Shown here: positions 1 through 64,000 of the stretch, in pieces
Position numbering within the stretch: position 1 is the first letter of the stretch
Layout of the letters: every line of letters starts with the position of its first letter
Source of the DNA: Candidatus Cryptobacteroides faecavium
GTDB taxonomy: Bacteria > Bacteroidota > Bacteroidia > Bacteroidales > UBA932
Direction of reading: 5' to 3'
Assembly (NCBI GenBank): GCA_017694995.1
Contig: JADIMB010000001.1
Span: 1 to 64,000, forward strand
Length of the DNA stretch: 64,000 nt
Made by a program: the position numbers and the translations under genes
Notes under the pieces: model-generated
Told to the model about the DNA's origin: nothing
The model's database searches: none
Seen by the model: only the letters and a program-made list of their open reading frames with translations

Positions 1-77
1 TTGTCTACATAGAAATAGCCGTCTTTCCTCAGGCTCTCGAAGTTCTGTATCCCCACCGGGTAAAGTTTGCCGCTCAT
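1..77 (-). CDS. 5' end of a gene running off the window; begins MSGKLYPVGIQNFESLRKDGYFYVDK, resembling the Bacteroidetes AAA-ATPase / PD-(D/E)XK (DUF1703-like) family
   Basis: Reverse-complement translation from ATG at 77; 'PVGIQNFESLR..GYFYVDK' N-terminus. Confidence 0.6.
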   Translation of the reverse strand, partial: MSGKLYPVGIQNFESLRKDGYFYVD

Positions 78-220
78 TGTGAATAACTTTTTATAGATAA
101 TTGCAAATATAAGAAGTAGTTTAAATTTTTCTCAAAAATTCTTTTACGGACCTTTCCGGCAAATAAAATGAGGGCGACTTTGCAGCCGCCCTCCGATACT
201 ATTTTTCTCTTCACGTCACA

Positions 221-2374
221 CTACTCGTCACGGTCTTCTTCCATATAAGCCTTGAGGAGCTTATCCTGGACATCCGACGGCACCGGCTGGTAATCAGCGA
301 ACTCCATCGTAAAAGTGGCGCTGCCTGATGTAAGTGAGCTCAAAGTTGTAGAGTATTTATACAGCTCAGCCAGAGGCACCCTTGCCTTGATGACCTCGAA
401 GCCCTTGTCGCTGCCCATACCCTCTATGAGGGCCCTGCGGTTCTGCAGGTCGGACATGCAGGCCCCCATGTAGTCTGAAGGGGTGAGCACCTCCACATTG
501 TAGATAGGCTCCATAATCTTCGGCCCGGCATTGCGGAACGCCTCTTTGAAAGCATTCCTTGCAGCCAGCACGAAGGATATTTCATTTGAATCCACCGGAT
601 GCATCTTGCCGTCATATACATAGACCCTGATGTCCCTGGCGAGGGATCCTGTAAGAGGGCCTTCGCTCATCTTGTCCATTATACCCTTCAGGATAGCAGG
701 CATGAAGCGGGCATCGATGGCGCCGCCGACAATGCAGTTATAGAATTCCAGCTTGCCGCCCCACTCCAGGTCGAAGGATTCCTTGCTCTTGACATTGAGC
801 ACCATTTCCTTTCCGTCAATCTTGAACCTGTTGGTAGCCTCGACACCTTCTACGATAGGGCAGATGAGCATATGGACTTCTCCGAACTGTCCCGCCCCGC
901 CGGACTGCTTCTTGTGCCTGTAGCTTGCCGTGGCGACTTTGGTGATAGTCTCCCGGTATGAGATCCTCGGAGGGAAGAGCTCTATCTCAATCTTGTTCTC
1001 GTTCTTGAGTCTCCACCTCACTATATTGATATGCTGCTCGCCCTGTCCTTTCAGGATAGTCTGCTTGAGCTCCTTTGAGTATTCCACAATGATTGTAGGG
1101 TCTTCCGCGGACATCTTGTTCAGGGCCTCCCCCATCTTCTCCTCGTCCTTCTGCTCCTTGGCCTTTATGGCAGTACGGAACTTGGATGCAGGGAACTTGA
1201 TGTGCTCATAGACAATGTCTGTACCAGGCTGGGCCAGAGTGACATTGGTCTTAGCCGCACGCAGTTTGACCGTACATCCTATATCTCCTGCATACAGGTC
1301 AGTGACCCTGTCCTTCTTTTTACCTGCCACGGCATATATCGTACTGATCCTTTCCTTGTCGCCGGTCTCCGGATTCTCCAGGTCCTGTCCTTCCGTAAGC
1401 TCTCCTGACATCACCTTGAAATAGGCCACCTCTCCCAGATGCTGTTCTACGGCCGTCTTATATATGAAGAGTGTAGTAGGCGCATCCTGCTTGCACTCGA
1501 TCTCTTTTCCGTCCTTGGTCTTCGCTGTCCTGTCAGCAGGCGATGAAGCCGTCCTGATGGTGAACTCCATAAGCCTTTTCACACCTATGTCCTTCTTGGC
1601 TGAAAGGCAGAACACAGGAAGCACTTCTCCTGCCCTGCAGCCGATACCGATACCCTTGCGTATCTCATCCTCTGTGAGGACACCGGCTTCAAAGAACTTC
1701 TCCATGAGGGTATCGTCATATTCTGCCGCCCTTTCAATAAGCGCAGACCTCAACTCCTCGGCCTCATCCCTATACTGCTCAGGAATCTCAAGGTCCTCAC
1801 GGGTACCGTTGTCATCCTTGAAATGGTAGTATTTCATCTTGAGAACATCTATGAACCCGTCGAACGAAGGTCCAGGATTCACAGGATACTGAATGAGCAC
1901 CGGCTGCTTGCCGAATGCCTCTTTCATGGACTCCAGGGTATTCTCCCATGATGCCTTCTCTCCGTCAAGCTGGTTTATGGCCACTATCAGCGGCACATCG
2001 TACTGGCGGGCATAACGGGCGAAGATCTCGGTCCCGACCTCCACACCCTGCTGGGCATTTATCAGGAGGACACCGGTATCGCACACTTTGAACGCTGAAA
2101 CTGCCCCGCCTATGAAATCATCCGCACCGGGAGTATCGATGATATTGAACTTGGTGTCCATGAATTCTGCGTAGAGAGGAGTAGAGTAGATGGAGCGCTG
2201 GTTCATCTGCTCGATTTCAGTGTTGTCAGATACGGTGTTCTTGGCCTCCACCGACCCTCTCCTCTCAATCACCTTGCCCTCGTAGAGCATGGCTTCAGAT
2301 AATGTGGTCTTACCTGACTTGGTGCTACCAAGCAGAACCACATTACGGATGTTGCTGGTTGAATAAGCTTTCAT
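221..2374 (-). CDS. Elongation factor G paralogue (EF-G2-like)
   Basis: EF-G domain organisation; P-loop GSTKSGKTT; G3 motif DTPGADDF instead of DTPGHVDF; likely start is the internal Met MKAYSTSN. Confidence 0.88.
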   Translation of the reverse strand: MKAYSTSNIRNVVLLGSTKSGKTTLSEAMLYEGKVIERRGSVEAKNTVSDNTEIEQMNQRSIYSTPLYAEFMDTKFNIIDTPGADDFIGGAVSAFKVCDTGVLLINAQQGVEVGTEIFARYARQYDVPLIVAINQLDGEKASWENTLESMKEAFGKQPVLIQYPVNPGPSFDGFIDVLKMKYYHFKDDNGTREDLEIPEQYRDEAEELRSALIERAAEYDDTLMEKFFEAGVLTEDEIRKGIGIGCRAGEVLPVFCLSAKKDIGVKRLMEFTIRTASSPADRTAKTKDGKEIECKQDAPTTLFIYKTAVEQHLGEVAYFKVMSGELTEGQDLENPETGDKERISTIYAVAGKKKDRVTDLYAGDIGCTVKLRAAKTNVTLAQPGTDIVYEHIKFPASKFRTAIKAKEQKDEEKMGEALNKMSAEDPTIIVEYSKELKQTILKGQGEQHINIVRWRLKNENKIEIELFPPRISYRETITKVATASYRHKKQSGGAGQFGEVHMLICPIVEGVEATNRFKIDGKEMVLNVKSKESFDLEWGGKLEFYNCIVGGAIDARFMPAILKGIMDKMSEGPLTGSLARDIRVYVYDGKMHPVDSNEISFVLAARNAFKEAFRNAGPKIMEPIYNVEVLTPSDYMGACMSDLQNRRALIEGMGSDKGFEVIKARVPLAELYKYSTTLSSLTSGSATFTMEFADYQPVPSDVQDKLLKAYMEEDRDE

Positions 2375-2519
2375 GTGCTTTTTCTTTTTGTTATTAACTA
2401 TTTGGTCATGTATGCCCCGCCCAAAGGCGGTTTCCTGCTCCGGAGCGGTTCCCGAACAGATTTTTTCAAAAGGCATCGGAGCAAATCTAATAAATTAATG
2501 GTTTAAAAACAATAGAGAA

Positions 2520-2747
2520 TCATAGCTTTATACCATATTTTGACTCTAAATATAAAGCACTGCACTCTCTGTATGCTTTCAGAATGTCATCACCGTGATA
2601 CCCCAGCTCTTCCATAAGGAAAGCATCCGCCTCTTGCGGGTCAGCACCGATCCATATGCAGATATCACTGAATGAGAGGCCCGGATCCATATGCACTTTC
2701 TCCCGTTCCAGGAGACATGCGAACAACTCGAATTTGACAATATCCAT
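2520..2747 (-). CDS. Small hypothetical protein (75 aa from the internal Met)
   Basis: Short ORF divergent from the XRE regulator; the longer ORF extends over AT-rich operator-like DNA. Confidence 0.5.
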   Translation of the reverse strand: MDIVKFELFACLLEREKVHMDPGLSFSDICIWIGADPQEADAFLMEELGYHGDDILKAYRECSALYLESKYGIKL

Positions 2748-2781
2748 ATTTCCGTTTTTCTGCAAATCTGGCCAAAAGACA

Positions 2782-2897
2782 GACAATGACAACACGATAT
2801 TGTCTTTTTGTGGCGAAAACATCAAATATTTTTCTGTTTTTTAATGTTTTTTCTGTTTTTGACAATCCAGTATTGTCTTTGACATATTTAAATTGTC
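2782..2897. promoter_or_regulatory. Cluster of GACAAT...ATTGTC dyads in a divergent intergenic region
   Basis: GACAAT 2782-2787 / ATTGTC 2799-2804; GACAAT 2861-2866 / ATTGTC 2872-2877; TGACA 2880-2884 / TGTCA 2894-2898. Confidence 0.4.
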
Positions 2898-2953
2898 ATT
2901 TTTCTCCTGCTTAAAATGATACTTTTGCCACAGACTACGGCATTGCATCATAA

Positions 2954-3331
2954 ATGGACAACAAGACTGTCAAGGAAAACATCTACAGGATACGAAAAGA
3001 GAAAAAGATCACCCAGCAGCAGATGGCTGAAAGACTGGGCATGTCCCGCAATTCTTACAGAAGGATCGAATCCGGAGACACAGTCCTGGTGAATGACCAT
3101 ATAGTCCAGATAGCGGATCTGCTTGAAATGTCACCGGACGAGCTCCTGCTCGGGGACTCAGCATCGGACGGAAGAAAGATACTTGATGAAATGCGTGTGG
3201 GTTACGCCCAGGAAATAAGTGACAGGAACAGGACAATATCCTCTCTTGAAGAGCGCATCAGGCTGCTGGAAGACCTGGTAAGGACAAAAGACGAAATCAT
3301 CACCATGCTCAAAAAGCAGGAACAGAGGTAA
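2954..3331 (+). CDS. XRE-family helix-turn-helix transcriptional regulator with C-terminal coiled coil
   Basis: IRKEKKITQQQMAERLGMSRNSYRRIESG HTH. Confidence 0.85.
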   Translation: MDNKTVKENIYRIRKEKKITQQQMAERLGMSRNSYRRIESGDTVLVNDHIVQIADLLEMSPDELLLGDSASDGRKILDEMRVGYAQEISDRNRTISSLEERIRLLEDLVRTKDEIITMLKKQEQR

Positions 3332-3352
3332 ATTATACGTATCTTTGCCCGT

Positions 3353-4054
3353 ATGCAGGGAAAAATCAATCTTATCGGACATCTCAATGACGGGATGCTG
3401 GAGGCAGGGTGCGATGAGGCAGGACGCGGACCACTGGCCGGACCGGTGTTCGCCGCGGCTGTCATATTGCCGGAAGGATTTTCGCATCCTCTGCTGAACG
3501 ATTCGAAGAAAATGACAGAGAAGGCACGGGAGATACTGCGTCCGGTGATAGAGAGGGAGGCTGTGGCATACGCCGTAGAGTCTGTAAGCGCCCGGGAAAT
3601 AGACACTGTAAATATACTCAACGCATCAATAGCCGGAATGTGGAGGGCTGTCATGAGACTGGCCGTCAAGCCTGAGTTCCTGCTGGTGGACGGAAACAGG
3701 TTCTGGCCTTACACGAGAATAAGCGGGATGGAGGAAGGCATGAGCACTGGCTCACCGGCTGGGGAAGGGCCGTGGGCAGACCGGAATATTGTCCTGGAAT
3801 ACAGCAGGATACCATATCAGTGCATAGTAAAAGGCGACGGGAAGTATGCCTCTATTGCGGCAGCGTCAGTCCTTGCCAAGACATACAGGGACGAATACAT
3901 GAGAAATCTGGCTGTGGAATATCCGCAGTACGGATGGGAGAGGAACATGGGCTATCCCACCAGGGAGCACATAGAAGCCATCCGGGAATACGGTTTCACC
4001 CCGCACCACAGGATGAGTTTCCATGTGAAGGAGCTCGAGCCGTCGCTTTTCTGA
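3353..4054 (+). CDS. rnhB: Ribonuclease HII
   Basis: CDEAGRGPLAGPVFAAAVILP and VKGDGKYASIAAASVLAKTYRDEYM motifs. Confidence 0.95.
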   Translation: MQGKINLIGHLNDGMLEAGCDEAGRGPLAGPVFAAAVILPEGFSHPLLNDSKKMTEKAREILRPVIEREAVAYAVESVSAREIDTVNILNASIAGMWRAVMRLAVKPEFLLVDGNRFWPYTRISGMEEGMSTGSPAGEGPWADRNIVLEYSRIPYQCIVKGDGKYASIAAASVLAKTYRDEYMRNLAVEYPQYGWERNMGYPTREHIEAIREYGFTPHHRMSFHVKELEPSLF

Positions 4055-4178
4055 GGACAGAAGGAATTCAGAGTTGTCCAAAACAGGTTCAAAAGAATTT
4101 TGACAAAAAATCAGTCATCCGCTTAAAAAATCAGTGATTAATATGTACTTTTGCAGTCTCATATACCTGATATGACTG

Positions 4179-4925
4179 ATGAAGAACGCCGTTATCTATA
4201 CCTGCATAACCGGAGATTATGACTGTCTGATGGAGCCGGGTGCTGCAGATCCTGATTTCGACTATATCTGTTTTGTGGAAAAGGGCAAGAAGACCGCCGG
4301 AAGGTCCGGAATATGGGAAATCAGAGAGACGGACTTCAGCCTGGACGACAAGACAGTCCTGTCCAGGTACCCCAAGATCAACCCGCACATCCTGCTGCCC
4401 GAATATGAGTACAGCGTCTGGATAGATGGCAATATAGTCATAAGTGACATGTATTTCTATGATATAGTCCGCCAGAAAATACGCAGCGGGGTGCTTTACT
4501 CCGGCATGAAACACTGGGCGAGGGACTGCGCATACGATGAAGTGGCCAAATGCATCGATGCAAGGGTGGATTCCCGCATCAGGCTTATCAAGGCTCTTGC
4601 CTTCCTGAAGAAGAACCATTTTCCAAAGCATTACGGGATGTACGAGAACAATGTCATATTCAGACGTCACAATGCTCCGGAAATCATGGAATTCGACACG
4701 TTGTGGTGGCAGATGTTTACAGATTACACCCACCGGGACCAGATTCTCCACCCTTACTGCATGATGAAGTGCGGAATAGATTTCGATTTCCTGCTTCCTC
4801 CGCCTTACTGCGCCAGGAACCACTGGTCGCTCAAGTACACGGACCATGTTGCCGACAGGAAATTGTACTGGCACAGGAACATATTCAACAAGACGGCCAA
4901 TTTCTTCATCAAGCTGTTCATATGA
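4179..4925 (+). CDS. DUF616/TOD1-like glycosyltransferase-related protein
   Basis: YTCITGDYDCL...FVEKG...PKINPHILLPEYEYSVWIDGNI; DxD-like region. Confidence 0.6.
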   Translation: MKNAVIYTCITGDYDCLMEPGAADPDFDYICFVEKGKKTAGRSGIWEIRETDFSLDDKTVLSRYPKINPHILLPEYEYSVWIDGNIVISDMYFYDIVRQKIRSGVLYSGMKHWARDCAYDEVAKCIDARVDSRIRLIKALAFLKKNHFPKHYGMYENNVIFRRHNAPEIMEFDTLWWQMFTDYTHRDQILHPYCMMKCGIDFDFLLPPPYCARNHWSLKYTDHVADRKLYWHRNIFNKTANFFIKLFI

Positions 4926-4932
4926 TAATTCC

Positions 4933-5297
4933 GGCAATCGCAAACAAGTTTGCATTGCTCTGGGGCTTCTGCGATATTTGGCCTGGCGGCCATTTATACG
5001 GCTGCGCCTCGGCAATTGCAAACAAGTTTGCATTGCTCTGGGGCTTCTGCGATATTTGGCCTGGCGGCCATTTATACGGTTCACGCCTCGGCAATTGCAA
5101 ACAAGTTTGCATTGCTCTCGGCTTCTGCGATATTTGGCCTGGCGGCCATTTATACGGTTCACGCCTCGGCAATCGCAAACAAGTTTGCATTGCTCTCGGG
5201 CTTCTGCGATATTTGGCCTGGCGGCCATTTATACGGTTCACGCCTCGGCAATCGCAAACAAGTTTGCATTGCTCTCGGCTTCTGCGTATATTTGCGT
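4933..5297. repeat. Tandem array: four full 78/79-bp units plus a fifth partial unit
   Basis: Unit starts (ggcaat[c/t]gcaaac) at 4933, 5011, 5090, 5168, 5247; near-identical units, no spacers. Confidence 0.95.
5263..5294 (+). promoter_or_regulatory. Bacteroidetes sigma-ABfr-type promoter in the last repeat copy
   Basis: TTTG (5263-5266) N20 TATATTTG (5287-5294), 47 bp upstream of ATG 5342. Confidence 0.7.
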
Positions 5298-5341
5298 TTC
5301 TGCTATGAGATCAAGTACAATGTAAAATTAATCAATAGACA

Positions 5342-7510
5342 ATGAAAAAATTCCTTTGCGCAATCGCGGCCCTGTCGCTTTTCTCAACGGGAGGGCTGAA
5401 AGCAGATGAAGGCATGTGGATGCTGCCTCTTCTGGAGAAAATGAACATCAAGGTGATGCAGCAGGAAGGCTGCAGGCTGACCGCAGAGCAGATCTACAGC
5501 ATAAACCACTCCTCTCTCAAAGACGCCATCGTGCAGTTCGGGGGAGGATGCACCGGGGAGATAATCTCCGACAAGGGCCTCCTGGTGACCAACCACCACT
5601 GCGGATACGCCAGCATCCAGCAGCTCAGCTCTGTGGAGCATGACTACCTGACAGACGGCTACTGGGCGATGAACAGCTCGGAAGAGCTCCCTTGCCAGGG
5701 CCTTTCCGTGACTTTCCTTGAAAGCATGACAGATGTGACATCAATAATGGAAAAGACAGAAAAAGCAGCCCGCAAACAGTACAGGGACAGCCTGGATGCC
5801 GAAGGGCTGGTGGCCAAGGCTCTCGCGGCCAAGGAAGACGAGCTCAGGAAAGCGGCTGAAGGGGACAACCCGCACTGCAGGGTAGTGTTCGAGTCCTTCT
5901 ACAACAGGAATGTCCGCTACATGATCGTCTACAAGACTTTCCGCGACATCCGTTTCGTGGGCGCGCCGCCTTCCTCCATCGGGAAGTTCGGGGCTGACAC
6001 CGACAACTGGATGTGGCCCCGCCACACCGGGGACTTCTCCATGTTCCGCGTCTATGCCGACAAGGACAACAACCCGGCAGAATACTCGGCGGACAATGTC
6101 CCGTACACTCCAAAGCAGCACCTCGCCATCTCCCTCAAAGGCGTGCAGGAAGGAGACTACACCATGATCATGGGTTACCCGGGAAGGACCAACCGCTTCT
6201 TCACATCCCCTGAACTGAAAAGCCTCCTGGCAAAGCAGGACATATCCATCTCCGCCCGCACTATCCGCCAGGACATAATGATGGAGGACATGCTCGCCGA
6301 CCCGAAGGTGAAGATACAGTACGCAAGCAAATATGCAGGCTCTTCCAACGGCTGGAAGAAATGGATAGGAATGAAGCAGGCGTTCGCCAAACTTGATGTC
6401 ATCGGACGCGCAGAGCAGGAGGAGGCCGGATTCACCGCCTGGGTAGACCAGAACAGGAAACGCCAGGAGAAATACGGTTCTGCTCTCGAGACCATACGGA
6501 AAGGCGTGGAGGCCGGAGCGGCCGCGAACAAGGTATACACGACCACATTGGAGTCCGTCTTCAGGATCGAGCTCTCCACAATGGCCACCATGTTCAACAA
6601 CGCCGTCAAGACATCCCTCCGCGCATCAGGGTCAACAGATACACTTGCGGCATTCCAGGACGCGCTGGCAATGATGCCTGCCCTCTACAAGGACTATTCG
6701 GAAAGCCTGGACAGGAAAGAAGCCAAGGCGATGCTGGAATACTACAGGGACAATGTGGACACCACATATTACCTTAAAGGCATATCCCCTGACTTCGGGA
6801 CAATGGACATAAGCTCGTACGTGGACTCCCTTTTCTCCCGCAGCATATTCACCTCAGAGGAGAAACTGGCCGGGGCGCTGGAGAGCATGAAGCCTTCAGA
6901 AGTGCTGGAAGACCCTGCCATAAGCCTTGCGAAATCATACTCCACGGTAATCACCGGTGTACTGCCGGAAATATCGTACAGCGACTCCCTGCTTGCCGCA
7001 GGACGCAAGGCATACACGGCCGGGCTTCTGGAATGGAAGAAGGGCGAGCCGTCATATCCTGACGCCAACTTCACCATGAGGCTGACCTACGGCCACGTGA
7101 AGGGATACTCCCCTAAGGACGCTGTAATCTACAAATATTACACTACCCTGGACGGTGTGATGGAGAAGGAAGACCCTGACAACTGGGAGTTCGTAGTGCC
7201 TGCAAAACTCAAGGGGCTGTGGGAAGCCGGGGACTTCGGCCAGTATGCCATGGCTGACGGCAAAATGCCGGTAGCGTTCCTCTCCAACAACGACATCACC
7301 GGAGGAAACTCCGGAAGCCCGGTCCTGAACGCCGACGGACAGCTCATAGGACTTGCCTTCGACGGCAACTGGGAGTCAATGAGCAGCGACATCATGTTCG
7401 AGCCGGACCTCCAGCGGTGCATCAACGTGGACATCCGCTATGTGCTCTTCATTGTCGACAAGTTCGGAGGAGCCGGCTACCTGCTTGATGAAATGACTAT
7501 AGTTAAATAA
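5342..7510 (+). CDS. S46 family dipeptidyl-peptidase (DPP7/DPP11-like)
   Basis: DEGMWMLPLLEKMN; GGCTGEIISDKGLLVTNHHCGY; DITGGNSGSPVLNADG. Confidence 0.93.
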   Translation: MKKFLCAIAALSLFSTGGLKADEGMWMLPLLEKMNIKVMQQEGCRLTAEQIYSINHSSLKDAIVQFGGGCTGEIISDKGLLVTNHHCGYASIQQLSSVEHDYLTDGYWAMNSSEELPCQGLSVTFLESMTDVTSIMEKTEKAARKQYRDSLDAEGLVAKALAAKEDELRKAAEGDNPHCRVVFESFYNRNVRYMIVYKTFRDIRFVGAPPSSIGKFGADTDNWMWPRHTGDFSMFRVYADKDNNPAEYSADNVPYTPKQHLAISLKGVQEGDYTMIMGYPGRTNRFFTSPELKSLLAKQDISISARTIRQDIMMEDMLADPKVKIQYASKYAGSSNGWKKWIGMKQAFAKLDVIGRAEQEEAGFTAWVDQNRKRQEKYGSALETIRKGVEAGAAANKVYTTTLESVFRIELSTMATMFNNAVKTSLRASGSTDTLAAFQDALAMMPALYKDYSESLDRKEAKAMLEYYRDNVDTTYYLKGISPDFGTMDISSYVDSLFSRSIFTSEEKLAGALESMKPSEVLEDPAISLAKSYSTVITGVLPEISYSDSLLAAGRKAYTAGLLEWKKGEPSYPDANFTMRLTYGHVKGYSPKDAVIYKYYTTLDGVMEKEDPDNWEFVVPAKLKGLWEAGDFGQYAMADGKMPVAFLSNNDITGGNSGSPVLNADGQLIGLAFDGNWESMSSDIMFEPDLQRCINVDIRYVLFIVDKFGGAGYLLDEMTIVK

Positions 7511-7514
7511 CGTG

Positions 7515-7551
7515 AATTCGATGAATTTAATTCATTAAATTACATCGAATT
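7515..7551. terminator. AT-rich hairpin following the S46 peptidase
   Basis: AATTCGATGAATTTAAT-TC-ATTAAATT(A)CATCGAATT, one bulged base. Confidence 0.5.
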
Positions 7552-7686
7552 ACCTATTAAGGAGCAGGCCCGTAGCCTGAGACAGGTCCCCCGGCGAGGG
7601 GGAAGGAAGGGGGTGGCGCCCCTTAATAAGGGGCTGTCACGAAGTGACTGGGGATTAGATTATATGATTAAACGCATGTTTAATCA

Positions 7687-7779
7687 TTAACGTCAGTGTG
7701 ACGGATTCCGGTCATAAATGATAAAATATTGATTTTTAGGATAATACTGTTAAACATAAATTCGTCGAACTGACGTTAA
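7687..7779. repeat. MITE-like 93-bp element with terminal inverted repeats
   Basis: TTAACGTCAGT (7687-7697) / ACTGACGTTAA (7769-7779), extendable to about 19 bp with 3 mismatches. Confidence 0.5.
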
Positions 7780-7818
7780 ATAACATCCTTTTCAGGAATA
7801 CAACAAAATAAACCCGGA

Positions 7819-8886
7819 ATGAAACAGAACGAAATAATGAAAATGCTCTACGATGTGCAGCACCCGGCCAAGGGTGACAGGAACATCGTGGAGCTCGGGA
7901 TGGTGGAAAAGGTGGACATAGAGGACAATAAAGTCACCGTCACCCTCGCTTTCCCGAAACACCGCGACCCTCTCGCTGAGTACCTCATAGGCAGCACAAA
8001 GGCGGCAGTCATCCGCCACGCTCCGGAAGGGACGCAGGTGGAAGTCAAGACCATAGTCAAGGAAGAAGCCCCGAAAAAGCAGGTGGGACTCAACCTCGGG
8101 ACCGAAGAGCTGGAGCATGTTAAGCACATCATCGGGGTAGCCTCGGGCAAAGGAGGTGTAGGCAAGTCCACCGTAGCAGTGAACCTGGCGATAGCCCTTG
8201 CCCGGGCCGGATACAAGGTCGGGCTCGCTGATGCCGACGTATACGGGCCTTCAGTACCGAAGATGACCGGCACGGAGCACGATATGCCCGAGGCTTTCCA
8301 GGAGGGGGACAAGGAAGTGATAATGCCTCTGGAGAAATACGGAGTGAAATGGATGTCCATCGGATATTTCGCCTCTCCGGAACAGGCCCTCATCTGGAGA
8401 GGGCCGATGGCTTGCAACGCCCTCAAGCAGATGATCCTGCAGGTACGCTGGGGCGAGCTTGACTTCCTTCTCATCGACATGCCTCCGGGAACAGGGGACA
8501 TCCACATCAGCCTGGTGCACGACATACCTCTGAGCGGTGCAGTGATAGTCACCACCCCCCAGGCTGTGGCCCTTGCCGATGTGGAGAAAGGGGTGAACAT
8601 GTTCCGCAACGAGAGCATCCGCAAGCCTATCTTCGGGCTGGTGGAGAACATGGCCTGGTTCACACCGGAGGAACTTCCGGACAACAGGTACTACATCTTC
8701 GGCAAGGACGGAGGGGCTGAGATGGCAGCGAAATACGGCATCCCTCTGCTCGGGCAGGTGCCTATCGTCCAGAGCATCAGGGAAAGCGGCGACAGCGGAG
8801 AGCCCGCCGCCCTCTCGGACAGGCCTGACGGAGTGGCGTTCATGGGCATTGCCTCAAGACTCGTTGAAGAAGTAAACAAGAAATAA
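7819..8886 (+). CDS. mrp: Mrp/NBP35-family Fe-S carrier P-loop ATPase
   Basis: [28 protein letters not shown]. Confidence 0.92.
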
Positions 8887-8938
8887 TACACCAACACGGT
8901 TCCGGGGCTTCCCCGGGACCTTTTCATTGAACCTGCAG

Positions 8939-9733
8939 ATGAAACAGTATCTTGACCTCCTGCGGCACATACGCGAGCACGGAGTAATGAAAGAAGACCG
9001 TACCGGAGTCGGTACGCAGAGTGTTTTCGGATACCAGATGCGCTTCGACCTGGGCGCGGGGTTCCCGCTTCTCACTACCAAGAAAGTGCACCTGAAATCC
9101 ATCATATACGAGCTTCTCTGGTTCATTTCCGGAGACACCAACATCAAGTATCTCAAAGACCACGGAGTGTCCATCTGGGACGAATGGGCCGATGAGAACG
9201 GAGACCTTGGCCCTGTATACGGGCACCAGTGGAGAAGCTGGCCGGCCCCGGACGGAAGCGCCATAGACCAGCTGTCAAATGTGATAGATTCCATCAGGAA
9301 AAACCCTGACAGCAGAAGGCTGCTGGTCTCCGCATGGAATGTGGCGGAAGTGGACAGGATGGCCCTGCCCCCGTGCCACACCATGTTCCAGTTCTATGTG
9401 GCGGAAGGGAAGCTCTCGTGCCAGCTGTACCAGAGGAGCGCGGACGTCTTCCTCGGAGTGCCGTTCAACATAGCCTCCTATGCCCTGCTCACCATGATGA
9501 CAGCGCAGGTGTGCGGCCTGCAGCCAGGGGAGTTCATCCACACCACAGGGGACACCCATATCTACCGCAACCATTTCGACCAGGTGGCCCTGCAGCTCTC
9601 CCGTGAGCCCAGACCGCTCCCCGTCATGAAGATAAACCCTGAAGTAAAGGATATCTTCAGCTTCAGATACGAGGACTTCTCTCTGGAAGGTTACGACCCG
9701 TGGCCTGCAATCAAGGCTCCTGTAGCGGTATGA
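8939..9733 (+). CDS. thyA: Thymidylate synthase (ATG at 8939; an upstream in-frame ATG at 8927 is possible)
   Basis: [56 protein letters not shown]. Confidence 0.95.
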
Positions 9734-9770
9734 CAAACCCACTGCGAAGCATGAAATAAGGAATAAAATT

Positions 9771-9804
9771 GAGGCCGGCCCTAAATGATTAAAGGACCGG
9801 CCTC
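9771..9804. terminator. Bidirectional terminator-like hairpin between convergent thyA and galM
   Basis: GAGGCCGG...CCGGCCTC. Confidence 0.65.
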
Positions 9805-9814
9805 GTCATTCGTT

Positions 9815-10876
9815 TTACCTTCTTACCTTGAACGCAAAGATTATAGCCTCCTCGAAAGTCTCTCCGGGACGCAGGACTGTGGTAGGGTAGTCCGGTCTGT
9901 TCGGAGAGTCCGGGAAATGCTGACATTCGATGGCCACACCGTCATAGTCACTGTAAGAGCGTCCGCACTTGCCTTCAGGACAGCCTGCAAGCCAGTTACC
10001 CGTATATACCTGGACTCCCGGCTGGGTAGTGGTGACTTCAAGCACCCTCCCGCTTGCTGGGGAGTAGAGTTCAGCCGCAGTCTGGAGCTGTCCCGGCTCC
10101 GCCCCGTCGATGACCCAGCAGTTGTCATAGCCTTTCCCGTATTTCAGGGCTGGAAAATCAGCCTTGATATCGCGTCCCAGAGGCTTCGCCACGATGAAAT
10201 CCATCGGAGTGCCGGCCACCGGCTCGCTCTCCCCCGTCGGAATAAGAGTCTCATCTGTAGGAAGATACTCAGAAGCATTGAGCCTGAGCTCATGGTCAAG
10301 CACGCTCCCGCTTCCTTCACCGTCAAGGTTGAAATAAGCATGGTTGGTGAGATTCACCACCGTAGGGGCGTCGCTTTCAGCAGTGAGGGTAAGCCTGAGC
10401 TCGTTGTCCTCGCTCCACTCGTAGCGTGCCACAGCCTTGAGTGCTCCGGGATAACCCATCTCCCCGTCTTCGGAATAATACATGAACTCCACTCCGTCCT
10501 CATGTATCCTGCTCTCCCACACCTGGTTCTGGAACCCCTGCGGGCCGCCGTGCAGATGATTGGGGCCGTTGTTCACAGGCAGGGTGTATTCTTTCCCGTC
10601 CAGGGTGAAATGGCCTTTGGCTATCCTGTTGGCATATCTGCCGGGCACCTTTCCGGCGCAAGGGCCGTCATCGAAATAGCTCAGCGGGTCCTTATATCCG
10701 AGAACCACATCGGACAGCCGCCCGTCCCTGTCCGGCACGGCAACAGCCACTATACCGGCCCCGACGCTTGAAAGCTGCACATACGCCCCGCTGCTGTTTT
10801 TCAACGTATAACGCCAGATTTCCTTTCCGCATGGGGACTTGCCCCAGAGTTCTTTTTCTATGTCCATGGTTATCAA
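9815..10876 (-). CDS. galM: Aldose 1-epimerase (galactose mutarotase)
   Basis: PGRYANRIAKGHFTLDGKEYTLPVNNGPNHLHGG; LTNHAYFNLDGEG. Confidence 0.93.
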   Translation of the reverse strand: MITMDIEKELWGKSPCGKEIWRYTLKNSSGAYVQLSSVGAGIVAVAVPDRDGRLSDVVLGYKDPLSYFDDGPCAGKVPGRYANRIAKGHFTLDGKEYTLPVNNGPNHLHGGPQGFQNQVWESRIHEDGVEFMYYSEDGEMGYPGALKAVARYEWSEDNELRLTLTAESDAPTVVNLTNHAYFNLDGEGSGSVLDHELRLNASEYLPTDETLIPTGESEPVAGTPMDFIVAKPLGRDIKADFPALKYGKGYDNCWVIDGAEPGQLQTAAELYSPASGRVLEVTTTQPGVQVYTGNWLAGCPEGKCGRSYSDYDGVAIECQHFPDSPNRPDYPTTVLRPGETFEEAIIFAFKVRR

Positions 10877-10962
10877 GAATTAATGTTTCAAAAAATATTT
10901 TCGAGTATCAAAGATAATCATTTTTACTTGACCGGGTCACCTTGGTCCTGACACAGACATGA

Positions 10963-11943
10963 CTATTGTCCCGCTATTGCATGAAGCGCAGCGAACACCC
11001 TGTCTTCAGGTGCGTCTTTCAGAAGCACAGTCTTGTCCCTGTCAAGAAGATAGAGAGAAGGGATTGCCCTTACGTTGTACAGGAGGTCGGTACGGATGGT
11101 GAATGAAGGGTCATACCCGTTGTACCACCTGTCAGGATACTCTTTCAGGTATTCGTGCCAGGAGACGAGGTCCTCGTCGATATATATGTTGGCCACTGCC
11201 AGTCTGCCTGAAGAAACCAGGGAGCCCAGTACCGGATCCGATTCAAGCCTGCCGATGATGTGTTTGCAGGCCTCGCAGCCTGGATTGCTGAAAAACAGCA
11301 GGGTATATTCGGCATCCAGACTGTATAGAGTATGCATCCTTCCCTGACCGTCACTGAAAGTGAAATCGGCCGCAGGCGTGCCTGTCCTGTTCAGTGAGCA
11401 CATCCTGGCATCATACTCATAGCGCATCCTCTGCTCCGGTGTGAAACCTCCGTATGCAGCCATCCTGGAGACGAAAGGAAGATAAAGGTCCTCGCTGCGT
11501 ACCGGAGAATTGGGGTCGTAAAAATATTTGTATGCCAGAGCTGATACGGTCTCGAACACTGTGGAGGAGGTGTCCTTTGTCTCTACCGCTGAAATCCTGT
11601 CAAACAAGGAGGATACGGCCCTGCCGGCCTGTTCCGGCCCCGTCTTAAGGATAATTGATGTCCAGTCGGCGAAAGCCTGCTCGAGATCCTTTTCCGGCAC
11701 TCCGTTGACCATAGTGGAGTCACACGGATAAAAGGCCGATGTGTCGGTATATCCGTCCCAGTAATGCATTGCAAGGTATTCCATGGCATCCTCCCCGGAA
11801 GAAATGATGGACGGGACCTCAGGGACAGGGAAGGGCCGCGGAAGGGAAATTTCCCCTTGTCCTCCGGAACAGCCGGCCAGGGATGTGATAACACAGCCGG
11901 CCAGGGCCAGGCAGACTGCCTTTATATTGTCATAAATCTCCAT
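10963..11943 (-). CDS. DUF5106/thioredoxin-like lipoprotein
   Basis: Lipobox ..LAGC; HYWDGY..; FFSNPGCEACK thioredoxin-like CxxC; paralogue of 39955-40884. Confidence 0.7.
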   Translation of the reverse strand: MEIYDNIKAVCLALAGCVITSLAGCSGGQGEISLPRPFPVPEVPSIISSGEDAMEYLAMHYWDGYTDTSAFYPCDSTMVNGVPEKDLEQAFADWTSIILKTGPEQAGRAVSSLFDRISAVETKDTSSTVFETVSALAYKYFYDPNSPVRSEDLYLPFVSRMAAYGGFTPEQRMRYEYDARMCSLNRTGTPAADFTFSDGQGRMHTLYSLDAEYTLLFFSNPGCEACKHIIGRLESDPVLGSLVSSGRLAVANIYIDEDLVSWHEYLKEYPDRWYNGYDPSFTIRTDLLYNVRAIPSLYLLDRDKTVLLKDAPEDRVFAALHAIAGQ

Positions 11944-11999
11944 CTCGTAAATGAATTTCCCGGATATGTCTGTTAAAACGGATTAATTGTCCGGTGCAT

Positions 12000-12030
12000 T
12001 TTGGCAAAATTATAAAAATAATTAGATTTG
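12000..12030 (+). promoter_or_regulatory. TTTG-N19-TAGATTTG promoter
   Basis: TTTG 12000-12003, TAGATTTG 12023-12030, 26 bp upstream of ATG 12056. Confidence 0.6.
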
Positions 12031-12055
12031 CCGCCGGAATATTCTTGAGTGCTGA

Positions 12056-15049
12056 ATGAAATATTTTTTCTCCATTGTCGCATTGCTATTTTATGCTGTT
12101 TCAGCCAGTGCACAGTTCTATACCACAGGAGATGACCCGGGATCGCTGAAATGGTCAAGGATCCGTACCGGCCACTATGACGTGATCTACCCATGCGGGC
12201 TGGATTCTCTTGCGGGTGTATATGCCCTGAATCTCGAGAAATACCGCCTGGATGTCTCCAGGAGCGCAGGATACGCCCCGGGGGAATACACAAGGACAAG
12301 GATGCCTGTAATCCTGCATGCATACAACGCACAGTCAAACGGTGTGGTGGTCTGGGCCCCGAAGCGCATGGAACTCTTCACCACTCCCCAGGCGTACTCC
12401 CCGGAACCGATGCCATGGATACAGAACCTGGCCATCCACGAGTCCCGCCATGTGGCCCAGATGCAGCAGGGCATGAGCCATGTCTTCAGGCCGTTCAACT
12501 ACATTTTCGGACAGATGTGGACCGGGGCCATAGCCGGGCTGTATCCCAGCAAATGGCTCCTTGAAGGCGACGCCGTAGTGGCAGAGACAGCCCTCACAAA
12601 GTCAGGGCGGGGCAGGACGGCAGACCTTCTGAACTGGTATATGGCAGCTTTTGACAACGGGGATTTCCGCAAGTCAAAGAAATGGAAATACGGGTCCTAC
12701 CGCTATTACACTCCGAATGAATATTCCCTGGGATATTTCTACATAAGCGGGATAAGGTACCTGTACGACTGCCCTGACTTCACTTCAAGATATCTCCATT
12801 ATGCAGCCCGCAGGCCGTACAACCTTTTCTTCGAAAGAACTGTCACCAGAAGCATAAGCGGGAAGAATGTCCGCAATACATTCAATGAAATCATCACCTT
12901 CTACTCCGGCCTATGGGAAAGGGAAAGGGAACTCCGCAGGCCTTTCATCCCCTCAGAAAGGCTTTCTGACAGGAAAATAAGAAGATACACTGAGTATGAA
13001 GGAAACGAATCCGCTCCCGAGGGCATTTTTTCGATAAAAAGCAGCCTTGTCAGCAGCAGGGCGCTGGTACTGCATGAATCCTCCGGAAAGGAGAGAAGGA
13101 TCACGGCATTTGCAGGGGAGACAAGCAGGCTTGAATACTCTGACTCCACACGGCGCCTTTACTGGAGCGAGACTGTCCCCGGGGCGAGATGGGGACAGAA
13201 GTCAAACTCGAAGATAAGGTACTATGACCTGAAGGAGAAACGGAAGAGAAGCCTTACGCGAAGGGGCAAGCTCTTCAATCCTGCAGTGTCGGACAGCCTG
13301 GGCCTGGTCTGCGCCACGGAGTATCCGGCAGAAGGGGGCAGCAGGATAGCTGTCTTCAGGCATACCGGGGAAAGGGTGCTTGAAATAGACGCCCCTGATT
13401 CGCTGCAGGTAGTGGAACCGGCATGGATAGGGGACAGGATTTTCTTCTGCGGGATATCAGGATGCGGGTCAGGACTGTACTGCACAGGGCCGGTAGGAAG
13501 CGCAGAAGCGGGGCACGTCAGCATGGTGCTCGCACCCCAGCCTGTGAAGATCAACGGGCTTAAGTCTGAAGGAAACCGCCTCATGTTCACAAGCGACAGG
13601 AACGGCGTGAACGAGATGTACACATACTCTCCTGCCTCCGGAAAGCTCGTCCAGGTCACATCCACCCCTTATGGAGCCACGGACTTCCAGTACAGCCAGG
13701 ACGGGAAGATCCTGTATTACTCAGCCTACACACACGACGGGAAAATCCTCAGCAGGACAGATGCAGACTCGCTCATAAACAGGCAGGAAGACTTCAGCGA
13801 CATCCACATATACACAGTGGCTGAAAAGCTTTCGGAACAGGAAAGGGAGCTCGGCGCCTCAGCGGAAGAAGGCCCCGACGGGACTCTCCTGGACGCGGAA
13901 ACGGAGATTCAGAAGCCTTCAAAATACCGCAAGTTCCCTCATCTTTTCAACATACATTCCTGGGCGCCTGTATATTTCAGCTATGACAACATAAAGAATC
14001 TCAGCTACGACTACTACTATGACATGGTCTCCCTGGGTACGGCCGCCGTCATGCAGAACCACCTGGGCACCTTCACCGCCAATTTCGGGTATTCCGCACA
14101 CAAGGACCCTTATGACAGGGATTTCTGGAGACATTCCGGGCACGCCAAGTTCACATATACAGGACTTTATCCGGTAATAGAAGCCTCCGTGGACTTCAAC
14201 GACAGGGCCGCCAGGAGCAGTTTTCTCAACATGAGCATGGTGGATGACACACATTACATGGTCTCTCTCATGTCGCAGAGTTCCAGAGTGCCTTCCCTTT
14301 CGGGCACAGTGAGGACATACATACCGTTCAATTTCTCCTCAGGGGGATGGTACAGGGGATTCATACCGCAGCTTTCATGGTCGGCGAGCAATGATGTGGT
14401 CATAGGAAAGATAAACCAGTCCCTGACAGGCTCTGTACGCGCATACACCATGCTTGCTTCCGCCACTTCCGAGATATACCCTGACTGGGGAATCGGAGTG
14501 GAGGCCGGTGTGTCCGGATACATAGGGCAGTCTGACTGGTTCTCCCCGGTGGCATACGGGTATGTATACGGCTATCTGCCAGGATTCTTCGGCTCGCACG
14601 GATTCCGGCTTACCGCCACAGGGCAGATACAGACCAGGTCCGGGTCGCTCTTCTCCACAAGTGCCGTGAACAACCTCCCGAGAGGTCTCAGCTCAAGCAG
14701 CGCCGCTTCAAGCTACTTGTCCGGATACAGGTCAGACATCAAGTTCACAGTGGAGTATGCCCTTCCAGTATACCTGGGGGACTTCAACATATCTTCCGCC
14801 TTCTACGTAAAAAGGGCCGTACTGACACCTCATTTCGACATTACCCTCATGCCTGGAGGAAACCTTTTCTCGGCAGGAATCTCCGCCGCAGTGGAGTTCG
14901 GATGCTTCTTCTGGATAGGCACCCCTATAAGCATCGGAGTGACATATTCGTACAATGGAGGAAAATCATTCAGCGGCCTGGCAAGAGCTGCTGGTGACAT
15001 AGGACGCCACTATATAGGCCCCGTATTCAATATAAGCCTCCCGCAATAG
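12056..15049 (+). CDS. Outer-membrane protein with peptidase-MA-like HExxH domain, TolB-like propeller and C-terminal beta-barrel
   Basis: Signal peptide; IHESRHVAQM + WLLEGDAVVAET; repeated FTSDRNGVNEMY/YYSA propeller motifs; alternating aromatic beta-strands at the C-terminus. Confidence 0.7.
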   Translation: MKYFFSIVALLFYAVSASAQFYTTGDDPGSLKWSRIRTGHYDVIYPCGLDSLAGVYALNLEKYRLDVSRSAGYAPGEYTRTRMPVILHAYNAQSNGVVVWAPKRMELFTTPQAYSPEPMPWIQNLAIHESRHVAQMQQGMSHVFRPFNYIFGQMWTGAIAGLYPSKWLLEGDAVVAETALTKSGRGRTADLLNWYMAAFDNGDFRKSKKWKYGSYRYYTPNEYSLGYFYISGIRYLYDCPDFTSRYLHYAARRPYNLFFERTVTRSISGKNVRNTFNEIITFYSGLWERERELRRPFIPSERLSDRKIRRYTEYEGNESAPEGIFSIKSSLVSSRALVLHESSGKERRITAFAGETSRLEYSDSTRRLYWSETVPGARWGQKSNSKIRYYDLKEKRKRSLTRRGKLFNPAVSDSLGLVCATEYPAEGGSRIAVFRHTGERVLEIDAPDSLQVVEPAWIGDRIFFCGISGCGSGLYCTGPVGSAEAGHVSMVLAPQPVKINGLKSEGNRLMFTSDRNGVNEMYTYSPASGKLVQVTSTPYGATDFQYSQDGKILYYSAYTHDGKILSRTDADSLINRQEDFSDIHIYTVAEKLSEQERELGASAEEGPDGTLLDAETEIQKPSKYRKFPHLFNIHSWAPVYFSYDNIKNLSYDYYYDMVSLGTAAVMQNHLGTFTANFGYSAHKDPYDRDFWRHSGHAKFTYTGLYPVIEASVDFNDRAARSSFLNMSMVDDTHYMVSLMSQSSRVPSLSGTVRTYIPFNFSSGGWYRGFIPQLSWSASNDVVIGKINQSLTGSVRAYTMLASATSEIYPDWGIGVEAGVSGYIGQSDWFSPVAYGYVYGYLPGFFGSHGFRLTATGQIQTRSGSLFSTSAVNNLPRGLSSSSAASSYLSGYRSDIKFTVEYALPVYLGDFNISSAFYVKRAVLTPHFDITLMPGGNLFSAGISAAVEFGCFFWIGTPISIGVTYSYNGGKSFSGLARAAGDIGRHYIGPVFNISLPQ

Positions 15050-15118
15050 GAAGGCTTACAGCATGAACATCGTATTTCCATGAAGCCTGGCCCAGAAAAC
15101 AGGGCCTTCTCCACTGAA

Positions 15119-16357
15119 TCATCCTATCATCGGCTTGATGATGCCGAAAATCACATAAGCCACAACGAGCGTTACCACAATATTGAATCCCTGGGCTATC
15201 AGGAAAACTTTGAGCGGCGTGCGGTTCTCCCTGCTGAATATCTCCTTGAACCTTGTCTCGAGCCCGATGCATACGAAAGCTACGCTGAAAAGCGTGTTCT
15301 GGAACCCTTTTGTCACCTTTCCGACAGTTTTTGCGGTGTCAGCGTCCATACAGAAGCTGAACACAAGTGAAGCCAGGATGAACCCTACAACGAATTTAGG
15401 GAACCTGTCCCAGATGACTCCGAGGGTAGGCTTCTCGGCGCGGTTCTTCCCCTGGTACGACCACATGAGCGATATTACGAACGCGGCCACTCCCAGCAGC
15501 ACGTTCTGCGAGGACTTGACGATGACGGCAGTCTTTGCCGCTGTCTCCCCCACCAGAGTACCGGAGGCAGCCACGGCTCCTGTAGTATCTATTGTCCCGC
15601 CGAGCCATGCTCCGGCCACCTCTTCACTCAGTCCCATGAGGCCGGAAAGCCACGGAAGCAGATACATCATCGGTATAGCTATGATAAGCACCAGGGAGAT
15701 GACATAGGAGAGTTTCTTGTTGTCCCCGTTTATCACACCGCAAGTGGCTATTGCCGCGGATACCCCGCATATCGACACGGCGCTGGAAACCATAGTCCCC
15801 ATTTCCGGGTCTATCTTCATCCTCTTTCCGAGCCAGAAAGCGAAATACCACACTGTGAACACCACTATAAGGGACTGCACAAGCCCGTACGCCCCGGATT
15901 TCACTACTTCGCTGAAAATGATGGTGGAGCCCAGGCAGATGATGCCTATCTTTATGTAGAATTCACTCTGGACGGCCGACTTGAGCCAGTCAGGGACCCT
16001 GAACACATTGCTTATCAGAAGCCCGAGTATCACTGCGAAGAACACGGATTCGAATCCCAGCTCCTTCACGGCAGGAATTGAGGCTATGAGCTGTGCGCAC
16101 AGCGTAAGCGAGAAAATCACCAGCAGTGAAGGAAGTATCCACTTGAGAGGCTTCCCGAGCAAAGCGGAAGTCACGTAAGTGAGCAGAAGTACGAAAAGGA
16201 ACATATATCCAGCTGAAAGCCAGTCAGCTCCTGTCTTCAGGGAACTCGGCATTTCAGGCATCACATCAGGGAAGATACCTGCAAGAGCCAAAATCACTGC
16301 TCCTGCAAAGACTATGATCCAGTCCTCAGAAGCAAATTGTCTTAACCATTTTTTCAT
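15119..16357 (-). CDS. YeiH-family (UPF0324) putative membrane transporter
   Basis: Multi-TM; SAVSICGVSAAIAT; EVAGAWLGGTIDTTGAVAASG. Confidence 0.88.
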   Translation of the reverse strand: MKKWLRQFASEDWIIVFAGAVILALAGIFPDVMPEMPSSLKTGADWLSAGYMFLFVLLLTYVTSALLGKPLKWILPSLLVIFSLTLCAQLIASIPAVKELGFESVFFAVILGLLISNVFRVPDWLKSAVQSEFYIKIGIICLGSTIIFSEVVKSGAYGLVQSLIVVFTVWYFAFWLGKRMKIDPEMGTMVSSAVSICGVSAAIATCGVINGDNKKLSYVISLVLIIAIPMMYLLPWLSGLMGLSEEVAGAWLGGTIDTTGAVAASGTLVGETAAKTAVIVKSSQNVLLGVAAFVISLMWSYQGKNRAEKPTLGVIWDRFPKFVVGFILASLVFSFCMDADTAKTVGKVTKGFQNTLFSVAFVCIGLETRFKEIFSRENRTPLKVFLIAQGFNIVVTLVVAYVIFGIIKPMIG

Positions 16358-16485
16358 CTGTAGCAGTTTTTCATAAAGGGTGCAAAGTTAAAGCATTTTA
16401 GAAAAATTCCAAACCAGCATTCCAAAACGGATTTTTGACAATAATTCGTATCTTTGGACGTTGAAGCAAATACTCTTACATTACC

Positions 16486-17148
16486 ATGTCAATAAAAACT
16501 GAAAGCATCGCCACGTGCAGCCGCTGCGGCAGCCGTACACAGCTCACTACATACAAAAGCATAAACGTATCCGAGGACCCTTCCCTGAAAGCCAGGGTGA
16601 AAGACGGCTCCCTGTTCCTTTGGAAATGCCCTTCATGCGGCCAGATGAATCTCGCAAAATACGATACCCTCTACCATGACCCTGACAAGAGGATAATGGT
16701 ATGGCTCCTCCAGGACGAAAACATGTCTGAGACCCAGATGCACTCGATCACCCTCCACGCAAAAGCAATAGGGAACTATACCCTGCGCCGCGTCACGGAC
16801 ACGGGGTCACTCATGGAGAAAGTGATCATCCTCGACAGCGGGCTGGACGATGTCACAGTGGAGATGTGCAAATATGTGCTGAAGATGGAAATGGTCTCCA
16901 AGACTTCAGACGAGAAACATGCAAAAGACATCCTGGACATGCCCCTCCACTTCTTCAGATTCAACGATGCGGAAGATTCACGTTCAATGACTTTCGTCTA
17001 TCCCGAGAACGGACATATGGAACATCTTGACATAGGGTACAACGTATATGAGGACTGTACCGGCATACTGCAGAGAAACCCGGTCATAAAACCTGCGGAA
17101 GGTTTTGAGAAAGTCGATTCAGAGTGGCTCCGGCAGTACTTCGGCTAG
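16486..17148 (+). CDS. CpXC domain protein
   Basis: CSRCGSRTQLTTYKSINVSEDPSLKARVKDGSLFLWKCPSCGQ. Confidence 0.75.
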   Translation: MSIKTESIATCSRCGSRTQLTTYKSINVSEDPSLKARVKDGSLFLWKCPSCGQMNLAKYDTLYHDPDKRIMVWLLQDENMSETQMHSITLHAKAIGNYTLRRVTDTGSLMEKVIILDSGLDDVTVEMCKYVLKMEMVSKTSDEKHAKDILDMPLHFFRFNDAEDSRSMTFVYPENGHMEHLDIGYNVYEDCTGILQRNPVIKPAEGFEKVDSEWLRQYFG

Positions 17149-17170
17149 GGATGCCATGCAATAAAAAAAA

Positions 17171-17204
17171 GTCGTGCGCAGACCTCAGAGCATCTGCCAC
17201 GACC
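17171..17204. terminator. Terminator-like hairpin between convergent genes
   Basis: GTCGTGcgCAGA...TCTGcCACGAC with flanking A/T runs. Confidence 0.5.
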
Positions 17205-17253
17205 ATGATAAAAAAATAAAGTGTGTGTGTAGTGAAAAATAGTGCAGAACGCA

Positions 17254-18396
17254 CTACAATTTCCGTGCCCCGTCACTGATCACAACATCATATACCTTAG
17301 GTTCATGTCCGAACCTCTGGGTAAATGCTGCTTTTGCCTTCTCAATGAACGGCACATAAAGTTCATTCTTTACAAGATTGATGGTGCATCCACCGAATCC
17401 GCCCCCCATGACACGTGACCCGGTAACTCCACATTCCCTTGCTATGTTGTTGAGGAAATCGAGCTCTTCGCAGCTCACCTCATAAAGCCTGCTCATCCCG
17501 TAATGGGTCTCATACATTTTCTCCCCGACAGTCTCATAGTCATCCCTCTCGAGCGCGTCACACACATCAAGCACGCGCGCAACCTCGTCAATGACATATT
17601 CCGCCCTCATGTAGTCTTCTTCGGATATTGAATCCTTCACCTCGTCAAGCCACTCCCTGTTTGCATCCCTCAGGAATTCCACTTCAGGATGCCTTTCCCT
17701 GATGGCCGCGGCTGCCCTTTCACACGATTCGCGTCTCTTGTTGTATGCTGATGAAGCAAGCTCGTGCTTAACCACCGAGTCCAGAAGCACAAGACGGTAT
17801 CCTTCCGGATGGAACGGATAGTATTTATACTCCATAGTCTTGCAGTCCAGGCGCATAAGGTGGCCTTTCTTTCCGAATACAGATGCAAACTGGTCCATTA
17901 TCCCGCATTTCACACCACAGTAATTGTGCTCTGTGGACTGGCCTATGCGTGCAAGCTCGAACTTGTCTATGCCCAGGTTGAAAAGATGGTTGAGGGCAAA
18001 TGCGAATGTGCTTTCCAGTGCGGCTGAGGATGACATCCCGGCTCCAAGCGGCACATCGCCCGCAAAGACAGTATTGAACCCTGAAATCTCACCTCCTCTC
18101 TTGATGATCTCGCGGCACACACCGAAGATATACCTGGACCAGCTCTGGCTCGGTGCATCCTCCTCGGCGAGGCCGAACTCCACATATTCGTCAAGGTCGA
18201 GCGAATATGCGCATACTTTATTTGTACCGTTAAGCTTTATCTCGGCCATGATCCCCTTGTCGATAGCACCAGGAAAGACGAAACCGCCGTTGTAGTCTGT
18301 ATGTTCCCCTATCAGGTTTATCCTTCCTGCAGAGGCGAAGAAATCCCCGCTGCAACCAAAAAGAGTAGTGAATTTTTCAGAAATTTTCGTTTGCAT
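17254..18396 (-). CDS. galK: Galactokinase
   Basis: GRINLIGEHTDYNGGFVFPGAID; PLGAGMSSSAALE; MGGGFGGCTINLV. Confidence 0.96.
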   Translation of the reverse strand: MQTKISEKFTTLFGCSGDFFASAGRINLIGEHTDYNGGFVFPGAIDKGIMAEIKLNGTNKVCAYSLDLDEYVEFGLAEEDAPSQSWSRYIFGVCREIIKRGGEISGFNTVFAGDVPLGAGMSSSAALESTFAFALNHLFNLGIDKFELARIGQSTEHNYCGVKCGIMDQFASVFGKKGHLMRLDCKTMEYKYYPFHPEGYRLVLLDSVVKHELASSAYNKRRESCERAAAAIRERHPEVEFLRDANREWLDEVKDSISEEDYMRAEYVIDEVARVLDVCDALERDDYETVGEKMYETHYGMSRLYEVSCEELDFLNNIARECGVTGSRVMGGGFGGCTINLVKNELYVPFIEKAKAAFTQRFGHEPKVYDVVISDGARKL

Positions 18397-18476
18397 TGCT
18401 TTAGTGTGTATTATTATTTGTTTACATTAATCCAATACATCTTTCAAAGTTAATCAGTTTATTTATACTTCCAACA

Positions 18477-19484
18477 TTATTTGGATGTTTTATCGCTCTC
18501 CACAATGCCGATTACCGGCAAATGGTCGCTTACACCCCCGTTATACCTCGGTCCGGAATATGTCCTCAGCGGTTTCTTCCCCGGAGCCGAACTGTCGTCG
18601 GCCATGAGGAAAGGGACAGGGCATATGTCTGTCCTGACCCTGTCTTCAAGACCTTCTGATACGAACACCATATCTATCAGCTCCCATTTGCCTTTATAGC
18701 GGATTGTCCCCTTCCCCTCCTTTGACAGTTCCCCTGTCCTGTCGCACAGCGCACCTTCAAGGATGCCGAAGGCTTCCGCGTCAGGAGTATCGTTGAAATC
18801 CCCCATGGCTATGATGTTCCTGTGCCCTTCCGCCAGAAGGGAGTCTGCAATGTTCCTCAGGCAGGACATTGCGGCAATCCTCCTGGGCAGGGACTCCTTT
18901 TCTCCTCCATATTTGGAAGGATGGTGGTTCACTATGAAACAGAACTCCTCACCCCATCCTGACTTGAGCACCACCAGCAGGATGTCACGAGTCCTGAGCA
19001 TATCCCCGTTCCTGTCATGAACCCTGTGTACCGACGAACTGCAATATCCGAACATATCCTTCCTGTATATAAGCGCCACGTCAATCCCCCTCGGATCAGG
19101 AGAGTCATAGTGCACCTTTCCGTATCCGTATCTGTCAAGTGCGGTGGAATATATCACTGAAGATACCACAAAACTGTTCTCGACTTCAGCGAATCCGGCC
19201 ACGTCAGGCATCCTCCCGTATCTGCTTCCCGCCCACATCATGGCCTTTGCCACTGTCCTGCATTTGGTATAGAACCGCCCCTTTGTCCAGTGCCTTTCCC
19301 CGGATGAAGAGAACTCGCTGTCGGACTCTGAAGCCCCTCCGTCCTTCCAGTCAAAGAAGTTCTCCAGGTTCCAGAACATGAACATAAAGTCTATATCCCT
19401 GTCATCCGCAGCAGAGGCACAGGCCCCGTATGCTGCCAGAAGCAGGACACATACTGATGTCCTCATTAAAAAAGTCCTTGCCAT
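18477..19484 (-). CDS. Endonuclease/exonuclease/phosphatase family protein
   Basis: WNLENFFDW; GFAEVEN; MGDFNDTP; SDHLPV. Confidence 0.88.
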   Translation of the reverse strand: MARTFLMRTSVCVLLLAAYGACASAADDRDIDFMFMFWNLENFFDWKDGGASESDSEFSSSGERHWTKGRFYTKCRTVAKAMMWAGSRYGRMPDVAGFAEVENSFVVSSVIYSTALDRYGYGKVHYDSPDPRGIDVALIYRKDMFGYCSSSVHRVHDRNGDMLRTRDILLVVLKSGWGEEFCFIVNHHPSKYGGEKESLPRRIAAMSCLRNIADSLLAEGHRNIIAMGDFNDTPDAEAFGILEGALCDRTGELSKEGKGTIRYKGKWELIDMVFVSEGLEDRVRTDICPVPFLMADDSSAPGKKPLRTYSGPRYNGGVSDHLPVIGIVESDKTSK

Positions 19485-19647
19485 AGCTCAATGTAATTTC
19501 TGTCCGGCAGTGCAAATATCATCCATCCTGGAAACAAAAAGCCATAAAAGAAGAAATAGTTTATTAAACAAACAGAAAAAATATTAAAATTCAGAAAATT
19601 CTGCAGTTTATAGTATCTTTGCGTGCTCATAAAACAGTTATTGATAT

Positions 19648-20751
19648 ATGTCATTGAAATGTGGTATTGTAGGACTTCCTAATGTAGGCAAGTCCACATT
19701 GTTCAACTGTATAAGTTCAGGCAAGGCCCAGAGTGCGAATTTCCCGTTCTGCACAATAGAGCCTAATATCGGCTCCACCATCGTGCCGGACAAGAGACTC
19801 GAGGTGCTGGAGCAGCTGTGCCACCCGAAAAGGGTGGTCCCGGCTACGGTCGAAATAGTGGATATCGCAGGACTTGTCAAAGGGGCAAGCAAAGGAGAAG
19901 GCCTGGGAAACCAGTTCCTTGCCAACATAAGGGAAACAGATGCCATACTCCATGTGCTAAGGTGTTTTGACGACCCCAATATCGTGCATGTGGACGGCAG
20001 CGTGGATCCTGTCCGCGACAAGGAGGTGATAGACATGGAGCTGCAGATGAAAGACCTGGAAACTGTGGAAAACAGGCTGGCAAAGGTGCAGAAGCAGGCG
20101 CAGGCAGGTGGAGACAAGAGTGCGAAGAAACTTTACGACATACTCCAGAGATACAAGGAAGTGCTCCTTGAAGGAAAGTGCTGCAGGACAGTGAAATTTG
20201 ACTCACCTGAAGAACAGCAGCTTGCAAAAGAACTGTTTCTTCTGACAAACAAGCCGGTCATGTATGTCTGCAATGTAGACGAGTCATCAGCAAAAGACGG
20301 TAACGCCTATGTGGAAATGGTAAGGCAGGCCGTCAAGGACGAAGATGCGGAAATCCTGGTGATTGCAGCCAAGATAGAGTCCGACATCGCAGAGCTCGAA
20401 AGCTACGAGGAAAGGCAGATGTTCCTGGAAGAGATGGGACTTGAGGAATCAGGCGTGGTGAGACTCATACAGAGTGCGTATTCACTACTCAACCTCCAGA
20501 CATTCTTCACAGCCGGAGCCGACGAATGCCGCGCCTGGACCATCAACAAAGGCGACAAGGCGCCTAAAGCCGCAGGAGTGATACATTCTGACTTTGAAAA
20601 AGGATTCATAAGGGCAGAGGTCATTAAATACGAAGATTTTGTGCAGCTCAAGTCAGAAGCGGCATGCAGAGCGGCAGGAAAACTCGGTATTGAAGGAAAA
20701 GACTATGTAGTGCAGGACGGAGACATCATGCATTTCCTTTTCAATGTCTGA
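19648..20751 (+). CDS. ychF: Redox-regulated ATPase YchF
   Basis: CGIVGLPNVGKSTLFNCIS; NFPFCTIEPN; VDIAGLVKGASKGEGLGNQFL. Confidence 0.96.
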   Translation: MSLKCGIVGLPNVGKSTLFNCISSGKAQSANFPFCTIEPNIGSTIVPDKRLEVLEQLCHPKRVVPATVEIVDIAGLVKGASKGEGLGNQFLANIRETDAILHVLRCFDDPNIVHVDGSVDPVRDKEVIDMELQMKDLETVENRLAKVQKQAQAGGDKSAKKLYDILQRYKEVLLEGKCCRTVKFDSPEEQQLAKELFLLTNKPVMYVCNVDESSAKDGNAYVEMVRQAVKDEDAEILVIAAKIESDIAELESYEERQMFLEEMGLEESGVVRLIQSAYSLLNLQTFFTAGADECRAWTINKGDKAPKAAGVIHSDFEKGFIRAEVIKYEDFVQLKSEAACRAAGKLGIEGKDYVVQDGDIMHFLFNV

Positions 20752-20789
20752 TCCCTTTATCACTCTGCCTGGCAGTCAGGGCATTACTA

Positions 20790-20836
20790 TAAAATGAAAC
20801 AGGGTAGTCAGTTCCGGACTACCCTGTTTCATTTTA
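20790..20836. terminator. Bidirectional terminator, 20-bp perfect stem and 7-nt loop
   Basis: TAAAATGAAACAGGGTAGTC-agttccg-GACTACCCTGTTTCATTTTA between convergent ychF and ppiD. Confidence 0.9.
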
Positions 20837-20854
20837 TCGCCGTTTTAACGTTTT

Positions 20855-22948
20855 TTAATAGAAGCGCGCCCTGTTGTCAGTGACATCAGCATCCTGTATC
20901 ATGACAGGCACCAGCATCTGAAGCTCATACTGCGACATCTGTGCGTCACGGGCCTTCGCGTCATCTTCAGTAAAGAAAGCGCCTGTATCATGGGCAGTGA
21001 CCTTATATACGTATACGCCTATGCTGCCGGCAAGCGGTGCTGATATCCTGCCCGGTTCAGCCACAGATATGGCACCTATGAACTTAGGGTCAAGTCCCTG
21101 TGAAGTCATGGAAGCGAATGTGACGCCTTCCTTTGTGCTCACTGTGGTCTCAAGTGCAGATGCAATAGCCTCCATGCTGCCGAGACCCTTTATCTTCTCC
21201 GCAACTTCAGCCGCAACCTTCTCTCCACGTTTTTCCGCATAAAGTACAGACTTGATTCCTGAAGCCACTTCAGAGACCTTTGCATATCCTTCCTTGTGGA
21301 TACCCTTGAGGGCAACTACAAAGAAGTAGTTGTTGTTCACTGTGATGATATTGGATACTTTGCCCGGCTTTTTCTGCTCGAACACCCACCTTGTGACTTC
21401 CTTTGTGTCATCTATGGACCCGAGTCTGTCAGAGCTTTCAAGCATCCTGTTCACCGGATGTGCATAAAGCCCTTCCTCTTCCACAGCTTTCCTGAAATTC
21501 TCGTATTTTCCTTCCGACTTGGTGGCTACGGCATTCGCCTTTGCATAATACTCGTTGAAAGTCTCCTTGCTTGCAAGAGTCTCCCTCTCAAGTATGGCAA
21601 CCTGTTTCTTCTCAATAGGCTCTGTCCTCTTTGTCACTTCAACGATATGCTTCCCGTACTGGGTGTCAAGAGTGAAGACCGTATTCAGCCTTGCAGTCAT
21701 TACGCTTTCGAATCCAGGGATCATATAAGTCTGGGTCATCCAGCCAATGTCTCCCCTTTCAGGAGCGGCGGTATTCTGGTCGGCAGAGTACAGTGCAGCC
21801 ACATTGGCGAAACTCTCCTTTCCGCTCTTGAGAACTTTCACAAGGCTGTCCGCGAGAGATTCCTGCTCTCCCTGGAGAAGTATATGCCTTACATATACAG
21901 AGTCAGGAATCATCTTTGTATCCATGACCCTGGCTACATAAAACGTATTGTCCTTTGTGAAGACCTTGGATGCACCTTTACCGTCATTGAATACAAAATC
22001 ATTGATTTCCGAAGATATGGTGTTGAGCTCCCCTCTCTTGTAGTAATAATCCGAAAGCTGCCTGTCGGAATTCTTCAGAAGGAAGTTCTTCATGTTTTCG
22101 GTGGTGGCGAACTCGTCATATACATCAGTGATCATCTTGTTGGTCGCCGCTATATCCTCATCCGAAGGTTTCACCTCTACCACCACATACTCTATATCAC
22201 GGCTTGCAGGCTGCTTGTAGAACTTCTTGTGTGAATCATAGTATGCCTTTATCTCGCTGTCTGACACTACAATAGTGGAATCTGTCTGGAAGCTGTACGG
22301 CACCATTACGAATTCTACGTCTGTCGTGTTGTTGTTGTCCTCGACCTCACGTGCAAGCATCAGAGGGTTTGTAAAATCGCTCTGCGAGAAAAGTGAACCG
22401 TACTTGGCATAGTACTGCTGCGTGTATATTGTGTTCTGCAGATAGTCCCAATAAGCCTTCAGAGACCCGCTCTGGTCGCTTGATGTCTGCTGAACGAACT
22501 GTACAAACCTGTCTTTGGAGAAATTGCCTGACTCATCCATGAAAGCAGGATTCTGTGATATCATAGGGGATACCATATCGCCTGTAGTAAGGGATATCAT
22601 CTCCGCCTCACTGACGCTGATGCCGGCAGCCTTGGCATTCTTGAGGAAAAGGAACTTGTTTATAAGCTCCTGCCATGCCTGGTTTCTGATGGCAACCTGC
22701 TGCTGTTCAGTACTTACAGAAGATCCTGTCATGATCTCATTGATTGAAGTGTAATACTCCACATCTTTCTGGAATTCATTGTATGAGACTGACTTGCCGT
22801 TGATTTCACCTACATCGTACTTTGAAGACATTGTCGATGAAACGGACTGGAGTGTGCTCGGGTCGATTATGAATGAAAGCAGGGCCAAAGCGATTACCAC
22901 TGTTATGAAAACACCGAGCTTCACGCGAATTTTTTCAAGAACCGCCAT
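20855..22948 (-). CDS. PpiD/SurA-like peptidylprolyl isomerase
   Basis: N-terminal TM anchor; SurA_N-like region; VRHILLQGEQES...GDIGWMTQTYMIPGFE rotamase motif. Confidence 0.88.
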   Translation of the reverse strand: MAVLEKIRVKLGVFITVVIALALLSFIIDPSTLQSVSSTMSSKYDVGEINGKSVSYNEFQKDVEYYTSINEIMTGSSVSTEQQQVAIRNQAWQELINKFLFLKNAKAAGISVSEAEMISLTTGDMVSPMISQNPAFMDESGNFSKDRFVQFVQQTSSDQSGSLKAYWDYLQNTIYTQQYYAKYGSLFSQSDFTNPLMLAREVEDNNNTTDVEFVMVPYSFQTDSTIVVSDSEIKAYYDSHKKFYKQPASRDIEYVVVEVKPSDEDIAATNKMITDVYDEFATTENMKNFLLKNSDRQLSDYYYKRGELNTISSEINDFVFNDGKGASKVFTKDNTFYVARVMDTKMIPDSVYVRHILLQGEQESLADSLVKVLKSGKESFANVAALYSADQNTAAPERGDIGWMTQTYMIPGFESVMTARLNTVFTLDTQYGKHIVEVTKRTEPIEKKQVAILERETLASKETFNEYYAKANAVATKSEGKYENFRKAVEEEGLYAHPVNRMLESSDRLGSIDDTKEVTRWVFEQKKPGKVSNIITVNNNYFFVVALKGIHKEGYAKVSEVASGIKSVLYAEKRGEKVAAEVAEKIKGLGSMEAIASALETTVSTKEGVTFASMTSQGLDPKFIGAISVAEPGRISAPLAGSIGVYVYKVTAHDTGAFFTEDDAKARDAQMSQYELQMLVPVMIQDADVTDNRARFY

Positions 22949-23024
22949 TTTTATTATATTTTTAAATTATTATCAGTTATTTTATTGCGGGCTGCGAAGA
23001 TAGCAATTTTCCTTCAATTCTTCA

Positions 23025-23654
23025 CTATTTTTCAGGAAAGGGACCTATAAAATTAGCAGAATCCACCGAAACCTCGGTGCTGTCCTGCTTTACATAAACG
23101 AAACCGTAAAACGGCTTCAATATCTCAGCGTTCCTGGCCCTTTCGTCAGACTCCATCCCGTAACCCTGCATAAATCCTTTAGGGGAAAACATCTTCACAT
23201 AACAGTCAGTGTATATCTTCTTGTTTATCCTGTCCCAGTACAATGTGTCGGTTTCCATCCTTTCTTGCTTTATGACGTTCTTCACAACGACATTGCCGAA
23301 CGCAGACCATGTTTCAGTATCCTTGTCCTCGAATTTCTCATGCCTGGCATTGTCTGAAGTTATCTCTGTCTCCAGAAGCCCCTCCTCGTTGTATCCGTAA
23401 ACCGCGAATCCCTCAGGGAAAAGCTCGTATGAGACAGAATCGTTCTGGTATCTTTCCATCCTGTCGGCCTCCATCCTCATCTGCAGAAGGCCGTTTTCGG
23501 ACTGGACGACAAACATCCCTTTCACCACCTGCACAGGTACCGACGCCAGGTCAAGATCCTCAGACTGGGAAATCCTGCTCTTGCAAGAATAAACGACGAA
23601 AGCAACCGCCGAGGCGGTTGCAATCATCTTCAAGATATTTATATGTCTGTCCAA
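23025..23654 (-). CDS. lptC: LptC-like LPS export periplasmic protein
   Basis: Lipobox-like VYSC; DLASVPVQVVKGMFVVQSENGLLQMRMEADRM; position in coaX-OMP-TPR-lptC-ppiD order. Confidence 0.75.
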   Translation of the reverse strand: MDRHINILKMIATASAVAFVVYSCKSRISQSEDLDLASVPVQVVKGMFVVQSENGLLQMRMEADRMERYQNDSVSYELFPEGFAVYGYNEEGLLETEITSDNARHEKFEDKDTETWSAFGNVVVKNVIKQERMETDTLYWDRINKKIYTDCYVKMFSPKGFMQGYGMESDERARNAEILKPFYGFVYVKQDSTEVSVDSANFIGPFPEK

Positions 23655-24968
23655 TTAATCCTGGGTTCTTACTGTTGTCACAGCCCTCATGCCTCCGCAT
23701 GATACAGTATATGAATCACCCTTGTTGTAGTTGTACATGAACGCCTCTGCAGTCTGAGGGAAATACTGGCTGTACTGTGATATGAGGTCATTGGCGTCTT
23801 CAGCAAGTGTAGGATCAGCATTCTTAGCCTTTACGAGATAGTCGACCGCTACCCAGTAAGGGGCCCTCTTTTCAATCTCGTTTCCAGGGCATACCTGGGA
23901 TCCCCAGATAGATCCTATGAGAAGATAGCATTTTCCTGACATGGCCTGGTCAAGCTCGGCGGCTTTGAGTGCGCTCTCAAAGGCCTTGGCATTCGCCTTG
24001 TTCTTGTAGCAGAATGCGGCGAACTCGAAATAATACTGTGCATCCTGTGCAGCATCCGTATCTTCAGCGTCTATGGCCTCCTGTATGTACTTGGTAGCAT
24101 TTTCCACATCGTTCCTGTTTGCATAGAGCTTGTATACGAAATAAGCCGATGAGGATGAAGGGTCAAGTTCATGCATCTTGTTGGCTGCGTTGAAGAAGAG
24201 GTCATTCTCCACACATCCTTCAGTCGAGCCCATAAGTTTCACGATATTGGTTACAAGGGCAAGGTCATCAGGATTGGCTTCAAAACGAGGCTGGAACAGG
24301 GCGATGAGGTTGTCGCAGCTTGCCACGTTGCTTGTTGCAAGAAGGTTCTCGATGTCAGTCCTCATTTTCTCGGTATTCTCGTCAGCAGGCATCTTGTCCA
24401 TATAAGACATGGCCACGCTGAAATCGTTCAGCACGTCATCCGCAGTGAGCACACCGCTTTCATAAAGGCTGCATGCGGCATTGAACAGGAAAAGGAAAAA
24501 CTGAGGACGTGAATTCTCCTTGTTAACGGATATGATTGACTTTAGTCCTTCATAAAGGTCTTTCGGCTCGTCCTGCAGGTAATTGACCATATCAAGCCCT
24601 TTGTTGTTGAGAGCTGTCTCGGCATACTTAGGATAATACTCGGCCCTTATGTCATGTATCTTGAGGAGTGAATCCACAAGGGCGCTCTTGTACACGGAAT
24701 TGTTCTTGTTCTTTGCGATGAGCTGGCGCATAAGAGTGGTACCGTCAATCAGCATGGTCTGATTGGCAGTAGGAGGGCAAAGGCTGTAGGCCTTTCTCCA
24801 GTTAGGAAGTGCGTCATCGTAGTTCTTCTGCTTGTAGTACTCCTTGTAGTAAGAAAGGTACTTGATGCATTCAGCACTGTCTGCACCGTACTTTCCCTGC
24901 CCGGAAAGTGAAATGCTGCTGATGACCATCATCACAGCCGTCATAAACAATAGAGTCAATTTTTTCAT
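23655..24968 (-). CDS. Tetratricopeptide-repeat protein
   Basis: NYDDALPNWRKAYSLCP and later TPR-like helices; signal peptide. Confidence 0.75.
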   Translation of the reverse strand: MKKLTLLFMTAVMMVISSISLSGQGKYGADSAECIKYLSYYKEYYKQKNYDDALPNWRKAYSLCPPTANQTMLIDGTTLMRQLIAKNKNNSVYKSALVDSLLKIHDIRAEYYPKYAETALNNKGLDMVNYLQDEPKDLYEGLKSIISVNKENSRPQFFLFLFNAACSLYESGVLTADDVLNDFSVAMSYMDKMPADENTEKMRTDIENLLATSNVASCDNLIALFQPRFEANPDDLALVTNIVKLMGSTEGCVENDLFFNAANKMHELDPSSSSAYFVYKLYANRNDVENATKYIQEAIDAEDTDAAQDAQYYFEFAAFCYKNKANAKAFESALKAAELDQAMSGKCYLLIGSIWGSQVCPGNEIEKRAPYWVAVDYLVKAKNADPTLAEDANDLISQYSQYFPQTAEAFMYNYNKGDSYTVSCGGMRAVTTVRTQD

Positions 24969-24986
24969 TTTATATTCAATTTAGCG

Positions 24987-26288
24987 TTATTCATACTGTG
25001 TCTTGTGGAACCAGAGGTCATGTATGTTGAACCCGACAACAAACATCACATAGCGCTCCCTCACCATATTGTGTTTGAGAGACCCCTTCTGTCCGATATC
25101 TATTCCCAGGCTTATCCCGTTATACAGCCTTTTTATAGGCAGAGTGACACCGAAGGTCACCCCCATGGAATTTACCTTGTTGCCGTCAAGCCTGTAATAT
25201 GATTCATCATAGTAAAGACCTGCCCTGTATGCCATTGTCTTCCTGTAATACCTGATGTCATTCCTGTTAGGCACAATCTCAAACCCTGCCTTGAACGAGT
25301 TTGTGGCGGTAGTGGTGAACTTCACGTCCGAATCGACGGAGAATCCCGGGGTGCTGTCCATACCGGACTTGTCCCATCCTGACCTCAGATAATTCAGCTC
25401 CACGCTCCACTTGTCCCCTTTTTTGAAAGATACCCCTACACCGAGCTCATCGGCGATCTTTATACCGGAGTTGTTTGAATAGCTGTATCTCAATGTATCT
25501 GATATAGAACCGAGTATGTCGTAATTCTCAGAGTTTCCGCTTATGCCTGACCCGAAACGGTACGTGGCACCGAATATCATGGACATGTCCTCTCCTATCC
25601 TCTGCTCATACTGCACCCCAAGCTTTGCGGTGGTGGACCTTATGAGCATATTGTTGACACCCTGTGTGCTGTTATATGATTCGTCAGTGAAATTCTGGCT
25701 GTAGACCTTGTCGAGGGTACCGAAATAATACATGACCTCAGCGCCGACGGACAATTTTCTCCAGAATGTAGCTGCTGAACCTGCAAACAGCTGATATACA
25801 CTTCCTTCACCTGTAGCACTGTATGATACATGACCTGTATTTCCTATTATATCAGGATCAGTGACCCTGGTGGTGAAACTGTACCCGACGTCACTGAAAG
25901 GGGTGATCCCTATCATGAAGGCGGAAGACCTGTATATAGGGAATGACATGACGAAGTCGTACATGTTGAAAGTGTTGTTGCCGGATTTAAGGCTGCCCTG
26001 CCTGTAGATGGTGTTTTTCTGCGACAGGCCCACATCGGCCATGAAAGACAGGGAATCCCTGGCTGTGATGGATGCCGGGTTGAGATAGTTTATGAACCTC
26101 TTGTTCCTTGTGGCTATGCCCACACCCCCCATGCTGCTGTTGAAAGCCGTGCCTTCCCTTCTCAATTCGCCTATACCGAAAATAGAATAAGGGGTATATG
26201 CCCCGTACGCCCCTCCCTGAGCATATGCAGAAAAAGGAAGTACGATTAAACTACACAGTAAAAGCGCCTTAATGAATGTCCTTAACAT
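24987..26288 (-). CDS. Outer-membrane beta-barrel protein (FadL/PorV-like)
   Basis: Signal peptide; YTPYSIFGIGELRREGTAFNSSMGGVGIATRN; strand pattern. Confidence 0.7.
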   Translation of the reverse strand: MLRTFIKALLLCSLIVLPFSAYAQGGAYGAYTPYSIFGIGELRREGTAFNSSMGGVGIATRNKRFINYLNPASITARDSLSFMADVGLSQKNTIYRQGSLKSGNNTFNMYDFVMSFPIYRSSAFMIGITPFSDVGYSFTTRVTDPDIIGNTGHVSYSATGEGSVYQLFAGSAATFWRKLSVGAEVMYYFGTLDKVYSQNFTDESYNSTQGVNNMLIRSTTAKLGVQYEQRIGEDMSMIFGATYRFGSGISGNSENYDILGSISDTLRYSYSNNSGIKIADELGVGVSFKKGDKWSVELNYLRSGWDKSGMDSTPGFSVDSDVKFTTTATNSFKAGFEIVPNRNDIRYYRKTMAYRAGLYYDESYYRLDGNKVNSMGVTFGVTLPIKRLYNGISLGIDIGQKGSLKHNMVRERYVMFVVGFNIHDLWFHKTQYE

Positions 26289-26994
26289 ACCCGTCAGCTA
26301 TTAAAGCTAATCCCATCAATACTTGATTACAAACTACAAAGATGGAGTTTTTCATTCTTTTTGCAAAATAATTTGCATCACCTCCGGTAAAAACGACTAT
26401 ATTTTCCGGAAATCTGTCAATATATCCCTGTATTTCATACTGCATTCCGGTTATGATACCGGACTCTACGGATGACTCAAGGGATGTACCTTTTTCCTGT
26501 ATAGTGACAGGCGTATCATATAAAGGTATATTCCTTGAGTATCTGCTCACGGCCTTGAACCTTGTCCTGCATCCGGGTGATATGTTCCCTCCGGAATACC
26601 TTCCGTCCGTGTCCAGGAAATCGACTGCCATGACAGTACCGAAATCCATCACCGTACACCCTTTGCCCCTGAAAAGGTATCTTGCGGCGATAACGGATGC
26701 GGCCCTGTCCGGGGAAAGGTACGGAGGAAGTCCGTGTGACAATACCTCCTCAGTCCTGTTCCTGTCCATGACCACGAGTTTCCCGCACCTGTGCCTGAAA
26801 GCCTCCTCGCTGCCTTTCGGGATATCCCTGACAGTGGATATGACCATGACATCAGGGATATCCCTGCTGACAAGCCCTGATATGAACTCGGTTATCTTCT
26901 CTCCCTGATAACGGAATGTCTTCCCGAGAGTCATCCCGTCTGACCATGCGGCCTTAAGTGCTGTATTCCCTATGTCTATTATGAGATTCGGCAT
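26269..26994 (-). CDS. coaX: Type III pantothenate kinase
   Basis: IDIGNTALKAAW; GKGCTVMDFGTVMAVDFLD; FTGGDANYFAK. Confidence 0.88.
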   Translation of the reverse strand: MPNLIIDIGNTALKAAWSDGMTLGKTFRYQGEKITEFISGLVSRDIPDVMVISTVRDIPKGSEEAFRHRCGKLVVMDRNRTEEVLSHGLPPYLSPDRAASVIAARYLFRGKGCTVMDFGTVMAVDFLDTDGRYSGGNISPGCRTRFKAVSRYSRNIPLYDTPVTIQEKGTSLESSVESGIITGMQYEIQGYIDRFPENIVVFTGGDANYFAKRMKNSIFVVCNQVLMGLALIADGYVKDIH

Positions 26995-27006
26995 ATCCGG
27001 CTCAAG

Positions 27007-30000
27007 TTAGTTATTTTTATCAAGTAAACAAAAAACAGAATATGCTTTTTTCAGGTCAGGTATGTTCCTGACGAATATCCTGAGCTTGTTGTCTGTCTGT
27101 TTGAGTTCGAAGACACTGCTGTTCTTGTTTATGTTCTCCACTATGCCCTCGAATTTCCTGGAGCGGTAATACTGCGACATGGGGTTGGACAGGAAGAAGG
27201 CTATCATCACACCGTTCTTGATTATCACCTTCTCGAACCCGAGCTTACCTGCCAGGTTCCTTATCTTCACAATGAAGAACAGCCGCTCAAGCTCTTCAGG
27301 TATTTTTCCGAACCTGTCTGAAAGGCGGTCCTTCATGGTGTCAAGCACCTTGTCGTCCTTTACGGAATCAAGTTCCTTGTATATCCTTATCTTCTCCGCT
27401 GTGACATTTATGTAATCGTCTGGAATAAGGGCTGTCTGGTCAGTCTCGATGGTACAGTCAGAGACAACCTGAGGGGTGACGCTCCCCACAGCATCCATCC
27501 CGGCCTCCACACCAAGCTCCTCCATAGCCTCGGCAAGTATCTTCTGGTAAGTCTCGAGCCCCATATCAGTTATGAAGCCGCTCTGCTCGGCCCCGAGCAG
27601 ATTGCCGGCCCCCCTTATGTCAAGGTCCTGCATGGCGATGTTGAAACCGCTGCCCAGGTCGGAGAATGACTCTATGGCCTTGAGCCTTCGCTTCGCGTCA
27701 TCTGTGATGGAGACAAGCGGAGGGACTATGAGATAGCAGAAAGCCTTCTTGTTTGACCTGCCGACCCTCCCCCTCAGCTGGTGCAGGTCGCTGAGCCCTA
27801 TGTTCTGCGCCTGGTTGATGATTATTGTGTTTGCATTCGGGATATCAAGGCCGTTTTCGATTATGGTCGTGCAAAGGAGCATGTCATAGTCCCCGGCCAT
27901 GAACTCAAGTATCTTGTTCTCAAGCACCTTTGACTCCATCTGTCCATGGGCCACACATATCCTCATATCAGGGACAATCCTGTGCAGGATGTCATATACG
28001 GACTGGAGCTCCTCCACCCTGTTGTGCACGAAGAATATCTGGCCTCCCCTGTCAAGCTCATAGTTTATTATGCTCTTTATCTCGTCCTGGTCAAAAAGCA
28101 TGATCTCGGTCTGGACCGGTATCCTGTTGGGCGGGGGAGTGCTGATGATGGAAAGGTCCCTGGCACCGAGGAGAGAGAACTGCAGGGTCCTCGGGATAGG
28201 CGTGGCGGTAAGGGTGAGTGTGTCCACCGACAGTTTAAGCTGGCGGAGCTTTTCCTTTGCCCCTACACCGAACTTCTGCTCCTCATCTATTATAAGGAGC
28301 CCGAGATCCTTGAACCCGAACCCTTTGCCAAGAAGCTTGTGTGTCCCTATCACTATGTCAAGTGTGCCGTTCTTCAGCCTTTCCTGTATGTCCGATATCT
28401 CCTTTGCGGTACGGAGGCGGCTGACGAAATCTATATTGCACGGGAAATCCTTAAGCCTGCTCCTGAAAGTATTGTAGTGCTGGAGGGAAAGTATAGTGGT
28501 AGGCACCAGCACGGCCACCTGCTTGCTGTCGGCAACCGCCTTGAAAGCTGCCCTTATCGCCACCTCTGTCTTCCCGAACCCCACATCACCGCACACGAGC
28601 CTGTCCATAGGGCAGTCGTCCTCCATGTCGGCCTTGACAGCCCTGACAGCCTTATCCTGGTCAGGTGTATCCTCATACATGAAAGAAGACTCCAGCTCCT
28701 GCTGCATATAAGTGTCTGGGGAAAAGGCGAAACCCTTGGCGCTCTTTCGCTTTGCATACAACTGGATAAGATCCTTGGCGATATCCTTAACCTTAGCCTT
28801 GGTGCTGTTCTTGAGATTCTGCCATGTCTTCGACCCCAGCTTGTTGATCTTGGGAGGCTCCCCGTCCTTTGAACGGTACCTGGATATCTTGTGCAGGGAA
28901 TGGACGGAGACAAACACCACGTCGTTGTCCTTGTATGTAATCTTCACCACCTCATGCACACGCCCTTTGTCATCCCTCATCCTGACCAGTCCTCCGAATA
29001 TCCCCACACCGTGGTCTATGTGCACCACATAGTCACCTATGTTGAAAGAAGTCAGGTCGTTTATTGTAAGCTGCTCGCTCTTTTCTACACTCCTCCTTAT
29101 GATAACCCTGTGGAAACGGTCGAAAATCTCATGGTCGGAGTAACAGCATATCTTGTCATCATGGTCTATGAAACCGTTGTGGACATTCTTCCCGGGACAG
29201 AATCTAGGGAGCACCCCGTTGTTCTGCGAAAGTATAGAAGCGAGCCTGTCGAGCTGGGACTCCTTCTCACCATATATATACACCCGGTACCCTGACTCCA
29301 TCCTGGTCCTTATGTCCTCTGTGAGCAGGTCGAAATTCTTGTTGAAGGAAGGCTGAGGGGTTATATTGAACTTCACGGCATCCTCATTCCTGCACGACAG
29401 AGGCACATCGAGATACACTTTCCTGAAAGGGGAGAGGCTGCCGAAGAAAGGGCTGTCCCTGTACACGTCCGAAGAGTCAAGCCATACCACCGCACCTTCA
29501 GGGAGGATCCCTGTAAGATACATCCCTTCCTGCCCGTCTCCGGATGCGAGGTCAGGATATATGTCCGCACTCCGGACATGTTCCCTGGAGAGCTGGGTGT
29601 TGCAGTCGAATATGTTTATGCTCTCTATCTCGTCTCCGAAAAAGGAGATCCTGTAGGGATTGTTGAAGGAATACGAGAAAATGTCGATGATGCCTCCCCT
29701 CACGGCGAACTGTCCCGGAGAAGCAACGAAATCCACTCTCTCGAACTTCTCGTCAAGGAGTGTCCGGACTATCTCGCCGTGGCTTATCTCCTGCCCCTGC
29801 TCAAGTTTGAGCAGCGCGCCGGATATCCTTTCGGGGCACGGTATCTTCTCTTCAAGAGCGGAAGGGTATGTCACCACCACCAGGAGGCCGTCCCCGCTGT
29901 ACCCGGATATCTCGCTTATGGAAGAAGTGCGCTGGACACTTATGGATGACTTGTAGTTGCTCCTCTCGAGACTCCTGCCCGAATCCGGGAGGAAAAAGAC

Positions 30001-30207
30001 CCTGTCCCCGTCTATGAGGGAATAAAGGTCGGACACGCAGTATTCCGCGGATTCGCGCGAAGGGGCCACCACAAGGTGCACACCTTCCGCGGCCACGGAC
30101 GAGAGGACGTGCCATCTTGCGGAGAGATGGAGTCCGCTGCAGTAAACTTCTTTGCAGGAGCGGAGCCTGGATGACAGTTCCGCTGTAGATTTTCCACTTA
30201 TCAACAT
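27007..30207 (-). CDS. mfd: Transcription-repair coupling factor
   Basis: DRLVCGDVGFGKTEVAIRAAFKAV; LTATPIPRTL; full-length 1066 aa. Confidence 0.97.
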   Translation of the reverse strand: MLISGKSTAELSSRLRSCKEVYCSGLHLSARWHVLSSVAAEGVHLVVAPSRESAEYCVSDLYSLIDGDRVFFLPDSGRSLERSNYKSSISVQRTSSISEISGYSGDGLLVVVTYPSALEEKIPCPERISGALLKLEQGQEISHGEIVRTLLDEKFERVDFVASPGQFAVRGGIIDIFSYSFNNPYRISFFGDEIESINIFDCNTQLSREHVRSADIYPDLASGDGQEGMYLTGILPEGAVVWLDSSDVYRDSPFFGSLSPFRKVYLDVPLSCRNEDAVKFNITPQPSFNKNFDLLTEDIRTRMESGYRVYIYGEKESQLDRLASILSQNNGVLPRFCPGKNVHNGFIDHDDKICCYSDHEIFDRFHRVIIRRSVEKSEQLTINDLTSFNIGDYVVHIDHGVGIFGGLVRMRDDKGRVHEVVKITYKDNDVVFVSVHSLHKISRYRSKDGEPPKINKLGSKTWQNLKNSTKAKVKDIAKDLIQLYAKRKSAKGFAFSPDTYMQQELESSFMYEDTPDQDKAVRAVKADMEDDCPMDRLVCGDVGFGKTEVAIRAAFKAVADSKQVAVLVPTTILSLQHYNTFRSRLKDFPCNIDFVSRLRTAKEISDIQERLKNGTLDIVIGTHKLLGKGFGFKDLGLLIIDEEQKFGVGAKEKLRQLKLSVDTLTLTATPIPRTLQFSLLGARDLSIISTPPPNRIPVQTEIMLFDQDEIKSIINYELDRGGQIFFVHNRVEELQSVYDILHRIVPDMRICVAHGQMESKVLENKILEFMAGDYDMLLCTTIIENGLDIPNANTIIINQAQNIGLSDLHQLRGRVGRSNKKAFCYLIVPPLVSITDDAKRRLKAIESFSDLGSGFNIAMQDLDIRGAGNLLGAEQSGFITDMGLETYQKILAEAMEELGVEAGMDAVGSVTPQVVSDCTIETDQTALIPDDYINVTAEKIRIYKELDSVKDDKVLDTMKDRLSDRFGKIPEELERLFFIVKIRNLAGKLGFEKVIIKNGVMIAFFLSNPMSQYYRSRKFEGIVENINKNSSVFELKQTDNKLRIFVRNIPDLKKAYSVFCLLDKNN

Positions 30208-30489
30208 TCGCCTCTATTTTTCTGTTGAAAACATGTTGAAAACCCTGTTGAAACTTAATGATAATTATTTTTGGAACATGGCCTCATGCCGTATATACAG
30301 ACGTCCGTCCGGATTTCAAAATAAAATTATCATTTTTTTCAAGCACGTCCGACATATGGTTATCAACTGCCCATGCACAATTCAACTGTCTGGCTGTCAA
30401 GCATCCTTACACAGTTTTCAACATTTCAACAGCAGTATAAACAACAAAACGTATAAAATTAAATATATATATTTGTATATAATTTTCTG

Positions 30490-31518
30490 ATGATGATGAA
30501 CGGCAGATTCGACCCGCACGACGTCAGTGACGGCAAAGATAAAGAATTAGACGGAATAATAAGGCCGCAGGACCTCAAAGAATTCACCGGGCAGGACAAG
30601 ATAATAGCTAACCTCAAGGTTTTTGTCAAGGCGGCAAAGTTGAGGGGGGAGTCCCTCGACCATGTGCTTTTCCACGGCCCTCCGGGGCTGGGCAAGACCA
30701 CTCTGGCGCATATCATAGCGAACGAGCTCGGGGTTGGGCTCAAGGTCACTTCCGGGCCTATCCTTGACAAGCCTGGTGACCTTGCGGGCCTTCTGACATC
30801 CCTTGAGGAGGGAGACGTGCTCTTCATAGACGAGATACACAGGCTGTCCCCGGTGGTGGAGGAGTACCTCTACTCCGCTATGGAGGATTTCGTGATAGAC
30901 ATTATGATAGACAAGGGACCGGGCGCAAGGTCGGTGAGGATTTCGCTGAACCCTTTCACACTGGTAGGGGCCACCACAAGGAGCGGCCTGCTGACCTCAC
31001 CTCTCAGGGCCAGGTTCGGGATAACCTGCGCTCTCGAATACTACGACACAGCCGACCTTGAGCATATAGTGGACAGGAGCGCATCCATACTCAGGATCGG
31101 CATAGAGAAGGAGGCCGCCTACGAGATAGCGCTCCGGAGCAGGGGCACTCCGCGCATAGCGAACTCTCTGCTGAGGAGGGTGAGGGACTTCGCCCAGGTG
31201 ATGGGGAGCGGGAAGATAGACCTTGCCATCGCGAGATACGCCCTTGATGCACTCAATATAGACAAGAGGGGGCTTGACGCCGTGGACAACAAGATCCTGC
31301 GCACCATCATAACCAAGTTCAACGGAGGGCCTGTGGGGGCGAACACCATAGCCACCGCGGTAGGGGAGGACCAGGGCACCCTTGAGGAGGTGTACGAGCC
31401 TTTCCTGATAAAGGAGGGGTTCATAGTGAGGACACCAAGGGGAAGAGAGGCCACCGGGCTTGCCTACAGGCATCTTGGGTACGACAGGGATGCACCTGAA
31501 GAGAACCTTCTTTTCTGA
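30490..31518 (+). CDS. ruvB: Holliday junction helicase RuvB
   Basis: [65 protein letters not shown]-like region. Confidence 0.97.
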
Positions 31519-31536
31519 CACCATTTTACCATTTGT

Positions 31537-32814
31537 ATGCGCACGATACTGCTTGTCACACTTCTTTTGTCACTGTCCGCCACTGACATGTCCGCATGCA
31601 CCGCGGCTGTCATATCAGGGAGGGCTACACCGGATGGCAGGCCGCTTCTGTGGAAGCACAGGGACACCGGTGTGGCGGACAACAGGCTTGAGCATTTCAC
31701 AGGCCCAAGGTTCAGTTTCACCGGCCTTGTGAATGCCGGAGGCAATATCGCCCCGAGTGCCTCCCCGTCCGACAGGGAAGTATGGATAGGGGCCAACACT
31801 GCCGGGTTCTCCATCATGAACACCGCCTCCTATAATATAAAGGATGACGATGTGCCTTCCTCCATGATGGACAGGGAGGGGATACTTATATACAGGGCTC
31901 TCGGGATATGCGGCACGATAGCCGATTTCGAGAATTACCTTGACACTCTTTCCCGTCCTTTGGGGGTGGAGGCCAATTTCGGTGTGATAGACGCTTCAGG
32001 CGGCGCTGCGGTATATGAGGTGAACAACACTTCTTACGTGAAGTATGATGTGGATGACCCTGCCGTTGCCCCTGGAGGATACCTTGTGTTCACGAATTTC
32101 TCTTTCTCCGGCAGGGAAGAGGACGTAAAAGGCTACGAGAGGTACCTTACGGCGTCGGCGATATTCGGCCGTGCGCATGAGGAAGGAGTACCGTTCACCC
32201 CGGGGTTCATCACAGATTCCCTTTCCCGTTCTTTCCGGCACGAGTTCATGGGGATTGACTACGGGGCAGATTTCCGCAGGATGCTGCAAGAGGGGCTGTG
32301 CGGGGGAATAGTCCCTGACCAGGACTTCATTCCCAGACGGAGCACGTCAGCCTCAGTGGTGGTGCACGGCGTGGCGGAAGGGGAGACCGCCGGGCATGCA
32401 GTGATGTGGACGTTGCTCGGGTATCCTCTGTGCAGTGTCTCTGTGCCTGTCCCTGTATCGTGCCACGACCACATACCTTCTTATATGAAGAGCTCGGACA
32501 GGTCTCCATGTTCCGGACTGTGTGATATGGCTCTCCGCCTCAAGGAAAGGTATGTCTTCAGGTTCAGGCTAAGCAACGGAAGCGACTACCTTGACCTTGA
32601 AAACGTGCTTTCCGGAAAGGAAGGCAGGCCGTCCCTCCTGTCCTGCTGCCGTGAGACCGAAAAGAAGATAAGAGAGGATTTCTGCATGCTTTACAGATCC
32701 TATCTGTCGGGCGGTATCACGTATGAGGAATATCTTTCCGGATATGACAGCATCTCAGCCCGATTTTTCGAAGCATACATGGAAAGCATGAGTGATTATT
32801 TGTATGAATCCTAA
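31537..32814 (+). CDS. C45-like/choloylglycine-hydrolase-type Ntn hydrolase, secreted
   Basis: Signal peptide then CTAAVISGRATPDGRPLLWKHRD with candidate N-terminal nucleophile Cys. Confidence 0.75.
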   Translation: MRTILLVTLLLSLSATDMSACTAAVISGRATPDGRPLLWKHRDTGVADNRLEHFTGPRFSFTGLVNAGGNIAPSASPSDREVWIGANTAGFSIMNTASYNIKDDDVPSSMMDREGILIYRALGICGTIADFENYLDTLSRPLGVEANFGVIDASGGAAVYEVNNTSYVKYDVDDPAVAPGGYLVFTNFSFSGREEDVKGYERYLTASAIFGRAHEEGVPFTPGFITDSLSRSFRHEFMGIDYGADFRRMLQEGLCGGIVPDQDFIPRRSTSASVVVHGVAEGETAGHAVMWTLLGYPLCSVSVPVPVSCHDHIPSYMKSSDRSPCSGLCDMALRLKERYVFRFRLSNGSDYLDLENVLSGKEGRPSLLSCCRETEKKIREDFCMLYRSYLSGGITYEEYLSGYDSISARFFEAYMESMSDYLYES

Positions 32815-32879
32815 CTTTTAATTGCTCATTTGCTTAAAAATCACTAAACTTGCGCAGAAATTTCATTAAACATCATAAA

Positions 32880-34826
32880 ATGGCCGAAAAATTAATTTCT
32901 AAGATTCCTGAGGGTCCTTTGTCTGAGAAATGGACAAAGCATAAGTCTCAGATCCGTGTTGTCAATCCAGGCAACAAGAGGAAACTCGAAATCATTGTCG
33001 TCGGAACCGGACTCGGAGGAGCGTCTGCAGCTGCTACACTGGGTCAGCTCGGTTATAATGTGAAGGTCTTCTGCATAAGCGATTCTCCTCGCCGCGCACA
33101 CTCGATCGCCGCACAGGGAGGTATCAACGCCGCGAAGAACTACCAGAATGACAATGATTCTGTCTACCGTCTTTTCTACGAGACCATCAAAGGTGGGGAC
33201 TACCGCAGCCGTGAGGCAAACGTATACCGTCTTGCCGAAGTGAGCAATAACATCATCGACCAGTGTGTCGCTCAGGGCGTTCCTTTCGCAAGGGAATACG
33301 GCGGACTTCTTGCCAACAGGTCTTTCGGCGGAGCCCAGGTAAGCCGTACATTCTATGCCAGGGGCCAGACCGGACAGCAGCTTCTGCTCGGCGCATACGC
33401 TGCCATGAACCGCCAGATAGCCCTCGGTACAGTAAAGAGCTACCCGCGTCATGAGATGCTTGATGTGGTGCTCATAAACGGGGAGGCGAAAGGCATCATA
33501 GCAAGGAATCTAGTAACAGGTGAAATTGAAAGATTCGGCGCACATGCAGTGGTAATCGCTACCGGAGGATACGGAAATACCTATTTCCTCTCCACCAACG
33601 CGATGAACAGCAACGGCTCCGCAGCATGGCAGTGCTACAAGAAAGGGGCGTTCTTCGCCAACCCTTGCTTCGCGCAGATCCATCCTACATGTATCCCTGT
33701 ACACGGCGACCAGCAGTCCAAGCTGACCCTCATGTCAGAGTCACTGCGTAACGACGGACGTATCTGGGTGCCTAAGAAGAAGGAGGATGTGGAGAGGCTC
33801 CGCAAGAAACAGATAAAGCCTTCACAGATTGCAGAGGAGGACAGGGACTACTATCTCGAGCGCCGCTACCCTGCATTCGGTAACCTCGTCCCTCGTGACG
33901 TGGCCTCACGTGCCGCAAAGGAAAGGTGCGATGCCGGATTCGGCGTGAACGAGACAGGCCTTGCAGTCTTCCTTGACTTCGCTACCGCGATAGAGAGACT
34001 GGGTGTGGACAAGATCCGTGAAAGGTACGGGAACCTCTTCCAGATGTACCAGAAAATCACGGATACGGATCCTTACAAGGAGCCAATGATGATTTATCCG
34101 GCCATCCACTATACAATGGGAGGACTGTGGGTAGACTACAACCTCCAGACCACTATCCCTGGACTTTATGCTATCGGAGAGGCCAACTTCAGCGACCACG
34201 GAGGAAACCGTCTCGGAGCATCCGCCCTCATGCAGGGACTTGCTGACGGATATTTCATCCTTCCGTACACGATAGGTGACTATCTTGCCACCCAGTTCAA
34301 GAATCCTAAGACAGATACCAATGCACCTGAATTCGAGGCTGCAGAGAAAGCTGTAAAGGCAAAGATAGACAAGCTCCTTTCAATCAAGGGAAAGCATACT
34401 GTCGACGAGATCCACAAGAAACTCGGCCATATCATGTGGGAGTATGTCGGGATGGCACGCAACGAGGCAGGTCTGAAGAAGGCCATCGAGCTTATCCAGG
34501 CACTCCGCAAGGAATTCTGGTCAGATGTTTATGTAGCCGGTGACAAGGACAATTTCAACCAGGAGCTCGAGAAGGCGCTGCGCCTTGCTGACTTCCTTGA
34601 AATAGGCGAGCTTATGGCACGTGACGCCCTTCATCGCCGCGAGTCCTGCGGAGGACATTTCCGCGAGGAGATGCAGACCGAGGACGGTGAGACCAAGCGT
34701 GATGACGAGCACTTCATGTATGTCGGCGCATGGGAGTACAAGGGCGATGATGTAGAGCCTGAGCTCCACAAGGAGCCTCTTGTATACGAGAATATCAAGA
34801 TAGCTACCAGAAACTATAAAGACTAA
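32880..34826 (+). CDS. sdhA: Fumarate reductase/succinate dehydrogenase flavoprotein subunit
   Basis: [50 protein letters not shown]; start at MAEKLISK. Confidence 0.95.
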
Positions 34827-34831
34827 TTGAA

Positions 34832-35611
34832 ATGGATTTGACTTTGAAAGTATGGCGCCAGAAAAACGCCAAGACAAAAGGACATTTTGAGACCTATCAG
34901 GTCAAGAATATATCTCCTGACAGCTCCTTTCTCGAGATGCTCGACATCCTGAACGAGCAGCTCATACATGAAGGGATGGATCCGGTAGCTGTTGAGAGAG
35001 GCTGCCAGAGCAGCGGCCCTGTATCTTTCGACCATGACTGCCGTGAAGGTATCTGCGGTGCGTGCTCTCTTTACATCAACGGAAGGGCCCATGGACCTGA
35101 TGACGAGGTGACCACCTGCCAGCTGCACATGCGCAAGTTCAAGGACGGTGACACTATCACCATCGAGCCGTGGAGAAGCAACGTCTTCCCTGTGATCAAG
35201 GACCTGGTCGTAGACCGCAAGGCATTCGACAAGATCATGCAGGCCGGCGGCTTCATCTCGGTGAATACCGGCGGAGTCCCTGACGGCAATGTGATTCCTA
35301 TCTCCCATGAGATTGCCGAGGAGAGCATGGACGGTGCAGCATGTATCGGCTGCGGTGCCTGTGTAGCCACCTGCAAGAACGGTTCTGCTATGCTTTTCGT
35401 AGCCGCACGTGTAAGCTCACTCGCGCTTCTTCCTCAGGGCAAGGTTGAGACCGCCAAGAGGGCCAAGGCTATGATCGCCAAGATGGACGAGCTCGGCTTC
35501 GGTGCCTGCACCAACACCCGTGCCTGCGAGATGGAGTGCCCTAAGCATGTGACTATCTCCCATATCGCACGTCTTAACAGGGAGTTCCTCAAGGCTAAGT
35601 TCAAGGATTAG
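34832..35611 (+). CDS. sdhB: Fumarate reductase/succinate dehydrogenase iron-sulfur subunit
   Basis: [56 protein letters not shown]. Confidence 0.95.
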
Positions 35612-35630
35612 TTTTTCACTTTTCAATATT

Positions 35631-35662
35631 GAAAAGCCGGCTTTCCATGCCGGCTTTTCTTT
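35631..35662 (+). terminator. sdhB intrinsic terminator
   Basis: GAAAAGCCGGC-tttccat-GCCGGCTTTTC followed by a short T-rich tail. Confidence 0.9.
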
Positions 35663-37288
35663 GTATGCTCGGCATGAGTATCAGCTAACGGGTGCAAGTC
35701 CCTAATGAGCCCTGATAGCGGGAATCATACAGCCCAAAGCAAGGGTGTCCATCGCGAGGTGGAATCTGAAAGAAGCTGGCGGCAAACATCTGGTCTGACG
35801 GACAGAAACTTCATATGAATCGGACTTCCGGCAGATAAATAGGACGGCATCCGAAGGGTATTCCGGAGTGCAGACCTTTATGGAGATAGCGGATGATAAA
35901 CTTGTGGAAGTGCAATCTGAAGGGAACAATCTGATGGAGCTCATCCTGAGTCCGCATAACCTGAACGCGGCATACCGTCAAGTCATGAGGAACGGAGGGG
36001 CAGGAGGTGCCGATAAGATGGAGACGAGCGAACTGTTGCCATACCTTAAACTCCACAGAGACGAATTGATAGGGAAACTACGCGACGGGAAGTACCGGCC
36101 GAATCCGGTGAAGAGGGTAGAAATCCCGAAGGACAACGGAAAGACACGCCCGTTGGGAATACCCACGGTAGTAGACCGTCTAGTACAACAGTCCGTCAGC
36201 CAAGTTCTGATACCGCTTTACGAACCACAGTTCAGTGACAACAGCTATGGCTTCCGTCCACATCGCAGTGCCCAAGATGCATTGCACAGGGTTCAGGAGT
36301 ATGCAGACCAAGGATACCGCTACTGTATCGGACTTGACCTGGAGAAGTCCTTCGACAGAGTGAACCACAGCAAGCTGATAGAGGTACTGTCCCGGACCGT
36401 GAAAGACGGGAGGGTGGTGTCACTGATACACAAATACCTCAATGCAGGAGTAATAGTGTCACATAATTACGAGGAAACGACAGAGGGCGTACCGCAAGGA
36501 GGCCCGTTGAGTCCCATATTGAGCAACATCCTGCTCAACGAGCTGGACAAGGAGCTGGAGCGTAGAGGACACCCGTTTGTGCGCTATGCAGACGACTGCA
36601 TGATACTTGTGAAAAGTCTACGGGCCACGGAGCGTGTCCGAGACAGTATCTCGGAGTTCATAGAAAAGAAACTGTTCCTGAAGGTAAACAAGGAGAAGAC
36701 GGAAGTCGGTTCAATAGTAGGCAAGAAATATCTTGGCTATACGTTCTACTGAAGGAAAGACAGTAAATGTGGACTCTGCCTACACAGGAAGAGCCAATCC
36801 AAGTTCCTGAGAACAATCAAGCAGATGACGAGCCGAAGCAATGGGAAAGGCTATGCATGGATGAAATTACACCTAACCCGTTACATCCGAGGCTGGCTGA
36901 CATATTACCGCTATGCCGATATGAAGACCTTTATCATATCAGCAAACAAGTGGTATAACCGCAGACTACGGATGTATATATGGAAGAGATGGAAACGCAT
37001 CCGAACCCGTTTGGCAAACCTACAGAAATGCGGCATTCCCAAAAGACAAGCCTGGCAATGGGCGAATACCCGCAAGGGATACTGGCGAATATCCAAAAGT
37101 GGGATATTGACACGTTCCATTACCAACGAACGGCTGATATCGGCAGGGTATCCGTCAATCCTGAATCTTTACATCAAATTGCATCGCAGTTAAGAGAACC
37201 GCCGTATGCCGAACGGCACGTACGGTGGTGTGAGAGGTCGGAAAACGAAAGTAGGAAGAAAACTACTTCGTTTTCCTCCTACTCGATT
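35663..37288 (+). mobile_element. Group II intron (IIC-like placement directly after a terminator; ends approximate)
   Basis: Structured 5' RNA domain before the RT ORF; RT ORF with YADD; domain V-like GAGAACCGCCGTATGCCGAACGGCACGTACGGTGGTGTGAGAGG at 37194-37238; domain VI-like hairpin 37240-37276. Confidence 0.85.
35868..37193 (+). pseudogene. Group II intron reverse transcriptase/maturase, interrupted by one in-frame TGA at 36750-36752
   Basis: ORF 35868-36752 ends KKYLGYTFY*; the same frame continues RKDSKCGLCLHRKSQSKF...GYAWMKLHLTRYIRGWLTYYRYADMK... (maturase X-like) to 37193. Confidence 0.85.
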
Positions 37289-37314
37289 TATCTTGTGGAA
37301 AAAATAAGAGAGAA

Positions 37315-38529
37315 ATGACAAGTGTAAAACTAATGCTGAACAAGGACAGGGCGCACAGAGACGGTACCTATCCTGTTGTATTCCAGATTATCCATTGCCG
37401 CAAGAAAAAACTCGTGTACACGCCCTACAGCCTTTACAGGGAAGAATTCAACGAGAATACAGGTAAGGTATTTTACGTATCTTCATCTGTGCGTCCCAGA
37501 AAAGAAGTTGATTTTATTAACAATTCCCTTTCGGAACAATTTGAAAAAATAAGGAAAGTGATTTCCCGCATAGGCAAGGACGGGGAATATTCCGTATGCG
37601 ACATAGTCTCGAGATTCAGGGATTGTAAGGGATATACTGATATATTATCATATTTCAGGCTGAAAATGGATATTAAGAGGCAAAACGGATGTTTCGGCAC
37701 AGCGTCTGCCCTGAAAAGCACTATGCTCTCACTTTCTTCCTATATAGGCGGAGACAGAGTAAGCATAAACAGAATTGACACCGCCTTTGTAAAGGGATAT
37801 GAGGAATATCTCATGAGAAGGGGAATAAGCAGGAACACGATATGCTATTATATGAGGAATTTCCGCTCTGTATACAACAGTGCAGTGATGGAAGGCTGTG
37901 TGCCGGATACCGTTTCACCTTTCCAGTATATATCCTCCAGTCCTTGTGTGACATTGAAACGTGCCATAAATGAAGACTCGTTGAGAAGGCTTCTCGAAGC
38001 AGACTTTTCCGATGACTTGCACCTTGATATGGCAAGAGATCTTTTCATGTTCAGTTTTTTCAGCAGGGGGATGCCGTTTGTAGACGTGATATTCCTGAAA
38101 AAAAGCAATATTTCAGATGGTGTAATCACCTACCGGAGACACAAGACAGGACAGAAGCTCCAGGTATCTGTCACTCCTTACATATCCATGCTGATAGACA
38201 AATACAGAAATCCTTCGGAATATGTCTTTCCGATTCTTGAAGGTACCTCACCTTCGGAGTTGCACGTCTCCTACAGGCTGGCTCTCGAGCGTACTAACAG
38301 GAATCTCAAGAATGTAGCTTCCAGATGCGGAATTACTCTGTCCCTTACTACATACATGGCCCGTCACAGCTGGGCTACACGTGCTAGGAATCTGGGTATA
38401 CCGCTTCCGGTGATAAGTGAAAGTCTTGGCCATACATCCGAGAAGACCACCAGGATATACCTCAAGGAGCTAGACCGCAGGATTCTTGATGAAGCCAATG
38501 CTATGGTATCGGACTTAAGAAGTATATAA
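37315..38529 (+). CDS. Tyrosine-type site-specific recombinase/integrase
   Basis: SAM-like N-terminal domain; catalytic motifs FSFFSRGMPF, YMARHSWATRAR, LGHTSEKTTRIYL. Confidence 0.93.
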   Translation: MTSVKLMLNKDRAHRDGTYPVVFQIIHCRKKKLVYTPYSLYREEFNENTGKVFYVSSSVRPRKEVDFINNSLSEQFEKIRKVISRIGKDGEYSVCDIVSRFRDCKGYTDILSYFRLKMDIKRQNGCFGTASALKSTMLSLSSYIGGDRVSINRIDTAFVKGYEEYLMRRGISRNTICYYMRNFRSVYNSAVMEGCVPDTVSPFQYISSSPCVTLKRAINEDSLRRLLEADFSDDLHLDMARDLFMFSFFSRGMPFVDVIFLKKSNISDGVITYRRHKTGQKLQVSVTPYISMLIDKYRNPSEYVFPILEGTSPSELHVSYRLALERTNRNLKNVASRCGITLSLTTYMARHSWATRARNLGIPLPVISESLGHTSEKTTRIYLKELDRRILDEANAMVSDLRSI

Positions 38530-38565
38530 AAGTAAGTAAAACTCAATATTTTAAAAAAAACTTCC

Positions 38566-38573
38566 TATATTTG
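38566..38573 (+). promoter_or_regulatory. -7 element TATATTTG outside the left inverted repeat, pointing into the segment
   Basis: TATATTTG matches TAnnTTTG; no clear -33 TTTG. Confidence 0.5.
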
Positions 38574-38578
38574 ATACT

Positions 38579-38598
38579 GCTCTATCGTGGATAGAGCG
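38579..38598 (+). repeat. Left inverted repeat of the candidate invertible segment
   Basis: GCTCTAT-CGTGG-ATAGAGC plus G; 7-bp arms around an asymmetric 5-bp core. Confidence 0.9.
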
Positions 38599-38791
38599 CA
38601 TATAAGTATTTATTGTTTCACAAAAATCTGTGAACCAGGTAAGTGTGTAGTATTTAACAACAATATCATGTTTCAGCAGCATCATTTTACTCAATATTAA
38701 GCACTCAATATCCTGCTGCGCCATATGTTGAACTGGTCCGTGCTGAAACAGCCATGAAACTTTCTGTTCACCGATATGGAAAAAATTTGAT

Positions 38792-39718
38792 ATGTTTACT
38801 TCTGAACATGATCTGAAAAAGGGTGAATGCCCTGTACTGATCAATGCCAACGAACACTGGACATGTATGAATTACAGAGCGGATGTTGGCACCGGATTCA
38901 GGATAATGGAGGCAGGTCCGGGCAGGATTGTCACCATAGAGCCTGACGGTTATTTCCATCTGTTGTTTTTCAAGACAGGGGAATGCAGGTCTGAAAGCAT
39001 GAGATTCTCCAGAAGAATCTATTTTCCAGGACAGATGCTACTTCTGCCCAGGAACTATCTTTTCAAGGCGACAGCCGTCTCGGATATGAAAATAGTGGAC
39101 ATGTCTTTTGACAAACTCCTGAACAGATGTGACAAGCTGCAGCTGGAAATGCTTGTCCCCATATGCAAGAGTATCGAATATGCAGTACAGCCTGTGACAA
39201 TGAAAAAGCAGATCATCGATTTCCTGAATCTGATTACAGAATGTATCGAATCAGGACTAGGATGCGCCCATTACCATGTGCTGAAACATCAGGAACTGAT
39301 GCTATATATCAAAGCATACTATACAAAAGAGGAAATCGCAACTCTCTTTTATCCTGTGATAATGACGCAATCTGATTTCAAAGAGATTATATACAGCCAT
39401 CCAAACATCTATTCGGTAAATGAAATGGCGGACGCGGCAAATATGAACAGGACAACATTCCTGAGAAGATTCAAGGAGGAATTCGGAGAAACCGCGGGTG
39501 TATGGATAAAGAAAAGACTTTGCCAGAATATACTGTATGAATGTTCAAATACAAAAAACACTATAAAAGATATAGTATACATATTCAATTTCTCTTCACA
39601 GAGCTCATTCAACAGATTCTGCAGAAGATATTTCAGGTGCACTCCGGGGGAACTTGTCACAAGGGTACGCGAAGGGCTGGTTATAAGAGAATACGAATCA
39701 TGTATGGAGGAAAAATGA
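38792..39718 (+). CDS. AraC-family transcriptional regulator
   Basis: C-terminal NEMADAANMNRTTFLRRFKEEFGETAGVWIKKRL...IKDIVYIFNFSSQSSFNRFCRRYFRCTPGE double HTH. Confidence 0.92.
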   Translation: MFTSEHDLKKGECPVLINANEHWTCMNYRADVGTGFRIMEAGPGRIVTIEPDGYFHLLFFKTGECRSESMRFSRRIYFPGQMLLLPRNYLFKATAVSDMKIVDMSFDKLLNRCDKLQLEMLVPICKSIEYAVQPVTMKKQIIDFLNLITECIESGLGCAHYHVLKHQELMLYIKAYYTKEEIATLFYPVIMTQSDFKEIIYSHPNIYSVNEMADAANMNRTTFLRRFKEEFGETAGVWIKKRLCQNILYECSNTKNTIKDIVYIFNFSSQSSFNRFCRRYFRCTPGELVTRVREGLVIREYESCMEEK

Positions 39719-39735
39719 AAAGGAGGAGAAAATCA

Positions 39736-39755
39736 CGCTCTATCCACGATAGAGC
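39736..39755 (-). repeat. Right inverted repeat of the candidate invertible segment
   Basis: CGCTCTATCCACGATAGAGC, exact reverse complement of 38579-38598. Confidence 0.9.
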
Positions 39756-39794
39756 CTGACGGGTTTTGTCTGACTTGTGGAGGTCATGCAATGA

Positions 39795-39830
39795 AAGAGG
39801 GAGTCCCGGACTTTTCCGGAGCTCCCTCTT
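39795..39830. terminator. Terminator-like hairpin between the invertible segment and the convergent fimbrial operon
   Basis: AAGAGGGAGTCCCGGA-cttt-TCCGGAGCTCCCTCTT, nearly perfect. Confidence 0.8.
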
Positions 39831-39954
39831 ATTCTGGAAACAATCCATACTGCAGGTCAGAGTCAGTTCCAGGCCAGACAATTTATGGTGTGTTTATGTG
39901 TAAAATGTGTATTTTGCAAAGCAAACATCGAACAGTCAGTCCACAGCACTGTCC

Positions 39955-40884
39955 TCAGTCATGGAAGTTTCCAGAAATATACTGTTCGGCTTCTTCGGCA
40001 GAGACATCCTTAAGTACTACTTTCATGGACCTGTCCAGGAGATAGATGGTGGGCGTCGCCCTTATTACATACTCTCTGCTTTCGTACAATCCGGGGGAAT
40101 GTATCACTGTCCATCCGCCCGGAAGCTCAGGTAGATGCTTTTCCCACATGATGGTGTCCTTTCCGGGGTATACGGCAAGAATGCCGAGTTTGTGTTCATT
40201 CACCGCGTCTCCTATCGCTTCTGAGCCGGAAATGTATTTTTCCACTCTTTCACATTCCGGACATCCGGGTTCATAGAAAATCAGCAGTACAGCTTTTCCG
40301 GACATGCTGTACAGGCGGAATGATTCTGTTTCACTGTCTGGAAGATACCCTGAAATGTCGGATGCCGGTGTACCCGGGCGGTTCTTCAAAGCGGATTCAA
40401 GCTGCCATACGGGCCTGATCCTGTACTCTTCCGGTATATCCGGAAGCCCAAGGAAACTTTGCAGGCAAGCTATCCAGATATTTTCATTGCGGTAAGGGGA
40501 GTTGGGGTCATCGAAATAGGTTTCAGCCAATTCTTCTATGCGCAACAGCATGTCTAGTCTGGATGAAGCTTTCCTGAACATAATGGAAGCAGGTCTTGAT
40601 ATATCACCGGAAGGAAGCCTGAGCATGATCCAGCTCCATGTAGCGAATGCCTGCTCCAGTGAAGCGGAATCCGTGAGCCATGCTTCATCATCCATATCCA
40701 CGCTGTCCCAGTAATGTTCAGTTATCCACTTTATTTTCTGATTACCGGCCAGAGAATCAGGTGGAGAAGGAAGTTCCACCTGTCTTCTGACCTGCTGAGG
40801 CCCTGCAGCACAGGCCCCAGCATTGAAAATAAACAAAAGGTTTAAAGCGAGTATGATATGTATGGCCGTCATTTTTATGTGCAT
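39955..40884 (-). CDS. DUF5106/thioredoxin-like protein, last gene of the fimbrial operon
   Basis: Signal peptide; HYWDSVDMDDEAW; LIFYEPGCPECERVE CxxC; paralogue of 10963-11943. Confidence 0.7.
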   Translation of the reverse strand: MHIKMTAIHIILALNLLFIFNAGACAAGPQQVRRQVELPSPPDSLAGNQKIKWITEHYWDSVDMDDEAWLTDSASLEQAFATWSWIMLRLPSGDISRPASIMFRKASSRLDMLLRIEELAETYFDDPNSPYRNENIWIACLQSFLGLPDIPEEYRIRPVWQLESALKNRPGTPASDISGYLPDSETESFRLYSMSGKAVLLIFYEPGCPECERVEKYISGSEAIGDAVNEHKLGILAVYPGKDTIMWEKHLPELPGGWTVIHSPGLYESREYVIRATPTIYLLDRSMKVVLKDVSAEEAEQYISGNFHD

Positions 40885-40898
40885 ATTCAGTTAATGTC

Positions 40899-43800
40899 TT
40901 ATCTGATGAGGTCTGCTACACAGCGCACGAATATTTTCTGGGTACCGAAGGCCATATTGTCATTATAGACAGGTGTACCGGAAGTGGTGTTTCCCGTAAT
41001 GGTTACCTTGTAACCGCTGTGCCAGTATTTCGAGTCCTGTATGTAATAGCCTGTCCCGTGCTTATGCACCACCAGATGAGGATAAAGCTCCATCGACCTG
41101 TTTTCTCCAAGTTTGTACTCAAACTGCCCTGTCAAGAACATGTCCATCTGGTTTGCAGAGCATATGAATCCTCTGCCGTTTGACTCAAAAGAGTTTCCTA
41201 CACTCATATGGTCGTTGAACTTTCCTTCGTTCTCCCTTGCTATTATAGCTGCCATTTCCTCGTCTGTAGGATATCTCCAGTTCAGTCCCTGTACCATGTC
41301 CTCAGGATGCTTCGATGCGTATGTGGCGCAAATATTCTCATACCGTCCGTCTATATATCCTCCTCCGATGGAAGATGTCCCTGAAGTCTCCCTGCTCTGG
41401 TTGCGGTCGTACTCTATGTTAGACAGAGATGAACCGGTGACGTTCTGCCATGACTTTCCTGTCACTTCCATCGCTTCCGGACTTGCTACTATGGTTTTTC
41501 CTCTTACCTCAAGCACTTCTCCTACCCCGGACTGGAATATGGTGGATTTCAGTTCAGGAAGCGGGGAACTTCCGTTGTATATGGATATGTCTATCTGGTC
41601 GTTTTTCTGTGAAGGGAACAAGGCGTTCCTGTTGTTTGCCGCAGAGAAAGTTATGAGCCTTGGGAACAATGCTTTGTATACGGTGAATTCAACCGTCCCG
41701 GCATTGTCCGCATTATCGGCTATGTTGCTCTGCCTTATGGTAACAGGTGAGGGAAGGGTCTGTGTAACGGCTCCTTTTTCTGTTGAGACAGTGTTGTCAT
41801 ATGCACAGTATGTCCCGTATCCCATCAAGGTGACAGTGCCTCTGGTACCCAGATACGGGAAAGTCTGTTTTCCTTGCTCCTTTTCTGCTTCCCTTTCAAT
41901 AGTGATTTTCAGCTTGTGGCCTTCAGATCCAGGATTGGCGGCAATGTTCACTTTCTGATCAGAGCGGAAAGCCAGGCGCGGCCTTGTGTAGCCGTATTGT
42001 TGCACTGACGAGGCATCTTTCCATGAACCGTCCCTCGGGTCCTTCCACTGCAGTTTCAGTGTCCTGCTGCCATAGCTGTCATAGGCCGGGAAAGCGATAG
42101 CGGACTGTCCTGAAGGCTGGAACTTATGTACAGACCCCTGCTGTACCCCGGAAGCGTCTACAAATCTCATATCTATCTCCGTCACATTCACACTGCCGCT
42201 GAATACAGGCCCCGCATGTCCTGCCGCATCAGTTTTTCCAGGCATGGCACCTGCGAAAAAGCTGTTTGCATATCCGTCCGCGTCATCTGTCCAGGAGACA
42301 CTCTCCGGTGCTTCGACATAGTATTTGTACTGGTCTATAACGAGAGTCCGGGTCTCTCCTCCGGATGAGGCTGTAATTCCTGATGCCCCGTATCTTACGG
42401 CTACCTCACGGGAGAATTTTTCCCCAGGGGCGGAGCCGTATTCGGATATTGCAGGGATATCTATTGTGAGCTTCTGTGCCGAATATGCGGCAGCTGACTT
42501 CACTTCAGACACATTCCCGCCTGCTGAAACTGTCCAAGCGGCATTTGTCTTTGCGCTTACTACAGCATTGCCTCCGCTTGGAGGAAGTACTGTGACACCT
42601 TGATCCTCAGGAATTATCGATGCCTCATCAAAATATGCAGGAGTTGTACGCAGGAGAGTGACTTTCGTTTCACTCTGTGATACTCCTTGCGGCAGACCGG
42701 AGGCATTTGTACTGAAAGTTATGTAAGTGGAATGCTCTGTCCCGGCTGCATCAGGGGTATCCGCGTTCGTCGATCCAGCGCTCCTGCCGGTATAGTTGCG
42801 CGGATTGAATGTTATATATCTGCCATCTTCATTCTGTTCACTTTCTCTGACAATATAGATGGTGTTATACGTATCTTCACCCAGCCCTCCTTTCATGGTA
42901 TTTCTGTCGGGAGTAACGCTTGTGCACACCCTGTTCCAGTCTGTAGTGCTGTTTCGGTCTTCGGCCATTTTGACATTGGCATTGGTGCTTATTTTCAGCT
43001 TTATGCTTCCTGCTTCCCTTGTATCCCCGAAATCATGTTCTGTCCAGTCTGTGGATATGACAGGGGCCGGTGCCTTCTGGTTTATCTTGAACGGTGTATT
43101 GTCAAATTCGGGATCGTCGCTTGCAGGGTGGAACAGGAATGTGCGCGGCCGCCATGAATTGTTTGGTTCGAAACTGGCAGACAGTACTGTTTCTCCTGAC
43201 CTGTACGGATCTTTTGAAGATCCTTTTTTCACTGTTACCTGGTCAGTATCTGTATTTTGATCCTGGGCATTCTCAATGGTGTATTTATAAATCCACCAGT
43301 CTACTTCCGATGTGACACGGATTTCGAAAGCCTTGTTTCCTGAAGCGGCCACATCATCCAGGGTAATTACCCCGAGGGCGAGGTTTGTGGCGAGCTGCTC
43401 TACGGTGACAGTACGGGCTTCTATCCTTCCAGTGCCGTCCTGCCCGTCATCAGCTATATATATCGTAATGAGACTGGAAAGAATGCCGCTTACATCAGAT
43501 GTACGTTCCTGAGGCAGGAGGGAGAATACTTTTGTTACAGTATTTGTATTTTCATCTGTCTGTGTATCATCAAGCTTCAGTATTTCTGTATCTTTCCATT
43601 TTATGTCACCTTCCAGAGACTTGACTGTGAATTTCACTTCTTTGTTGCGAGGCTGCACAGTCACTGTGATTTTTTTTCTGTGCTCTCCGGGGTTTTTCAT
43701 GAATATCAAAGAAGTGGGCGTGACTTCTATATTCAGCAACACATCTGCTGACTGGTTCACATAGATTTTCTTTGTAAGGTTTCCTGACTTTATGTAGAAG

Positions 43801-45269
43801 AATCCTTCACGTATGTCATTTATGTCGGCATAGCCTCCGTTGCCTCCTGAAAGTGCAGGCCATCCGTTCACTGACACTTCAAGTTTTGTGCTTCCTGCAT
43901 TACCTTTTTCAGTGCTGAATTTTATCCAGTCATAGAGCGCTGAACCGCTGTTTCCTGAGGGTTTCTCTATTGTCCATTCCTGTGACGATGTCACTGAAAG
44001 GATGCTTGTAGAAGCTTCGCGGTAGAAGTCCATGGTGCTCTTGTCCACAGAAAGTCCCTGCTGTCCGTAATCAGCGTCTATATCGGATTCCGACCATTCA
44101 AGTACATCGAAGGTAATGTCTTTTGTAGCATTCTTGAATGCACTTTCCTCGTCAGGGTACCCAGGTCCTGATACAGAGGTGATATTAATACGGTATCTGT
44201 TGTTCCTCAGCAGATTGTAATATCCACCGTCAGATTTGGACATATCTATTCTGTAGTACGATTTTTCCTGTCTTCCGTCATATTTTCCAGCCACGACGAC
44301 ACATGCCCTGCTTTCTGGGTCTTTTGCGTCAGAGCCGTTGTAGTTTGACGCTTCACCGACATATATCTGACGGAAGAAAAAGTCGGTGCCGTCTGCATTT
44401 TCAGCCTCATGATGTATTCCGGATTCCATACCAGTCACGGTCAGGCCCCCGCTTAATAAAGTCGGGGCAATGACTTTCTTGGGCTCGTTGTCAACCCAGT
44501 TATTTCCTCCTATATTCTTGTTCAGAGGTATCAGAAGAGACTTCTGCGGGATGTTATACACTATTGCCTCTGTGAGGATGAAGTTGTCAAGCCCGTTTAC
44601 TGCCTGAGAGCCTTCAGCATCCATGTCTGAGTCTGTCCCTGGAGATGACAGCTTGAAGTCCAGTCCTATGTCAATCCTGGCGACAGAACGGAGAGGATGC
44701 AGTTCTTTTTTGACTACACTTGTCTGTGAGCTGACGGTCTCCCTGAATTCAGTGTACATCGGGAGATAGCGTGGTGTGGAGGTGTCCCATCTGCTGCCAG
44801 TATCGAAAGAAAGCAAGTCAATGAACGTTGCTTTCGCTGTTCTGTTATCTATTTTCCCAGACGCCAGCAGCATATCCACTTCATTCGACGCGTTGGCCAT
44901 CACGACGAACAGCTGCTGTCCGTCGGCTTTGGGAAGTACGGCCTGCCATGTATCCGGCCCGCTTTTGCTGGCTACAGTCTTGCCCGAATAATATTCGTTT
45001 CCTTCCGAATGTTTTTCAGGACCGAATACAATTATGTCCACGGTCTTGATTTCGCTTTCCTGCGCAGGGGTCAGCGAGCGGGTGGCTGTGCCGGCCTCGG
45101 CAGCTGTAAGCTTGAATGTCACGAGCATTCCCTCCGGGAAGTCTCCTCCAGTATCTATTGTGTTGTCCGGTATCCTGCCATCCGCTTCCAGGTTTTCCCT
45201 GGTGCAGGAAGACAGGAGTGTCATGGCAGCTGAAAGAGCTGCAACCAAGATATATATTCTTTTTCTCAT
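40899..45269 (-). CDS. Large fimbria-associated lipoprotein, putative tip adhesin A (BACON/DUF4906-like)
   Basis: Lipobox LLSSC; GGDFPEGMLVTFKL...TRSLTPAQE; LNIEVTPTSLIFMKNPGEHRKKITVTVQP; C-terminal KIFVRCVADLIR; start at MRKRIYIL. Confidence 0.7.
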   Translation of the reverse strand: MRKRIYILVAALSAAMTLLSSCTRENLEADGRIPDNTIDTGGDFPEGMLVTFKLTAAEAGTATRSLTPAQESEIKTVDIIVFGPEKHSEGNEYYSGKTVASKSGPDTWQAVLPKADGQQLFVVMANASNEVDMLLASGKIDNRTAKATFIDLLSFDTGSRWDTSTPRYLPMYTEFRETVSSQTSVVKKELHPLRSVARIDIGLDFKLSSPGTDSDMDAEGSQAVNGLDNFILTEAIVYNIPQKSLLIPLNKNIGGNNWVDNEPKKVIAPTLLSGGLTVTGMESGIHHEAENADGTDFFFRQIYVGEASNYNGSDAKDPESRACVVVAGKYDGRQEKSYYRIDMSKSDGGYYNLLRNNRYRINITSVSGPGYPDEESAFKNATKDITFDVLEWSESDIDADYGQQGLSVDKSTMDFYREASTSILSVTSSQEWTIEKPSGNSGSALYDWIKFSTEKGNAGSTKLEVSVNGWPALSGGNGGYADINDIREGFFYIKSGNLTKKIYVNQSADVLLNIEVTPTSLIFMKNPGEHRKKITVTVQPRNKEVKFTVKSLEGDIKWKDTEILKLDDTQTDENTNTVTKVFSLLPQERTSDVSGILSSLITIYIADDGQDGTGRIEARTVTVEQLATNLALGVITLDDVAASGNKAFEIRVTSEVDWWIYKYTIENAQDQNTDTDQVTVKKGSSKDPYRSGETVLSASFEPNNSWRPRTFLFHPASDDPEFDNTPFKINQKAPAPVISTDWTEHDFGDTREAGSIKLKISTNANVKMAEDRNSTTDWNRVCTSVTPDRNTMKGGLGEDTYNTIYIVRESEQNEDGRYITFNPRNYTGRSAGSTNADTPDAAGTEHSTYITFSTNASGLPQGVSQSETKVTLLRTTPAYFDEASIIPEDQGVTVLPPSGGNAVVSAKTNAAWTVSAGGNVSEVKSAAAYSAQKLTIDIPAISEYGSAPGEKFSREVAVRYGASGITASSGGETRTLVIDQYKYYVEAPESVSWTDDADGYANSFFAGAMPGKTDAAGHAGPVFSGSVNVTEIDMRFVDASGVQQGSVHKFQPSGQSAIAFPAYDSYGSRTLKLQWKDPRDGSWKDASSVQQYGYTRPRLAFRSDQKVNIAANPGSEGHKLKITIEREAEKEQGKQTFPYLGTRGTVTLMGYGTYCAYDNTVSTEKGAVTQTLPSPVTIRQSNIADNADNAGTVEFTVYKALFPRLITFSAANNRNALFPSQKNDQIDISIYNGSSPLPELKSTIFQSGVGEVLEVRGKTIVASPEAMEVTGKSWQNVTGSSLSNIEYDRNQSRETSGTSSIGGGYIDGRYENICATYASKHPEDMVQGLNWRYPTDEEMAAIIARENEGKFNDHMSVGNSFESNGRGFICSANQMDMFLTGQFEYKLGENRSMELYPHLVVHKHGTGYYIQDSKYWHSGYKVTITGNTTSGTPVYNDNMAFGTQKIFVRCVADLIR

Positions 45270-45283
45270 GTCTAAAATCTTAT

Positions 45284-48200
45284 CTAATCTGCCAGATCGG
45301 CTACGCATCGTATATACACTTTGTATTGTCCATATATCGGTTGAGGGACTTTATTATAATTAGGGTCCGATTGCGTACCGGTCGACTGGAAGACGTACGC
45401 CTGTTCGTCAAAGTAATATCCTGAATCTGTAATGTTCTTTCTGTTATTGTTGTGCACTACGTATAAAGGCATTATTTTCAATCCTCCGGAATTGAAGTCA
45501 GCCACGAATTCAGCCGTGAGGAACGCTATCTTGTCATTCTTGATATGGCACTCGAAGCCTCCGTTATTGAGATTGATATCGGTTTTATTTGAGAAGTGTC
45601 CAAGGCCTTCATCGTCAATGATGGCTTTCATTTCCGCAACGGTAGGAAGACGCCATTTCAGCGGTTTGACTTTCTCGCTTCCGTCAAGGGATGTATCAGT
45701 CTTGTATCTTTCACATATCGAAGTTCCGTCATTTGTGAGGAAGCCGGATATATTCTGGCCTTTGTCTTTACTGTAATTGGCTGGTTTTCTCCAGCTTCCA
45801 CCCTGGTCACAATTAAGATATTCCCACATGTTTCCCGGTGAGGTACCGGCAATCTGATACCACGTATGATGATTATATAAATCACTTATATTTACAGCTT
45901 TAGGTGCGGCTACTATCGGTTTTCCACCTACAGTCAGTACTTTTCCTATACCTTGCTGGTAGATTTTGTTGCCGAAATTATTGGTGGCTGAGTTTGTGAT
46001 ATTCACTTTAGTATTCCCTGTATCATTTGCAGTAGCCCTGAATGCTATTCTGCGGTTGAACAGCGATTTGGTATTTATGCTTATGTTTGTTGTGTATGAA
46101 CTGACTTTATTGTTGTCAAGCACAATGTCTTGCGACATCACACTGAATTCCTTGGCGCTGTAGTCACGATTCGTTGCACTGGCGTAGGTAGCATATGGAA
46201 CGACTGTGATTTTACCTGTTGTGCCGAGATATGGACCCAGTTTTCCGCTACCGGGATTATTTGCGGATTCCCGTCCGATAGTGAACTGTATGTTTCCACC
46301 GTCTCTGTTCAGTTCTTGCGGGACGAATGTGATAGAGGACGGTATCTGGTAGCCGTACTGGGTCACTGCATTCCCCACCTGCGTCCACTGGCTGTTCCTC
46401 GGGTCCTTCCACATGACGATTATACTCCGGTTGCCCCATTTATCCTGAACACCGGTGTTCAAGGTGGTGCTGTTGCCTTTTCCGTCCAGTGTGATATCTA
46501 CGGGTCCGGCTATATCACCGTTAGACTCAGTCTGGTAGCGGAGTTTCACGCTGATTTTTTTGTCTGGGGCATATACATTTTCTCCGAATTTTAGAGTGAC
46601 AGCATGAGAACCGTCTCCACCGTAGGCTATGTTGTTGGGATATGAGTCTTTGTCCTGCCATGACACGGAAGGGGCTGTGACATAGTATTTCAGCTGGCTT
46701 AGTGCCGAACCTTGAACCTGGGTCCCTCCTGAGTTGTTTCCATCAGGCACATTGTAATAAAAATTCACCTGCAGGCTCTTCTTTTCTCCTGGTGTCGAGC
46801 CGTACTCTCCGACGGCAGGTACAGTCACAGCCGATTCTTTTGTCTGATGGCTGTAGTCAGATGCGCCATAGACACCGGACTGTGCTCCCCCTACTGTGGC
46901 TCTCCACCGGGCATTTGTCCATGAAGACAGAGTAACAGGGCCTCCGTAAGGTGATATAGCCCCGTCTATGTTGCCGTTTCCAGCCACTGCAGTATGGTCG
47001 TCAAAGAAGGCAGGTGTCTCACGCTGTATAGTGAGTGTGGCCGATTTCTGTCTGTCATCTGAAAGGCCTGCCGCCGCTGTGGTGAATACATACTGCACTT
47101 CCTTGACAGATCCTGCTGCTTTGGGACCGTACAGGTTTGATGATGTCTTCCTGTCTTCGTAAGTCCTCGGACGGAAAGTGACATATTTATCACCAGCTTC
47201 TTCATTGACTGTATATTGCAAGGTGTAAGTATCTTTTCCCACTCCTGAGTTGAATTCTGACCGTGAAGGAGAGACACTGTAGTTCACCAGGTTCCAGGCA
47301 TTTTCGTCATAGCCTTGTGCAAAAGCTCCTTTGACCTTCGCATTAGTGTGTATCCTGAGTTTCAGTGTATCGTCTGCGCTCAGTTTGTCAGCCGTGAAAC
47401 GCAGCGTGTTCCTGCCGAGTGAAATAAATGGTTCAGGGGCTTCCTGGGTGATTTCGAATCCGCTGTCCTGTACAAATTCATCCGAGCTGCTTCCTGCATG
47501 GAAGGTGAATACGCGCTGCTGCCAGGAGTTGTTAGGCTTGAATCTGACATTCAGGGTCTGCTCTCCGGACTGGAACGGATTGACATCGTTTTTGCCGCTG
47601 ATATCTTCCGCCTGGTCGGTAGGGTTTTTATTCAGGTGGATGGCATTTATCCACCATGATACAGGCGATTCCAGCTTGATGCCGAAAGACTCGCTTCCTT
47701 CTGCAGGGACTACCTGAGCCGGGTCAAGTCTGTTCAGCGCAATATCTGTAGCCAGCTGCTGGATAGTCAAGGTCCTGGCCTCGATGCGGCCTGTGTCTCC
47801 TTTTATGTATATGGTGACCATTCCTGCCAGTATACCGGAAACAGTCCCCCCTTGGGATGCTTTCCTGTCGGCCGGCTGGAATGATATGGTGTATGTCTTT
47901 GTATTAGAAGCGGCATCTTCTGATCCTGTGTCTTTTCCGTCTCCATATACCCGGAAAGCTTCACTGAACGGGCTGTAACCATCCACTTTTCCCATATCAT
48001 TCTCTTCGGATACTGTAAGGGTAGCTGTTGACGGCTGGACAGTCACTGTTATGCTCGCTTTGCTTGCTGTCTTCCTGAATATCAGGGTAGCAGGTGTCAC
48101 TTCAATGTTCAGAAGCTCGTCTGCGGACTGTGTGATATTTATCCTCTGGGTCAGTGCGCCTGATTTTATGTAAAAGAAGCCTTCACGGGTGTCTTCGATA

Positions 48201-49648
48201 TTCTTGCTGCTGTATTCTTTCACAGATATGCTGGCTACATCGGCACTGTCAGTCTTGACGGCAGCATTTGCATCAGGAAGTATTATCCAGTCGAAAGGGC
48301 CTCCTTCTGATTCCGGGGCGCTTACCGCCGTCCATCCCTGAGGATGATCGGTGTATATTGAAATAGCACTTGCGGATGCCTGTCTGTAGAAGCTGTGAGA
48401 AACCTTGTCCACAGAAAGCTGGTATCGTCCGTCATGGACGATGTTGTTCATCTCTCCTCCTTCTTCTATGGACTTTATGTTGTACGTGATGTTTACAGGA
48501 CCGGAATTGAAGGCTTCTTCTGCAGTGGAGTAGCCGTTTCCGGTTATGCCTGTGATATTCACACGGTAGCGCCTGTTGCGCAGTATATCATGGAATGTAG
48601 TGGCGGTACCGTCATCATGGCTGACCATGTCTATCCTGTAGAAGGATTCGGCTCCCTGCCTGTATTTCCCTCCGATTACTATGCATGCCCTTTGGGAAGG
48701 CTGTTTCGGTGTGCTTCCGTCATTGTTGGCCGCTTCTCCGGTGTATATCTGCCGGAAAATGTAATTGCCTCCGGATGCAGGTTCAGGTGTGTATTCTATT
48801 CCGGAGCTGAATCCGGGCGTTGCTAGTCCTCCGTTTGCGATTGTAGGATTCGTTGCCTGTCCCGGCTCGGTACTGCCCTGTCCGGACCAGGCTATATTGT
48901 CTGATCCGGGTATAATCATGGATGTCTGTGGTATATTGTATACTATGGCTCTTGTAAGGGTGAAGTCTGCAAGTCCGGATGCAATGCCGCTTGTCGCTCC
49001 TGGATCCTCGCTGAGATTCAGGCCGATGTCTATCCTTGCCACTGACCGCAGGGTTTTAAGAGTCCATGGCGTATTGTTGTCATAGTCGATATATTCCTTT
49101 TTTTCTGTCCACATTGGAAGATGCCGTGGGGAAGAGGTGTCCCAGGCTTTTGAGGTGTCGAATGAAAGAGAGTTGATGAATTCGTTTTTCGAAGTCTGGC
49201 CATTTACGTTTTCAAGGGCTTTCTCTACTTCCTCAGAAGCGTTCAGCACGAATACATAGCAGTGCGGGTTTCCTGTACCTGTAGATGAGGCGTCTGTCTT
49301 GGTCAGGACAGCCTGCCAGAGCTGGCCGGTGCCTTTTGTGGCTGTTGTATGTCCTATATATTTCCCGTCGTTTCCGGTTTCCGTCGTGAATACTATGATA
49401 TCTACGGTGTTTATCTCTTCCTCCTGTGCCGGAGTCAAGGATCGTGTGGCTGTCACCAGGGAAGATGCATCGAAACTGAACCTTACGAGCATGCCTTCTC
49501 CGAAGTCTCCTCCTGTCTGTATTGTACTGCCATTGCTGCCGCCTGGGGTGTCAAGCTCCTCACGGGTACATCCGGAGAAAAATCCAATCGACACGGCGGA
49601 CAGCAGTGCAGTAAGGACAGCTAGTGTTTTTTTGCTGCAGTATTTCAT
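45284..49648 (-). CDS. Large fimbria-associated lipoprotein, putative tip adhesin B, paralogue of 40899-45269
   Basis: Lipobox FFSGC; GGDFGEGMLVRFSFDA...TRSLTPAQE; LNIEVTPATLIFRKTASKASITVTVQP; C-terminal KVYIRCVADLAD. Confidence 0.7.
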   Translation of the reverse strand: MKYCSKKTLAVLTALLSAVSIGFFSGCTREELDTPGGSNGSTIQTGGDFGEGMLVRFSFDASSLVTATRSLTPAQEEEINTVDIIVFTTETGNDGKYIGHTTATKGTGQLWQAVLTKTDASSTGTGNPHCYVFVLNASEEVEKALENVNGQTSKNEFINSLSFDTSKAWDTSSPRHLPMWTEKKEYIDYDNNTPWTLKTLRSVARIDIGLNLSEDPGATSGIASGLADFTLTRAIVYNIPQTSMIIPGSDNIAWSGQGSTEPGQATNPTIANGGLATPGFSSGIEYTPEPASGGNYIFRQIYTGEAANNDGSTPKQPSQRACIVIGGKYRQGAESFYRIDMVSHDDGTATTFHDILRNRRYRVNITGITGNGYSTAEEAFNSGPVNITYNIKSIEEGGEMNNIVHDGRYQLSVDKVSHSFYRQASASAISIYTDHPQGWTAVSAPESEGGPFDWIILPDANAAVKTDSADVASISVKEYSSKNIEDTREGFFYIKSGALTQRINITQSADELLNIEVTPATLIFRKTASKASITVTVQPSTATLTVSEENDMGKVDGYSPFSEAFRVYGDGKDTGSEDAASNTKTYTISFQPADRKASQGGTVSGILAGMVTIYIKGDTGRIEARTLTIQQLATDIALNRLDPAQVVPAEGSESFGIKLESPVSWWINAIHLNKNPTDQAEDISGKNDVNPFQSGEQTLNVRFKPNNSWQQRVFTFHAGSSSDEFVQDSGFEITQEAPEPFISLGRNTLRFTADKLSADDTLKLRIHTNAKVKGAFAQGYDENAWNLVNYSVSPSRSEFNSGVGKDTYTLQYTVNEEAGDKYVTFRPRTYEDRKTSSNLYGPKAAGSVKEVQYVFTTAAAGLSDDRQKSATLTIQRETPAFFDDHTAVAGNGNIDGAISPYGGPVTLSSWTNARWRATVGGAQSGVYGASDYSHQTKESAVTVPAVGEYGSTPGEKKSLQVNFYYNVPDGNNSGGTQVQGSALSQLKYYVTAPSVSWQDKDSYPNNIAYGGDGSHAVTLKFGENVYAPDKKISVKLRYQTESNGDIAGPVDITLDGKGNSTTLNTGVQDKWGNRSIIVMWKDPRNSQWTQVGNAVTQYGYQIPSSITFVPQELNRDGGNIQFTIGRESANNPGSGKLGPYLGTTGKITVVPYATYASATNRDYSAKEFSVMSQDIVLDNNKVSSYTTNISINTKSLFNRRIAFRATANDTGNTKVNITNSATNNFGNKIYQQGIGKVLTVGGKPIVAAPKAVNISDLYNHHTWYQIAGTSPGNMWEYLNCDQGGSWRKPANYSKDKGQNISGFLTNDGTSICERYKTDTSLDGSEKVKPLKWRLPTVAEMKAIIDDEGLGHFSNKTDINLNNGGFECHIKNDKIAFLTAEFVADFNSGGLKIMPLYVVHNNNRKNITDSGYYFDEQAYVFQSTGTQSDPNYNKVPQPIYGQYKVYIRCVADLAD

Positions 49649-49740
49649 TGTTTTATATTGTTTTATGTCGGTTGATACAGAAATTGTCTATTTTTTTTCC
49701 AGTTATTTTTCCGGTCTTATGTCGTATGGATGCCGGATTG

Positions 49741-51159
49741 TCAAAGCTCTACCGGGATGTCGTTGTCTTCCCAGTCGCGGACCTTGAATGTTATCCCGAT
49801 TTCTATGTTGCTGTCCGGGTCCGGGACTGAAGGAGAGTCTATCGCACCGTCTTCAGTAGGGTAGCCCGCTCCGGAACACGATGTAATCTTCACGTCAAAC
49901 CATCTGTTCCTCTGTACACTGGTCGCAGGTGTCTGGGACTGGTCCTCGAGAAATATCCTGTACCAACACTCGAAGTTCCGGTACGGCACGGATTCCCACA
50001 ATTCCGTATCAAAGAACGGGTCGGCTTTAAGTGCAGGATCCTCATAATAATAGTTCACTGAGGCTTCTGAGGCATCCTTACGCCATAGCCTCCAGTATGT
50101 CCTATACGTCTGTCCGTCTACCGACTCGTCCGGAAGACTGTGTCTGTTTCCATCCAGGTCAAAGTAGCTTCTGCTTGATTCATCCCATCTCCATGGGTTC
50201 TGCCCGTTCCCGTCATACAGGACAATAGGACGGAAAGCGGCCTTGACAAGCAGTCCAGTGGTATTTTCCGGTGTGTTCACAGCTACGCGGTTTTCTGTCA
50301 CATAACTTGTATATGTTCTGTATGGCTGGCTGTCGTTATAGTCAGGGGCGTCAGAGTATTTGCCCGTATGGTCAGGGAGGGAATAGAGAGGGGTTGTCCA
50401 TATCCCATCCGTACCGGTGCGGGGAAGAAGATAGAACTCGTTGGCTACTGAAAGCGCTTTATAGGAAGGAGTTTTTTCGATATAACCGTACGGGGACATG
50501 TCATTGAGGTTTTCCCCAAGGGCGAGAGATACTCTGGAAATTAAACGTTCAAGGCTGATTTCCAAGATATTCTCCGTATCCGGCTGCAGAGTGACCTGCC
50601 TGATGCTGCTCATCGGTACAGTGGCTGCATCGTCCGGAAACAGGGTCGAGACTCCTCCTGGAATGGTGCACACTGCCGCCTTGAAGTCAGATATAGGTGT
50701 CACCCCTAAAGTAACTTCAGGATATGTCAGCCATTCAGGTCTGTCTGTACCGCCCTGGGATCCTGAAGTGCCGAAAATCTCCAGGTTTGCGAGTACAACC
50801 ATGTCTTTTCTTCCGGAAAGTGCTTCTTCTGTGGAAATGGTCACGCTTCCGTCTGCCGCAGGCAGCAGAGATGATACCGGGCCTACATCGGTCCCGTTGC
50901 TGTCCATCCCGAACATTGTCTCCAGCAGACCTGTAGACGAGTTAAAGAGGTATATCCTGAAATCAGTGATATTGAAATCCATATTCCCAGGATTTCCGTT
51001 ATATGTGCTTCCCGCGAAAACTGTTACGGATATTCCGGAGCGCGTTTCCGCATCTGGAGGATTGCCTATGTCATTCCCTGGTGTATGCTCGCTGCGGGAG
51101 CAGCTGTATGAAAGTATGAGAAGGAGTGGCAGCAGCCACAGAAAAAACTTATGGTCCAT
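49741..51159 (-). CDS. Fimbrillin-like/accessory fimbrial lipoprotein
   Basis: Lipobox LSYSC; FNITDFRIYLFNSSTGLLET; RNRWFDVKITSCSGAGYPT. Confidence 0.7.
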   Translation of the reverse strand: MDHKFFLWLLPLLLILSYSCSRSEHTPGNDIGNPPDAETRSGISVTVFAGSTYNGNPGNMDFNITDFRIYLFNSSTGLLETMFGMDSNGTDVGPVSSLLPAADGSVTISTEEALSGRKDMVVLANLEIFGTSGSQGGTDRPEWLTYPEVTLGVTPISDFKAAVCTIPGGVSTLFPDDAATVPMSSIRQVTLQPDTENILEISLERLISRVSLALGENLNDMSPYGYIEKTPSYKALSVANEFYLLPRTGTDGIWTTPLYSLPDHTGKYSDAPDYNDSQPYRTYTSYVTENRVAVNTPENTTGLLVKAAFRPIVLYDGNGQNPWRWDESSRSYFDLDGNRHSLPDESVDGQTYRTYWRLWRKDASEASVNYYYEDPALKADPFFDTELWESVPYRNFECWYRIFLEDQSQTPATSVQRNRWFDVKITSCSGAGYPTEDGAIDSPSVPDPDSNIEIGITFKVRDWEDNDIPVEL

Positions 51160-51211
51160 ATGCTTAAAATCCATGACATTCAAATGCTTAAAATGTTTTG
51201 TCCTGCTGCTG

Positions 51212-52180
51212 TCACACTCCTGTATTCTGGTCTTTGACTACCCAGTCATTTACCTGGACAAGTACCAGCCCGGACAGGATGTCTGTCTTAAACTTGAGGT
51301 CGTAATGCTCTATCTTTGCCAGATCTTCGTCGGTCTTGATTGACGGGTCTTTGCAGATAAGTCCTGTCAGTGATTCGTCAAAGACGACATCCCCTGTTCC
51401 GGACAGGCGTATTGTCACTCTGGAATCATCCCCGATGTAGAGTGACTGGGTGCGTAAGGTATTATGCCAGCCGCTTTCTTCTGACCTTGAGACCGTAACC
51501 GTATGTCCCTGTTCCAGAGTGGAGAGCGGTTCATTTGGGTTTTCGGGAAGATATGTTATGGCTATCGGGGAGGAATCATCGGCCGGCGTATTGTCAAAAC
51601 GGTAGTATCCATTGGATGCGGACAGGCTTATGTCATATTCCCCGGGACCGGCTATTTGGATATGTATGTCGTGTGTGTCCTGGGTCATATCCATGCTGCA
51701 TGATGCGATGCGGCTCATAGGAACCTCAAGCGAAGCCTTTCCCCACAGCACAGCAGGCATGGTATGGCTGACTGTCTTGCCGCTTCCGTTGTCCTCGCAT
51801 ACGGTCTGGAGGACTGCAGAGTCAATATTCCCTGTGGAGCCAAAAGTATGGCTTGTCTCCTTCACGTTGGCCCAGCCTACTATGGTGTAGGATCCGGCCG
51901 GGAGAAGCAGCATCTTCTCCGCCACCATCCCATGTGGACCTGCGGTCATTTCCCCTGCAGTCACATGGCATGTCTCTACGAGCGTACCGTCTGCGTCATA
52001 GACGAAGAAGTCCATATGCTCCATTTTTTCAGGGAGCCTGTCCTCTCCTGTCTCGTTCCGGGTAAAGGTGCAAAGTATGTCCACTCCCGGAGCCGGACAT
52101 TCGGAAAGGTCTTCTTTCGTGCAGCCGGACAGTACGTTTAGAAAGGCTGCTATGGCCAATATGAAAATAAGTCTCTGCAT
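51212..52180 (-). CDS. FimB/Mfa2-family fimbrial anchor subunit
   Basis: Lipobox LSGC; MEHMDFFVYDADGTLVETCHV...LLPAGSYTIVGWAN. Confidence 0.8.
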   Translation of the reverse strand: MQRLIFILAIAAFLNVLSGCTKEDLSECPAPGVDILCTFTRNETGEDRLPEKMEHMDFFVYDADGTLVETCHVTAGEMTAGPHGMVAEKMLLLPAGSYTIVGWANVKETSHTFGSTGNIDSAVLQTVCEDNGSGKTVSHTMPAVLWGKASLEVPMSRIASCSMDMTQDTHDIHIQIAGPGEYDISLSASNGYYRFDNTPADDSSPIAITYLPENPNEPLSTLEQGHTVTVSRSEESGWHNTLRTQSLYIGDDSRVTIRLSGTGDVVFDESLTGLICKDPSIKTDEDLAKIEHYDLKFKTDILSGLVLVQVNDWVVKDQNTGV

Positions 52181-52218
52181 TGTCTTTGTCCAATAGTTGA
52201 TACTGTCTTCTGTTTCTA

Positions 52219-52296
52219 TTTTCCGTCCCCGGTGCGGCGGAGCAGATCTGCTTTTTCAAGTCTGCAGATTCCTCACCTGCACCGTGGAACGGAAAA
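52219..52296 (-). other. Long intercistronic stem-loop between the fimbrillin and anchor genes
   Basis: Left 52219-52235 TTTTCCGTCCCCGGTGC; right 52279-52296 GCACCGTGGAACGGAAAA; inner AGCAGATCTGC / TCTGCAGATT pairing. Confidence 0.5.
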
Positions 52297-52318
52297 GTAT
52301 TTTACAAGGGGGAGTATT

Positions 52319-53569
52319 TTAAAGGTCTCCGACACCGGTGCTCTGGTCTACTGTAGTCCAGTCTGTAACAGTCACATTTACTGTAAGTTCTGCTGTTTTT
52401 CCTATAGGGTCTGTAGGCTCTCCGCCGCCATCTCCGCCGCCAGGTATGACACCGCCTTCTGTGTTAGACCCAGCTCCGTTGGCATGTGTGATATTGACGT
52501 TGATCAAAGTGTTTCTTGGGATTGCATATCTTTCTGAGAGGCTTGTAGCATCCTGTTTTCCCGTAATGTAGACACGGTAGTATGATATACCGTTAGTATA
52601 TTCAACAATTTCTTTTTCCTGACCTTGTACTGTAGGTTTTACCCTATAATAAAGAGCGTCGAATACCCCTGTGGCTTTGGTTCTTATACGGTAAAAAGTC
52701 GCGCCTTTTGTTCCTGCTTGAGGATTGCTTCCATCGGCATCCACTGTCTGGTTCGGTGTGAATTTACCCTTGACTATTATGTATGTAGTATTGCCGAGCT
52801 GTGGATCTTTGACTTTATTTTCTGATACGTATACAGGATTGGCTGAAAATGTTTGATCTCCAGTTGCAGTACTTACATAGTTGGCTGCTGCAGTGCTTTC
52901 ATAAAGAGGTGTGGACCATGCTGAAGACGGATAAGAAAAGTAGTACATTTTCTTGGCTATGTTCATTGCTTTGTATGTTATGTCTGTCAGGGTTCCGGCA
53001 GCATCCGGGTCAGCAGTGATGGCTGATGATTTCGCAGCTATCTTTGCGGCAAGTCTTATTAGGTTGACTTCTACAGAAGAGCCTCCTTCTGTGAGATTCA
53101 CCGTGCTGTGGCCTGACATAGAAAAATCTTCTGTACCTCCGGTGGTACGCTGGGCGATTGCTGTTATGTCCTGTATTTCGAGCACGTCCTTCATGAATTG
53201 TGTCTCACTGTACCCTACTTTGAATTTCGCGTCATAGCTATCAAGGTTTGCAAGTACATAGACGCTTTTCTGGCCTGTGGTCACGGTTGCTGTGGCTTTT
53301 TTCTGGGCCACCACGAAATCGGCTACGGCTTCCATTGTTCCAAGGTCATTGAATATGTACGCCTTTGCATTTGTCAGTTTCTGCTCTTCGGTTGTCTGGG
53401 AGACAGCCTTGGAAAACGGTTCGGAGTTCGCGAAATCCAGCGAGATGTTCATCGTTGTCAGAGTTCCTGGCTGGATAGGAGTCTCCTCCTTCTGCTGCAA
53501 TTCCTGTTTGTTGCATGCCGTGGTGAAAATCAGCGCGGCGGATGCCAGATAAATTAGGTGTCTTTTCAT
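52319..53569 (-). CDS. Mfa1-family major fimbrillin
   Basis: Lipobox FTTAC; AKAYIFNDLGTMEA; YRVYITGKQDATSLSERYAIPRNTLINVNITHANGAG; start at MKRHLIYL. Confidence 0.82.
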   Translation of the reverse strand: MKRHLIYLASAALIFTTACNKQELQQKEETPIQPGTLTTMNISLDFANSEPFSKAVSQTTEEQKLTNAKAYIFNDLGTMEAVADFVVAQKKATATVTTGQKSVYVLANLDSYDAKFKVGYSETQFMKDVLEIQDITAIAQRTTGGTEDFSMSGHSTVNLTEGGSSVEVNLIRLAAKIAAKSSAITADPDAAGTLTDITYKAMNIAKKMYYFSYPSSAWSTPLYESTAAANYVSTATGDQTFSANPVYVSENKVKDPQLGNTTYIIVKGKFTPNQTVDADGSNPQAGTKGATFYRIRTKATGVFDALYYRVKPTVQGQEKEIVEYTNGISYYRVYITGKQDATSLSERYAIPRNTLINVNITHANGAGSNTEGGVIPGGGDGGGEPTDPIGKTAELTVNVTVTDWTTVDQSTGVGDL

Positions 53570-53598
53570 GAGTAAATAATTTAAATTAAGTGATATTG

Positions 53599-55041
53599 TT
53601 AATGCTGTTTCCTGATAATTTCCACTTCTTCCAGATGATGGTACTTGTCCCATTCACGGAGCATTTCCAGGTTGTCTGCCGCTTCTTCCATGTCTGGTTT
53701 CAGCTCCAGGGCTTTCATAAAGTATTCTTCGGCCAGTGCGGTGTCTCCTTTTTTCCAGAAGCAGACTCCACGCAGATTGTACGACTCTGCCTCAGGAAGT
53801 GGAAGGTCCCTTTTCTCAAGGATTTCCAGTGCCTTGTCGTAGTTCCCGGACGAGGCTGCATCTGCGGCTTCGTTGAAACGTATTGCTATACGCTGGTTTA
53901 TGTCCGAACGGTTGATGACATCGAAGAATAGCTGCAGGTATCCGGCAGATCTCTGCCGAGGGAAAATCTCTTCAAGGAGGTAGGTATATGCCTCACCGAG
54001 TCCTTTCAGACGTACTTTACGTGCTTCCATATCCGGCTCTCCGGTAAGGATGTTCAGCACAGAGTCCCTCATTGGTGTGAGAGTGTCTTTCTGCACCTGT
54101 CTCAGAAGGTCGTCCCAGTCTTCTCCGCCGCAGATGATTTCCACTATCGAGTTCTCTGGCCTCACTTTCGCGTCAATCCCGGCAAGGACTGACCTGGCTC
54201 TTTCCGTGGCAAGCCGTTCATTCAGCTCCCTGCTTCCTTCCACGGACGCGTATCCGGTCATGATTACTTTCCTCAGACGCACGTCAGGGTTCTCGCTGAT
54301 TGCCTTCAGGGCATCTTCGACAAGGGACATTCTTTTACGGTTGTCCGAAAGGTTCGGGTCCAGATAGCTCGACCCTTGCCTGAACTGGAATGCCAGGGCG
54401 GCAGACCTGTCTGCCCCGTCTTCCTGTGAGGCGCTGATGAAAGAGTTCTTTTCAGCCATTTCTTCTATAAGGAATTTAGGGACAGGGATTTCGCTTATCT
54501 TCGGAGAATAGTATACAGGCGGGAAGTATATTTGCTGAGATGATGTCAACGGAGTTCCTTCAAGTCCTGTCTGCTTGTCGCAGCATCCCTCGTACCAGCT
54601 CAGTGTCTCCAATTCGAGGTGTTCCATCCACGGTTCGTATGCCCATGTCTCCGTATAGAAAATGCTCTCACCTGCCTTAAGGTATATCGCACCTGTTTCA
54701 GAAACCCTTGGACGGGAACCGGAGAGGATGTCGGAACGCCTGTCTTTCAGTTCTTTATAAGGACGTTCTATGCGGAATGTCCGGAGTGCTTTGGTTGTAC
54801 CTGAGTTTGTCGCCTGCGGTCTTACGACGAATGTCCTGTCGGCGGGAAGACCTTTTTTCACTGTCTTGAGTGTAAATGAGATCCTCACGCTGTCGTCATC
54901 CCCCAGTTCCATATGTACATGGCTTATCTCCGCGTGCCCGATTCGTACCGGACCGTCGTCTATTTTCACATTTCCTGCAGATGTCGCACAGGACAGAAAC
55001 AGGATTGATGTCGCAATGGTGACTGTCATCTTATTTTTCAT
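53599..55041 (-). CDS. DUF3868-like/OmpA-domain fimbrial accessory protein
   Basis: VIMTGYASVEGSRELNERLATERARSVLAGI OmpA-like region; C-terminal TPR-like repeat; operon position. Confidence 0.75.
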   Translation of the reverse strand: MKNKMTVTIATSILFLSCATSAGNVKIDDGPVRIGHAEISHVHMELGDDDSVRISFTLKTVKKGLPADRTFVVRPQATNSGTTKALRTFRIERPYKELKDRRSDILSGSRPRVSETGAIYLKAGESIFYTETWAYEPWMEHLELETLSWYEGCCDKQTGLEGTPLTSSQQIYFPPVYYSPKISEIPVPKFLIEEMAEKNSFISASQEDGADRSAALAFQFRQGSSYLDPNLSDNRKRMSLVEDALKAISENPDVRLRKVIMTGYASVEGSRELNERLATERARSVLAGIDAKVRPENSIVEIICGGEDWDDLLRQVQKDTLTPMRDSVLNILTGEPDMEARKVRLKGLGEAYTYLLEEIFPRQRSAGYLQLFFDVINRSDINQRIAIRFNEAADAASSGNYDKALEILEKRDLPLPEAESYNLRGVCFWKKGDTALAEEYFMKALELKPDMEEAADNLEMLREWDKYHHLEEVEIIRKQH

Positions 55042-55060
55042 GGTTGTCCCTCCCGGAATT

Positions 55061-55672
55061 TCATTTGATCACGAATATTAGTGTCACGGCTGCTTTCGTC
55101 GGGCCGAAATAGTCTTTCTTCTTGTGCTCTATATGCCATCCGCATTTCTGGCATGCGTACCGGTCGTATTCAAGCCGTGCGTATCCTCCGCCTATTGTGA
55201 ATTCAAAGCTCCATCTGGGAGACATTACCCAGTGATATCCGTATGAGATTCCTGCTCCTGCCGCCCAGCCCTCATGGCGGTATTGCCAGCTTCCTTTCCC
55301 GAAAAGCATAGGGAGCTCGTGTCCTCCTATGTTGTACATACTGTATAGTCCGTGGACTCCCAGGAAATGCCCTGCAAACCTGCTGCAGGTCCACCATCTG
55401 AACTCAGGCTGTACGGCCCAGTGCACAGCTTTCTTGTTCCCGTTTTTTTTACCGTCCAGGTTCCATGGGTTGTATCCGCCTGAAATGTCCAGAGTTGTCT
55501 TTTTCCCGAGACCGATTTCCATTCCCAGATTCGGAGTGTATGTGTAAGCTCCCTGGAGCAGGTTTGTTTTGATTCCGATTACTTGGGCTGAGATCTTTCC
55601 CGACATAGACATGGCTGCTATTGCCAGTACCAGTGACAGGACTGTGCGGCTGCCTTTTTTCAGGATTTTCAT
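55061..55672 (-). CDS. DUF3575-like protein, first gene of the fimbrial operon
   Basis: IGIKTNLLQGAYTYTPNLGMEIGLGKKTTLDISGGYNPW. Confidence 0.85.
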   Translation of the reverse strand: MKILKKGSRTVLSLVLAIAAMSMSGKISAQVIGIKTNLLQGAYTYTPNLGMEIGLGKKTTLDISGGYNPWNLDGKKNGNKKAVHWAVQPEFRWWTCSRFAGHFLGVHGLYSMYNIGGHELPMLFGKGSWQYRHEGWAAGAGISYGYHWVMSPRWSFEFTIGGGYARLEYDRYACQKCGWHIEHKKKDYFGPTKAAVTLIFVIK

Positions 55673-55703
55673 ATGATTACACACTATATTGATTTTTACG
55701 CTG

Positions 55704-55767
55704 CAAAGTTGCACTGTCTTGCCGGATATGTTTTTACCATTTTGTGTCTTTATTTTGCCATTGTGTT
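55704..55767 (-). promoter_or_regulatory. Candidate activator-dependent promoter of the fimbrial operon
   Basis: Minus-strand CAACTTTG at 55704-55711; direct repeats TTTTACCATTTTGTG (55732) and TTTTGCCATTGTGTT (55753), 21 bp apart, the proximal one over the -33 position. Confidence 0.4.
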
Positions 55768-55862
55768 CCTTGCGCTTTATAAGCCAGAAGTTCAGCTGTC
55801 TATTTCAGTTTCTTTTTATATTTCGTGATGTCTTTTGTGCTTGATTTAATCTGAATTGAGTT

Positions 55863-57257
55863 ATGAGAAAATTTGTTTTTATTGAGGCTTTTGCTGCTGC
55901 AGCTCTTCTTTTTGCTGCCTGCCAGGCGGAGCCGGGTCCCGTGCCTGGGACTGAGGATGAAATCGTCCCGGAAGTTGTCAGAGAGGCTTTCTATTCCCGC
56001 TATCCTGATGCGGTTGAAGTATCATGGACTGTGAGTGAAGGTTTTGCCGTGGCTGAATTTTATCTTTTTTCAGATAGAGCTCTCAAATCGGAGGATGCCG
56101 GGGTGTCTTCGCCGGACATTGCATGGTTTGATATTCTTGACGGTACGTGGGAGATGACCAGAAGCGGTATTGAGTATGTGTCTCTTCCGCAGGAAGTACG
56201 TAATGCTTTCACTGACAGCAGATACTCTGAAGCCCCGTGGGAACGTTCCGGCAAAGTCGACAGGCTTGAACGTCGGGATGTGATGTCTTCAGTCTCGGAA
56301 ACTTCACCTGTTGTCGTGTATGTTATAGGTGTTACCGGTGTACTTTTTTCTGACTTCTCACCTTCCCAGACTGTCTCTGTCGACCTTTATTTTTCACAGG
56401 AGGGGGTACTTGTCGATGAGATTACAGGATCGAATGACGGCAGTTATGTTGACAGACTCCCTCAGGAGCCTTCTAACGGGATTTTTTCTTACCTTCAGGA
56501 GAATGTCCTTTCTGCCGGAGGAAGGGTGATTGAGGTTGACCGCGAGAATGGCAGGACGGAGGTCGAGGCTGTCCTTGACGGCCGCCGACTTGAGATTTTC
56601 TTTGATTCGTCTGAAAATTGGCTATATACCGAGACAGGATACCACAGGCGTGACATTATGTCCGGTTATATCCCTGAAAATATCCTGGCCGCCCTCAGAA
56701 GCTCCGAGCACTTTGTATCTTATGACTATATTGATGATATAGAGTATGTCCGTGCAAGTTTTCCGGAAGGAATACGCACCTGGTGGGTGTTTGAGATAGA
56801 TTCAGGACGGAATGATTTCGATGTTTTTGTTGATGATTCGGGGCTTATCGAGAAGCCGGCGGTCGGTTCCGGGGATGATACAGGAGGCCTGCCTTCAGGA
56901 GGTGATGTGCTTGATTTTATAAATACTCGCTATCCTGGCGCCCGTGTTCTCGGGAGTGATTATGACGACGGTTTTCTTGAGGTGGATATATTCCATGACG
57001 GGAATAAGAAAGAACTTAAGTTCAATGCCGGTGGTGAATGGGTTTCAACTGTCTGGGAAATCCGTGTGAGTGAGCTTCCTCGGGAAGTTTATGACGCTGT
57101 AATTTCCGGAGGATATACTTTTGATGACAATGAGGTTGAAGTTTTGGAGACTCCTTCCGTGTTATGTTATGTTGTTGATGCGCGGAGCGGCCGCAGGGAA
57201 GTAGTCCTTTATATCGGAGACGACGGGATGATTCTCAGTGTCCGTCATGATGACTGA
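55863..57257 (+). CDS. Lipoprotein with repeated PepSY-like (DUF2874) domains
   Basis: Lipobox FAAC; recurring 'YPDAVEVSWTV..GFAVAEF'-type and 'LPQEVRNAF..' units. Confidence 0.65.
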   Translation: MRKFVFIEAFAAAALLFAACQAEPGPVPGTEDEIVPEVVREAFYSRYPDAVEVSWTVSEGFAVAEFYLFSDRALKSEDAGVSSPDIAWFDILDGTWEMTRSGIEYVSLPQEVRNAFTDSRYSEAPWERSGKVDRLERRDVMSSVSETSPVVVYVIGVTGVLFSDFSPSQTVSVDLYFSQEGVLVDEITGSNDGSYVDRLPQEPSNGIFSYLQENVLSAGGRVIEVDRENGRTEVEAVLDGRRLEIFFDSSENWLYTETGYHRRDIMSGYIPENILAALRSSEHFVSYDYIDDIEYVRASFPEGIRTWWVFEIDSGRNDFDVFVDDSGLIEKPAVGSGDDTGGLPSGGDVLDFINTRYPGARVLGSDYDDGFLEVDIFHDGNKKELKFNAGGEWVSTVWEIRVSELPREVYDAVISGGYTFDDNEVEVLETPSVLCYVVDARSGRREVVLYIGDDGMILSVRHDD

Positions 57258-57344
57258 TGTCCAGCGTTTTTTCACGTGGGTATGGCCGCTTTTTTAAGTG
57301 CATGAGTGTGGCTTATTTTGATTTATGCCACACTCATGTCTTTT

Positions 57345-58532
57345 TTACCAGAGGAAATTGTCGAACGGATAACGGCCCGCGTGTATTTCCGCGACCATCT
57401 TGTATAGGTCGGAGCGGAGTTTGTCGATACCTATCTTTTGTTTTGCAGAGATGAATATGCAAGGGGTGTTCTCCTTCGCGATCCAGCTGTTCTTGAATTC
57501 CTCAAGGGTGTAATTTACGGGCTTTTTGGGCTCCAGGGAGAACTCGTCGTACTCCTCATACCTGTAGGCGTCGATCTTGTTGAATACGACGAAAATAGGC
57601 TTGTTTATCGCGTTAATATCCCGCAGTGTCTCCTCGACGACCCTGATGTGTTCTTCGAAGTTCGGATGCGAGATGTCTACAACGTGCATGAGTATGTCTG
57701 CCTCCCTTACTTCATCAAGTGTACTTTTGAAAGCTTCAACGAGCTGTGTAGGCAGTTTCCTGATGAATCCCACAGTATCGCTCAGCAAGAACGGGACATT
57801 CTCTATCACCACTTTGCGCACTGTCGTGTCAAGCGTCGCGAACAGCTTGTTCTCGGCAAACACGTCGCTTTTTGCAAGCAGGTTCATTAGTGTGCTTTTC
57901 CCGACATTTGTGTATCCGACGAGTGAAATGCGCACCAGGGAACCCCTGTTCCCGCGCTGCGAGGCCATCTGTTTGTCTATCTTCTTCAGCTGCTCTTTCA
58001 GCTTGGCTATCCTGTCCTGGATGATTCGCCTGTCTGTCTCTATCTGTGTCTCTCCAGGACCTCTCATTCCGATGCCGCCCTTCTGCCTTTCGAGGTGTGT
58101 CCACATCCTTGTAAGGCGCGGAAGGAGGTACTGGTACTGGGCCAGCTCTACCTGTGTCTTCGCGTAGGCTGTCTTCGCCCTCTGCGCAAAGATGTCAAGG
58201 ATAAGGTTTGTCCTGTCCAGTATCCGGCATGAAAGCTCCCTTTCCAGGTTTCTGAGCTGGGTAGGGGAGAGCTCGTCATCGAATATGACTACATCGGTCT
58301 CGTTCTCGGCTATATATGCCTTTATTTCTTCAAGTTTCCCGCTTCTTATGTATGTCCTTGAGTCCGGCTTGTCTACTTTCTGGATAAACCTTTTTCTACC
58401 TTCTGCCCCTGCTGTCTCTGCCAGGAATTCAAGCTCGTCCAGATACTCCAGGACCTGTCTCTCGTCATCTCCCTGTTTGATTACTCCGACGAAGACTGCT
58501 TTTTCTATGTATTTCTCTTTTATTTCTATCAT
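57345..58532 (-). CDS. hflX: GTPase HflX
   Basis: GGIGMRGPGETQIETDRR; LVGYTNVGKSTLMNLL; LSDTVGFIRKLPTQLVEAFKSTLDEV. Confidence 0.96.
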   Translation of the reverse strand: MIEIKEKYIEKAVFVGVIKQGDDERQVLEYLDELEFLAETAGAEGRKRFIQKVDKPDSRTYIRSGKLEEIKAYIAENETDVVIFDDELSPTQLRNLERELSCRILDRTNLILDIFAQRAKTAYAKTQVELAQYQYLLPRLTRMWTHLERQKGGIGMRGPGETQIETDRRIIQDRIAKLKEQLKKIDKQMASQRGNRGSLVRISLVGYTNVGKSTLMNLLAKSDVFAENKLFATLDTTVRKVVIENVPFLLSDTVGFIRKLPTQLVEAFKSTLDEVREADILMHVVDISHPNFEEHIRVVEETLRDINAINKPIFVVFNKIDAYRYEEYDEFSLEPKKPVNYTLEEFKNSWIAKENTPCIFISAKQKIGIDKLRSDLYKMVAEIHAGRYPFDNFLW

Positions 58533-58589
58533 ATATTAATTGCTAAAGTTCAAATAGGTTGCAAATATATCTACTGTTTTGGAATTATC

Positions 58590-58617
58590 TAACGTTAGTT
58601 CAACGAATTTGCGTTAA
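58590..58617. repeat. Second copy of the MITE-like end sequence
   Basis: TAACGTTAGTTCAACGAATTTGCGTTAA resembles TTAACGTCAGTTCGACGAATTTATGTTTAA (reverse complement of the 7687-7779 right end). Confidence 0.45.
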
Positions 58618-58658
58618 GGCTGTTTCTCTTCCATTCAGTCATATTATTTACAATAAAA

Positions 58659-58686
58659 AAGGCCCAGCCATTTATGGTTGGACCTT
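58659..58686. terminator. Terminator-like hairpin downstream of tonB
   Basis: AAGGCCCAGCC-atttat-GGTTGGACCTT. Confidence 0.55.
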
Positions 58687-58708
58687 CTTAAATCCTTTCT
58701 CTCTGAAA

Positions 58709-59404
58709 TTATCTCAACTGGAATATTACAGGGAATGTGTAAGTTACCTTCACAGCGCGGTCCCTCTGCTTTCCAGGAGTCCATTTCGGTGACATTGAAA
58801 CGACTCTGACAGCCTCTTTGTCAAGGGAAGGGTCAACTCCACGGAGGACTTTGATGTTGCTCACTGTTCCGTCTGTATTTACAGTGAACTGGAGTGTAAC
58901 ACGTCCGGATACGCCGTTCTCCTTGGCTATTTCAGGATATACAAGTCTTTCATTCACCCATTTTGAGAAGGCATTTGCATCTCCACCCATGAATGAAGGT
59001 TTCTCTTCTACAAACTGGAACGGGATGGCCTCTTCTTCCACTACCTCTTCTTCCACTGTCTCTACGTAATCCATGATCTCCACACCCATGCTTGCGTCGT
59101 CCTCAAGGTTCATGAACATGTTGTCATCCACCTGGACTTCGTCATCCACGATGTCGATCTGGTCTGACAGGACCGGGATTTTCGGAGCTGCCGTAGGAGG
59201 AGGTGGAGGGGTTTCCTGCGTGATAGGGACCATTTCCTCTGCTTCCACTACTTCTGCGGTTTCCTCAAAGACAGAAACCTGCTTCTCGGCTGTACTCCAG
59301 TCAAATGCGAGGTACACGACACCGAGGGCAATTATAAGGCCAATCTCGGTGAAAAGCAGCTTCTTGTTCTCAAGATTGGCTTTAGGTGACTTTTTAATCT
59401 CCAT
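58709..59404 (-). CDS. tonB: Energy transducer TonB
   Basis: N-terminal TM; proline-rich TQETPPPPPTAAP; C-terminal VYPEIAKENGVSGRVTLQFTVNTDGTVSNIKVLRG. Confidence 0.92.
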   Translation of the reverse strand: MEIKKSPKANLENKKLLFTEIGLIIALGVVYLAFDWSTAEKQVSVFEETAEVVEAEEMVPITQETPPPPPTAAPKIPVLSDQIDIVDDEVQVDDNMFMNLEDDASMGVEIMDYVETVEEEVVEEEAIPFQFVEEKPSFMGGDANAFSKWVNERLVYPEIAKENGVSGRVTLQFTVNTDGTVSNIKVLRGVDPSLDKEAVRVVSMSPKWTPGKQRDRAVKVTYTFPVIFQLR

Positions 59405-59509
59405 ATTACATGTGTTTATTTCCGGTTTTGCGGCGTAAAGTTAAAGAATATATTTTTTATTTCATAATTTTTTCATGCTAAGTTTTATATATTTGCGAAA
59501 AAATTACGC

Positions 59510-59929
59510 ATGATACTCTACTATTATGAAGATATTGATTTCCAGTTCAGAAACAAGACACGGACAAACCGGTGGCTCAGACTTGTTGCTGAAAGCGAGA
59601 TCAAGAGGATAGGGGACATATCTATTATATTCTGTTCGGACAACTATATTCTGGATGTCAACCAGAAGTATCTCCAGCATGACTATTTTACTGATATCAT
59701 TACATTTGACTATTGCGAGGGAGACAGGCTTTCGGGTGACCTTTTTATAAGTGTGGACAGTGTGAGGGAAAACAGCATCGAGTACGGCACTGACTTCGCT
59801 GACGAGCTCAACCGGGTCATTGTCCACGGCCTTCTGCATCTTATAGGGTACGATGACCATACTGAGGCTGATGTCGCTGTTATGAGAAAAAAGGAAAATT
59901 ATTATCTTTCTTTGAGGGAACTTCTCTGA
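59510..59929 (+). CDS. ybeY: rRNA maturation RNase YbeY
   Basis: [19 protein letters not shown] (HGxLHLxGYDH). Confidence 0.95.
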
Positions 59930-62058
59930 TGAAAAAGAAATACGATGTTATCGTCATAGGCGGAGGACATGCAGGGTGCGAGGCTGCGATGGCTGCCGCC
60001 AACATGGGTTCTTCTGTCCTGCTGATTACAATGGACATGAACAAGTTCGCACAGATGTCATGCAACCCTGCCGTGGGCGGGATTGCAAAAGGGCAGATCA
60101 TCCGTGAGGTCGATGCTCTGGGCGGGTACACCGGCATTGTCACTGACGCTTCCACTCTGCAGTTCAGGATGCTCAACCGGTCGAAAGGGCCTGCAATGTG
60201 GAGTCCCAGAGCTCAATGCGACAAAATGCAGTTCTGTATAAATTGGCGAAAAATCCTTGAAACTAATTGTAAATTAGATATTTACCAGGATACTGTCACC
60301 AGTTTTGCCTTTTCTGGCTCGCGTATTACGGGCTGTTGTACGACTACCGGGGCAAAATTCGATTCTCAGGCAGTTATCCTGACGGCCGGAACCTTTCTTG
60401 ACGGCAGGCTATTCATAGGAAGGAACTATTTTGAAGGAGGCAGGATAGGGGAGCTGTCTTCTCACGGCCTTACCGCCCAGCTTATGGATATGGGGATTAA
60501 GAGTGCAAGGATGAAGACCGGCACCCCTCCGAGGATTGACATTTCTTCTGTCGACACTTCCAGGCTTGTAATGCAGGAAGGGGATCATGACCCGGAGAAG
60601 TTCTCTTATCTTCCATATCTCTCCACGGTGCAGAACGGCACTCCGCAGATGCCTTGCTTCATTGTCCATACCAATTCCCGTGTACATGATATTCTAAGGA
60701 GCGGATTCGGGGATTCACCTCTTTTTTCCGGTGTAATAAAAGGTATCGGTCCGAGATATTGTCCTAGCATAGAGGATAAACTCAGAACGTTTGCAGGCAA
60801 GGACTCGCACCAGCTTTTCCTTGAGCCCGAGGGCCGCTCTACTTGTGAATATTATCTTCAGGGTTTTTCTTCATCTCTTCCTCTCGATGTGCAGCTTGAC
60901 GCCCTCCATGCTATCGAGGGACTTGAAAATGTAAAGATTTTCCGTCCTGCATATGCGGTCGAGTATGACTATTTCGATCCTGTGCAGCTTAAGCCTACTC
61001 TTGAGCTCAAGAGTATAGAGAACCTTTTCTTTGCAGGGCAGATTAACGGGACTACCGGTTATGAGGAAGCGGCTGCCCAGGGGATTGTGGCCGGGATAAA
61101 CGCGCATCTTAAGGTACATGAGAAGGATCCTTTTATCCTCAAGCGTGACCAGGCATATATAGGTGTCCTGATAGATGATCTTATAACAAAAGGTGTGGAT
61201 GAGCCTTACAGAATGTTTACTTCAAGAGCTGAGTACAGGATTCTTCTTCGTCAGGACAATGCGGATTTGAGACTGACTTCTCTGTCTTATAATATAGGTC
61301 TTGCTGACAGGTTCAGATATGACTTCACTATGCAAAAATATGACAGGGTATCGAAATACTCTGATTATTTCGGTTCTTCTTCCGTGAGACCGGAAAAAGT
61401 GAATCCTTATCTTGAGTCTATAGGGTCTGCTCCTGTCGAGAACCGAAAAAAATATTCAGACCTCATTGTAAGGCCAGGAGTAAAGTTGGAGGAACTTGTA
61501 AAAATTGTTCCACGTGGAACAATGATTTCAGGCGATATGGATTTTCACGATGGAATATTGAAGAGCATGCCCTCTCCTGAAGATTGTTTTGAAGACTTTA
61601 ATTATTGTGACGGTCTCTGCGCTCTGAGTGCAGGAGGGAGTCTTGTTCTTAAAAAGGATTCTGTGTATGCTGATGGCGGCTGCCGTTCTTATTCTGACGC
61701 GCTTAGTGTTCTCAGGTGGAACTGCGGCTATCCTCTATGCAGTGAAAAGAGTTTCCATGATGACCGGATGTTGGCAAAAATCAATGACAATGTCAGGACG
61801 GAAATCCTTGAGGCGATAGAAATATCCATAAAGTATGCTGGATATATTGAAAGGGAGCAGCGTATAGCTGAAAAGATAATGAGACTTGAAAACCTTCTCA
61901 TTCCGGAGGGTTTTGATTTTGATAAGGTGGAGAGTCTTTCCATAGAGTGCAGGCAGAAGCTCAAGAGGTATGCTCCTAAAACCATTGCCCAGGCATCAAG
62001 AATCTCCGGGGTTTCTCCTGCGGATATTTCGGTTCTGCTTGTTTATTTCGGAAGATAA
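59929..62058 (+). CDS. mnmG: tRNA uridine-5-carboxymethylaminomethyl modification enzyme MnmG, with apparent C-terminal-half insertion
   Basis: [57 protein letters not shown]-type overlap with ybeY; 709 aa. Confidence 0.95.
61504..61523. promoter_or_regulatory. parS-like site inside mnmG
   Basis: ATTGTTCCACGTGGAACAAT, perfect 20-bp palindrome containing TGTTCCACGTGGAACA. Confidence 0.8.
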
Positions 62059-62098
62059 TATTCTGTATGGTCAGGCTGTGGCGTTGTGGCTGTTTTTG

Positions 62099-62132
62099 AA
62101 AGAGGAGTGTTCCACGTGGAACACTCCTCTTT
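62099..62132. promoter_or_regulatory. parS-like site embedded in a 34-bp perfect palindrome between convergent mnmG and ruvA
   Basis: AAAGAGGAGTGTTCCACGTGGAACACTCCTCTTT. Confidence 0.8.
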
Positions 62133-62139
62133 GTGTGTT

Positions 62140-62727
62140 TTAAAGTTTTTTCAGAGCCAGCTTGATTATGCTCTCAAGTGAAGCATCCGGATTTTCTTTC
62201 AGCACTGCCGAAACAGCCTTGTTGACATTGGCCTTTGTGAACCCGAGCAGGACCAGGGCTGTTGTGGCTTCCTGCACGATACTGTTGTCGACCTGGGAAA
62301 AGATTGCAGGAGTCTCGGCGCCTGCCCCTTTTACCACTTTGTCTTTCAGCTCCAGTATCAGTCTTTGGGCACTCTTCAGCCCGATCCCCTTAATGCTTTT
62401 TATTCTGTTGATGTCTTCCGCTATTATTGCATTGCGTATCTCGTCTGAGGTCAGTGAGGAGAGCATCATTCTGGCTGTCGCGGCTCCTATACCGGACACT
62501 CCGATAAGAAGTCTGAAAAGTTCTCTTTCGTCTTTCGTCCCGAATCCGTAGAAAAGTTCTTCGTCTTCTCTAAGGTAGTGATGGATGTAGACTGTCACGT
62601 CTTTCTTGTTTTCAAGCTGGGAGAACGTCTGCAGCGAGATGAGTATCTTGTAGCCTATCCCGCCACATTCGACTACCGCGTCGGCAGGGGTCATCTCCAC
62701 CAGTGTGCCTTTGATGTATTCTATCAT
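62140..62727 (-). CDS. ruvA: Holliday junction branch migration protein RuvA
   Basis: MIEYIKGTLVEMTPADAVVECGGIGYKI; IKGIGLKSAQRLILELKDKV. Confidence 0.96.
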   Translation of the reverse strand: MIEYIKGTLVEMTPADAVVECGGIGYKILISLQTFSQLENKKDVTVYIHHYLREDEELFYGFGTKDERELFRLLIGVSGIGAATARMMLSSLTSDEIRNAIIAEDINRIKSIKGIGLKSAQRLILELKDKVVKGAGAETPAIFSQVDNSIVQEATTALVLLGFTKANVNKAVSAVLKENPDASLESIIKLALKKL

Positions 62728-62938
62728 TTTTTCCTATTTAAATGTCTGTCGGATTGACATTGCAAAAATAGCATTTTTCTGTATTTCCCTGCAATCCTGC
62801 CCCCAATGCCTGCCTCTTTCTCCTTTCCGTGCGTCTTCCACCGGTGCGACTGTGTCTTTTCATGAAAATTTATGTCTATAAAATTTAAAACAGCTTCTAA
62901 ACTTTTTCTAACTTTGCAAGTTCTTAAAATGTCTTGAA

Positions 62939-64000
62939 ATGACTGTAGACCAACTTAGATATGAATTTCCTGCGCTTTCACGTAAAGTTTACGGGAAAGA
63001 CCTCGTCTATCTGGACAATGCCGCTACGGCACAGCGTCCTCGCAGTGTCATAGGGGAGTGGGAGAGGATAACCGGACAGAGCAATTCCAATATCCACCGT
63101 GCTGTACACCTTCTTGCGGAAGAGGCTACCGGAGCGTATGAGAATGCCCGTGAGGCTGTACGTTCTTTTATAAACGCCCCGGAGAAAGAGGAGATTGTCT
63201 TCACGTCCGGTGCCACTGCGGCGATAAACCTGGTCGCATTTTCTTTCGGGGAGGCTTTTGTCTCCTCCGGAGATGAGGTCATCGTGACGGAATGTGAACA
63301 CCACTCCAACATTGTTCCCTGGCAGATGATGTGCCAGCGGAAAGGTGCGGTCCTGAGAGTGCTTCCTGTGGATGAGCGCGGTGAACTGGACACCGGGAAA
63401 CTCCCGGACATGATAAACGGCCGGACAAGGATTGTGGCCGTGACACATATTTCGAATGTACTTGGGATTGTGAATCCGGTTAAGGATATCGTAAGCTTGT
63501 GTCATGAAAGGGGAGTGCCGGTGCTTGTCGACGGTGCGCAGGGCATAGTCCATTCGAAGGTGGACGTCCAGGATCTGGACTGTGATTTCTATGCGTTTTC
63601 CGGACATAAGATATACGCTTCCACCGGTACAGGCGCGCTGTACGGGAAAAGGAGATGGCTTGACAGGATGCCGCCTTATATGGGGGGCGGAGAAATGGTC
63701 GGGACAGTACGTTTTTCTGGTACGACATATGCACCGCTTCCTCTTAAATTCGAGGCCGGAACGCAGAATTTCGCAGGTGCGGCGACTCTCTCGCCGGCTC
63801 TTGAGCTGGCATCTTCCATAAGTTCTGATGCTGACCTTGTATCCAATGAGCGTTCTGTCCGGGACTATGTCCTGGATGCTCTTCTGTCTGACAGCAGGAT
63901 CCGTCTTTTCGGATGTCCTGCGGACAGGGACCGTAAGATACCGCTGTTCTCTTTTGCTGTGGAAGGCGCACATCACGAGGACCTGGCCCTTATACTTGAC
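62939..64000 (+). CDS. sufS: Cysteine desulfurase SufS (truncated by window end; absent from the supplied ORF track)
   Basis: MTVDQLRYEFPALSRKVYGKDLVYLDNAATAQRP; ECEHHSNIVPWQM; DFYAFSGHKIYASTGTGALYGK. Confidence 0.95.
   Translation, partial: MTVDQLRYEFPALSRKVYGKDLVYLDNAATAQRPRSVIGEWERITGQSNSNIHRAVHLLAEEATGAYENAREAVRSFINAPEKEEIVFTSGATAAINLVAFSFGEAFVSSGDEVIVTECEHHSNIVPWQMMCQRKGAVLRVLPVDERGELDTGKLPDMINGRTRIVAVTHISNVLGIVNPVKDIVSLCHERGVPVLVDGAQGIVHSKVDVQDLDCDFYAFSGHKIYASTGTGALYGKRRWLDRMPPYMGGGEMVGTVRFSGTTYAPLPLKFEAGTQNFAGAATLSPALELASSISSDADLVSNERSVRDYVLDALLSDSRIRLFGCPADRDRKIPLFSFAVEGAHHEDLALILD

Follow-up and report, generated by a model that had tools for sequence, protein, structure and literature searches.

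In most cases the reuse of a sequence is the sole ground for inferring a mobile promoter, and REP elements depend on RAYT transposases. REPs carry a GTAG or CGTC tag (PMC3733652, PMC8049555). BrickBuilt, a MITE-like repeat of Porphyromonas gingivalis, has been shown to have promoter activity in E. coli, and its authors propose that it is a putative mobile promoter (PMC4596501). The -7 consensus of Bacteroides is TANNTTTGY (PMC12632263; PMC8748976). The invertible promoters of Bacteroidales flip in place between inverted repeats beside an invertase gene (PMC8748976).

The window is a stretch of 64,000 nucleotides of the gut bacterium Candidatus Cryptobacteroides faecavium, in which a five-unit tandem array precedes the gene of an S46 peptidase. 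Judged from its sequence, the array is probably one occupied site of a non-autonomous, mobile, hairpin-bearing promoter element of ~70-80 bp that enters -7 boxes and then tandemises.

Array upstream of the S46 peptidase gene

TRF finds a tandem repeat at positions 4932-5294 of the window, with a period of 78, 4.6 copies and 96% matches. The units (4933-5294) all lie on the forward strand, and are built from two hairpins termed H1 and H2. Starting at the 5′ end, unit 1 (78 bp, 4933-5010) contains H1 at 4934-4958 with a TTTG at 4949-4952, followed by a defective -7 box GATATTTG at 4973-4980 and by H2 at 4973-4999. Unit 2 (79 bp, 5011-5089) has H1 at 5012-5036, the same defective box at 5051-5058 and H2 at 5051-5077. 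These elements are located at 5091-5115, 5129-5136 and 5129-5155 in unit 3 (78 bp, 5090-5167), and at 5169-5193, 5208-5215 and 5208-5234 in unit 4 (79 bp, 5168-5246). The array terminates with unit 5, a half unit of 48 bp (5247-5294) comprising H1 (5248-5272) with the -33 TTTG at 5263-5266, a 20-bp spacer and the -7 box TATATTTG at 5287-5294. The next base is C, and this box fits TANNTTTGY; the perfect TATATTTG is found in unit 5 only.

H1 reads GCAAT(C/T)GCAAAC-AA-GTTTGCATTGC in each of the five units, and the TTTG is spaced from the box by 20, 20, 19, 20 and 20 bp in units 1-5. The preliminary description of this locus had placed the five unit starts at these positions and had noted the H1 dyad with its TTTG and a spacing of 19-20 bp in every unit, and both observations are confirmed by TRF and by the unit coordinates. 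It had also assigned the hairpin TGGCC-tggc-GGCCA to the units generally; its GGCC-tggc-GGCC core is present in units 1-4 and absent from unit 5, where the half unit is followed by the leader of the gene. The 21-base end of the repeat is unique within the window and was found 0 times in 100 shuffles, and TTTG-N20-TATATTTG at 5263-5294 is one of five matches in the window, where 1.1 are expected.

The next ORF after the array is the S46 peptidase gene (5342-7510, forward strand; Pfam PF10459, E 4.7e-231). Upstream lies a gene for a TOD1/MUCI70 glycosyltransferase-like protein (4179-4925, forward strand), whose stop codon is 7 nt before the array. As the array begins inside a unit at this distance from the stop codon, its original left edge is lost; no native left -7 box is visible at the S46 site. 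The TOD1/MUCI70-like gene sits between an RNase HII-like gene (identified by eye) and the S46 gene, and a similar gene precedes S46 in genomes G091 and G069, and not in G045 and G084. Several reading frames are open across the array. A reading as protein repeats was set aside; the repeats directly precede gene starts in many genomes.

Structure of the unit

The unit comprises the short hairpin H2 and the longer hairpin H1, the latter lying between near-constant flanks ATACTGTTGCGCCTCGG...CTCTCGGCTTCTGCG. H1 is usually 24-25 or 33 nt in length, and its stem often has an unpaired base or a mismatch. There are 170 distinct H1 sequences in 285 units, and the two arms change together between copies. 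Folded with their own arms the H1 sequences have a mean of -7.2 kcal/mol, compared with -4.4 kcal/mol when arms are swapped, the own arms being the better in 88% of the 170. H2 is located between units, and here too the changes in the stem match each other (GCC-tgac-GGC, ACTTCGT, GCTTCGC). As single-stranded DNA the whole unit folds with H2 and H1 enclosed by an outer ATAC/GTAT stem (z -2.65). This outer ATAC..GTAT stem is imperfect, and inspection by eye revealed no IS-like terminal repeats. Versions of H1 of 60-130 nt with an extra hairpin exist. H1 enlarged by a second hairpin of ~110 nt occurs in more than one species (L015 ~620-770, L022 ~2650-2800 and L094 ~3709-3862, the last on the minus strand).

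The covariation of the H1 stem argues for recognition of the fold, as single-stranded DNA or RNA, rather than for a sequence-specific operator. A conserved operator sequence of the kind expected for a transcription-factor regulon was not found in H1, where the arms vary and covary. This weakens the earlier proposal that the upstream copies act as decoy operator sites.

Dispersal and placement before genes

The DNA of the array has 23 matches in the 2.33-Mb draft genome, on many contigs. A genome-wide search for the unit, as had been proposed, was run with the 21-base end CTCGGCTTCTGCGTATATTTG; allowing up to 3 mismatches it finds 24 ends, and the reversed-pattern control 0. The units are nearly always directly upstream of a gene, each time a different one. 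The downstream genes encode, for example, a cupin, an OPT transporter, NAD synthase (nadE), flavodiiron-type and FKBP proteins, a C1 peptidase, LpxK, RsfS, UvrD, a family 2 glycosyltransferase, adenylosuccinate lyase (purB), a KsgA-type methylase and a release factor (prfB). Near-identical promoter-like sequence thus lies upstream of unrelated genes in one genome.

Six genomes of the same genus contain 128 arrays of 1 to 7 units each, with a constant orientation towards the gene. An ORF starts within 200 nt downstream in 114 of the 119 arrays with enough flank, at a median of 28 nt. In a strict test of placement, limited to ORFs of 150 codons or more lying no further than 60 nt from the array, there is such an ORF on the 3′ side in 80/117 and on the 5′ side in 24/105. 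The downstream genes form 93 clusters, of which 16 are common to several species, so that vertical inheritance or recurrent insertion accounts for some of the pattern; rsfS, for example, carries the repeat in four of the six genomes.

The preliminary description had contrasted a promoter array with a generic dispersed repeat. The repeat is indeed dispersed, but almost every copy occupies the position of a promoter and points in the sense direction of its gene. Local amplification of the S46 gene's own promoter does not fit the 24 ends dispersed in this genome, nor the plain promoter found before most of the related S46 orthologues. The earlier observation was right, and its reading too local.

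Two further repeats were observed. A second dispersed hairpin repeat, CCCCTATTAGGGGGATCTCGCTCCCTCCGGTCGCGGTCCCTTCGGGAC, adjoins several of the promoter-repeat arrays in related genomes (L293 ~1210-1280, L296 ~1400-1476 and L281, also L077, L149, L172 and L071). Other species of the genus have a diverged sister version of the repeat, GCCTCGG..stem..CTCGGCTTATTCG (L037, L039, L040, L056, L057, L058 and L029), in which the NN positions of the terminal boxes are variable (TATCTTTG, TACATTTG), as expected of native -7 boxes.

Terminal and internal -7 boxes

Terminal boxes fit TANNTTTGY in 17/22 cases in this genome and in 171/206 over all sets, while internal boxes do so in 0/14 and 43/194 respectively. 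Loci picked by the exact TATATTTG pattern are biased for this comparison; the strongest contrast is that of this genome's own set, which was gathered by DNA similarity. That only the gene-proximal unit is intact, noted at first for this array, is therefore a rule that extends across the family. The further view of each unit as promoter-like, and of the array as a tandem amplification, is likewise supported by the sequences. Internal boxes in this genome are defective (GATATTTGG), and unit 5 is predicted to be the only one that fires on the S46 gene, which would thus be driven by the terminal promoter of the array. Decoy promoters, the other role suggested for the upstream copies, are unlikely in this genome. 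Indirect support for a transcription start at the repeat comes from the -7 consensus together with a candidate TPP riboswitch directly downstream of another copy in this genome (L018 3499-3604, minus strand; 50.3 bits, E 6.7e-9, slightly under the Rfam gathering score).

Occupied and empty sites

Orthologous genes with and without the repeat were compared between draft genomes. The clearest pair is that of a family 2 glycosyltransferase gene, occupied at L383 (G091) and empty at L381 (G045), where both flanks can be aligned, on the upstream side up to 17 nt before the ATAC motif. The empty site reads ...ttttaagccacttttttc-TATCTTTG-gagg...ATG, with a single native TATCTTTG, and the occupied site reads ...ttttcagccgtttttgcg-TATATTTG-[H2-H1-ggcttctgcg]-TATATTTG-gcctg...ATG. 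The three bases preceding the left box of L383 are GCG, which is the element's own end, so that this box could belong to a decayed unit. A second pair, L132 and L144, is partial; its upstream flank can be aligned over part of its length, a single TATATTTG is present at the empty site, and when occupied there is a box on both sides. Taken as a candidate target-site duplication, the -7 box flanks the element in both pairs, that on the left of L383 being ambiguous.

In two other pairs only the 3′ junction is readable. The gene of a metallo-beta-lactamase-fold protein (99% identical between the two genomes) reads gcgTATATTTGcaggcgtacgatacaaccattATG at L023 in this genome and acgTATATTTGcagacgtacgaaacaaccattATG at L349 in G091, with the junction exactly at the native box. 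In L016 and L390 GTATATTTGcaRgtcaattt comes next in both, again placing the junction at the native box. The 3′ end of the element therefore falls at the native box in 4/4 pairs, and the two pairs with a traceable 5′ side have a box at either end of the element, both junctions being resolved in few occupied/empty pairs. Of 137 first units whose left half is readable, 53 have sequence foreign to the element ahead of the box that precedes H2; the remainder are truncated or unclear.

The S46 site itself is variable. The sister species G091, with an S46 protein 87% identical, has two units with another H1, compared with five here. A plain promoter occupies the site in G045, G084, G069, G154 and G066, as in most of the related orthologues, and its TAtnTTTG-like box is about as far from the start codon as here.

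Distribution across genomes

Within the genus, 20 of 151 sampled genomes match a degenerate pattern of the repeat, some of which look like chance, for example the single matches in G003 and G007. The copy-rich genomes of the genus are those with the S46 closest to that of this genome. The repeat was found in 35 of 250 genomes of the family, in 5 of its 26 genera, and is copy-rich where present. Carriers may be isolated among empty congeners, as for 3/30 in genus g209 and 1/2 in g214. No repeat was detected in 387 sampled genomes of the order outside the family, so the element is confined to one family of the Bacteroidales. The named carriers (Cryptobacteroides, Merdivivens, Coprenecus, Egerieousia, Onthomorpha and Muribaculum sp. 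An289) fall in different families of the NCBI taxonomy, and together probably correspond to the one GTDB family of the 250-genome survey. This patchy, copy-rich presence suggests gain by transfer; clade-wise loss is also possible. The exact 21-mer has no match in viral contigs, nor has the terminal part of the array in the plasmid and phage records searched.

Discussion

The proposed mobile promoter element is made up of H2, an H1 whose stem varies freely, and a constant end CTCGGCTTCTGCG lying directly against a -7 box. Mobility would be the cause of its dispersal. Insertion with duplication of the box would be the primary event, in which the -7 box of a native promoter receives the element, by entry or by copying, and a box is left on both sides. 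The right arm of H1 usually brings a TTTG or TTG motif as -33 region, which would make the 3′ copy of the box an active promoter for the downstream gene. Tandem growth might then follow, either through further insertions into that box or through unequal crossing-over. The terminal box would take over transcription, and the internal boxes would decay or become inactive. The form recognised is presumably the single-strand hairpin. No autonomous partner or mobilising enzyme was found. An autonomous longer copy, with the two halves far apart, was considered and rejected; the long spacings look like chance matches to the left motif, and the search revealed in its place a family carrying an inserted hairpin of ~110 nt.

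Several other explanations share parts of this evidence. The repeat might be an ancestral promoter module of the lineage, with H1 as the site of a dimeric regulator, inherited vertically as a regulon and duplicated locally in tandem. The constant position relative to genes is consistent with this, as are genes such as rsfS that carry the repeat in several species and the restriction of genus carriers to species with the S46 closest to this one. We nevertheless consider such a regulon unlikely, since the covarying arms of H1 lack the sequence conservation of an operator, the species have mostly different downstream genes, there are isolated carriers in otherwise empty genera, and orthologues have plain promoters at the same place. 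It is quite unlikely that the array is an expression-tuning minisatellite, as the preliminary description had proposed, its length selected to act on the S46 gene as a decoy or rheostat. The number of units at this site differs between sister species and arrays vary in length, as this would predict, but the internal boxes here all fail the -7 consensus and the same arrays precede unrelated housekeeping genes.

The covarying stems could instead reflect a functional RNA, with H1 and H2 acting within a leader transcribed from a native or upstream promoter, in processing, stability or attenuation. Many single units have a left -7 box ahead of them, from which they would be transcribed. Yet transcripts from the terminal box would begin after the hairpins, the length and sequence of H1 vary freely, a search of Rfam over the array gave nothing credible and no Rfam family fits, and this role is very unlikely. 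Movement as a REP-type element by a Y1 (RAYT) transposase is disfavoured as highly improbable. The many short intergenic palindromes, with frequent mismatch or bulge in the stem, resemble REPs, but there is no match to PF01797 at E ≤ 0.001 in the carriers G057, G066, G068 and G091, nor in G129, G142, G125, G154 (99% complete), G610 (99%) and G551, while many non-carriers do have Y1 proteins. A Y1/RAYT transposase was therefore rejected as the mobiliser; its presence is uncorrelated with carriage, and it is absent from many copy-rich carriers that are 90-99% complete.

More tentatively, the mobile promoter element may represent a class that targets the promoter itself, a hairpin of 70-80 bp moved by an enzyme acting on the folded single strand, with insertion specific to the -7 box, duplication of the box, take-over of housekeeping genes and repeated insertion giving rise to tandem arrays. 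The anatomy of the family can be defined, its junction lies at the -7 box, and sister species provide empty sites; the family also grows in tandem and is spread patchily over five genera. If the mobile reading is true, it would provide a tractable case of housekeeping promoters (purB, prfB and uvrD) swapped by a selfish or domesticated element, and the occupied and empty orthologues would be a ready-made set of natural experiments.

Comparison with known systems

A repeat of comparable kind in Cryptobacteroides was not found in the literature searched, and BrickBuilt alone emerged as a close case from the search for mobile promoters. Both are Bacteroidales repeats with ~20 intergenic copies per genome, and both have tandem repeats, those internal to BrickBuilt expanding and shrinking (PMC4596501). 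BrickBuilt differs in its IS5-like terminal inverted repeats, its 23-bp repeat core and its bidirectional promoters, which are located 49-591 nt from genes (PMC4596501). In the present family it is the whole unit that is repeated, in one orientation and with its 3′ end at the -7 box itself, and terminal repeats like those of an IS were not seen by eye. Putative mobile promoters (cited in PMC4596501) are likewise near-identical promoter sequences before unrelated genes of one genome. They are defined by reuse of sequence, to which this family adds a fixed hairpin anatomy, tandem arrays and the -7-box junction.

REP and REPIN elements are also short intergenic palindromes in many copies (PMC3733652, PMC8049555), whereas many copy-rich carriers of this repeat are without a RAYT-type enzyme. 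The invertible promoters of Bacteroidales have in common with it the TTTG / TANNTTTGY consensus and the movement of promoters (PMC8748976), but the orientation of this repeat is constant, which sets it apart from a promoter that inverts, and no neighbouring invertase was noted. The kinds that come nearest to the repeat are MITE-like mobile promoters such as BrickBuilt, and it is not counted among the REPs or the invertible promoters.
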